Source: a bacterium | GTDB lineage: Bacteria; Armatimonadota; Chthonomonadetes; Chthonomonadales; Chthonomonadaceae | DNA length: 35,469 nucleotides | Assembly (NCBI GenBank): GCA_900299305.1 | Contig: OMJJ01000163.1 | Location: forward strand, 1 to 35,469 | Reading direction: 5' to 3' | Part shown: positions 1 to 35,469 of the stretch, in pieces | Layout: every line of letters begins with the position of its first letter | Position numbering within the stretch: position 1 is the stretch's first letter | The notes under the pieces: model-generated | Databases searched by the model: none | What the model was told of the DNA's origin: nothing | Seen by the model: the letters and a program-made list of their open reading frames with translations, nothing else | Position numbers and translations under genes: made by a program

Positions 1-383
1 AAGGAAGCAGGGGTATCTGTTTGACCTAATACAGAACCATGCGAGTCGGTAATCATGGCAGAGTAGGCATCTAGAGAGAGAAGCCACTCTTTTGCGTAGT
101 CTGCAACCGTCTGGTAGTCGGGTCTTGTGATGGTGTCGTTACCGAGTACATACTGCTTTAAGCCGGGCTGACGTGCTAGGAGTTGTAGCTCTTTCGTTAG
201 TTGTACGCTGTCTTTATTCAGCACGTAACTCAGGAAGTTACCACTCGCCTGTACGTCGTTGCGTACCATGCGACTCACTTCCCGATTCATTAGGAATGCG
301 ATGGCTCCGAGTGTGATGATGGCTAAACCCGCAAACGTGCCAGCTATCATCAATAGGAGCCTCGTTCTGAGTGTAAAACCCAT
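1..383 (-). CDS. Membrane-anchored sensor protein, N-terminal part only
   Basis: This gene runs off the left edge; about 127 N-terminal residues are visible. It opens with ATG at 383, preceded at good distance by GGGGAGG. The protein begins MGFTLRTRLLLMIAGTFAGL, a positively charged start followed by one long membrane helix (about residues 8-31). A soluble, probably periplasmic segment follows, with the helical spacing of CACHE-like sensor domains of histidine kinases, chemoreceptors or cyclic-di-GMP enzymes. The output domain is outside the window, so the class cannot be decided. It starts 14 bp after the cupredoxin gene on the same strand and is probably cotranscribed with it, which suggests it senses or controls something linked to that secreted copper protein. 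The sensor assignment rests on topology only. Confidence 0.6.
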   Translation of the reverse strand, partial: MGFTLRTRLLLMIAGTFAGLAIITLGAIAFLMNREVSRMVRNDVQASGNFLSYVLNKDSVQLTKELQLLARQPGLKQYVLGNDTITRPDYQTVADYAKEWLLSLDAYSAMITDSHGSVLGQTDTPAS

Positions 384-397
384 CGAAGCCTCCCCTT

Positions 398-997
398 TTA
401 CCTCTTGGTCAGAGTGAGCGTAGTTGCGGGTTCCCCTCCCTTCACAGTAATCTTTTGTGTGAGTGCGTATCCGCTCTCATGCCACACGTGAAGGGTGTAG
501 TCGCCCGGTGGAACATTATGGATACGAAACCGCCCTTGCTTGTCGGTAATGGCAAAATAGGGCGTATCGACCACCATGATATAGGCACTCATCTCGGAGT
601 GGAGATTGCAGAGGATAGCAACCAGTCCCGTCTTATCGAAGGTCACGCTACGAGACGCGCCTCGTGGGTAGTTGCCAAGGTCGAACTTCTTTGCATCGTA
701 GTAGGCAAAGACATTATGAAAGATGGTATCGTTATTGGGAAACTGTACGGTAGTGCCGCGAGTCACTACCGAGACATGGGGGATAAACAGTTTGCTTCGT
801 TGGTCTACGATGGCTTTCTCCATCGGCTCCGACTTCTTTTTGCCCTCTAGGTAGACCACACTCTCTTTTAAGCCTCCCTTACCCGCACGTACCGTCTGCC
901 CCGAAAAGTCGGTGGCATCTTTCTGCGGCTTGGGAGTCCCTGCGTTTGCACCTATCCCTATCCCCAAAATAACCATCAAACAGAGTGTCGTTCTCAT
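398..997 (-). CDS. Secreted cupredoxin-like copper protein with a C-terminal carboxypeptidase-regulatory-like domain
   Basis: Encodes 199 residues from ATG 997, chosen because AAGGAGC lies just upstream and the protein then starts with a normal signal peptide (MRTTLCLMVILGIGIGANAG); an upstream in-frame ATG at 1027 lacks both. Residues about 30-145 form a plastocyanin/cupredoxin-like fold with a full set of type-1 copper ligands: His94 (FHNVF), then Cys130, His133 and Met136 (CNLHSEM). Residues about 147-199 (GRFRIHNVPPGDYTLHVWHE) resemble the small beta-sandwich of carboxypeptidase regulatory-like domains. Proteins of this layout are often labelled methylamine utilization protein, but no amine dehydrogenase genes are here, so that name is not supported. 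A periplasmic electron-transfer or copper-binding role is likely. It forms a probable operon with the downstream membrane sensor and is divergent from the beta-barrel gene. Confidence 0.8.
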   Translation of the reverse strand: MRTTLCLMVILGIGIGANAGTPKPQKDATDFSGQTVRAGKGGLKESVVYLEGKKKSEPMEKAIVDQRSKLFIPHVSVVTRGTTVQFPNNDTIFHNVFAYYDAKKFDLGNYPRGASRSVTFDKTGLVAILCNLHSEMSAYIMVVDTPYFAITDKQGRFRIHNVPPGDYTLHVWHESGYALTQKITVKGGEPATTLTLTKR

Positions 998-1409
998 TTT
1001 CTGCTCCTTGAGCTTCGATTCCTGCAAAAAAATAGATTTTTTTTCTCACTATTGCGTATAATGAGGGTTAGAAAAGCGATTTGAAGGGTATCGCACCTTG
1101 CATTTTTGGCAATAAAAGCCATTATCTCTAGGGAGCAAGCGGAGAATTTGCCAAAATGTGGTGTTTATAGAAGCAGCTGTGGTTCTTTTGTACTTGTTAC
1201 TATTACGACTCTCTATTGCCTGTATGGTTCAGTGATTCGAGAGAAAAAACAAAAAAACTTCAGATTCTGGCAAAAAAGTTGTGCCTATTTGGAGGCTGTT
1301 ACTTTTCAGCCTGTTTCTGCTTCTAGGTTTTGTAGTATAGTAGCCGATAATAGACTATCTCAGTCTATTAGTTACCTGTTCAGGATGACGGTAGAAAGGA
1401 TGTTCACGG
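998..1409. other. Divergent intergenic region, 412 bp
   Basis: AT-rich non-coding stretch between the cupredoxin gene (minus) and the beta-barrel gene (plus). It must hold promoters for both directions. A TATAGT hexamer at 1336-1341 is a possible -10 for the plus gene, with no convincing -35. A perfect inverted repeat lies just downstream (separate entry). A plus-strand TATAAT near 1058 has no good -35 partner. An open frame at 1106-1489 crosses this region but looks non-coding. Confidence 0.5.
1348..1370. promoter_or_regulatory. Perfect 9-bp inverted repeat, candidate operator
   Basis: TAATAGACT, a 5-nt spacer (ATCTC), then AGTCTATTA: a perfect 9-bp dyad 6 bp downstream of a TATAGT hexamer and about 40 bp before the beta-barrel start codon. 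Position and symmetry fit the binding site of a dimeric repressor. It has no T-run, so it is not a terminator. The regulator is not identifiable here. Confidence 0.5.
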
Positions 1410-2363
1410 ATGAAACGGTGGATGCTAGGATGTCTGCTACTAAGCCTCTTAATAGGCTCTCATACCGTTGCGAAGGCAGAAGAAGATAAGTTCAAACTAT
1501 CGGGAACGATAGAGAACTACGTGCTTGCGAATGGCGATAACCATACAGCAGGTATTCGTGACTACGCGAACTGGATATATCTTGAGGGACGGGTGTCTCC
1601 AAAACTTCGATTTGTGCTAGGCGAGTTTGAGACATTCGGGCGCAAACAGTTTGATGAAAACTTTGTGGATTTTGGAGGCGATAGTCAGCAGTGGCGCGTG
1701 GGGCGATTCCGTTCTGCTTTTGGGCATAACGACTGGTCGGAACTGTGGTACTCTGGGTTTCCGCGTATGCCTCTTATGAAAAATCTTGCATTAGGTGCTG
1801 GATTTAGCATTAACCGCTTGGACACGGGGATAGATTGGCATGGAGGCACGGGGTCACAACAGTACCAGATAGGGCTAATAGATGCTCATGCACGAGCTTG
1901 GGAGCCGCTTCCTATGCGCTTCAACCACGTAGTAGGGCGTGTGCAGTGGTATAGAGGGGCATGGGTCGTTGGACTAAATACCCTTATGGAGACAGAACAG
2001 ATAGGCACAAGCCAGAACCGTATCTTTGGGCTAGATTGGCGGTGGTCTGCCCCCCATATTCAGACTCGCGGCGAGTACTTCTTTGGGCGTACTGCCGCCA
2101 AACACTCTGCCGGCTACTATTTCGATATTTTCTATCATCCCCCAAAACTAACACGCACCACGTTTTTGACACGGCTAGAATCGGTTACAGGAAGCATCTC
2201 TAAATCGGTATCGGGAACGGCGGAACTGTACACCATCGGAGCAAAGCAGATTCTCTCGAAGTACTTTACGGCAGAGGTAAGCCGCTCTTGGGGAAACGGC
2301 ATAACCCCTGCCAAGACGCGGCAAGGTTGGGCGTTTCAGTTAATGAGTTCTATTCATTTTTAG
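1410..2363 (+). CDS. Outer-membrane beta-barrel (porin-like) protein
   Basis: Encodes 317 residues. The N-terminus (MKRWMLGCLLLSLLIGSHTVAKA) is a clear Sec signal peptide. The rest is dominated by short alternating polar/aromatic strands (for example IYLEGRVSPKLRFVLGEF and TRGEYFFG) and ends in ...SSIHF. A terminal aromatic residue is the usual signal for outer-membrane insertion, and the length fits a 12-16 strand barrel. AGAAAGGA lies about 9 nt before ATG. I cannot name a family or substrate. It is divergent from the cupredoxin/sensor pair, so the three may form one functional unit, such as transport plus periplasmic redox or metal sensing. Its stop is 9 bp from the convergent nitrilase gene. 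Confidence 0.65.
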   Translation: MKRWMLGCLLLSLLIGSHTVAKAEEDKFKLSGTIENYVLANGDNHTAGIRDYANWIYLEGRVSPKLRFVLGEFETFGRKQFDENFVDFGGDSQQWRVGRFRSAFGHNDWSELWYSGFPRMPLMKNLALGAGFSINRLDTGIDWHGGTGSQQYQIGLIDAHARAWEPLPMRFNHVVGRVQWYRGAWVVGLNTLMETEQIGTSQNRIFGLDWRWSAPHIQTRGEYFFGRTAAKHSAGYYFDIFYHPPKLTRTTFLTRLESVTGSISKSVSGTAELYTIGAKQILSKYFTAEVSRSWGNGITPAKTRQGWAFQLMSSIHF

Positions 2364-2372
2364 GGTGTCGGT

Positions 2373-3146
2373 TTAGTCAGCCTGCTCTATGGTATAGGCA
2401 AAGTACTGCTCGCCAACAGGATCGGCTTTTACGACCCACTCCCCGCTTGGATTCAATACTCCAGAGGGTGCAGAGCAAGGCAAGTGAGTCGGGGCGGAGT
2501 TATCTACCGTGACCACCCACAGCTTCCCCGACCTAGCCCGTACCTTGAGATTCGATTCATGGAGATGCCAAAACGTTTGTGAAAGAGAGCTGCCGTCTCG
2601 TCCACCATTTACCGCATGAAAGAGAACCTGTGTACCTAGTTCGGCGTGCTGTTGAGTCAGATGGGGGTCGGGCATGGGGGTACACATCGGATTCGCCCAC
2701 AGGTCGTTACAGATAAGCCCCCCTATCGTTACCCCTTTGAAGGAAAAGTTAGTTAGCGGGGTCGTTGCATAGTCGTTAATCTCCCCTTGTGTGGGTTGGG
2801 TCATTGTGCCGCACCGCAGTATCTTGCTATGAAACCCCAAGTACTCACTCTCTGGTGTATAGAAGCGAATCTGGTTGTAGCAGAGTCCATCGTTAGGCTC
2901 TACAAAGCAGGTTCCCAGTGCCAACCCTACCCCCTTCTGCTTGGCATAACTCCTCACCTCTTCCAAAGCACTCTCTACCTCACTCTTATCAAAATGAGGG
3001 CGATAGCCGCTCAGTGAGCCTTCGGGTGTAAGCAGTATATCGGCTTTTTCGGCAGTAGCAAAGTCGATAGCACGGTATAGCGTTTTCACGTTGGTAGGAA
3101 TGTCGTTTGTTACCGAAATCTGTGCCCCAGCAATACGTAATCTCAT
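2373..3146 (-). CDS. Carbon-nitrogen hydrolase (nitrilase superfamily)
   Basis: Encodes 257 residues from ATG 3146, chosen because GGAGG sits immediately upstream and the protein then begins with the family's usual first strand (MRLRIAGAQISV). The catalytic triad is visible: Glu42 (TPEG), Lys108 (HSKILR) and Cys146 (ICNDLW). The superfamily hydrolyses amides, carbamoyl groups or nitriles through a Cys thioester; the substrate cannot be predicted from sequence alone. No signal peptide is seen, so it is probably cytoplasmic. The start overlaps the comEC stop in an ATGA arrangement, so translation is likely coupled to comEC. A longer frame reading back to 3275 lies inside comEC and is not the true start. 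Confidence 0.85.
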   Translation of the reverse strand: MRLRIAGAQISVTNDIPTNVKTLYRAIDFATAEKADILLTPEGSLSGYRPHFDKSEVESALEEVRSYAKQKGVGLALGTCFVEPNDGLCYNQIRFYTPESEYLGFHSKILRCGTMTQPTQGEINDYATTPLTNFSFKGVTIGGLICNDLWANPMCTPMPDPHLTQQHAELGTQVLFHAVNGGRDGSSLSQTFWHLHESNLKVRARSGKLWVVTVDNSAPTHLPCSAPSGVLNPSGEWVVKADPVGEQYFAYTIEQAD

Positions 3147-4714
3147 ATTTCCTCCTGTTGCGGGTGCTTGTGATAGAGCCTCCAGCCTATACTCCACAGC
3201 ACCCCATAGTAGAGTATTATCAACCAGACAGATGGAGGCGGTACATTCATGCCTCCTGCTCCCAACTCTCCCCAATAGCGTACCAGCACTAGCACAGTTT
3301 TCAACAGTGTTTTCAACATTTCAACAAAAGGGGCGGAAAGTAGAGGATAGATTGCCCCTAAAATAGAGGTCGTAAATCCGAGCGCCAAAATGGGAGTAAC
3401 AAGAGGAACCACCATCAGATTCGCGAGTACCGAGGTAAAAGAGACGTGGTAGAAGTAGGTTGCGATAAGCGGTAGAGTTCCTAGTTGTGCTACTAATGAG
3501 ACGACAAAACAGATTAGGAGGTAGTCTACCGCGCTTCGTGTTCCCCTCTGTAGGTATGTTTTTTGAGGGAGGCGTTCTTTTATCTTTTGTACCTGCTTTT
3601 GGCAGTAGGGCATAAACAGAACAAGCGTTATCACGGTAGCGTAAGAGAGTTGGAACCCGGCTTCCAGTAGCGAATTGGGGTTCAGAACCAACAGAATGAG
3701 GGCAGAGAAGGCGGTGGCGTTCCACCAGTCTGGTTCTCTCTCTACAATACGGGCAAACAGGTACACCCCTCCGATAACCACTGCCCGAACCACCGCAGGG
3801 CGACCTCCTGCCAAAAACGCATAGAGTACCAAAGAGGCTAAGGTGAGCAGAATCGCGTTTCGCCGTGAGATTCGGCAATGTTTGAAGAGAGCGAGTAAAA
3901 GCCCCGCCATAATCCCAACGTGTAGCCCCGCCGTTGCCAGAATATGAATCGTTCCTGTTCTCTCGAAGTCGTTACGCAACTCCCCTGAAATCCCGGTACG
4001 CTCACCAAAAAGAATCCCGTTCAGTATCCCTGCCAATTCAGGCGAGAGTCCCCTTTGGGCAGAGGCAAGCAACCGTTTTCGGAGGGCAAAAACCGCTTTC
4101 AGAAGAGGGTTGCCTTCTACTTCTTCGGGCAGTGCCTCCCACTGCTTAGAGGCTAGTACCGCAGTAACGCCTTGCGTATTTAGATAGTGCGCGTAGTCGA
4201 AACCGCCGGGATTTCTCTGCCCTTGCGGTAGTTCTAGTTCCCCAAAAAGCCTAACACGGGTTCCAAAGGTTGGGAGTGTCTGATTCGAGTCTCTCTTCAA
4301 AGTGAGATAGGTTTGGAGTGTACCTTCTGCGCTCTGAGCCTCCTCAAAAGCCTTTGTTTGAACCCCCTCCACTCCTACCTTAAATGCAAGCCTTACCCAC
4401 TTTTCTCTGCCTTTTAAGCCGGTTGATTCTACATCAGATACTAATACACTTGTCACACTTATTTTGGCAGGGGCAAAGCGTGATATGTCGTTTTGTGCGA
4501 TGTGATTCGCCATACCCACACGCCAAAAACCGAGCAAAACCGCTATCAAACAGAACGCCAATACCCCATATTGAGAGCGGCGGCGTAACGCAAACAGAAG
4601 AAGAGTGGGAACCAGAAGCACAAGCGGCAACAAAAACAGCACAGGGGCAAAACTGGCAAGCAGTATCCCTAAAACAAAAGAGAGAATGATACTGATAAGA
4701 GGACGTTGAGTCAT
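3143..4714 (-). CDS. comEC: ComEC/Rec2-type competence membrane protein lacking the metallo-beta-lactamase domain
   Basis: Encodes 523 residues from ATG 4714; AGGAGGG lies 8 nt upstream, and the stop of dciA is 17 bp before this start. The N-terminal third has two or three membrane helices (ISIILSFVLGILLASFAPVL) and a DUF4131-like soluble segment with an OB-fold style GTRVRLFGEL motif. From about residue 210 the Competence domain follows: GILNGILFGERTGI, TGTIHILATAGLHVGI, then many helices including GGRPAVVRAVVIGGVYLFAR. In known systems ComEC passes single-stranded DNA across the inner membrane. Typical ComEC proteins of 700-800 residues end in a metallo-beta-lactamase-like domain; this one stops after the membrane domain, so a separate nuclease would be needed. 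The 3' end carries paired TTTTCAACA nonamers (separate entry). Confidence 0.88.
   Translation of the reverse strand: MTQRPLISIILSFVLGILLASFAPVLFLLPLVLLVPTLLLFALRRRSQYGVLAFCLIAVLLGFWRVGMANHIAQNDISRFAPAKISVTSVLVSDVESTGLKGREKWVRLAFKVGVEGVQTKAFEEAQSAEGTLQTYLTLKRDSNQTLPTFGTRVRLFGELELPQGQRNPGGFDYAHYLNTQGVTAVLASKQWEALPEEVEGNPLLKAVFALRKRLLASAQRGLSPELAGILNGILFGERTGISGELRNDFERTGTIHILATAGLHVGIMAGLLLALFKHCRISRRNAILLTLASLVLYAFLAGGRPAVVRAVVIGGVYLFARIVEREPDWWNATAFSALILLVLNPNSLLEAGFQLSYATVITLVLFMPYCQKQVQKIKERLPQKTYLQRGTRSAVDYLLICFVVSLVAQLGTLPLIATYFYHVSFTSVLANLMVVPLVTPILALGFTTSILGAIYPLLSAPFVEMLKTLLKTVLVLVRYWGELGAGGMNVPPPSVWLIILYYGVLWSIGWRLYHKHPQQEEI
3298..3326. repeat. Three TTTTCAACA-type nonamers inside comEC
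   Basis: TTTTCAACA at 3298-3306 and 3310-3318 (12-bp phase), then ATTTCAACA at 3318-3326, in the 3' part of comEC. The first pair matches the paired nonamers of the candidate origin at 20 of 21 bases, differing only in the 3-bp spacer. On the coding strand they encode part of a repeated Leu-Lys-Thr segment, which partly explains the periodicity. Confidence 0.6.
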
Positions 4715-4730
4715 GCGGAACGCCCTCCTT

Positions 4731-5471
4731 TTAACTACAGAGGCGGCAGATAGGGCAGAGACGATACTCGGTATTGTGGGCAGTATGACAGCGAGTGCAG
4801 ACCTTCCAGCCATGTGCGATTCGCCAATGACGCAGTTTTGCATCTAGCATAAGACGGTGGGCGATTTTTTCCCTAACGGCATCCTCTGGGATATAGATGA
4901 GTTCCTCTAGTTGGGTACGGAGTTCTCCTCTCTCGGAGGGGTCTAGCACTACGGTTTTCAACTCTTCGAGAGGCGGAGTATCGGGAATCACAACCACCTT
5001 CTCTTTTTTAAGTTTGCGTACCCGAAAGCGAATATCGGTGATACAGGCTTTTCCCAAAAAGCGATTGAGTTCGGCAAGAATACGCGGTTTGTAGAGGGTA
5101 AGCTCGTGAGACCAGACGGAACTCTTGGTGTTTACAAAGAGTACCCCACCGTTTACGCTGTCTGCCTCGGTTGCTTCCGCCGCCTGATTCCCTACCACGC
5201 GCTCCCAGTAGAGTACCGCAAGGTTCTCCTGTAACTTCTCCGAATCCTCATTGTTGTGTAGCGCACTAGACACGCTACGCATGGCTTGACTCAGCAGAGG
5301 AGAGAGAGGTCCTTTCCTCTCCTGAAAACGATACAGGAGACTCTCTTCTACCGCTTTTGCCTCTTTAGGGGGCGGATTCTGTGGATTCACTCCCGTTTTG
5401 CGGGGCGGGGTTCTCTTGTTTGTTAGCGGTTCGGCTATTGGGGGTTGTGGTTCGTGTTTTTCGTCGGACAT
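4731..5471 (-). CDS. dciA: DciA-type (DUF721) protein with C-terminal zinc ribbon
   Basis: Encodes 246 residues. Residues about 64-140 carry the DUF721/DciA core (VLYWERVVGNQAAEATEADS, then GGVLFVNTKSSVWSHELTLY and ILAELNRFLG). DciA loads or activates the replicative helicase DnaB in bacteria that lack DnaC or DnaI, and the gene is often next to recF, as here. The last 25 residues add a CxxC-x11-CxxCxxC module (CTRCHT...CPICRLC), a probable zinc ribbon that standard DciA proteins lack. The first 60 residues are Pro/Lys-rich and look disordered. The ATG at 5471 gives a 107-bp overlap with the 3' end of recF and has no strong Shine-Dalgarno, so the true start may lie further in, for example at Met64. 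A 17-bp gap separates its stop from comEC. Confidence 0.83.
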   Translation of the reverse strand: MSDEKHEPQPPIAEPLTNKRTPPRKTGVNPQNPPPKEAKAVEESLLYRFQERKGPLSPLLSQAMRSVSSALHNNEDSEKLQENLAVLYWERVVGNQAAEATEADSVNGGVLFVNTKSSVWSHELTLYKPRILAELNRFLGKACITDIRFRVRKLKKEKVVVIPDTPPLEELKTVVLDPSERGELRTQLEELIYIPEDAVREKIAHRLMLDAKLRHWRIAHGWKVCTRCHTAHNTEYRLCPICRLCS

Positions 5472-6735
5472 CGGGCGTTACCACTCCGTTCGCGACCTGA
5501 AAAGTGGTCGCCTCTGCCAGTATCTCTTTGGGAAACGGGCGCAAACTGGTGCAGGTAATGAACGTTTGGCAACGGCGGTGCACCCACTCTAGCAGGTGAG
5601 TACGTCTGTTATCGTCCAAATCGCTCATTACATCGTCGAGGAGCATCACAGGAGGCTCTCCAACATAGTCTTGAATCAGTTGAAATTCGGCAAGTTTGAG
5701 GGCAAGAGTCGCCGTTCTCTGCTGTCCCTGAGAGCCATAGAGCCGCGCTTCTGCCCCGTTTATGAAGAATCCGATGTCGTCGCGCTGAGGGCCCAAGAGC
5801 GTCGTGCCTCTACGCGCCTCCTCTAGCCCCATCTCCACCATCTGCCGCCGAAACGCTGTAGAGACCGCCTCCGTGCCATCTAGGGGCGATTCCGTGCGAG
5901 TCTGCGGGGCGGACTCGGTGGTAGGAATCACGGCTTGAATCTCACTCAGGTATTGCGTCTCTCTGTTTGTCTCACGAATCAGCGAGTTATTAACAACCTC
6001 TGTTGAAACTGTTGACAACTCAGGGGGTTCTGGGAGGCGAATACTAGGCATATAGCGAATTTCGAGGCTCTCCTTACCGTCCGTCAGTTCACGGTGTACC
6101 TGATTCGCCAACGGCGCAAGACGCGCAAGGTAGAATCGGCGTTTTTCGATGATGGGCGCACCGAAAGTTATCAACTGCTCGTTCCACACATCCAGCCCCA
6201 ACTCCTGCGGAGGGCGTGGGCGGTCTCGTAACTCTTTCAGGAGGCGGTTGCGCTGTGCGAGTACCCGTTTGTAGTGTCCCAAGTCGTACACATAGCGCGG
6301 ACTTATCTGCGAAATCTCCACATTGAGGTAGTGCCGCCGGTCTGCGGGTTCACCGGTGACAATCGCGAGGTCGATAGAGCCAAAAAAGACCGCGTTAAAC
6401 TGCCCCAGAATATCGACCACACGCCCCCGCTTACTCCCGTTTATCTTCACCTCTTTTTTGTCGGTCTGAAACACCGACACCTCTAAATCCCCCTCCCCCT
6501 GACACTCTCTGTCTACCTCCGCCGTAACATGAGCCACCTCCCCTTGGTTGCAAATAAGCTCCGACTCCCGACTGGCACGAAGCGAACGGGTGGTGGCTAA
6601 TAGCGACAGTGCTTCTAAAACATTGGTCTTGCCTTGTGCATTCTGCCCATAGAGGATATTTACCCCCTCACCGGGAGAGAGGTTTAGGGAAGGGTAGTTC
6701 CGAAACTGATTTAGTTTGAGTTGACGCACACGCAT
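5365..6735 (-). CDS. recF: RecF DNA repair/replication ATPase with a low-complexity insertion
   Basis: Encodes 456 residues from ATG 6735 (MRVRQLKLNQFRNYPSL is the classic RecF start). Walker A is GQNAQGKT (30-37), the ABC signature region is LYGSQGQQRT, and Walker B is VMLLDDVMSDLD. RecF acts with RecO and RecR to load RecA at single-strand gaps and sits in the dnaA-dnaN-recF cluster of many genomes. At 456 residues it is longer than the usual 360-380. The excess is a Thr/Glu/Ser-rich insertion of roughly 60 residues (about 265-325) between conserved blocks and a hydrophilic tail that overlaps dciA. The insertion's DNA contains a cluster of GANTC sites and origin-type boxes. No strong ribosome site precedes the start; a GGAG lies 12 nt away. 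Confidence 0.92.
   Translation of the reverse strand: MRVRQLKLNQFRNYPSLNLSPGEGVNILYGQNAQGKTNVLEALSLLATTRSLRASRESELICNQGEVAHVTAEVDRECQGEGDLEVSVFQTDKKEVKINGSKRGRVVDILGQFNAVFFGSIDLAIVTGEPADRRHYLNVEISQISPRYVYDLGHYKRVLAQRNRLLKELRDRPRPPQELGLDVWNEQLITFGAPIIEKRRFYLARLAPLANQVHRELTDGKESLEIRYMPSIRLPEPPELSTVSTEVVNNSLIRETNRETQYLSEIQAVIPTTESAPQTRTESPLDGTEAVSTAFRRQMVEMGLEEARRGTTLLGPQRDDIGFFINGAEARLYGSQGQQRTATLALKLAEFQLIQDYVGEPPVMLLDDVMSDLDDNRRTHLLEWVHRRCQTFITCTSLRPFPKEILAEATTFQVANGVVTPDVRRKTRTTTPNSRTANKQENPAPQNGSESTESAP
5888..6018. other. GANTC and nonamer-like cluster inside the recF insertion
   Basis: Six GANTC sites start at 5888, 5898, 5912, 5925, 5937 and 5976. They are followed by TTATTAACA (5987-5995), TGTTGAAAC (6001-6009) and TGTTGACAA (6010-6018). 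The same TTATTAACA occurs in the candidate origin at 7192. The cluster falls within the poorly conserved insertion of RecF, so the DNA could be under selection as a binding region as well as coding. Confidence 0.4.
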
Positions 6736-6840
6736 TGCGTTTTGCGACTCCGAAAGAGGAATAAAATCGCCCCAAAGTGAGGATGTATTAGCATAGCATG
6801 GAATCGTCAAAACCTAAACGTAAGAGAATCAGAATCAACC

Positions 6841-6880
6841 TATATTATATATTTAGATTCTAATGCTTATAATGCTTATT
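6841..6880. other. AT-rich block, candidate DNA unwinding element
   Basis: Forty bases that are almost all A/T, ending in a tandem direct repeat of AATGCTTAT (6862-6870 and 6871-6879). The block directly precedes the first TGTTGAAAA nonamer at 6882. An AT-rich repeat next to initiator boxes is the usual layout of a duplex unwinding element. Confidence 0.45.
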
Positions 6881-7055
6881 CTGTTGAAAAGACTCAAAAC
6901 TCTCCCGCTAGTAGACGCTTGAATCTTAGTTTGAATCGCGTTGAATCGAGACTCTAGCGGATTCTGATAGACTCTGATAGATGCTCACAACGCAAAAGAG
7001 TCTACCTATTTGGTGCTAATTAGGGGAAAAGTTTTCAACAATAGGGCAGAATCTC

Positions 7056-7076
7056 TGTTGAAAACTCTGTTGAAAA
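7056..7076. repeat. Paired nonamers, TGTTGAAAA-N3-TGTTGAAAA (copy 1)
   Basis: Two direct TGTTGAAAA nonamers with CTC between them, giving a 12-bp phase. The identical 21-bp unit recurs at 7269-7289, and a 20/21 match in the opposite orientation lies in comEC at 3298-3318. Nearby related sites are TTTTCAACA (7032-7040), TTTTCAACC (7085-7093) and CTTTCAACA (7095-7103). Confidence 0.7.
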
Positions 7077-7121
7077 CTGCCGAGTTTTCAACCACTTTCA
7101 ACAAGGGTTTTTGATTCAACC

Positions 7122-7181
7122 AAGTTTTGAGTCATAGGACTCAAAACTTTAGGGGGAGTTTTGAGTCATGGACTCAAAACT
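7122..7181. repeat. Twin perfect palindromes on GTTTTGAGTC/GACTCAAAAC
   Basis: The first dyad is AAGTTTTGAGTC (7122-7133), ATAG, GACTCAAAACTT (7138-7149). Seven bp later the second is AGTTTTGAGTC (7157-7167), ATG, GACTCAAAACT (7171-7181). Each carries two GANTC sites, starting 9 and 8 bp apart, at its centre. A lone half-site (GACTCAAAACT) lies at 6891-6901. Two near-identical 11-12 bp arms with no T-run fit protein binding better than termination. Confidence 0.65.
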
Positions 7182-7268
7182 TGGATATAAGTTATTAACA
7201 TAGTACAAGTTTAGGCGCTAAAACATAGTCTTTTTTGGTATAAAAATTGGTACTAGGGTAGTAAGAAT

Positions 7269-7308
7269 TGTTGAAAACTCTGTTGAAAACTCACTTTTTT
7301 GTTGAAAA
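7269..7308. repeat. Paired plus single TGTTGAAAA nonamers (copy 2)
   Basis: TGTTGAAAA at 7269-7277, 7281-7289 and 7300-7308, all in one orientation. The first two are separated by CTC exactly as in the pair at 7056. The cluster ends about 50 bp before the kinase stop codon. Confidence 0.7.
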
Positions 7309-7356
7309 CTTTAGACTCAATTCTCACCAAAAACTGATACAAAATAGGGGGTAGTT

Positions 7357-10266
7357 TTAGGAGTTGAGTGCCTCGCGAACGTGGCTCAAAAGCTCGGTTC
7401 GATTGAAAGGTTTGGGAAGAAATTTGGCTACATTCGCTACAATCTGTTTTTCCAATGCTTGGCTATCGGTATGCCCCGACATATAGAGGATTTTGATAGT
7501 GGGGTGAGTCTCCTTTACGTAGTTTGCTAGTTCCAATCCATTTGTTTGAGGCATAACCACATCGGTAAGCAGTAGGTGTATTGGCTCCGAAATCTGCTTT
7601 AAGAGCTGAATAGCCGTGCTTCCATTATCGGCAGAGAGAACACGGTAGCCATGTGCCTCTAGTGTTTGGCTAGCAATATCACGAACAAACGTTTCGTCTT
7701 CTGCGAGTAAGATGGTCTCCGTTCCCCTATAGTCTTTTTGGCTACTTTCTGTCTCTTTTTGGGGCAATGCTTCTTGAGTGGTAGGTAGATAGACAGTGAA
7801 GGTGGTTCCTACTCCCACTTTGCTTTCAAAGGAGATATGCCCCTGATGCTGTTGAACAATCCCGTAACAGGTAGATAGACCCAGCCCGGTTCCTTTGCCC
7901 TGAGATTTTGTGGTGAAGAAAGGCTCGAAAATATGTTGTCGGTTCGCTTCATCAATACCAGTACCGGTGTCGGACACTCGAATGACGAGATAGTTTCCGG
8001 GGGAAATATCAGGAAGAGAGTGATGGTTGTGAGTGATATTACTTGTCTCAATGGTGAGAGTTCCACCCTGCGGCATGGCATCTTTTGCATTGATAGCGAG
8101 GTTTAGAATCACCTGCTGTATTTGGGTAGGGTCGGTGCGAATAGTAGAGATTACGGCTCTATTTTGGAATACAAATGTTGTACTATCTCCGAGTATTGGA
8201 GTGATAATCTCCATTGTTTCTTCAATAACAGAGTCTACATCAACAACCTTTGGTGCAACGATTTTGCGGCGGGCAAAGGTAAGGAGTTGGGAGGTAAGTT
8301 TTGCGGCGCGTTCGCTACTTACTCGGATATTACTTAGGTAGCGCGTGAGAGAAGTATCGGGTGGTGCGACCATCTCTGCCATCTCTACATAGCCCAAAAT
8401 AGCGGTGAGAATGTTATTGAAGTCGTGGGCGATACCCCCTGCTATGCGCCCAATACCCTGCATCTTTTGCGCCTGTAGCACCTGTTGCTCTAGCTCTTTT
8501 TGATGGGTAATATCTACGGCAATCCCTATAACTCGATAGAGTGTCCCCGCCGCGTTGGTAATGGGATAGGCACGGTGATGAAGCCAACGTATCTCTCCGT
8601 TAGGGCGGATAATTCGATAAACGGTATCCGTCTCCTCTCCGGCGAGCTCCCGTTGCTGTCTTTCCATGATTTGCGGTATGTCTTCCGGGTGAATCGCTTG
8701 TAGATAGAGAAGAGGGTCTTCATAGAGTGCCTCTCTAGGAATCCCCCATACTTCCGAGTAGGAAGGGCTAACATAGAGGAGCTTAAACTGAAAAACATCA
8801 AAGACCCAAAATATCTCACGTACATTCTCCGCCATCTGCCGAAAACGCTCTTCGCTCTCTCTTAGGGCAATTTCGGCACTCTTGCGCTCGGTAATGTCTT
8901 GAAGTATTCCCAAACATCCCCAAACCTCTCCCTGCTCATCTTTTAAGGAGACAGAGTTATCCGCAAAGTAGCGCAGTTTGCCGCTTTTGGTAATATACGA
9001 CTCGTCGGATTGCCACATCTCTACTTTCCCAGAGCGAAAGAGTTGACTTGCCTCTAGGGTGGTGAGTCCCTTCATCTCTCCTTGAATTTCAGGGGCAAAA
9101 GAGAGACTTGCAAGGAGTTGGGGAGTGACCTCTTCTGCGTGATAGCCCAGTAACTCACCGATATTCGCATCCATAAAGGTATACGCTTCCTTACGGAAAT
9201 CGTACTGATAGACGATACTGCCCATGGTGCGTATGGCTTTACGATAAAGTTCCTCACGATTCTTAATCTCCATCTCTGCTACTTTTTGAGCGGTTATGTC
9301 GGTATAACAGGTAACAGCGGCGTAGGGGCTACTCTCCCCTGCCAAAAAAATAGGTTCTGCTCCCATAGAGACCCAAGTTACTTCGCCGTTAGGGTGTACA
9401 ATCTGTTGGATGACATCACGTTGCGCCTCACCAGTCTCTAAGCAGACACGACTGGGGAGTTGGGTAATTGGGAAGGGGGCTCCGTATTGGTTACAGACAC
9501 GATAACCGGGAGGATACTGCCGTGACTCGAACTCCTCTTGGGTAAGGCGAAGGATTCTTTTTAGGCTCTCATTCATAAAGAGAACCTTGTCTTCCTTAGT
9601 GCGTAGTGATATACCATCGCGAGCAACAGAGAACATTCTATGAAATAGGGTTGCCTGTTCTGCTTGTGCCTCTTGGATACGCAACTGGGTGACGAGGTGT
9701 GCCAATGAGAGGGCATAGAGGCGTGCTTTTTCTTGGATAAAGAGGGTAATAGGGTTTCTTGAGAGGAGATTATCCATAGAGAGATAGCCGATAACCGCCT
9801 CCCCATTCCAAAGAGAAACGCACAGGTGCTCTCCTTGCCCAACCTCAGTACGAGTGTCATCGAGCAAGGGCATTTTTGTAGAGTAGAGGCTACTCTCTTT
9901 GTGTAGGCGTTGAAAAATGAAGTTATCTGAAGATAGCGTGTGTACCTGAGAACGTTCGTCGCGTAGGTCTCCTTGCTCATCTACCCCATAAGAGCCTTGT
10001 ATTTTAGTATAGTTCTCTATGGCGAACCAGATACTAAAGCGGTCAAAACCCAAGCGTTCACGCCCCAACTCTACGGCGCGTTTGCACAGGTCATCGAACG
10101 TACTGGCTTGAGATAACTCGCGTTCAATGGTGTGCAGGTCGCGTTGGAACTGATGGATTCCTTTCAGGAGAGCTTCCTGTTCGGCAACCTGCTGTTCTAG
10201 CTCCTGCTGACGTGTTCGCAGTTGTGCGATTTCGGTGTCTGGTGATGTAGGTTGGGTGTCACGCAT
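7357..10266 (-). CDS. Soluble hybrid histidine kinase: coiled coil-GAF-3 PAS-HisKA-HATPase-receiver
   Basis: Encodes 969 residues with no membrane helix, so it is a cytoplasmic sensor. Order: N-terminal coiled coil (10-45), GAF-like domain (about 50-205), three PAS/PAC units (about 210-335, 340-465 and 475-600, each ending in a DIT-type PAC motif such as GIAVDITHQ), then HisKA with the phospho-acceptor His in GGIAHDFNNILTAI. The ATPase domain has the N box NLAINAKDAM, G1 VSDTGTGID, F box FEPFFTTK and G2 GKGTGLGLS. A C-terminal receiver (about 851-969) has its Asp in LLTDVVMPQ and Lys in FLPKPF. It autophosphorylates and passes the phosphate to its own receiver. No DNA-binding partner lies next to it, so output must go through a distant protein. 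ATG 10266 has only a weak ribosome site. The gene is read toward the candidate origin. Confidence 0.93.
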   Translation of the reverse strand: MRDTQPTSPDTEIAQLRTRQQELEQQVAEQEALLKGIHQFQRDLHTIERELSQASTFDDLCKRAVELGRERLGFDRFSIWFAIENYTKIQGSYGVDEQGDLRDERSQVHTLSSDNFIFQRLHKESSLYSTKMPLLDDTRTEVGQGEHLCVSLWNGEAVIGYLSMDNLLSRNPITLFIQEKARLYALSLAHLVTQLRIQEAQAEQATLFHRMFSVARDGISLRTKEDKVLFMNESLKRILRLTQEEFESRQYPPGYRVCNQYGAPFPITQLPSRVCLETGEAQRDVIQQIVHPNGEVTWVSMGAEPIFLAGESSPYAAVTCYTDITAQKVAEMEIKNREELYRKAIRTMGSIVYQYDFRKEAYTFMDANIGELLGYHAEEVTPQLLASLSFAPEIQGEMKGLTTLEASQLFRSGKVEMWQSDESYITKSGKLRYFADNSVSLKDEQGEVWGCLGILQDITERKSAEIALRESEERFRQMAENVREIFWVFDVFQFKLLYVSPSYSEVWGIPREALYEDPLLYLQAIHPEDIPQIMERQQRELAGEETDTVYRIIRPNGEIRWLHHRAYPITNAAGTLYRVIGIAVDITHQKELEQQVLQAQKMQGIGRIAGGIAHDFNNILTAILGYVEMAEMVAPPDTSLTRYLSNIRVSSERAAKLTSQLLTFARRKIVAPKVVDVDSVIEETMEIITPILGDSTTFVFQNRAVISTIRTDPTQIQQVILNLAINAKDAMPQGGTLTIETSNITHNHHSLPDISPGNYLVIRVSDTGTGIDEANRQHIFEPFFTTKSQGKGTGLGLSTCYGIVQQHQGHISFESKVGVGTTFTVYLPTTQEALPQKETESSQKDYRGTETILLAEDETFVRDIASQTLEAHGYRVLSADNGSTAIQLLKQISEPIHLLLTDVVMPQTNGLELANYVKETHPTIKILYMSGHTDSQALEKQIVANVAKFLPKPFNRTELLSHVREALNS

Positions 10267-10436
10267 AATCAGTAGTGCCTATGTGATAAAACAGAAGAAA
10301 TAGTACTTCTATTATCGTACTTTTTTGCGAAGTTCTCCTCCTTAATTTCCAATCCTTTTTCTGTTGCGAAAAGAGGGGGTTTTCGGTATAATCGGAAAAG
10401 AAGAAACCTCTTTGGACGAAAGCGAGACCCTCTCCC
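10267..10436. other. Divergent promoter region between the kinase and oppD
   Basis: This 170-bp gap separates the minus-strand kinase from the plus-strand ABC genes. It contains the strong oppD promoter listed separately. For the kinase, a minus-strand GATAAT near 10310 is a possible -10 without a clear -35. Nothing else is seen. Confidence 0.5.
10364..10392 (+). promoter_or_regulatory. Sigma-70-type promoter for oppD-oppF
   Basis: TTGCGA (10364-10369), 17-bp spacer, TATAAT (10387-10392). Initiation would fall near 10399, giving a leader of roughly 38 nt before the TTG start at 10437. The -35 resembles those of the rpmH promoter (TTGCAA) and the HEAT-FKBP promoter (CTGCGA). Confidence 0.75.
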
Positions 10437-11408
10437 TTGCCTCTTTTGGAAGTAAACAACCTACAGACCGAGTTCAAGACCCCTGCGGGGCTGGTACAAG
10501 CGGTACGCGGAGTCTCTTTTTGGGTGGATGCAGGGGAGACGGTAGGGGTGGTGGGCGAATCGGGAAGTGGTAAAAGTGTGACTGCCCTCTCATTGATGGG
10601 CTTGATACCCTCTCCACCCGGTAAGATAAAAGGCGGCTCTGTGTTATTAGAAGGGCGCGAACTGCTCTCTCTTACCCCAAAAGAGATGCAAAGGGTACGC
10701 GGTAGCCAAGTTGCGATGGTGTTTCAAGACCCGTTTACCTCCCTAAACCCCACCATGAAACTAGGTGAGCAGGTTGCAGAGGCGATTCGGCTTCATAACG
10801 CATTGGGCAAAGCAGGGATAAAGGAGCGGGTGCTGAGTCTTTTTGAGGCAGTACGCTTGCCAAGCCCAGAGATTCGGTATCATCAGTACCCGCATGAGAT
10901 TTCGGGGGGGCAACGCCAGCGCGTAATGATAGCGATAGCCTTCGCCTGTAACCCCAAGCTCCTCATAGCCGACGAGCCGACTACCGCTTTGGATGTTACC
11001 GTTCAGGCACAGGTACTCGCGCTGATGAAACGCCTACAAGCGGAACACAACACGGGAACCCTACTGATAACCCACGATTTAGGAGTGGTGGCGGAGGTCT
11101 GTGATAGGGTTTTGGTGATGTATGCGGGGCAGGTCGTAGAGAGTGGGACGGTAACGGAGATTTTCCAGTCGCCCAAGCATCCCTATACACAGGGGCTTCT
11201 TGCCTCTCTACCGCAGATTCACGCCGATTCGCGCCAACGCCTAGTAAGCATCTCCGGTCAGCCCCCTGACCTTGCCCACCTCCCCAAAGGGTGCGCCTTC
11301 TATGAGCGGTGTCCCAAGCGAATACTGGATATATGTTCGCTGAAAGAGCCGCAAGGAACCGCCTTTGAGAACGGGCAGACGGTGCGTTGCTTTCTGCACG
11401 GGAGTTAG
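10437..11408 (+). CDS. oppD: Peptide/dipeptide ABC transporter ATPase, OppD/DppD type
   Basis: Encodes 323 residues, starting at TTG; no ATG is suitably placed, and the protein then begins with the family's usual [13 protein letters not shown]. Walker A is GESGSGKS, the Q-loop [10 protein letters not shown], the signature SGGQRQR, Walker B LLIADEP and the switch His in ITHDLG. The C-terminal oligopeptide/dipeptide domain has the [12 protein letters not shown] motif and the Cys cluster (CAFYERCPK...C...C) that binds an Fe-S cluster in characterised OppD/DppD proteins. It powers uptake of peptides or similar solutes as a heterodimer with the next gene. Permeases and binding protein are absent from the neighbourhood, so the substrate is unknown. 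Confidence 0.92.
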
Positions 11409-11426
11409 TACTATGAGTGAGGGAAT

Positions 11427-12413
11427 ATGACGGCTCTACTTGAAGTAAAAGGACTAAAAAAGCATTTCCACGTAGCCCGGCAAAACGGCTTTCGCACCGT
11501 GCGAGAGACGGTTCATGCCGTTGATGGGGTGGACATAGAGATTGGTGTGGGCGAGACGCTTGGCGTGGTAGGAGAGAGTGGGTGCGGAAAGAGTACGGTA
11601 GGTAGAACCGTTCTGCGCCTACTAGAACCGACTGCGGGGAGTGTATTATGGCAGGGTACAGAACTCCAAAGCCTACGCGGTGAGGCTCTCCGCAAAGCGC
11701 GGCGTGATATTGGTATTGTGTTTCAAGACCCATTTGCCGCCCTCAACCCGCGTATGCTGGTAGGCGACATTATCACCGAACCCCTCAAAGCGCACGGCAT
11801 GATTACTTCTCAAGAGGAGCGGCAACAGAAGGCACTAGAACTTCTGAAGCGAGTAGGGTTACGCCCAGAGTTTGCTACCCGCTACCCCCATGAGTTTTCG
11901 GGTGGGCAGAGGCAACGTATCGGTATCGCCCGTGCCATCGCTACCAACCCCAAACTACTTATTCTGGACGAACCCATCTCTGCCCTAGACATCAGTATTC
12001 GCGCCCAGATACTGAACTTGCTAGAAGACCTACAAGCCGAGAGCGGTATCTCTTACCTCTTCATCGCGCACGACCTTTCAGTGGTGAGGCATATCTGCCA
12101 TAGGGTCGCGGTGATGTATCTGGGGGTGATTGTAGAGCAGGGTAGTTCGGATAGCCTCTTTGTTTCACCTTGTCACCCCTACACACAGGCACTGCTCTCT
12201 GCGGTTCCTGTTGCCGACCCTACTGCTCGTAAAGAGCGGCTCCTTCTGGAAGGCGACGTGCCTAGCCCCGTTCATATTCCTTCGGGATGTCGGTTTCGTA
12301 CCCGTTGCCCCCTTGCACAAGAGCGGTGCGCCAAAGAGACCCCCTTACTACGAGAGGTCGCATTGGGGCACTGGGCAGCGTGTCACTTTGCAGAGGCAGA
12401 CTCCACTCCCTAA
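11427..12413 (+). CDS. oppF: Peptide/dipeptide ABC transporter ATPase, OppF/DppF type
   Basis: Encodes 328 residues, 18 bp after oppD, with a GAGGG-like ribosome site close before the ATG. Walker A is GESGCGKST, the Q-loop FQDPFAALNPR, the signature SGGQRQR, Walker B LLILDEP and the switch His in IAHDLS. The N-terminal extension (HFHVARQNGFRTVRETVHAVDG) is typical of OppF partners, and the C-terminus has HPYTQALLSAVP and a CRFRTRCP...C...C cluster. It pairs with OppD to form the nucleotide-binding heterodimer at the inner face of the membrane. The stop codon overlaps the stop of the convergent small gene by 4 bp. Confidence 0.93.
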   Translation: MTALLEVKGLKKHFHVARQNGFRTVRETVHAVDGVDIEIGVGETLGVVGESGCGKSTVGRTVLRLLEPTAGSVLWQGTELQSLRGEALRKARRDIGIVFQDPFAALNPRMLVGDIITEPLKAHGMITSQEERQQKALELLKRVGLRPEFATRYPHEFSGGQRQRIGIARAIATNPKLLILDEPISALDISIRAQILNLLEDLQAESGISYLFIAHDLSVVRHICHRVAVMYLGVIVEQGSSDSLFVSPCHPYTQALLSAVPVADPTARKERLLLEGDVPSPVHIPSGCRFRTRCPLAQERCAKETPLLREVALGHWAACHFAEADSTP

Positions 12414-12793
12414 ATTCGTGAGGTATAGGTCTCACCAGAGTAGCGGCAAGGGTGTCCTGCGTCCTTGAGGTAGACCCTATCCCTCTCACAACTCAGCATC
12501 TTCAAAGTCACCTGATGAATCCAGTGGAGAGCAGTTGCCAATTCGGGTTGCTGATCGTTTTGTAGGGCGTAGAGGGCGTTTTCGGCGCGTCGCAAGCCCT
12601 CCAAGAACTCTTCGGTGCGTAGAGTGCAGTCGTAGCAACCGGGGCACCTCCACAACATACCCGCCTCCCACACCTCCCACCCTCCCGAATCCATGAGTGC
12701 ACGATAGAGCGCGATTCCTACCGCTTTATCGGCAAAAATCTCGTATTCGCGGTGCTGTTTTGCGCTTCTCCAACGTACATAGAAGGCTTGCAT
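12410..12793 (-). CDS. Small unknown protein with a CxxCxxC motif
   Basis: Encodes 127 residues that I do not recognise. The sequence is soluble, mainly helical and rich in Trp/Tyr, with WRCPGCYDCTLR in the middle and two more Cys (LSCERD and GHPCRY) near the end, so metal or redox chemistry is possible. A helical segment (TEEFLEGLRRAENALYAL) follows the Cys motif. AGG lies a few bases before the ATG, a modest ribosome site. It reads away from the PIG-L gene on the same strand, 28 bp downstream of it, and may be cotranscribed. The 4-bp tail-to-tail overlap with oppF is tight but normal in compact genomes. Being a real gene is likely, not certain. Confidence 0.55.
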   Translation of the reverse strand: MQAFYVRWRSAKQHREYEIFADKAVGIALYRALMDSGGWEVWEAGMLWRCPGCYDCTLRTEEFLEGLRRAENALYALQNDQQPELATALHWIHQVTLKMLSCERDRVYLKDAGHPCRYSGETYTSRI

Positions 12794-12821
12794 AACCTAT
12801 CATCCCTAGAAATGTTTTTGG

Positions 12822-13658
12822 TTAAATCGGAAACAGTTCGCGCAGTTCTTCAGCCGACGGCACACGCCCGTACTGGCATATCTGAAACGCCTCCGCGCAC
12901 TCTACTCCCTCCGCATTACCCTGCTTCTCCAGCATCTCGCGGGTATGCTCATGCCGCCACTTGCCCCGTTTCCCAAGAGCCTCCTTTATCATGGCAAAAC
13001 GGGCAGTGGGGTCGCTCTTGGGCGGAACCTTATCCAAAGTTCCCGCGTTGTATGGAAGCCACTCGAACACCTGAGAGGCATGGGCGCAGACCATCTCCGT
13101 CTTCTTATCCAGCACCGAGTCGATAGGAATGACTACATCTGCCCGAAACGGTGTTACCTCACTAAAATCGTCGTACCAGTAAGCAAAAACAGGCATACGG
13201 TCTAGGTGCGGGGTATCCGAACACATCATCGGAACCGTAAGCATATACGTCGCATCTAGTACCAACTGAGACGTATAGCGGTGGTCGCGATGGTAGTCTT
13301 GTGGGCGGTTAAAAAGAACAAGGTCAGGTCCCTTTCCTGCCTCCCCAAAACGGCGGATACAGCGAACCACAGCCTCTGTAGTGGCTTTGTCCACATACAC
13401 CTCGCCGTCGTGTACTCCTAGCGTTTCGTAAGTTGCGCCTATCGCTCTCGCACCCTGTTGTGCCTCTTTCAGCCGCCTCTCTGCTAAAAAGGTGGGATGT
13501 TTGATATACTCCTGATAGAAATGCCCCTTATCCCCATTCGTCACCGAAACAAAATGAACCTCGTCCCCCCGTTGCCGAAACAGAGCCGCCGTTCCCCCAA
13601 TGCTAATCTCGTTATCGTCGGGGTGCGCCCCAATACACAGGATATGTCTTTTAGTCAT
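12822..13658 (-). CDS. PIG-L/LmbE family N-deacetylase
   Basis: Encodes 278 residues. The zinc-binding signature AHPDDNE is at residues 11-17 (His12, Asp14/Asp15) and the second metal site HRDH at 123-126, both hallmarks of the PIG-L/LmbE fold that removes acetyl groups from N-acetylglucosamine-type sugars. The length is usual for the bacterial bacillithiol/mycothiol-type or secondary-metabolite deacetylases, but the substrate cannot be assigned. No signal peptide, so cytoplasmic. GGAGG sits 5 nt before the ATG. The divergent HAF-repeat gene starts 159 bp away. Confidence 0.9.
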   Translation of the reverse strand: MTKRHILCIGAHPDDNEISIGGTAALFRQRGDEVHFVSVTNGDKGHFYQEYIKHPTFLAERRLKEAQQGARAIGATYETLGVHDGEVYVDKATTEAVVRCIRRFGEAGKGPDLVLFNRPQDYHRDHRYTSQLVLDATYMLTVPMMCSDTPHLDRMPVFAYWYDDFSEVTPFRADVVIPIDSVLDKKTEMVCAHASQVFEWLPYNAGTLDKVPPKSDPTARFAMIKEALGKRGKWRHEHTREMLEKQGNAEGVECAEAFQICQYGRVPSAEELRELFPI

Positions 13659-13699
13659 GGTAGCCTCCTTTACCTCAAAAGTTCGGACAATGTTTTACG

Positions 13700-13718
13700 G
13701 ATTCCTGCCTAATGTGAG
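13700..13718 (+). repeat. 19-bp direct repeat, left copy
   Basis: GATTCCTGCCTAATGTGAG, identical to 15411-15429. The pair brackets the HAF-repeat gene and the two-helix membrane protein gene. A degraded relative (14 of 17 matches) may lie at 31841-31857. Both perfect copies are followed downstream by GCGTACC and a TATAAT. Confidence 0.75.
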
Positions 13719-13743
13719 AAAGCAGTATCAAAAGCGTACCAAG

Positions 13744-13749
13744 GTATAA
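13744..13749 (+). promoter_or_regulatory. Probable -10 box for the HAF-repeat gene
   Basis: TATAAT 68 bp before the start codon, preceded by GCGTACC as at the rpmH promoter. The hexamer at -35 distance is weak, so promoter strength is uncertain. The leader contains a small ACACA/TGTGT dyad. Confidence 0.45.
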
Positions 13750-13817
13750 TTTAAGGAGTGGCAACTATTGCAACACACCAGATGTGTGTATAGACACTCT
13801 CTTTAAGGAGGCGAAGT

Positions 13818-14846
13818 ATGTTCTGCTACACTCTTTTTGCATCTGTTTCGCTGGGGCTGGGACTATGGAGCCAAGAGCCGCATGGAGACATGGGCGTAAC
13901 GTACAAGATTACCGCACTCTACCCGAAAGCAGATAGCTCTTATGCCTGGGGTATTAACAATCGGGGACAAGTTGTCGGCGATTTTAGTATTTCTGGCAAA
14001 TCAGAGAGTCTTGCCTACCTATGGGAAAACGGTACTGTTCAGGTGATTGGCACCCTTTCAGACCAACAGGCAGGAAGAGCAAGCGGTATTAATGCTCTGG
14101 GTCATGTGGTGGCAAGTGCCTTTAATGGGGGAACCGAAACTCCACGCCATGCTTTTCTCTGGCAGGGTGGGAAGCTGGAACGCCTCTTCAGCGACAAACG
14201 GAACAGTCAGGCACTTGCCATAAACGATAAAGATGAGGTCGTAGGTACTTTTCAAACCCGATGGTATCGTAGCCACGCCTTTTTATGGATCAAGGGGAAA
14301 GCCACTGATTTGGGCACCCTTAAAGGAGGAAGTAGCGTCGCGCTTGCGATAAATTCCAATGGGCGCGTCGTTGGTTATGCGGATTACAGCAACGATACGC
14401 ATGGGTTTGTATGGTGGCGCGGCTCCATGCTCGATATGGGCACTCTAGGTGGCAAAGCATCTGAGTCACGCGGTATCAATGACCGAGGTCAGGTTGTCGG
14501 GGGGGCAAGCACTGTAAAGGAAGAGACCCATGCGTGTTTATGGGAGAAAGGCAGACTCCATGACCTTGGCACTCCAGGGAAAGGGTTATGTTATGCGAAT
14601 GCAGTTAATAACAGAGGGCAGATTGTAGGCGAGTGGATGCCTGAAGGTAAAGGTGTTCAAGAGTCTCATGCTCTTGTATGGGTAAGGCAGAGGCTTTATG
14701 ACCTGAATAGTCTCATCCCAAAAGGATCTGGCTGGGTTTTGAACTCCGCAAAAAGCATCAACGATAGCGGGGAAATAGTAGGTAATGGCGTGTTCAGAGG
14801 TAAATTCTGCGCTTTCATACTCACGCCTGTATCGACACGTAGATAG
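13818..14846 (+). CDS. Secreted HAF-repeat protein, likely beta-propeller-like
   Basis: Encodes 342 residues with AAGGAGG well placed before the ATG. The N-terminus (MFCYTLFASVSLGLGLWS) looks like a short signal peptide. The rest is about seven repeats of 40-50 residues, each with an INxxGQVVG strand, an HAFLW-type strand and a DLGTLGG-type turn, e.g. INNRGQVVG, INSNGRVVG, INDRGQVVG, VNNRGQIVG and INDSGEIVG. This matches the HAF extracellular repeat family, which is probably propeller-like and has no known enzymatic role. No anchor or sorting domain is visible at the C-terminus. The gene lies between the two 19-bp direct repeats and has no functional link to its neighbours, which fits an accessory acquisition. 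Confidence 0.82.
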   Translation: MFCYTLFASVSLGLGLWSQEPHGDMGVTYKITALYPKADSSYAWGINNRGQVVGDFSISGKSESLAYLWENGTVQVIGTLSDQQAGRASGINALGHVVASAFNGGTETPRHAFLWQGGKLERLFSDKRNSQALAINDKDEVVGTFQTRWYRSHAFLWIKGKATDLGTLKGGSSVALAINSNGRVVGYADYSNDTHGFVWWRGSMLDMGTLGGKASESRGINDRGQVVGGASTVKEETHACLWEKGRLHDLGTPGKGLCYANAVNNRGQIVGEWMPEGKGVQESHALVWVRQRLYDLNSLIPKGSGWVLNSAKSINDSGEIVGNGVFRGKFCAFILTPVSTRR

Positions 14847-14935
14847 ACACGGCTTGCTTGAAACATGGTGTCCTTTGATTGCGCCTTACAAGAAAGAACG
14901 AGTGTGCCATGGCGATGAAAGTTGGTAGCTAAACA

Positions 14936-15412
14936 ATGCCAAAACGAGACTGTTCTATAGAGAATCACCTGCGGAACTTACTATCCTTGAAGGACAAATT
15001 TCTTGCTCTGTACGCTCTATTATTGGTACTGCAAGCGATTGTATATTGTGTGGTTTCAGTCGATATGCGGGTGATTCTAAGCACCATTACGACGACGGTA
15101 GCCCTTATAATGATAGTAAGGCACTTTGCTTTTAAGCAGAGAGTCCTATTACTTAAACAGAGGGTAGCAGAACTTTCTAATACAGACCGAATAGCCTTTA
15201 TGGAGAGGATACTCTATCTGCTTCTGTCCTCCACCAACCTTGATGGGGTGACGAGGCATACACTTGAAGACTTAATACGGTTGATACTGGAAAACGAAAC
15301 AGGAACAGGGCTGGTGTTAAATGCGCGTACCTTGCAGGCTCTGGCGGAGATAGGAGTATCCTCAACAAATAGACCTCTTCGACAGGCAGTTCTTAATATC
15401 AAGAACGAATGA
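14936..15412 (+). CDS. Small membrane protein with two N-terminal helices, unknown function
   Basis: Encodes 158 residues that I do not recognise. Two membrane helices are clear (FLALYALLLVLQAIVYCVV at about 22-40 and a second at about 45-63), followed by a basic stretch and a soluble helical C-terminal half. An in-frame TAA lies 6 bp before the ATG, so the gene cannot start earlier; the ribosome site is weak. The hairpin-plus-cytoplasmic-tail layout resembles small sensory or scaffold proteins but no family is evident. Its stop codon overlaps the right 19-bp repeat, so the repeat could have been part of its original context. Confidence 0.55.
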   Translation: MPKRDCSIENHLRNLLSLKDKFLALYALLLVLQAIVYCVVSVDMRVILSTITTTVALIMIVRHFAFKQRVLLLKQRVAELSNTDRIAFMERILYLLLSSTNLDGVTRHTLEDLIRLILENETGTGLVLNARTLQALAEIGVSSTNRPLRQAVLNIKNE

Positions 15413-15429
15413 TTCCTGCCTAATGTGAG
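15411..15429 (+). repeat. 19-bp direct repeat, right copy
   Basis: GATTCCTGCCTAATGTGAG, identical to 13700-13718. It begins inside the TGA stop of the two-helix gene and ends 39 bp before the -35 box of the rpmH promoter. Confidence 0.75.
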
Positions 15430-15468
15430 TACAGAACGGGTAGATTCGCAAACATCGCAGGTAAAACC

Positions 15469-15497
15469 TTGCAAAACCGCGTACCCTGTGCTATAAT
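15469..15497 (+). promoter_or_regulatory. Promoter for rpmH-rnpA-yidD-yidC
   Basis: TTGCAA (15469-15474), 17-bp spacer, TATAAT (15492-15497), 33 bp before the rpmH start codon. It is a near-ideal housekeeping promoter, as expected for a highly expressed ribosomal protein. Confidence 0.82.
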
Positions 15498-15530
15498 AAC
15501 CCACCATTTACGAGGAGTATCACTACCACT

Positions 15531-15665
15531 ATGAAGCGAACCTATCAGCCTCATAATAGGCGGCACAAACGGGTTCATGGTTTCCGTAAACGCATGAGTA
15601 CCCACGATGGACGCAATGTCCTCAAGCGTCGGCGTTTACGCGGTCGCCACGAACTGATTAAATAG
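15531..15665 (+). CDS. rpmH: 50S ribosomal protein L34
   Basis: Encodes 44 very basic residues: [20 protein letters not shown], then [20 protein letters not shown], ending ELIK. This is the complete L34 consensus (KRTYQP start and the GRxVLxxRRxxGR core). L34 is a late-assembling protein of the large subunit. GAGGAG lies 13 nt before the ATG, a little far. In many bacteria rpmH is next to dnaA and the origin; here it heads rnpA-yidD-yidC, but dnaA is not beside it. Confidence 0.97.
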
Positions 15666-15674
15666 AGATTTTTT

Positions 15675-15707
15675 AAGGCGCGAAGGGAAACCGTTCGCGC
15701 CTTTCTT
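15675..15707 (+). terminator. Intrinsic terminator/attenuator after rpmH
   Basis: AAGGCGCGAA (15675-15684), 9-nt loop, TTCGCGCCTT (15694-15703), then TCTT. The 10-bp GC-rich stem is perfect but the T-run is short, so it probably lets part of the transcripts continue into rnpA. That would give rpmH more message than rnpA. Confidence 0.7.
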
Positions 15708-15729
15708 CCGTATCACGATTATCCAAAGT

Positions 15730-15749
15730 CGCCTGCCCATCGGCAGGCG
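15730..15749 (+). promoter_or_regulatory. Perfect hairpin just before rnpA
   Basis: CGCCTGCC, loop CATC, GGCAGGCG: an 8-bp GC-rich stem with a 4-nt loop ending 15 nt before the rnpA start. No T-run follows, so it is more likely an RNA processing or translation-control element than a terminator. Confidence 0.5.
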
Positions 15750-15764
15750 GTTCGCTGTCTACCC

Positions 15765-16142
15765 ATGTTACCCTCGGAACAACGCTTGCGCGACAACCGC
15801 GATTTCCGCCGAATCTACGCACAGGGACGCTCCTACCCTTGCGAACTCTGTGTGCTGTATGTATGGCGCAGAAACGGCTCCGCAAAAGAAGAGGCGCAGG
15901 GACGGCGTATTGGATTTGTGGTGAGCAAAAAGCAGGGCAAAGCGGTACAACGCAACCGCATGAAACGCAGACTACGCGAAGTCATTCGCCTCCTCCTGCC
16001 CCAACTGCGCGAAGGAACCTACGACCTCATCTTTCTCTGCCGAAAAGGGCTAGGAACCGCAAAGGGAGACAAGATACTGTCGGCGGTGTTACCACTCCTT
16101 ACAAAAGCCAACCTGCTAAACGACGAGAAAAGAGTGCCGTAG
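15765..16142 (+). CDS. rnpA: Ribonuclease P protein component
   Basis: Encodes 125 residues. The family signature is clear: LRDNRDFRRIYAQGRSY at the N-terminus, RIGFVVSKKQGKAVQRNRMK followed by RRLREVIR in the middle, and a YDLIFLCRKG strand. RnpA binds the catalytic RNase P RNA and helps it cleave 5' leaders from pre-tRNAs. The ATG has no strong Shine-Dalgarno, and two hairpins lie in the 99-bp gap after rpmH, suggesting low, structured translation. Its stop is 21 bp before yidD. Confidence 0.95.
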   Translation: MLPSEQRLRDNRDFRRIYAQGRSYPCELCVLYVWRRNGSAKEEAQGRRIGFVVSKKQGKAVQRNRMKRRLREVIRLLLPQLREGTYDLIFLCRKGLGTAKGDKILSAVLPLLTKANLLNDEKRVP

Positions 16143-16163
16143 CCGTTTGGGGAGAAGGAACCC

Positions 16164-16439
16164 ATGTTCCCACGATTCAATATCCCGTTCTCCTTTTGGA
16201 AATCTCCTCTGCGGTGGCTGTTTCTGGTGGCAATTCGCCTGTATCAGTCCACCAGTTCGGTGCGCCCTCCCATCTGTCGGTATCACCCCACCTGTTCCGA
16301 ATATATGGCACAAAGCCTTATCAAACACGGCGTGTATCTGGGGCTGGCACTCGGTATTCGGCGCATACTGCGCTGTAACCCCTACTCGCCCGGAGGCTAC
16401 GACCCCGTGCCCGAACGTAAAGAGATTAGTCTGTTCTGA
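16164..16439 (+). CDS. yidD: Membrane protein insertion efficiency factor YidD
   Basis: Encodes 91 residues with the invariant core CRYHPTCSEYMAQSLIKHG, followed by LRCNPYSPGGYDPVP, both diagnostic of YidD. The N-terminal amphipathic helix (WLFLVAIRLYQSTSS) binds the inner face of the membrane. YidD assists YidC-dependent insertion, and its place between rnpA and yidC is conserved across bacteria. AAGGA lies just before the ATG. Confidence 0.96.
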   Translation: MFPRFNIPFSFWKSPLRWLFLVAIRLYQSTSSVRPPICRYHPTCSEYMAQSLIKHGVYLGLALGIRRILRCNPYSPGGYDPVPERKEISLF

Positions 16440-16457
16440 CTCTTAGAGGATAGTTCT

Positions 16458-17762
16458 TTGAAGGTATCAAAAATTCACCTGCTCCTACTTGCCCTACTTC
16501 TGTTGTGGGCTTCCCTCAGCGGATGCGCCATGCAACGCTACGCCGTAGCCCCCGACCCCAAGCCCCGCCTCGACCACGCCAAAGCACTCGAAACCCAGTC
16601 GCCCGTCAACGCACTGGAAGAGTATATGAAAATCGCGAAAGAGTACGGAAGCGGCGACGCGAAGTCGGCAGAAGAGACCAAGAAGTTTCGTGAAATCGCA
16701 GGAGACGCACTCTCCCGTGCTGTTACCTTCGGCTATACCACCATAGACCCCAAACGACTCAACGACCCCACCCTCAGCGACCTCGCACGCAAAGAGTTGG
16801 AAGCCCTTCAGTTCCAGGCGGGAGACAAGGCACTCATGGCGGCACGAGACCTTGTGTATCAGTACGGAGATACCCAAGCCTCTATGCGTGCCAACGAATC
16901 CAAGTATGGAGACGGAGAGCAACTTCCCCTCAAGGTCGCGCTAGAGCGGCGTATCGACTCCCGTAACTCACGTATCTACAACTACAAAATCATCGACTCG
17001 ATGATAAAACTAACCGGTTCCAACCCCTACTTTAGCTACTGGTTTGCCCTGCTCTGCGTTGCGGTTATCGCCAAAGGGGTTACTCTGCCACTCACCCTCA
17101 AGTCTACCAAAAGCCAAAGAGAGATGGCGAAAATCCAACCCCTTATCAAGAAACTGCAAGACGAGTATAAGGACGACAAAGCCACCCTCAACACAAAGAT
17201 GATGGAGGTCTACAAAGAGCATAACATCAACCCCCTCGCGGGATGCTTCCCCATGCTCATTCAGTTGCCCTTCTTTATCTGGGTCTATACCTCCATTCGC
17301 TACTACGAGTTCCACTTCGCACACGGCTACTTCTTCTGGATACACCCCTCTATTGGCGGACACTTCAAAGGAATGTTGGGCGGAAACCTGAGCGAGTTCG
17401 ATATTATTCTCACGCTTATCTACGCCGCCAGTAATATCGTCACCATGCGGATGACTCCTTCCCCCGACCCCCAACAGGCGCAACAGCAGAAACAGATGTC
17501 GGTGATGATGACCCTGATGATGCTCTATATGTTCCTCATCTACAAATGGTCTTCTGCCTTTACCCTGTACTGGATTATGACCAACGTGATAGGGGCATGG
17601 CAGTCCTACGTCTACATCTACAAGCCCAACCGCCTAGAGGCAGAGGCGAAAGCCGCAAACGAAAAGGTAGTAGAGGTGAAAGCAAAGCCCGTTACCAGTC
17701 CTAGCTCAGACGGAAATCCTCCCGTCCGCAAAATGACCAACCGTAACAAAAAGAAACGCTGA
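16458..17762 (+). CDS. yidC: YidC/Oxa1 membrane insertase with lipoprotein signal and helical N-terminal domain
   Basis: Encodes 434 residues from TTG 16458, with GAGGA upstream. A lipoprotein signal is visible (LLLLWASLSGC, Cys23). The C-terminal half is a normal YidC core: SYWFALLCVAVIAKGVTLPL, then KIQPLIKKLQDEYKDD, NPLAGCFPMLIQLPFFIWVY, and two later helices before a Lys-rich tail. The conserved Arg in the hydrophilic groove (E. coli Arg366) appears as Lys206. Residues about 26-185 are predicted helical and TPR-like, unlike the beta-rich periplasmic domain of Gram-negative YidC. YidC inserts proteins into the inner membrane alone or with SecYEG. The gene ends in an intrinsic terminator. 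Confidence 0.94.
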   Translation: MKVSKIHLLLLALLLLWASLSGCAMQRYAVAPDPKPRLDHAKALETQSPVNALEEYMKIAKEYGSGDAKSAEETKKFREIAGDALSRAVTFGYTTIDPKRLNDPTLSDLARKELEALQFQAGDKALMAARDLVYQYGDTQASMRANESKYGDGEQLPLKVALERRIDSRNSRIYNYKIIDSMIKLTGSNPYFSYWFALLCVAVIAKGVTLPLTLKSTKSQREMAKIQPLIKKLQDEYKDDKATLNTKMMEVYKEHNINPLAGCFPMLIQLPFFIWVYTSIRYYEFHFAHGYFFWIHPSIGGHFKGMLGGNLSEFDIILTLIYAASNIVTMRMTPSPDPQQAQQQKQMSVMMTLMMLYMFLIYKWSSAFTLYWIMTNVIGAWQSYVYIYKPNRLEAEAKAANEKVVEVKAKPVTSPSSDGNPPVRKMTNRNKKKR

Positions 17763-17784
17763 TAACGGTCTTCTTCTAAACCCC

Positions 17785-17833
17785 AAGCCTCCTTCTATGC
17801 TCAGTGCAGAGCAAGGGGAGGCTTCTTCTCTTT
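17785..17833 (+). terminator. Intrinsic terminator of the rpmH-yidC operon
   Basis: AAGCCTCC (17785-17792) pairs with GGAGGCTT (17817-17824), followed by a pyrimidine run CTTCTCTTT. It lies 22 bp after the yidC stop. An ATG at 17797, in frame with the next gene, falls in its loop, which argues against starting that gene there. Confidence 0.7.
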
Positions 17834-17853
17834 ATGAGGAGTTATGCAATCCT

Positions 17854-19527
17854 ATGAAATACGCACTCGCTTGGGACGATTTCCCCACCCCCACAGACAG
17901 ATTACCTGCTCTTATCTCTCGTTTTCAGGCAGACAGAGAGGCTCTTGACCACCTGCTTACCGCCCCTTGGTCGCCCCTCCGCAGAGAGCGGTTTCGGGAG
18001 TTCTATACCGAGTGGCATACCTCTCTAAACGCAGTACCTTTTGATACCCTCTCTCTAGCAGATCGGGTAGACTGGTATCTGCTCCGAAATCTTCTCGCTA
18101 CCGAACTGCGTAACCTCGACAAAGAGGCGCAACGTTGGCACGAGATGGAACCTCTACTCCCCTCCCTTTCCGACCTTATCGCACTAGAAGACGAACGCAA
18201 GCAACTTCGGGATATTTCACCTTCCAACATCGCAGAGAGGCTAGATAACGCCCTCACCGAACTGAGGCGCAGACGCAACGAGATAGAGGCTTGCCGCAAT
18301 GCAGGGGCAGAGATAGCGCGTCCCACTGTAGCCAACCGGGCGGCACAAGCCCTTACTGCTACGCTTCAGCAACTAGAGACGTGGTACACGTTCTATGCAG
18401 GTTACGACCCCCTCTTTAACTGGTGGGTAGAACGTCCCTACCACGCTTGGCGTGAAGAGGCGACCCGCTATATCGACTTTCTACGCCAAAACCTTGCAGG
18501 GGCAGAGCGTAGTGATACGATTATCGGCGACCCCGTAGGGAGGGAGGGTATTGAGGACGAACTACGCCAAAACCTTATCGCCTACTCTCCCGAAGAACTC
18601 ATCGCGATTGCCCAAAAAGAGGCGGAGTGGTGCAAAACAGAACTACGCCGTGCCGCCCAAGAGATGGGGCTAGGCGACGATTGGCGAAAGGCTATCGAGC
18701 AGGTAAAATCGCTTCATGTTGCGCCCGGTGACCAGCCTCGCCTTGTACGTGACCTTGCTCACGAAGCAGTAGACTTCCTCGCTCAAAACGACCTGCTTAC
18801 TGTGTGCGCTATCGCCCGTGAAACGTGGTGTATGCAGATGATGTCGCCCGAAATGCAGAAGGTGAATCCCTTCTTCTTGGGCGGTGACGACATTATCGTC
18901 TCGTTTCCTACCAACACAATGGAACACTCTCAAAAGCGCATGAGCCTACGTGGGAATAACCGTCACTTCTCACGCGCTACCGTTCAGCACGAACTCATTC
19001 CCGGTCATAGGATGCAGATGTTTGCCATGGCACGCTTCCACCCCTACCGCGAACTGTTCTACACCCCGTTCTGGATGGAGGGCTGGACACTTCATTGGGA
19101 GATGCTACTCTGGGATTTGGGCTTCGCACAGACACCGGAAGACAGGGTAGGGATGCTCTTTTGGCGGCTACACCGTTGCGCCCGTGTGGAGTTTTCGCTA
19201 GGCTTTCATCTGGGTACGCTTACACCGCAAGCGTGTGTAGATATGCTGGTTAATGAGGTAGGACACGAACCCAACAACGCGGAGGCAGAGGTACGCCGCT
19301 CCTTTGGAGGCGACTACGACCCTCTCTATCAGTGTGCCTACCTGATAGGAGGGCTACAGGTTCGCGCTCTGCACCGCGAACTGGTTGGTAGCGGCAAGAT
19401 GTCGCACCTTCAGTTCCACGATGCTATGCTTAAAGAGAACTGTGTTCCCATCGTTCTTCTGCGTGCGCTTCTAACGGAAACTCCGATAGAGCAGGAACTC
19501 GACTGGAACTGGAAATTCTACGAATAG
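17854..19527 (+). CDS. DUF885-family protein, probable zinc-dependent peptidase
   Basis: Encodes 557 residues from ATG 17854, preferred because it lies beyond the yidC terminator and has GAGGAG upstream, though 14 nt away; the in-frame ATG at 17797 sits inside the terminator. The protein matches the DUF885 family: a mostly helical N-terminal half and the metal-site motif HELIPGH at 379-385, with a second block MEGWTLHWEMLLW after it and QCAYLIGGLQVRALHREL near the end. Family members resemble M3/M32-like metallopeptidases, but no substrate is established for most. No signal peptide is seen, so it is probably cytoplasmic. It is not obviously linked to its neighbours. Confidence 0.82.
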   Translation: MKYALAWDDFPTPTDRLPALISRFQADREALDHLLTAPWSPLRRERFREFYTEWHTSLNAVPFDTLSLADRVDWYLLRNLLATELRNLDKEAQRWHEMEPLLPSLSDLIALEDERKQLRDISPSNIAERLDNALTELRRRRNEIEACRNAGAEIARPTVANRAAQALTATLQQLETWYTFYAGYDPLFNWWVERPYHAWREEATRYIDFLRQNLAGAERSDTIIGDPVGREGIEDELRQNLIAYSPEELIAIAQKEAEWCKTELRRAAQEMGLGDDWRKAIEQVKSLHVAPGDQPRLVRDLAHEAVDFLAQNDLLTVCAIARETWCMQMMSPEMQKVNPFFLGGDDIIVSFPTNTMEHSQKRMSLRGNNRHFSRATVQHELIPGHRMQMFAMARFHPYRELFYTPFWMEGWTLHWEMLLWDLGFAQTPEDRVGMLFWRLHRCARVEFSLGFHLGTLTPQACVDMLVNEVGHEPNNAEAEVRRSFGGDYDPLYQCAYLIGGLQVRALHRELVGSGKMSHLQFHDAMLKENCVPIVLLRALLTETPIEQELDWNWKFYE

Positions 19528-19551
19528 GTAAAATCACGCTTCTCCTGCAAA

Positions 19552-19579
19552 CTGCGAAACCCGTTCTATAGAGTATAAT
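19552..19579 (+). promoter_or_regulatory. Promoter for the HEAT-FKBP gene
   Basis: CTGCGA (19552-19557), 16-bp spacer, TATAAT (19574-19579), 32 bp before the start codon. The -35 resembles that of the oppD promoter. Confidence 0.6.
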
Positions 19580-19611
19580 AGACCCAACCCCCTTTTTGCA
19601 GGAGTGAGCGG

Positions 19612-21969
19612 ATGTCCGTTCTGAGCGTACTCACCCTATTCCTATTTGCCCCGCCCGTATCCCCTTCCAACGTAAGTAACGGGATAGCCCAAGAGATACG
19701 TAACGCCAAGCCAAACACCCGTACCGACCTCACACAGCGAATTGCGAAGCGAGGTGCGAGCGCGATACCTAGCCTTGTTCCGCTACTCTACAACGCCTCT
19801 TCGGCGGTACACCAGACGGCGCAACAGGCACTCCGCGCCATTGTGTACCAAGCCAACCGCTCCGATGCAACCGAACACGATGCGGTTGTAAACGCTCTTT
19901 TCAAACAGATAGCCCCTACCTCTAAACACGCCAACGCCGTGCGCCAAACCCTTATCGAGATGCTCTCTTTGATAGCGGCAGAGAAAGATATTCCGCGTCT
20001 TACGCCCTATTTATCGGATAGAGGGGTACGTGAAGCGGCTTGCCTTGCGCTTACCCGCCTTCCTTTCCCAACCGCCCAAACCGCCCTGCTTACCGCTCTC
20101 AAAACCGCCGATTCCGAATTTCAAGGCTCTCTTATTCTCCATCTTGCCGAACGCGGCGACGTGACTGCGGTTCCTACCATTCAGTCCTATCTTAAAACAG
20201 CGAAAGATACGGTGCGCCTTCACGCTATCCATGCCCTGGGATGTCTGCCCGATGCCTCCTCTGCCGACCTGCTTTGGAGTAGAACAGAGGGGAATACCGT
20301 TGAGAGCCGTACCGCCGTCCGTGCCTATTTGGAGTTAGCGGATAGGCTATTGCAAGCAGGAGACAAGGCAAACGCGCTCGCCATGTACCAGCGGTTTCAG
20401 CGGGTCGCTATCACCGTACCCGAAAAGTGTGTTGCGCTTACTGGTATTACAAAATCTACCCCGCAAGACAGCGTTCCCCTGCTACTAGAGGCACTACAAT
20501 CCCCCGAATCAGAGATACGCGGACTCGCCCTTCAACTACTTACCGATAACCCTGCCCCTAGCGTTACCACAAGCCTTATCCAAGCCATGAACGGGCTAGA
20601 GCCTACTCTGCAAGCGACCCTTGTGCGCCTCCTTGCCAAGCGTCCGGGAGCACAAGCACGGGAAGCAATTCTCAATGCGACCCTAAGCACACGTACCGAC
20701 ATTCGCACCGCAGGGTTTCAGGCACTACTCTACCGTAGCGACATCTACAACACCGCACGCCTACAGATATTTCATAGAGGGCTACCCGCCGCCCAAACCG
20801 ACGAAGAGCGAAGGGTTCTTATCGTAGGCATACGAAGTATTGCTCACTCCTCCTCGCTTCCCTATCTCGAAAGTGTTATTGGAAACCCCGCTATCTCGGA
20901 AGAGACATGGAGTGCTATTATCGTTATCACCGACAAAATCGCACAAAATGGGCGCATTGATGAGGCGGAACCCTACTATCGACGGGTACTAAAGCAGTGC
21001 GAAAAGGTGGAACTGGTACGGCACGTAGTGCAGAAAATGAGGCTCTACGGCAAAAAAGCGGATGTGGCACAACAAGCCGGCTATATTCAACACTGGTGGG
21101 TACTGGGGGCGATACCGGGGCGCGAAACTTGGCGCACCCGCGACGCATTTCCTATCGCAGAGCCTATTCAGGTGGCACAACAGGTTAATGTAGGGGAACG
21201 CTCGTTCCGGTGGCAGTATATCGACCTCGATACCCCCGACGGACACCTCAACTTCAAAGACCTCTTTACCAACCCAGACCAGTCGGCGGTCTATGCCTAC
21301 TCTGAAATCTCGTCACCGACGGATATGGATGTTCTCTTCAAAGTGGGTAGCGACGACGATATGTTCTGCTGGCTAAACGGAACCAGTGTCTACCGCTATA
21401 TTGGCGGACGCGGTTGGAAAGCGGACGAAGACGTTTTCCCTGTGCGCCTTGTAAAAGGGGTGAACCGTATTCTTGTTAAGGTACTCAACGGTACGGGGGG
21501 CTGGGACTGTAGCCTCCGCATTACCGATACCACCCACCAACCCCTAGTACTCGCCCAACGCACCCCAGAAGGGCTACCCAATACGCCAACCACAGAGGTC
21601 GCTTCGGTAGGTTCGACAGAGACTGCGAAGACGGTTCGTACTGCGTCGGGGTTGGAGTACCTCGACCTAAAGGTAGGTTCAGGAGAGTCCGCAGTACAAG
21701 GCGACCAAGTACACCTTCATATTGTGGGAACTCTGCAAAACGGAAAAGAGATAGTGAACACCCGCACACGAGGGCAGACCTACTACTTTACTTTGGGAGG
21801 TGGCGGCGTAATACAGGGTTTGGAGGAGGGAGTTCGGGGGATGCGTGTAGGCGGAAAGCGTAGGCTTATCATCCCACCCGCACTAGGCTACCACGACGCA
21901 CTTCTAACCGCTATTCCCCCAAACTCCACCCTCGTCTTCGAGGTGGAACTTATCAGCACGGAGCATTAA
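19612..21969 (+). CDS. Secreted HEAT-repeat protein with lectin-like domain and C-terminal FKBP domain
   Basis: Encodes 785 residues; AGGAG lies before the ATG. A signal peptide (MSVLSVLTLFLFAPPVSPS) is followed by roughly ten HEAT-type helical repeats (about 40-480; e.g. IPSLVPLLYNASSAVHQTAQ and IRGLALQLLTDN). Residues about 540-660 form a PA14/beta-sandwich-like segment (FKVGSDDDMFCWLNGTSVYR, then GVNRILVKVLNG). The last 107 residues are an FKBP-type prolyl isomerase (GDQVHLHIVGTLQNGKEI and GVIQGLEEGVRGMRVGGKRR). Several active-site positions differ from the consensus: the usual Phe-Asp pair is replaced (KEIVNT) and the pocket Trp is Leu (VIQGLEEG), so isomerase activity may be weak. It is probably a periplasmic or outer-surface chaperone-like protein. 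It is the first gene of a likely operon with the zinc-ribbon gene, aspC and rnc. Confidence 0.85.
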   Translation: MSVLSVLTLFLFAPPVSPSNVSNGIAQEIRNAKPNTRTDLTQRIAKRGASAIPSLVPLLYNASSAVHQTAQQALRAIVYQANRSDATEHDAVVNALFKQIAPTSKHANAVRQTLIEMLSLIAAEKDIPRLTPYLSDRGVREAACLALTRLPFPTAQTALLTALKTADSEFQGSLILHLAERGDVTAVPTIQSYLKTAKDTVRLHAIHALGCLPDASSADLLWSRTEGNTVESRTAVRAYLELADRLLQAGDKANALAMYQRFQRVAITVPEKCVALTGITKSTPQDSVPLLLEALQSPESEIRGLALQLLTDNPAPSVTTSLIQAMNGLEPTLQATLVRLLAKRPGAQAREAILNATLSTRTDIRTAGFQALLYRSDIYNTARLQIFHRGLPAAQTDEERRVLIVGIRSIAHSSSLPYLESVIGNPAISEETWSAIIVITDKIAQNGRIDEAEPYYRRVLKQCEKVELVRHVVQKMRLYGKKADVAQQAGYIQHWWVLGAIPGRETWRTRDAFPIAEPIQVAQQVNVGERSFRWQYIDLDTPDGHLNFKDLFTNPDQSAVYAYSEISSPTDMDVLFKVGSDDDMFCWLNGTSVYRYIGGRGWKADEDVFPVRLVKGVNRILVKVLNGTGGWDCSLRITDTTHQPLVLAQRTPEGLPNTPTTEVASVGSTETAKTVRTASGLEYLDLKVGSGESAVQGDQVHLHIVGTLQNGKEIVNTRTRGQTYYFTLGGGGVIQGLEEGVRGMRVGGKRRLIIPPALGYHDALLTAIPPNSTLVFEVELISTEH

Positions 21970-21981
21970 AAGAGGATACCC

Positions 21982-22329
21982 ATGCTCTGCCCAAACTGCC
22001 AAACAGAAAACCCTTCGGAGAGTGCCTTTTGCCAAAAGTGTAGAAAGCCGCTGATTCCTACCCTAAAGCCCCCCTCTGCGATACCGCTACAGACCCCTAC
22101 ATCCCAACCCGTAACGTACCAGTGCCGTGTATGTGGAACCCACTACACTCCCCGCCGCCACTGCCCAAACTGCCTTGCCCCGCTTGGCACAATCGCAAAT
22201 CCAAACGACCCAACCTGCACAACCTACCTCCAAATCGGGTATCCTTATCCTAATAGTGAGTTTCGCACCGAAGCGAAGCCGAGTTTTAAAGACGAAAAGC
22301 CTTCCAGAAAGAGAGGAAACCTGAAATGA
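21982..22329 (+). CDS. Double zinc-ribbon small protein, possibly frameshifted
   Basis: Encodes 115 residues, 12 bp after the HEAT-FKBP gene. Two zinc ribbons are evident: CPNC...CQKC (3-19) and CRVC...CPNC (48-64). The remaining 50 residues are hydrophilic. In the +1 frame from about 22190 to 22324 the DNA encodes a Gln/Pro linker and a short hydrophobic stretch (SGILILIVSFA), the layout usual after a zinc ribbon, so a single-base frameshift is possible. The stop overlaps the aspC start (ATGA), so translation of the two is coupled as the frame stands. No specific function can be assigned. Confidence 0.65.
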   Translation: MLCPNCQTENPSESAFCQKCRKPLIPTLKPPSAIPLQTPTSQPVTYQCRVCGTHYTPRRHCPNCLAPLGTIANPNDPTCTTYLQIGYPYPNSEFRTEAKPSFKDEKPSRKRGNLK

Positions 22330-23522
22330 AAATCTCCCAAAGGGCAATCCACACCGCCCCTTCCCCCACACTCGCCATTACCGCGAAAGCGAACGCGCTG
22401 AAAGCAGAGGGGAAAAATGTGATTGGTTTCGGCGCGGGAGAGCCGGATTTCGACACCCCCGACCATATCAAGCAAGCCGCGATAGATGCACTAAACAAAG
22501 GCTATACCAAATATACACTGAGTAGTGGAGATGTAGACCTTAAAGATGCCATTATCGGAAAGTTAAAGCGCGATAATGGGCTGACCTATGCACGTAATCA
22601 GATTATCGTCTCTTGTGGGGCAAAACACTCTCTGTACAACCTGATGCAAGCACTCCTCGACCCCGGTGACGAGGTGATTATTCCTGCTCCCTACTGGGTC
22701 TCTTATCCCGAACAGGTGAAACTAGCAGGAGCTACCCCCGTTTATGTACAGACGACCCCCGAAAACAGTTTTATGCCCACTCGTGAAGTAGTAGAGGCGG
22801 CAATTACCAAAAACACCCGCGCCCTTATCCTCAATTCGCCGTCCAACCCCACCGGCGGAGTCGCCTCTCGGCAGATTATTGAAGATATGGTCGCTCTCGC
22901 CATCGAACACAACTTCCTGATTATCAGCGACGAAATCTACGAGAAGTTGCTCTTCGACGGACGTACCCACCTTAGTCCCGCCAGCCTAAGCGAAGCGGCG
23001 TATCAGCACGTTGTGGTGGTAAACGGATGCTCTAAGGCGTACTCCATGACAGGGTGGCGTATCGGCTATATCGCCTCTGCTTCTGCGGAACTGGTAGGCG
23101 CGATGGGTAGAATTCAAGACCAGTCTACCTCGAACCCAACCTCTTTCGCTCAAAAGGGCGCAGTAGCCGCCCTCAATGGCTCGGAGGAGGAGATAGACAA
23201 GATGCGCGTCGCCTTTGAAGACAGACGCAACACCATTGTCGAGATGCTAAACGCGATTCCCGGTATCACCTGCCAAATGCCCGGAGGCGCGTTCTATGCC
23301 TTCCCTAGTATCGCCGCTCTCAAGGGCAAAAAGGCGAACGGTAAGGTGATAGCGACCTCCGATGACCTTGCCGCGTACCTGTTAGAAGCAGTGACCGTTG
23401 CCGTGGTTCCGGGGTCTGGGTTTGGCGCAGACGACTACATTCGTCTCTCTTATGCTATCTCGAAGCAGAAAATCATCGAAGGGGTGGAGCGAATCGCCTC
23501 TGCCGTAAGCAAACTAGAGTAG
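22326..23522 (+). CDS. aspC: Aspartate aminotransferase (PLP class I, 1-beta type)
   Basis: Encodes 398 residues with the full fold of thermus/bacillus-type aspartate aminotransferases. Visible landmarks: GAGEPDFDTPDHI near the N-terminus, NSPSNPTGG, SDEIYEKLLFDG, the PLP lysine Lys237 in NGCSKAYSMTGWRIGY, and the substrate-binding Arg in the C-terminal YIRLSYA. It exchanges the amino group between aspartate/oxaloacetate and glutamate/2-oxoglutarate; related enzymes also act on prephenate or aromatic amino acids, so aspartate is the likely but not exclusive substrate. The start overlaps the zinc-ribbon stop by 4 bp, and rnc follows after 20 bp. Confidence 0.93.
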   Translation: MKISQRAIHTAPSPTLAITAKANALKAEGKNVIGFGAGEPDFDTPDHIKQAAIDALNKGYTKYTLSSGDVDLKDAIIGKLKRDNGLTYARNQIIVSCGAKHSLYNLMQALLDPGDEVIIPAPYWVSYPEQVKLAGATPVYVQTTPENSFMPTREVVEAAITKNTRALILNSPSNPTGGVASRQIIEDMVALAIEHNFLIISDEIYEKLLFDGRTHLSPASLSEAAYQHVVVVNGCSKAYSMTGWRIGYIASASAELVGAMGRIQDQSTSNPTSFAQKGAVAALNGSEEEIDKMRVAFEDRRNTIVEMLNAIPGITCQMPGGAFYAFPSIAALKGKKANGKVIATSDDLAAYLLEAVTVAVVPGSGFGADDYIRLSYAISKQKIIEGVERIASAVSKLE

Positions 23523-23542
23523 TCCAAAGCCTATCTGCCCTT

Positions 23543-24262
23543 ATGACTAATCCGCGCCTAGAATCGTTGCAAGAGCGTTTGGGGGTGCGTTTCAGGAACA
23601 CCGAGTACCTGACACGTGCCCTCGTACACCGCTCTGCTATCTCTGAAACACAACAAGAGAGCAACGAGCGGATGGAGTTTTTGGGCGACTCCGTTCTTGG
23701 TATGATAGTGTGTGAGCAACTCCTCGAACGCTTTCCAAACTACACCGAGGGGCAACTGGCAAAGGCAAAAGCATATATCGTCAGTGAGGCGGCTCTAGCA
23801 CCCATTGCCCTCTCTATCGACCTCGACAAGTGCGTAATACTCAACCCCGCAGAGGCGGCGGCAGGAGGGCGCAATCGCCCCTCCATCCTTTCCGACGCGC
23901 TAGAGGCTCTTTTTGCCGCTATCTACCTCGATAGCGGCTTTGAGGTTGTAAAGCGCGTAGTACGCGAACTTCTCTCGCACCCTCTTGCGGAGGTTACTTC
24001 CGACCTCCACCGCAAAGACTACAAATCCTCGCTACAGATAATCACTCAGGCATACTGCCAACGTACCCCCGTCTACTCTCTGGTAGATGAGCGGGGGCGC
24101 GACCACGAGAAGGTGTTTGTGGTGCAAGCCTCTTTGGGGGAGGAGGTACTAGGGCGCGGAGAGGGGCGTAGCAAAAAAGAGGCAGAGCAGTGCGCGGCGC
24201 AACAAGCAGTAGAGAACCTACCTCTCTACCTTCTGCCCTTCCTTCCTCAAAACTCCGAATAG
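23543..24262 (+). CDS. rnc: Ribonuclease III
   Basis: Encodes 239 residues. The nuclease domain carries the signature ERMEFLGDSVLG (42-53) and the second catalytic block SDALEALFAAIYLD; the double-stranded RNA-binding domain occupies about 160-230 (DYKSSLQIITQAYCQRTPVY, then GEGRSKKEAEQCAAQQAVEN). The enzyme cleaves double-stranded RNA in rRNA maturation and mRNA decay. Many bacteria have rnc next to acpP/fabF or smc/ftsY; here it follows aspC at 20 bp, so the context is unusual. No terminator is obvious after it. Confidence 0.96.
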   Translation: MTNPRLESLQERLGVRFRNTEYLTRALVHRSAISETQQESNERMEFLGDSVLGMIVCEQLLERFPNYTEGQLAKAKAYIVSEAALAPIALSIDLDKCVILNPAEAAAGGRNRPSILSDALEALFAAIYLDSGFEVVKRVVRELLSHPLAEVTSDLHRKDYKSSLQIITQAYCQRTPVYSLVDERGRDHEKVFVVQASLGEEVLGRGEGRSKKEAEQCAAQQAVENLPLYLLPFLPQNSE

Positions 24263-24336
24263 CCGTGCTCTCTTAACTCTCTTGCACACAAAAACGACTC
24301 CTAAAAGGTACGAAATGGATAGAAGGAGACCCCCCC

Positions 24337-26388
24337 ATGCAACTATGTAATCGCCCTATGATTAAAGTTCTTTTCAACGCCTTTGGGCTACTCTGCACTC
24401 TCGTTACTACCGCGCATCTATCCGCGCAGACCCATCGGGTACTTTTTTCCCATCCGCCCAAACTACCCCTCGTTGGGGGGAGTTCCGAAACAAATCCACT
24501 CTACACCTCTGCCCTCTCATTAGATAAAACGTTGGGAGGCTACCACCGTAAGAGCCTACAAAACCAGAATCGTTGGTCGGATGCAATGGTGTTTGTAAAA
24601 GCGGTAGAGTGGGCTTTTCTGTACGACAACCTCCCCAATACTCCCGAAAACATAAGGCTACGTACACTACTAGAGCGTGGTAAGCAACGCCAAGAGGCAC
24701 TCGAAACAGGGAAGCGTACTTGGGAGGCTAAAAAAGGTTCTCTGGTACGGGGCTACGTGTCGGCGGTAGACGGCTCTGTTCAGCCTTACGGTCTTATCAT
24801 CCCCGAATCTTACGACCCCCAAAAGCCAACGCGCCTTGACGTGGTTTTGCACGGCAGTTCGCGCCCCGTAGGAGTGAGCGAAGCCAACTTTATCGCCTCT
24901 TTCGACGAGGGAGATACGGGTGGTAGAAAAGTGAGTGACCGCAACTATATCGAACTACACCCCTTGGGGCGCGTGGAGAACTGCTACCGTTGGGCAGGAG
25001 AGACCGACGTTTTTGAGGCGATTGAGGACGTGTGCCGCTGTTACAATATAGATAGGAACCGCATTGTACTGCGCGGAATGTCGATGGGGGCATCCGGAAC
25101 ATGGCACTTGGGGCTAAAGCATCCCGACACTTTTGTTGCACTCGGTCCCTACTGCGGCTATGTAGATACCCACCAGTTCTCCGAGACCCCCGGAATGAAC
25201 TTCGTAAAAGTAGGCGCACTGCCCGACCACCAAGAGAAGGTACTGCGTATGCTCGACTCGATGGACTACGCCGCAAACGCAGGGGTAGTCCCCGCTATTG
25301 GGGCGATAGGGGAAAAAGACCCCTTCTTTCAGGCGCACGTTATTATGGGCGCGGCGATGCAACGGGAAGGGCTAAAGATGGTCAATCTTATCTCTCCCGG
25401 AACGGCACACGTCCAAGACCCTACCACCTTTAAGGAACAACTGCGCCAGATAGGAGAGTACGCCGATAAAGGGCGCAACCTCTTACCACGTAGCCTACGT
25501 TTCGTAACGTGGACTCTAAAATACTCACGCTGTTACTTGGTGGAGGTTTTGGGGCTAAAAGAGCACTACCAACGCGCCGAAATCGACGCAAAACTCGACG
25601 AATCGGGAACCGTTATTCTCAAACAGCCGCGCAACATCACTCGGTTCGCGCTAATACCGCCTCCCGATACTGCCCCCTTCTGCCGTGTAGTGATAGATGG
25701 AAAGCCGATAGAGTTGCCAAGCAAGCCTCAAACCTCTGGGCAGAAGCGCGTTGTACTGGAGTGGCAAGGCACAAAATGGCAGGTAGTAGGCGAACGAGAG
25801 GTAGGAAAGCGCAGAGAGAAGCGTCCCGGACTACAAGGACCTATCGACGATGCGTTCACTGCTCCGTTTATCTGTGTACGAGGAACCGGAAAGGCGTGGA
25901 ACCCCAACATACAGGAGTGGGCAGACGCGAATCTACGCCGCTTTCAGTACGAGTGGTCGCGCTATTTTCGAGGAGAACTCCCCATCCTAAACGATACCGA
26001 AATCACTATGGAGGACTGCCAAAACTACAACCTCATTCTTTTTGGAGACCCCGGAAGTAACCTGTGGATACGTAAAATGCTCCCGCAGTTGCCCATAAAG
26101 TGGACTACAGAGAGTTGGCAGATAGGCTCACAAACCTACTCCTCTTCCGATTACGCCCCTGCCCTCATCTATCCCAACCCGTTTACAAAGCATGGCTCCC
26201 GTTACATCGTTCTCAATAGCGGTCACACCTTCCACGAAGCGGAACTCAACCGCCTGAACTATCTGCTGTTTCCCCGTTTAGGAGATTGGGCAGTTTTTAA
26301 GGTGCAGAACGGGCAACCGCAGAACCCTTCTGCCCCTCTCAAAGAGGAGTTTGTGCAAGCCGGTTTTTGGAATGAGCAGTGGCAGTAG
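24337..26388 (+). CDS. Secreted alpha/beta-hydrolase (esterase/peptidase-like)
   Basis: Encodes 683 residues; AAGGAG precedes the ATG, and the protein opens with a signal peptide (VLFNAFGLLCTLVTTAHLSA). Residues about 130-400 form an alpha/beta-hydrolase domain: oxyanion-loop region VVLHGSSRP, nucleophile Ser249 in GMSMGASGT, a likely acid in GEKDPFF and His in GTAHVQDP. The C-terminal 280 residues are beta-rich and end with an LFGDPGSN...LNSGHTFHE segment found in related large planctomycete/Armatimonadota-style hydrolases annotated as prolyl oligopeptidase-like. The substrate, probably an ester or peptide of polysaccharide breakdown, is unknown. A 370-bp structured gap follows before gatB. 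Confidence 0.78.
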   Translation: MQLCNRPMIKVLFNAFGLLCTLVTTAHLSAQTHRVLFSHPPKLPLVGGSSETNPLYTSALSLDKTLGGYHRKSLQNQNRWSDAMVFVKAVEWAFLYDNLPNTPENIRLRTLLERGKQRQEALETGKRTWEAKKGSLVRGYVSAVDGSVQPYGLIIPESYDPQKPTRLDVVLHGSSRPVGVSEANFIASFDEGDTGGRKVSDRNYIELHPLGRVENCYRWAGETDVFEAIEDVCRCYNIDRNRIVLRGMSMGASGTWHLGLKHPDTFVALGPYCGYVDTHQFSETPGMNFVKVGALPDHQEKVLRMLDSMDYAANAGVVPAIGAIGEKDPFFQAHVIMGAAMQREGLKMVNLISPGTAHVQDPTTFKEQLRQIGEYADKGRNLLPRSLRFVTWTLKYSRCYLVEVLGLKEHYQRAEIDAKLDESGTVILKQPRNITRFALIPPPDTAPFCRVVIDGKPIELPSKPQTSGQKRVVLEWQGTKWQVVGEREVGKRREKRPGLQGPIDDAFTAPFICVRGTGKAWNPNIQEWADANLRRFQYEWSRYFRGELPILNDTEITMEDCQNYNLILFGDPGSNLWIRKMLPQLPIKWTTESWQIGSQTYSSSDYAPALIYPNPFTKHGSRYIVLNSGHTFHEAELNRLNYLLFPRLGDWAVFKVQNGQPQNPSAPLKEEFVQAGFWNEQWQ

Positions 26389-26758
26389 GGGAGAGAGGGC
26401 AATTACATTGCTCTTGGGTATTGCGTATTGGCAGGTTATAGCCCTCATCACCAACCTCTTCTCCCAATTCTGGGCGAAGAGGCGAATGCACCGTACAGTA
26501 AGGTAGTTACCTTTTTATACAGGTACACCTTGCGTGTTACCAGAAAACCTTACAGCAGTACCCTCCTTCCCCCAAACTTGGGGGCAAGGATGTCCGCAGG
26601 ACAGGATGAGGGCTACTCCGCTAAATACGGCGCAACGTGATTAACCCTCTAATCACAAAGTAATGCGATTGCCCTAAATCGTAAGGGCTTGTCCTATGCA
26701 AGTGGGAAACGAACGGGTAAAATAGACTTATCTAGTTATTAGCGTCAGGAGATAGGGA
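26389..26758. other. Hairpin-rich intergenic region before gatB
   Basis: No gene is supported here; an open frame at 26428-26640 runs through the hairpins. At least five stems are visible. 26455-26482 is CCTCTTC/GAAGAGG plus CCCA/TGGG around an ATTC loop. 26565-26589 is CCTT+CCCCCAA/TTGGGGG+AAGG with one bulge. 26591-26603 is TGTCC/GGACA. 26637-26656 is GTGATTA/TAATCAC. 26671-26688 is GCCCT/AGGGC. None is followed by a clear T-run. It could be a structured leader or small RNA, or a relic of repeats. AGGAG for gatB lies just before 26759. Confidence 0.5.
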
Positions 26759-28198
26759 ATGTCTGAATACGAGCCTGTGGTGGGTATGGAGTGCCATGCG
26801 GAGCTACTCACCGAGAGTAAGATGTTTTGCGGGTGCAAAAATGAGTTTGGGGGCGAACCGAACACACGCTGTTGCCCTGTCTGTTTGGGAATGCCCGGCT
26901 CACTACCGGTAATGAACAAAATGGCGGTGGAACACGTTATCCGTACCTCTCTCGCCCTCAACTGCCAAATTACGCCCAACGCCAAATTTGACCGCAAAAA
27001 CTACTACTACCCTGACCTCCCCAAAGGCTACCAGATAAGCGAGTACGACTTCCCCATTGGGGTAAAGGGCTGGCTGGATATAGAGGTGGGCGGTGAGACG
27101 AAACGGATACATATTTTGCGCGTTCACCTAGAGGAAGATACCGGCAAACTGTTCCACGTGCTTGGCGACGAGAGTTTTGTAGACTACAACCGTAGCGGTG
27201 TTCCCCTTATGGAGATTGTCACCGACTTCCCCCCCGACATCAATTCCGCGGAAGAGGCACGTGCCTACCTTGCCAAACTTCGTGCTATTCTCACCTATAT
27301 CGGGGTGTGCGACGGCAAGATGGAGGAGGGTTCCCTGCGCTGTGAGCCGAACGTCTCTATCCGATTGAAAGGCTCTAATACCTTCGGAACCAAGACCGAA
27401 ATCAAAAACCTGAACTCGTTTCGCGCCGTACAACGCGGTATCGACTTTGAACTAGAGCGGCAAGCAGAGGTGATAGAGAGCGGAGGTAGAATCGTTCAGG
27501 AGACCCGCGGGTGGAACGATGCCAAGCAGATAACCTTTTCCCAACGCTCCAAAGAGGGGGCAGAGGAGTACCGCTACTTCCCCGAACCCGACCTCGTACC
27601 GCTAAATATCACCGAAGAGTGGATAGAGGCGATTCGTAACTCTATGCCCGAACTGCCAGACGCTCGCAGAAACCGCTTTGTAGAGCAGTACGGTATCCCT
27701 GCTTACGACGCTACCGTTCTTACCGATAGCCGCGCTCTTGCCGACTACTTCGAGGCAGTGGTAAAGACCAGTAACGACCCCAAAGCCTCCTCCAACTGGG
27801 TGATGGGGGAACTTGCCCGCCTCCAAAACGCAAACGGCAAAGAGATTACCGAGTGTCCTATTACGCCCGAAAACCTTGCCACGCTCATTCTACGCATCAA
27901 CGACAGCACCATTAGCGGCAAAATCGCGAAATCGCTTATCGAGGAGATGTATAGCACCGGAAACGCCCCCGATGTGATTATCGAGGAGAAGGGCTGGAAA
28001 ACGGTGAAAGATTCGGGGGCTATAGAGGCGATGGTAGAGAAGGTCTTTGTCGAGAACCCGCAGATAGTGGCAGATATTAAAGAGCGGGGGCTAGTGCAGA
28101 AGCGCGGCTTCCTTGTGGGGCAGGTGATGAAAGCCTCTCAGGGCAAAGCCGACCCTGCCGAAGTGAACCGCCTTGTAGACGCAAAACTCGCCCAATAA
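26759..28198 (+). CDS. gatB: Asp-tRNA(Asn)/Glu-tRNA(Gln) amidotransferase subunit B
   Basis: Encodes 479 residues. The N-terminal catalytic domain is typical ([20 protein letters not shown], with the zinc-binding Cys pairs FCGC and CCPVC, then [13 protein letters not shown] and the EEDTGKLFH phosphorylation/amidation site region). [12 protein letters not shown] and [13 protein letters not shown] follow, and the C-terminal tail is the usual helical tRNA-binding domain ending in [19 protein letters not shown]. With GatA and GatC it converts mischarged Glu-tRNA(Gln) or Asp-tRNA(Asn) to the correct amide. gatA and gatC are not in the window, so the complex is encoded in separate places. A strong AGGAG precedes the ATG. 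Confidence 0.96.
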
Positions 28199-28225
28199 CG
28201 CAAAGAGGCGCAAAGGAGTGGCAAA

Positions 28226-29080
28226 ATGGATTCTCTGGATAAAATCTACTACGACGAGATAACATGGCAAGAGATAAACGAGGCGGTACTCGCCAAAAAG
28301 GTGGTGCTTCTGCCCATAGGTAGCACCGAACAGCACGGGCATCATCTGCCGTTAGATGTAGATAACTTCTTGGCGCGTAGCGTCTGTATCGCGGCGGCAA
28401 AACGGCTCCCCCGTGAAACCCTCGTCATGCCCACCATTCCCTACGGCTACAACGAGCACGCCCTCGACTTTCCGGGAACCATTCACGTCACCTATGAGCA
28501 TTTTATAGAGTACTGCCTCGATGTGTGCAAAAGCGTGGCACACGCCGGCTTTGAGCGCATTATCATCATCGACGGACATGGCTCCAACGAACACCTCTGC
28601 GAGTTTATTGCCCGGCGTGCTACCCTCGAAACGTCGGCAATGGTCGCCTCGACTATCTGGACAAATCTTGCAATAGAAGCGTTTGAAAGTGTGCGCGAAT
28701 CGGGGGCAGGGGGCGCGGCACACGCTTGCGAACTAGAGACCTCCGCCTACCTCTACCTAGAACCTTCGCGGGTGAAGATGGAGAAGGCAGAAGACCACTA
28801 CGGCGGCGCGGCGGGTAAACAGGGGTCTAAGTTCCTTCATGTAGACTTAGGGCGCGGTTGGGGACCTATGAAACTGATTCGCTGGACGAGTACCGCTACA
28901 CCCAACGGGGTCTCTGGTGCGCCCACACTCGCCACCGCCGAAAAGGGACGCGCCATAGTTGAGGGAGCCGCCGAGAACCTCGCCGAGTTTATCCTAGAGT
29001 TCAAAGCACTAGAAAAAGGAGAGCGGGTAGACCACCGTGTGGTCAAACCGGCTCTCCCTCAACTTCCTATTCTGGATTAA
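28226..29080 (+). CDS. Creatininase-family amidohydrolase
   Basis: Encodes 284 residues, 27 bp after gatB, with AAGGAG before the ATG. The family's metal-site motifs are present: GSTEQHGHHLPLDVD (Glu35, His37, Asp44/46) and IDGHGSNEH, followed by HACELETSAYL. Creatininase-type enzymes use two metal ions to open cyclic amides; members also act in riboflavin/F420 and mycofactocin metabolism, so creatinine is not a safe substrate call. Cytoplasmic. The 3' end of the gene contains a strong hairpin that, read on the other strand, is the terminator of the convergent rhamnosidase gene. Confidence 0.87.
   Translation: MDSLDKIYYDEITWQEINEAVLAKKVVLLPIGSTEQHGHHLPLDVDNFLARSVCIAAAKRLPRETLVMPTIPYGYNEHALDFPGTIHVTYEHFIEYCLDVCKSVAHAGFERIIIIDGHGSNEHLCEFIARRATLETSAMVASTIWTNLAIEAFESVRESGAGGAAHACELETSAYLYLEPSRVKMEKAEDHYGGAAGKQGSKFLHVDLGRGWGPMKLIRWTSTATPNGVSGAPTLATAEKGRAIVEGAAENLAEFILEFKALEKGERVDHRVVKPALPQLPILD
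29013..29057 (-). terminator. Intrinsic terminator of the rhamnosidase gene, inside the creatininase gene
   Basis: Read on the minus strand: GGAGAGC pairs with GCTCTCC, inside it a 3-bp and then a 6-bp stem (GACCAC/GTGGTC) around a 3-nt loop, then TTTTT. About 16 pairs with two small internal mismatches. It starts 42 nt beyond the rhamnosidase stop and lies within the last 25 codons of the opposite gene. Confidence 0.75.
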
Positions 29081-29098
29081 CGTGGGCGGGTCTGCCTT

Positions 29099-31783
29099 CT
29101 ACTTCACCGTAAACAGGTACGTCCCCGACTCCACCTCCATCTCCACATAGCCCTTCTGAATACCGGTTACTTTGAGGTGAGAGTTGTCTCCCAAAGGCTT
29201 TCCCCCTTCTAGTACGGTGGCACTCCCCGCAGAAGGTACGCAGACCCGCGCTGTGGAGTTGGCGGGTATCGTAACACGCCAAGTAAACGCCGTGCCTTCC
29301 CGTTTCCAGTCGCTTACAATCAGCCCACGAATAGAGCGGTACTCCGCTTTTGCAAAGGTTAAATCGGCGACAGGGTAGGGCTTTAGAGTGAAGTGAGAGA
29401 AGCCCGGATGCTCAGGCTCTGGTACGATACCCGCCAGAGCTTTGATCATCCAAGCCAGAATGTCGCCATACATGATGTGGTTGCGGGAATCGGTGTCGCG
29501 CCAACTCTCGTAGAGGGTGGTTGCGCCGTTCTCTATCCAGTAACCCCAACTCGGTAGGGTCTTTTGAGAGGCTATCTGGTAGGCAACATCGGCGCGTCCG
29601 CTCTCTAGGAGTCCGTTCAGCAGGTACTTCGCGCCCAAAATCCCCGTGTCGATATGCCCCTCTGCCTTCTCTACAGCCATCAGTAGGTTCGCAAGAATCT
29701 TATCGTGATTTTCGGGAGTAGTAAAGCCCTGATACAAGGCACAACTCTGAGCAGTCTGGGTTCCATTTGCGATAAGCCCCGTATCTGCGTGGTAAAACTT
29801 CTCCAAAAACCCCTTTTTAATGCTCTCAGCAAGGGCGTAGTAGTCGCTCGCCTCTTGGGTTCTGCCTAGTATCTCGGCGGTCTTCGCAACAATTAAGGTG
29901 TCGCGGTAGTAGTAGCCGGTAGAGGTCACTTCGGTGGGGGTTTCCGCCTTAAAGGGTGCCCAGTCCCCTAGCCCTAAACCGACGATACCGTTTCTGGAGG
30001 CGCGGGTAAGATAGTCTACATAGCGTTTCATTTTGGGGTAGTGTTCTGTCAAAATCTGCGTATCGCCCAAGTAGGTGTACATATAGTAGGGAATGAGCAG
30101 AAACGCGCTGTCCCATGCGGGCCCGTTCCCCCAAGCGTAGCCCCAACCACCCGTCGGGACGATGCCCGGCAATGCCCCCGAATCTTTCATCTCATCATCA
30201 AGGTCGTTAATCCACTTGGTATAGACTGGGGCGGGGTCGAAGTTGAAAAGGGCTTGCTCGGCGGCGAGGTGTGCATCTCCTGTCCAGCCATTCTTTTCGC
30301 GGTGTGGGCAGTCGGTGGGAATACTTTGGAGGTTGCTAAGGTACGACCAGAGACCCGCCTTCCAGATTTTATTCAGCAAGGTATTGGAGCAGGAGAAGGT
30401 TCCTACTGGGGTGACGGCGGAGTGTGCGAACTGTGCCTGTACGCTTTCGGGGGTGAGGGTTCCCGGATAGCCTGTCACCTGCACATACTGAAAGCCATGA
30501 TAGGTAAACCGCGACTCCCATACCTCTTTACCTTCCCCTTTTAGGGTGTAGATTTCGGTTTGGAAGGGTTGGGTTTTATCGGTATTCTTCACGAAGCCGC
30601 CGATGTTATCTACATTCAGAGTACCATCGGGATTTAGGCGTTCGCCATACTCTAGTTTGACCTGCGTTCCTGCCGCGCCCTGAACAGTGAGCAGGGCATT
30701 TCCTGCCATGTTCTGTCCCATATCCAGCAGATAGATACCGGGCTTGGGTTGCGAAATTTTGGCGGGGCGGCGGGTTTGCGTGATTTTTACGGGGGGCATC
30801 TGTGCCGATTTGAGTATGCCGCCGGGTTCGGGAAGCGTTTTCACGGTTTCCCAACCAGTATCGTCGTAAGAGGCGGTGCTCCAGCCCGGCTTCTCTAGGC
30901 GGGCATCGTAGAACTCGCCGCCGTGTATCCCGTCGAAGGTGATGGGGCTTGGAGCGGTATGCCACTGGTTATCCGAGACGACGCGCTCAGTGGTTCCGTC
31001 TTTGTAGGTAATGCGTAGTTCGAGGAGGAGGCGCGGGGACTGTCGCCAAGGGGCGCGGTCAAAATCCCAAACGGCACGAACATGAGGGTTTAGGAAGCCC
31101 GTCCCCAATATCGCACCTACCGCGTTGTTTCCCGCGTTCAGAAAGGCGGTTATGTCGTAAGCGTTGTAGAGAACACGGCGGTCAAAACGGGTATAGCCCG
31201 GTTCTCGTACCCCCTCGCCCACTTTGCGCCCATTGACCTGCAACTCGTAGTAGCCCAACCCAGACATAAATGCCCGTGCCTCTTGAATGGGCTTGCTAAG
31301 GGAGAAACTGCGCCGTAACAGGGGGGCGGGGGTGTATTTGATTTCGGTGCTACTCCCTATCCAACTGCCATGCCACTCCTGCGGAGAGAGGAGTCCCATC
31401 TCCCAGAAGGAGGGCTTACAGTAGGCAGAGGGCTTGCCCTCTTGGTTCCAAATACGAACCTTCCAATAGTAGCGGCGCGCCGATTCGAGAGGGTTCCCCG
31501 TAACAGGAATGTGTGCTGTCTGGTTGCTAACCACCTTCCCCGAATCCCACACATCTCCCATGTTTTTGCGTAACATACTTTGCGACGACGCAACCAACAC
31601 CTGATAGGCGGTCTGCTTCTGCCCGCGCTCCTCTGCCTCGATAACCCAACTAAGGCGGGGTTGCCGCGAGTCGATACCAAGCGGTTTTTCGAGGTATTCA
31701 CAACGCAGATAGGTGATTTTGGTATTGGCAAAGGCGGAAGTGGTTCCTAGCAAAAATAGCACAAGCAAGCCCCAAGTTCTCAT
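29099..31783 (-). CDS. Secreted alpha-L-rhamnosidase (GH78)
   Basis: Encodes 894 residues from ATG 31783, with AAGGAG upstream. A signal peptide (MRTWGLLVLFLLGTTSAFA) is followed by an Ig-like N-terminal domain (KITYLRCEYLEKPLGID), beta-sandwich domains (SGLGYYELQVNGRKVGEGV, then EPGYTRFDRRVLYNAYDI), the (alpha/alpha)6 barrel and a C-terminal beta domain. In the barrel, the motif DCPHREKNGWTGDAH (about 490-505) holds the likely general acid Glu, and GATTLYESW (about 750) the likely base, as in characterised GH78 enzymes. It removes terminal alpha-L-rhamnose from plant or bacterial glycans, probably outside the cytoplasm. No other rhamnose genes are nearby. The terminator lies inside the convergent creatininase gene. 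Confidence 0.93.
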   Translation of the reverse strand: MRTWGLLVLFLLGTTSAFANTKITYLRCEYLEKPLGIDSRQPRLSWVIEAEERGQKQTAYQVLVASSQSMLRKNMGDVWDSGKVVSNQTAHIPVTGNPLESARRYYWKVRIWNQEGKPSAYCKPSFWEMGLLSPQEWHGSWIGSSTEIKYTPAPLLRRSFSLSKPIQEARAFMSGLGYYELQVNGRKVGEGVREPGYTRFDRRVLYNAYDITAFLNAGNNAVGAILGTGFLNPHVRAVWDFDRAPWRQSPRLLLELRITYKDGTTERVVSDNQWHTAPSPITFDGIHGGEFYDARLEKPGWSTASYDDTGWETVKTLPEPGGILKSAQMPPVKITQTRRPAKISQPKPGIYLLDMGQNMAGNALLTVQGAAGTQVKLEYGERLNPDGTLNVDNIGGFVKNTDKTQPFQTEIYTLKGEGKEVWESRFTYHGFQYVQVTGYPGTLTPESVQAQFAHSAVTPVGTFSCSNTLLNKIWKAGLWSYLSNLQSIPTDCPHREKNGWTGDAHLAAEQALFNFDPAPVYTKWINDLDDEMKDSGALPGIVPTGGWGYAWGNGPAWDSAFLLIPYYMYTYLGDTQILTEHYPKMKRYVDYLTRASRNGIVGLGLGDWAPFKAETPTEVTSTGYYYRDTLIVAKTAEILGRTQEASDYYALAESIKKGFLEKFYHADTGLIANGTQTAQSCALYQGFTTPENHDKILANLLMAVEKAEGHIDTGILGAKYLLNGLLESGRADVAYQIASQKTLPSWGYWIENGATTLYESWRDTDSRNHIMYGDILAWMIKALAGIVPEPEHPGFSHFTLKPYPVADLTFAKAEYRSIRGLIVSDWKREGTAFTWRVTIPANSTARVCVPSAGSATVLEGGKPLGDNSHLKVTGIQKGYVEMEVESGTYLFTVK

Positions 31784-31884
31784 GGCTCTCTCCTTACACA
31801 GAGGGATTTTATAGCCTCTGTTTTCGAGAAGCGCGGGGCAGATACCTGCTTAAAGTGGTGTACGGGGTGTTATGAAGGGGTGTG

Positions 31885-31919
31885 GGCAAGTATCAGAGTA
31901 AAAATTATAGCACCTGTTA
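31885..31919. repeat. Remnant copy of the CPBP protease gene's 3' end
   Basis: This segment matches 32679-32713 (the last codons of the CPBP gene) at 28 of 35 bases, with 13 identical bases in a row. Read on the minus strand it encodes TGAIIFTLILA against the CPBP tail TDAVIFGLILA. It sits directly after the PIN gene stop, so the toxin-antitoxin pair is bracketed by the two copies. Confidence 0.6.
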
Positions 31920-31920
31920 T

Positions 31921-32325
31921 TTAGGGAAGTACTTCAAAGGGGGTTTTATTGTTTGCGAGGTAACTATAGAAATGGCTATCCAAAGTAAAGACACGGTATG
32001 TGTCTAGTACTTCTGCCATTGCCACCAGAGAGGCATCCGCGAAGTCCATATATGTGTACTGGCGCATTAAGAAATAGATGCGCGTCGCCTCCTCATTACT
32101 TCCAATATGCAGGGTAATCAAGCCGTCTTCAAGATAGCCGCGTAGTATCTCTTGCCCTTGCACACCTGCTTTAACACCCAGAAAGTACATGGCTTCCGTA
32201 AGGCAAGCCCATGTAGTAATCAGTTGGGAGTTGATGTGTTTCAGAGCGGCTACACAGCGGAGATGGTTCTGATCATGCCGATTTATGAGGGCAATGATTG
32301 CGCTAGAATCACAAAGTATCATCAT
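31921..32325 (-). CDS. PIN-domain ribonuclease toxin of a toxin-antitoxin pair
   Basis: Encodes 134 residues from ATG 32325. The four PIN acidic positions are visible: Asp6 (LCDSSAI), Glu44 (LTEAMYF), Asp94/Asp97 (MDFADASL) and Asp116 (FTLDSHF). PIN toxins of the VapC type cut tRNA or rRNA using metal ions held by these residues. The start lies within the end of the upstream small gene (17-bp overlap), has no ribosome site of its own and is therefore translationally coupled, typical of an antitoxin-toxin operon. An upstream in-frame ATG at 32358 adds 11 residues deeper in the antitoxin and is less likely. Confidence 0.85.
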   Translation of the reverse strand: MMILCDSSAIIALINRHDQNHLRCVAALKHINSQLITTWACLTEAMYFLGVKAGVQGQEILRGYLEDGLITLHIGSNEEATRIYFLMRQYTYMDFADASLVAMAEVLDTYRVFTLDSHFYSYLANNKTPFEVLP

Positions 32326-32590
32326 CGTGGGTAACGTGTATTTCTGGCAGTTGACCAAAACCTTCTAAGTAATGCTCTAGTTTTTCGGAACCATCAGCGG
32401 GTTCAAAGCTAAGTTGTCCCAAGCGACCTGCAAACCGTTCGGCAAGGGATTTTGATTGGCGGATATCTTTCTCTGTTGAAGGAGATCCCTCCAGTTGCAA
32501 GATGAGTATTCGGGTATTGGAGGGAATGGAGGCTGCATGATGAATGGCTTCTTCCCAAGTACCCTCAAAGAGTGTGTTTCCACGTACCAT
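32309..32590 (-). CDS. Probable antitoxin partner of the PIN toxin
   Basis: Encodes 93 residues; AGGAGACAAGGTT precedes the ATG. Residues 1-55 (FEGTWEEAIHHAASIPSNTR) form a compact alpha/beta unit, and the C-terminal third is acidic (EPADGSEKLEHYLEGFG, ending THDDDTL), suited to wrapping the toxin. It does not match the common AbrB-, RHH- or Phd-type antitoxins by eye, so the family is unclear and the role is inferred from the overlap with the PIN gene. A weak promoter (TTAAGA, 18 bp, TACAAT) may lie at 32623-32652 on the minus strand. Confidence 0.7.
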   Translation of the reverse strand: MVRGNTLFEGTWEEAIHHAASIPSNTRILILQLEGSPSTEKDIRQSKSLAERFAGRLGQLSFEPADGSEKLEHYLEGFGQLPEIHVTHDDDTL

Positions 32591-32675
32591 AACCTTGTCT
32601 CCTGACCGTTAGCAGATACTCCATTGTACCATAAAGCCATTTTCTCTCTTAATTATGTAATCCGCCTATCTCTGG

Positions 32676-33308
32676 CTAGGCAAGTATCAGACCAAAAATC
32701 ACCGCATCCGTTACGAAATGAAGGAGGCAACACAAGCCTACTCCTTTGCTTTTATACCGTATCCACCCCAAGACAACACCAAAAGCCGTTGCGAGTACCA
32801 TTCCCGTAACCCCCTGTGGAACTCCATTGCTGTGCATTAGTCCAAACATCAGCCCTTGTAGCCACCAAGCCCCTCTCACCCCTAGCCGTATCGTTAGAGC
32901 TTGTTGCAAAACCCCACGAAAAACCACCTCTTCCGAAACGGAGTTTATGAGTGCGAAAGTGATGCCTGCCAAGAGAGTAAGCCAAAGGCTTCTATGAGGA
33001 ATCTGTTGCGAGAAAGCAGAGAGGTTGGGGGAAGTAGCCTTATACCAGATAAAGAGGCAAATCGGTGCAAGAAACAGAGTGAGTAGCCCCAAAGTAGTAA
33101 CAGAGCGGCTACTCTCTCCCAAACGGAACCAGTCGGGGCGATAGCGTAGTCGGGGTATAGCATAGAGAGTAGACGTGGAAAGCAGGATAGGAAAGAAGAG
33201 ACCTAGCGGCCACCTCTGTAGAGAGGGAACCGCCGTAACCAAAAGCATTGCGCCAAACAGAAGTAGCGCATGAGTTACTGCTTGTGGAGTGGCTTGCTCT
33301 GTATGCAC
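32676..33308 (-). CDS. CPBP-family intramembrane protease
   Basis: Encodes 210 residues, starting at GTG 33308 with GAGGA upstream. About six membrane helices. The CAAX/CPBP protease motifs are present: EEVVFRG (metal and catalytic Glu), FGLMHS and LHFVTD near the C-terminus. Members cleave within the membrane; in bacteria many handle bacteriocins or peptides, but the function here is unknown. Its 3' end is duplicated on the far side of the toxin-antitoxin pair. It may be read together with the downstream pair, which lies 85 bp further on. Confidence 0.85.
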   Translation of the reverse strand: MHTEQATPQAVTHALLLFGAMLLVTAVPSLQRWPLGLFFPILLSTSTLYAIPRLRYRPDWFRLGESSRSVTTLGLLTLFLAPICLFIWYKATSPNLSAFSQQIPHRSLWLTLLAGITFALINSVSEEVVFRGVLQQALTIRLGVRGAWWLQGLMFGLMHSNGVPQGVTGMVLATAFGVVLGWIRYKSKGVGLCCLLHFVTDAVIFGLILA

Positions 33309-33338
33309 AAAGGTTTCCTCGTAAAGAGAGGGGGGTAG

Positions 33339-33364
33339 AGGGGTGATTAGATTTTGCCACCCCT
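33339..33364. terminator. Weak hairpin between the HupE-like and CPBP genes
   Basis: AGGGGTG (33339-33345), 12-nt loop, CACCCCT (33358-33364). It is a 7-bp GC-rich stem in the 105-bp gap after the HupE-like gene. No T-run follows on the minus strand, so termination would be inefficient or need another factor. Confidence 0.3.
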
Positions 33365-33413
33365 AAACATAACACACATACCCCATTGTACCACACCACA
33401 ACTTCCCCTCCAT

Positions 33414-34490
33414 TTACGCCATGAAAACGCGCTGAACGAACCAAAACCCTCCGGCAAGAATAACGATAATAGAAGAAGCAAGCACTGTTTTGTGGGCGGC
33501 TTTCTCGCTATAGCGGTGTAGTGCGGCAAGAATCGGTGTTACAAGCAGAACAATGCACATCTGCCCCATCTCCACACCTACATTGAAGGAGAAGAGTGAC
33601 CAACCCAACGCCTGACGGGGTAACTCTAGTTCGTGTAGAACGCTGGCAAATCCGAAGCCGTGTATAAACCCAAACCCAAACGCAAAGAGCAGGCGAAAAT
33701 CGCGTTTCTCCTCCTTATGTAACAGGCTATGTACCCCTACAAATACGATGCTGAGGGCGATAGTCGGCTCGATAAGGCGCGGGGAGGGCGACAGGATATT
33801 GAGCGTAGCGAGGGCAAGCGTGATGCTATGCGCCACTGTAAACGCCGTCACTATTTTAAGCAGTTGGCGCAGTGTGCCGCCGAGTAGCAGAAGCCCGACG
33901 ATAAAAAGAATGTGGTCGGGCCCAATAAAGATGTGGTGAATCCCCTCTATGATAAACTGCTTTATCACCGTGCTTATCGCCTGATGACTGCCGGGAACGT
34001 AGTTTAGCCGTTCGGTTTTTGCGTCGAAAATCAGTTGTTGCTGAAGGGGCTTCCCCTCGTAGATGTTCAGATAGGTGGTGTGGCGCGGGTCGTAGGGAAA
34101 CAGGCGGCTCTGAACGGTGAGCGTTTTGGGAAGCCCCTTCCAAGCAAAAGCAAGGTCGAAGCGCACATTCTTACGCTCTTTGGCGGTAGTTACGCCCCTC
34201 AGTTCCATCGTTAAGAGGTTGTCATCTGCCGAGAGGTGGAACCGCTCTTTGAGTAGGGCGAACATAAGGGTTTTGTTTGCCTCTGCCCCCGTGTTCGTAA
34301 GCAACATATCCGGCTCTACTTTGGGAAGGTAGTGCGCGAAGTCGGCGGCGGGTGCTTCTAAGGTCGCCTCTACTCCCGTGCTACTTAGGTGCAAATCGAC
34401 ATAACTAAACGGCGTATCGTGAGCCAGCGCGGGCATTGCCACACTGACAAATACCAGTAGTACCGCCATAAGCGTTCTTAGGGGCTTCAC
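33414..34490 (-). CDS. HupE/UreJ-family membrane protein with periplasmic N-terminal domain
   Basis: Encodes 358 residues, starting at GTG 34490, with GGGAG upstream. A signal peptide (MKPLRTLMAVLLVFVSVAMP) is followed by an extracytoplasmic domain (about 24-170) and then about six membrane helices carrying the family's His motifs: GIHHIFIGPDHILFIVG, FTVAHSITLALA, GFIHGFGFA and FNVGVEMGQ. The HupE/UreJ family includes nickel or cobalt transporters linked to hydrogenase and urease, and the His-rich helices suggest metal transport. No hydrogenase or urease gene is visible. It overlaps the upstream TPR gene by 4 bp (GTGA), so the two are translationally coupled. Confidence 0.85.
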   Translation of the reverse strand: MKPLRTLMAVLLVFVSVAMPALAHDTPFSYVDLHLSSTGVEATLEAPAADFAHYLPKVEPDMLLTNTGAEANKTLMFALLKERFHLSADDNLLTMELRGVTTAKERKNVRFDLAFAWKGLPKTLTVQSRLFPYDPRHTTYLNIYEGKPLQQQLIFDAKTERLNYVPGSHQAISTVIKQFIIEGIHHIFIGPDHILFIVGLLLLGGTLRQLLKIVTAFTVAHSITLALATLNILSPSPRLIEPTIALSIVFVGVHSLLHKEEKRDFRLLFAFGFGFIHGFGFASVLHELELPRQALGWSLFSFNVGVEMGQMCIVLLVTPILAALHRYSEKAAHKTVLASSIIVILAGGFWFVQRVFMA

Positions 34491-35469
34491 CGTGCGGCTC
34501 CCTTCTTTACGGGTTCCGTTTTGTAACTCGCGGTAGAGGTGGTTCTTCCCAACTCGTTTACGGCGGCGACGGCACGGGGGGTCTCGATGGGAGAGAACTG
34601 CGGATTAAGGCTGAGTGCCTGATAGAGATACTTACGCGCGGTGCTGATTTCGCCCACTTTGGCATATATCATTCCGGCATGGTAGAGGAATTTGGCTTCG
34701 GGAGTGTGCCTATTTAGGGCGCGGTCTATCGCCTCTTTCGCCTCGTTGTACTGTTTATTCTGGTAGTAGCACCACGCAAGGGTATCTGCCTCGAAGACGT
34801 TTTGGGTGTTCTTATGCTCCTCTGCAAGACGCACTGCCTCTACCGGGTTTTTCGCGTGGTCGGCGTAGTACTGGGCTATCTGTAGATGGTCGTGAACCCC
34901 ATTCGTCTGGTTTCGGGTATGGAGTTCTTCGAGGGCGGCTTCCTGCTTGTCGGCTTCCGCGTTGTTTCCAGTCAGGCGATAGAGGTCGGCGAGAGCGGCA
35001 AGCGTGTTGTGTTCGGGGGCAATCGCGTTTGCTTGTTGGTAGTACTTGATTGCAGCAGGATAGTCTTTCATGGCGGTCTTTACGCGCCCCATTACACTTA
35101 GAAGGTGCATATTGTTGGGGGCAGACTTGAGTCCCTCATTAAGTACCTGTTGCGCCGCCAAAAGGTTTCCGTCGCTAAAGAGCATCATGCCAAGCCGCGA
35201 ACGACACCACGCCGTATTCTCGGCAAAGGGGCCCCCTGCATCTATCGCCTTTTGCATCAGCCAACGCCCTTTACGGAGGTCTCCTGTAATAAAGAGCAGA
35301 TATGCCCCACGACTATAGGAGGCAAGGTCGGGGTGAATGTCTAGCATTTTCTGATAGTGGTCGAAAGCGGCATCGTAGGAGCCAAGTTCTACCTCTGCAT
35401 CGCCGATAATGCCGTAAGCGATGTAGCTTTGTGGGCTTAGAGCGAGGGCTTTATTTGCCCACTCCACAC
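34487..35469 (-). CDS. TPR-repeat protein, C-terminal part
   Basis: This gene runs off the right edge; 327 residues remain. They are built almost wholly of tetratricopeptide repeats (e.g. YIAYGIIGDAEVELGSYDAA, then HYQKMLDIHPDL; AKFLYHAGMIYAKVGEISTA, then RKYLYQALSLNPQ), at least seven in number, forming a protein-binding solenoid. The C-terminus is a short basic tail. The visible GTG at 35467 lies inside the repeats and is not the real start. Its stop overlaps the start of the HupE-like gene, so it probably works with that transporter. An N-terminal signal or other domain may lie outside the window. Confidence 0.85.
   Translation of the reverse strand, partial: VEWANKALALSPQSYIAYGIIGDAEVELGSYDAAFDHYQKMLDIHPDLASYSRGAYLLFITGDLRKGRWLMQKAIDAGGPFAENTAWCRSRLGMMLFSDGNLLAAQQVLNEGLKSAPNNMHLLSVMGRVKTAMKDYPAAIKYYQQANAIAPEHNTLAALADLYRLTGNNAEADKQEAALEELHTRNQTNGVHDHLQIAQYYADHAKNPVEAVRLAEEHKNTQNVFEADTLAWCYYQNKQYNEAKEAIDRALNRHTPEAKFLYHAGMIYAKVGEISTARKYLYQALSLNPQFSPIETPRAVAAVNELGRTTSTASYKTEPVKKGAAR

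Follow-up and report, generated by a model that had tools for sequence, protein, structure and literature searches.

The intergenic region at 6736–7356 of the window (the whole stretch of 35,469 nucleotides analysed here) is almost certainly, judging from its sequence, the chromosomal origin of replication, oriC, and it carries 19 GANTC sites in 518 bp. The same genome encodes an orthologue of the methylase CcrM, and further GANTC arrays lie upstream of ccrM and dnaA. Taken together, these data are probably best explained by a circuit in which CcrM-methylated GANTC would gate oriC and feed back on ccrM and dnaA.

Methylation-timed replication is textbook knowledge for Dam/SeqA and CcrM in Proteobacteria. 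The present results suggest that a methylation-timed cell-cycle circuit is used independently outside this group. A little-studied phylum turns out to combine a CcrM orthologue, GANTC at a chromosomal origin, and phased arrays at ccrM and dnaA, and it becomes possible to test how many times methylation gating of initiation arose. The circuit predicts a GANTC-reading protein, which a comparison of array-bearing and array-less members of the family could bring to light. In addition, the order dnaA–GANTC cluster–recF can serve as a sequence marker to locate origins in such genomes.

The GANTC Cluster

The region and its neighbours are laid out as follows (strand in brackets where one applies).

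4731–5471 (−): dciA, helicase-loading factor (PF05258, 2.1e-17)
5365–6735 (−): recF, with 14 GANTC (TIGR00611, 1.5e-97)
6736–7356: predicted oriC, intergenic, flanked by recF and the histidine kinase gene, 64% AT (GANTC, predicted DnaA boxes, synteny, relatives' skew)
6801–7318: 19 GANTC sites (count; alignment of four species)
6838–6880: AT-rich stretch, 81% AT, TAATGCTTATAATGCTTAT repeat, GANTC on both sides; candidate unwinding element
6882–6895 (−): predicted DnaA box TTTTCAACA abutting GANTC (6891–6895); abutment kept in 4/4 aligned species
6921–6974: helically phased GANTC array with steps of 12, 10, 7, 10 and 10 (spacing count)
7032–7103: predicted DnaA-box cluster 1, TTTTCAACA at 7032–7040 (+), 7056–7064 (−) and 7068–7076 (−); one-mismatch boxes at 7085–7093 and 7095–7103
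7122–7149: palindrome AAGTTTTGAGTC-N4-GACTCAAAACTT
7157–7181: palindrome AGTTTTGAGTC-N3-GACTCAAAACT
7269–7308 (−): predicted DnaA-box cluster 2, three TTTTCAACA (7269–7277, 7281–7289, 7300–7308)
7357–10266 (−): PAS hybrid histidine kinase, at the place of dnaA in relatives (profile matches, synteny)
15531–15665 (+): rpmH (ribosomal protein L34), typical origin neighbour (translation)
15765–16142 (+): rnpA (PF00825, 9.3e-28)
16458–17762 (+): yidC (PF02096, 4.9e-41)

An earlier sequence-only reading had reported 19 GANTC sites between 6801 and 7318, which proved exact on a direct recount; 20 lie in 6736–7356. Its chance expectation of about two agrees with 2000 dinucleotide shuffles of 6801–7318, which contain 2.1 GANTC on average and 9 at most, while its "about twelve" sites for the histidine kinase gene have to be corrected slightly, to 11. 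The AT-rich repeat, the TTTTCAACA arrays (seven exact copies) and the twin palindromes that it described are all present, the latter being of the GAGTC-N3/4-GACTC type, and NCBIfam and Pfam agree with its naming of the adjoining recF and dciA. Among all 16 patterns of the form XYNY'X', GANTC shows the highest enrichment in 6801–7318 (19 vs. 2.2).

The background was taken from the window's own genome (4.47 Mb in 404 contigs, 95% complete), labelled G000, with G020–G054 denoting the other genomes compared. In the 372 kb sampled, the mean is 1.34 GANTC per 518 bp, and the Poisson chance of finding 19 at this rate is about 5e-12 over all 518-bp segments of the genome. The next non-overlapping segment of this sample, within recF, holds 11 sites, and elsewhere the count is at most 8. 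The remaining intergenic DNA (75 stretches, 16.4 kb) averages 1.17 per 518 bp, so the concern that most intergenic DNA might be equally dense falls away. The recF coding sequence is itself enriched in GANTC; the same is seen in G040, G041 and G052 and is not seen in the cluster-less relatives. The nearest named relatives of RecF come from an uncultured Chthonomonas (85%) and an Armatimonadetes MAG (83%), followed by a MAG labelled Chthonomonas calidirosea (75%) and a Chthonomonadaceae MAG (68%); the host therefore belongs to the Chthonomonadaceae of the Armatimonadota.

The Chromosomal Origin

The region has the features of a DnaA-type oriC, to which DnaA would bind and which it would unwind. 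Of the 26 copies of the predicted DnaA box TTTTCAACA in the genome, seven are crowded into about 430 bp here (chance ~1e-22), and relatives carry TTATCAACA, TTTTCAACA or TTATTAACA boxes at corresponding places. The canonical DnaA box is TTATCCACA, to which the TTATCAACA and TTATTAACA boxes of the relatives are closer. The order dnaA–GANTC cluster–recF is found in G041, G046, G042 and G052 (in G043 it is split by a contig end) and also in a second family, f9 (G021, G022, G023, G024 and G025). In the window's species, dnaA is located on contig C102 and the hybrid histidine kinase gene holds its place beside the cluster. A dnaA-linked origin elsewhere would have spoken against the region, but contig C102 is without any TTTTCAACA box, and an origin beside the displaced dnaA was thus rejected.

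Skew in two complete genomes points to the same locus. In G044, of the same family, the GC-skew minimum (2,294,434) and the keto minimum (2,290,993) fall at recF (2,290,243–2,291,469), although this genome is without a GANTC cluster there. The 400 kb read from G021 (family f9) place both minima at 1,598,631, and a cluster of 36 GANTC sites (1,599,403–1,600,218), in the recF–dnaA gap, is less than 1 kb away; on coarse sampling, the genome-wide skew of G021 is weak, with its minimum in the same part, about 1.6–1.8 Mb. In the window, recF adjoins the cluster and rpmH–rnpA–yidC lies about 8–9 kb away. The candidate origin of the sequence-only reading is thus borne out by box concentration, synteny, skew minima and neighbouring genes alike.

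Boxes of the form TTWTYAACA were not found in the f9 origins of G021 and G024, the two examined; hence the DnaA box may differ in this family, or the GANTC repeats may serve another initiator-related role. The origin intergenic DNA of f9 (G021–G025) contains TGTGACTC repeats at 10–11 bp.

Several observations concern the surroundings. The DnaA ATPase domain of G044 is broken up between two reading frames (C1:1352441-1352925), by a frameshift or a sequencing error, and 0.94 Mb separate its dnaA from the skew minimum. G021 has two more clusters with 17 GANTC per 518 bp (C1:1,517,801 and 1,540,501), 60–80 kb from the origin; they are largely in ORFs and could possibly be titration or sequestration sites. 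At 3298–3326 of the window, about 3.5 kb from oriC in the comEC/carbon-nitrogen hydrolase region, there are three TTTTCAACA-like boxes, two of them exact and 12 bp apart. Sigma-70 promoter scans of oriC and the region upstream of ccrM returned no match. The histidine kinase (7357–10266) gives no evidence of membership in the proposed circuit; its identification as CckA was rejected, since its scores fall far short of both CckA cut-offs and mark it only as a hybrid kinase of generic type.

The CcrM Methylase

The sequence-only reading had suggested a search for a CcrM-like GANTC methyltransferase, and one was found on contig C311. The 384-aa protein matches Caulobacter CcrM over its full length (PDB 6pbd, E = 1e-138, 58% identity) and has the domains N6_N4_Mtase (PF01555) and RAMA (PF18755), i.e., it is a beta-class N6-adenine methyltransferase with the CcrM C-terminal domain. 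Its score against the NCBIfam CcrM equivalog is 544 bits, below the cut-off of 830 bits. Residues responsible for GANTC base contacts, target-adenine positioning and phosphate binding were checked from PMC6787082: the equivalents of R44, M122, P123, Y93, H94, R129, I110, F125, T191 and K193 are identical, and only F63, K126 and R268 differ among those checked. On these grounds, CcrM very probably targets GANTC in the window's organism. On its 4.4-kb contig, ccrM is flanked by genes for a PhyH dioxygenase and an M61 peptidase, and therefore no restriction partner is located beside it there.

Orthologues of ccrM are present in 28 of the 31 genomes of the order and also in other families of the phylum. 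The idea of GANTC as a CcrM target outside Proteobacteria, put forward in the sequence-only reading, is thus backed by a full-length orthologue here and in nearly the whole order. In the CcrM tree, the window's family (f1) forms one clade (99/99) and Alphaproteobacteria form a separate one (99/99), so the gene is neither a contaminant nor recently transferred; an alphaproteobacterial ccrM contig contaminating the MAG is ruled out by the orthologues across the order and the separate clade. A search of viral contigs revealed no close CcrM relatives, and one of a phage collection gave partial matches only, except for one record. In a published survey, close CcrM homologues outside Alphaproteobacteria were found only in "sporadic species and clades" (PMC3973325).

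Phased Arrays Upstream of ccrM and dnaA

Upstream of ccrM there are six GANTC at exact 10-bp steps in the window's genome, G039, G040 and G041, and arrays that come close to this spacing in G046, G043, G042 and G052; about 1e-9 six-site, 10-bp runs are expected per genome. In the sample of intergenic DNA, which deliberately took in the ccrM and dnaA contigs, the densest GANTC stretches are the ccrM upstream region (7 in 204 bp) and oriC, and the dnaA upstream region is the fourth densest (5 in 221 bp). GANTC upstream of dnaA recurs in G039. The whole genome contains 10 triply phased GANTC against about 2 expected; ccrM accounts for four of them, oriC for two and dnaA for one. Of 50 sites in the ccrM arrays, 48 have A or C at the centre and 44 are followed by A (GAMTCA).

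A comparable ccrM array is missing in G047, G048, G049 and G051; the comparison left out G044. G047, G048 and G051 are also without an ori cluster at dnaA/recF, and in G049 recF was not found. In general, genomes with an ori cluster tend to carry the ccrM array as well. In a phylum-wide count of phased triples, the ccrM-negative family f15 also exceeds the reversed control CTNAG, which is a poor control because it is itself biased in bacterial genomes (PMC3973325).

Two further observations can be added. In two species of the genus, on C102 of the window's genome and on G039 C617, the dnaA gene adjoins a SAM-methyltransferase gene, and both have GANTC upstream of dnaA. On C400 of the window's genome, an ORF (1080–2552) of the Pup ligase/Dop family (PF03136, 7e-134) is preceded by three GANTC spaced exactly 10 bp apart (945–969) and is possibly a further target of the circuit; chance alone would give about two such triples.

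Conservation and Distribution of the Cluster

Comparison with related genomes, as the sequence-only reading had recommended, shows the cluster kept at the orthologous position in several of them. In an alignment of the window's species with G040, G041 and G046, whose regions are 54–78% identical, 12 of the 20 GANTC sites share alignment columns, as against 14% of the sites of other frequent gapped tetranucleotide patterns. Conservation of the GANTC letters exceeds that of the other positions in the region (Fisher 1.4e-9), and the step pattern 10-10-7-10-12-30 recurs in relatives despite diverged spacers.

Clusters of at least 12 GANTC per 518 bp are present in eight genomes of the window's family (the own genome, G040, G041, G042, G043, G045, G046 and G052) and in six of family f9 (G020–G025). 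At dnaA loci, such a cluster is found in 11 of 35 ccrM-positive genomes vs. 0 of 21 ccrM-negative ones (Fisher p = 0.004, uncorrected for phylogeny); the 35 include G022, whose assembly (69% complete) gave no ccrM match. A rank test over all dnaA loci is not significant (p = 0.32). Most ccrM-positive genomes are without an ori cluster, among them, at dnaA/recF, the same-family genomes G044, G047, G048, G050 and G051; CcrM alone hence does not predict the cluster.

Proposed Mechanism and Alternatives

The proposed mechanism builds on what can be read from the DNA and its relatives, namely the identity of the origin, the arrays and their conservation, and the orthology and base-contact residues of CcrM; from these we infer that the sites are methylated, that a reader exists and which way the effect runs. 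DnaA would bind the TTTTCAACA boxes and open the AT-rich stretch at 6838–6880, and the apparently orphan CcrM would methylate GANTC. Passage of the fork would leave the 19 clustered sites hemimethylated together, a state that may be read either by a protein binding the phased GANTC or by DnaA at the box that abuts GANTC. Re-initiation would then be delayed until CcrM restores full methylation. The arrays upstream of ccrM (six sites at 10-bp pitch) and dnaA (five in 221 bp) would couple the synthesis of the enzyme and the initiator to fork passage. Control of initiation and/or of ccrM/dnaA through the cluster's methylation state is considered likely.

The known readers were searched for in 17 genomes. 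SeqA (PF03925) is absent, the same search finding it in the E. coli control; GcrA gives no match above the cut-off and two weak partial ones, with a positive Caulobacter control. Both were accordingly rejected as the reader. That the pitch of one turn is kept across genera suggests that a single face of the helix is occupied by a protein, and for both reasons a dedicated reader that senses the methylation state is proposed. A bolder form of the proposal, to which we give slightly less than an even chance, is an independent CcrM-based cell-cycle oscillator in Armatimonadota. Here, a new reader unrelated to SeqA and GcrA might act on phased arrays at oriC and at the ccrM and dnaA promoters, so that the origin might be sequestered and the synthesis of methylase and initiator timed.

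The main rival, which we consider unlikely, supposes a regulator of transcription or initiation that recognises GACTCA-like half-sites in the phased arrays and palindromes regardless of methylation, so that methylation of GANTC would be incidental. Such a plain factor would give ccrM arrays fixed in orientation and flank (GAMTCA), and it fits the GACTCAAAACT half-sites of the palindromes, the TGTGACTC repeats of the f9 arrays and the missing arrays in many ccrM-positive genomes. At oriC, however, the centre base and flanks vary (GAATC, GATTC, GACTC, GAGTC) while G-A-T-C is kept, and the flanks differ between families whereas GANTC is common to them. The lack of a cluster in all 21 ccrM-negative genomes also argues against it, as does the fact that the gene of the GANTC methylase itself is among the main targets.

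Less likely still is that methylation at the origin acts on DNA mechanics (duplex stability, access to DnaA boxes) or repair without any dedicated reader, the promoter arrays being a separate autoregulation of ccrM. The 10-bp helical phasing, with steps kept while spacers diverge, points instead to a bound protein, and the ori cluster and the ccrM array co-occur in the same genomes, even though GANTC abuts a DnaA box beside the AT-rich stretch in four species and neither SeqA nor a GcrA match above the cut-off was found, as mechanics alone would have it. That the cluster arose as an artefact of composition or repeat expansion, or is what remains of a mobile element, and is unlinked to replication, has a negligible probability: short internal repeats are present, but position and spacing are conserved across genera at 54–78% identity, skew minima accompany the locus, and GANTC is enriched above every other pattern of the same form.

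Comparison with Known Systems

In E. coli, GATC sites are crowded in oriC and the dnaA promoter and serve sequestration by Dam/SeqA. The armatimonadotal arrangement is alike in that methylation sites are crowded in oriC and upstream of dnaA. It differs in using GANTC and CcrM, not GATC and Dam, in the absence of SeqA, and in the array that ccrM itself carries; sequestration is here a proposal.

A literature search gave no paper joining GANTC with Armatimonadetes or CcrM with Armatimonadota. Motif clusters of methyltransferases at origins as such are already known: the parts of Blow et al. (2016, PMC4752239) considered here describe clusters of orphan-methyltransferase motifs at origins, TTAA in Arthrobacter, CTCGAG in Nocardia and CTAG in Haloarchaea. 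To the extent of the same parts, those systems resemble the present one in a conserved methylase, apparently orphan here, and dense motif clusters in non-coding origin DNA, and the bacterial cases also in a cluster by dnaA. There the cluster is tied to the presence of the methylase, a tie that may hold here too. The combination by which these authors judge such systems, a conserved methyltransferase with a conserved cluster at orthologous non-coding origin positions, is found here. The enzyme is CcrM, unlike the other motifs and phyla treated in those parts, which describe neither methylase-promoter arrays nor helical phasing, both present here. What is new is therefore narrower than the sequence-only reading had supposed: GANTC and CcrM at a DnaA-type origin stand, while orphan-methyltransferase clusters were known in three other lineages (PMC4752239) and GANTC-rich repABC origins had been described (PMC6090056). 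New is the combination of a CcrM orthologue outside Proteobacteria with a DnaA-type chromosomal origin and with phased arrays at the genes of both methylase and initiator.

In Caulobacter, CcrM remethylates GANTC late in the cell cycle, and the methylation affects transcription of ctrA, dnaA, ftsZ, mipZ and probably ccrM (PMC3973325). The alphaproteobacterial CcrM/GcrA/CtrA circuit (PMC3973325, PMC3667746) shares with the present case an orthologous CcrM and GANTC in the control regions of dnaA and ccrM (for ccrM, probably, in Alphaproteobacteria). Unlike it, the armatimonadotal case has no GcrA match above the cut-off, multi-site arrays phased at 10 bp and a massive cluster at a DnaA-type origin.

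The repABC origins of Alphaproteobacteria have been described as GANTC-rich (PMC6090056), and the Agrobacterium ori2 over-initiates on CcrM overexpression, for which SeqA-like gating by GANTC was proposed (PMC11514494). GANTC inside an origin is common to these systems and the one reported here (PMC6090056, PMC11514494). Agrobacterium ori2, however, belongs to a RepC-dependent secondary replicon with three sites in the putative ori2, whereas 12–36 sites are found here at an origin of the DnaA-type chromosomal kind.
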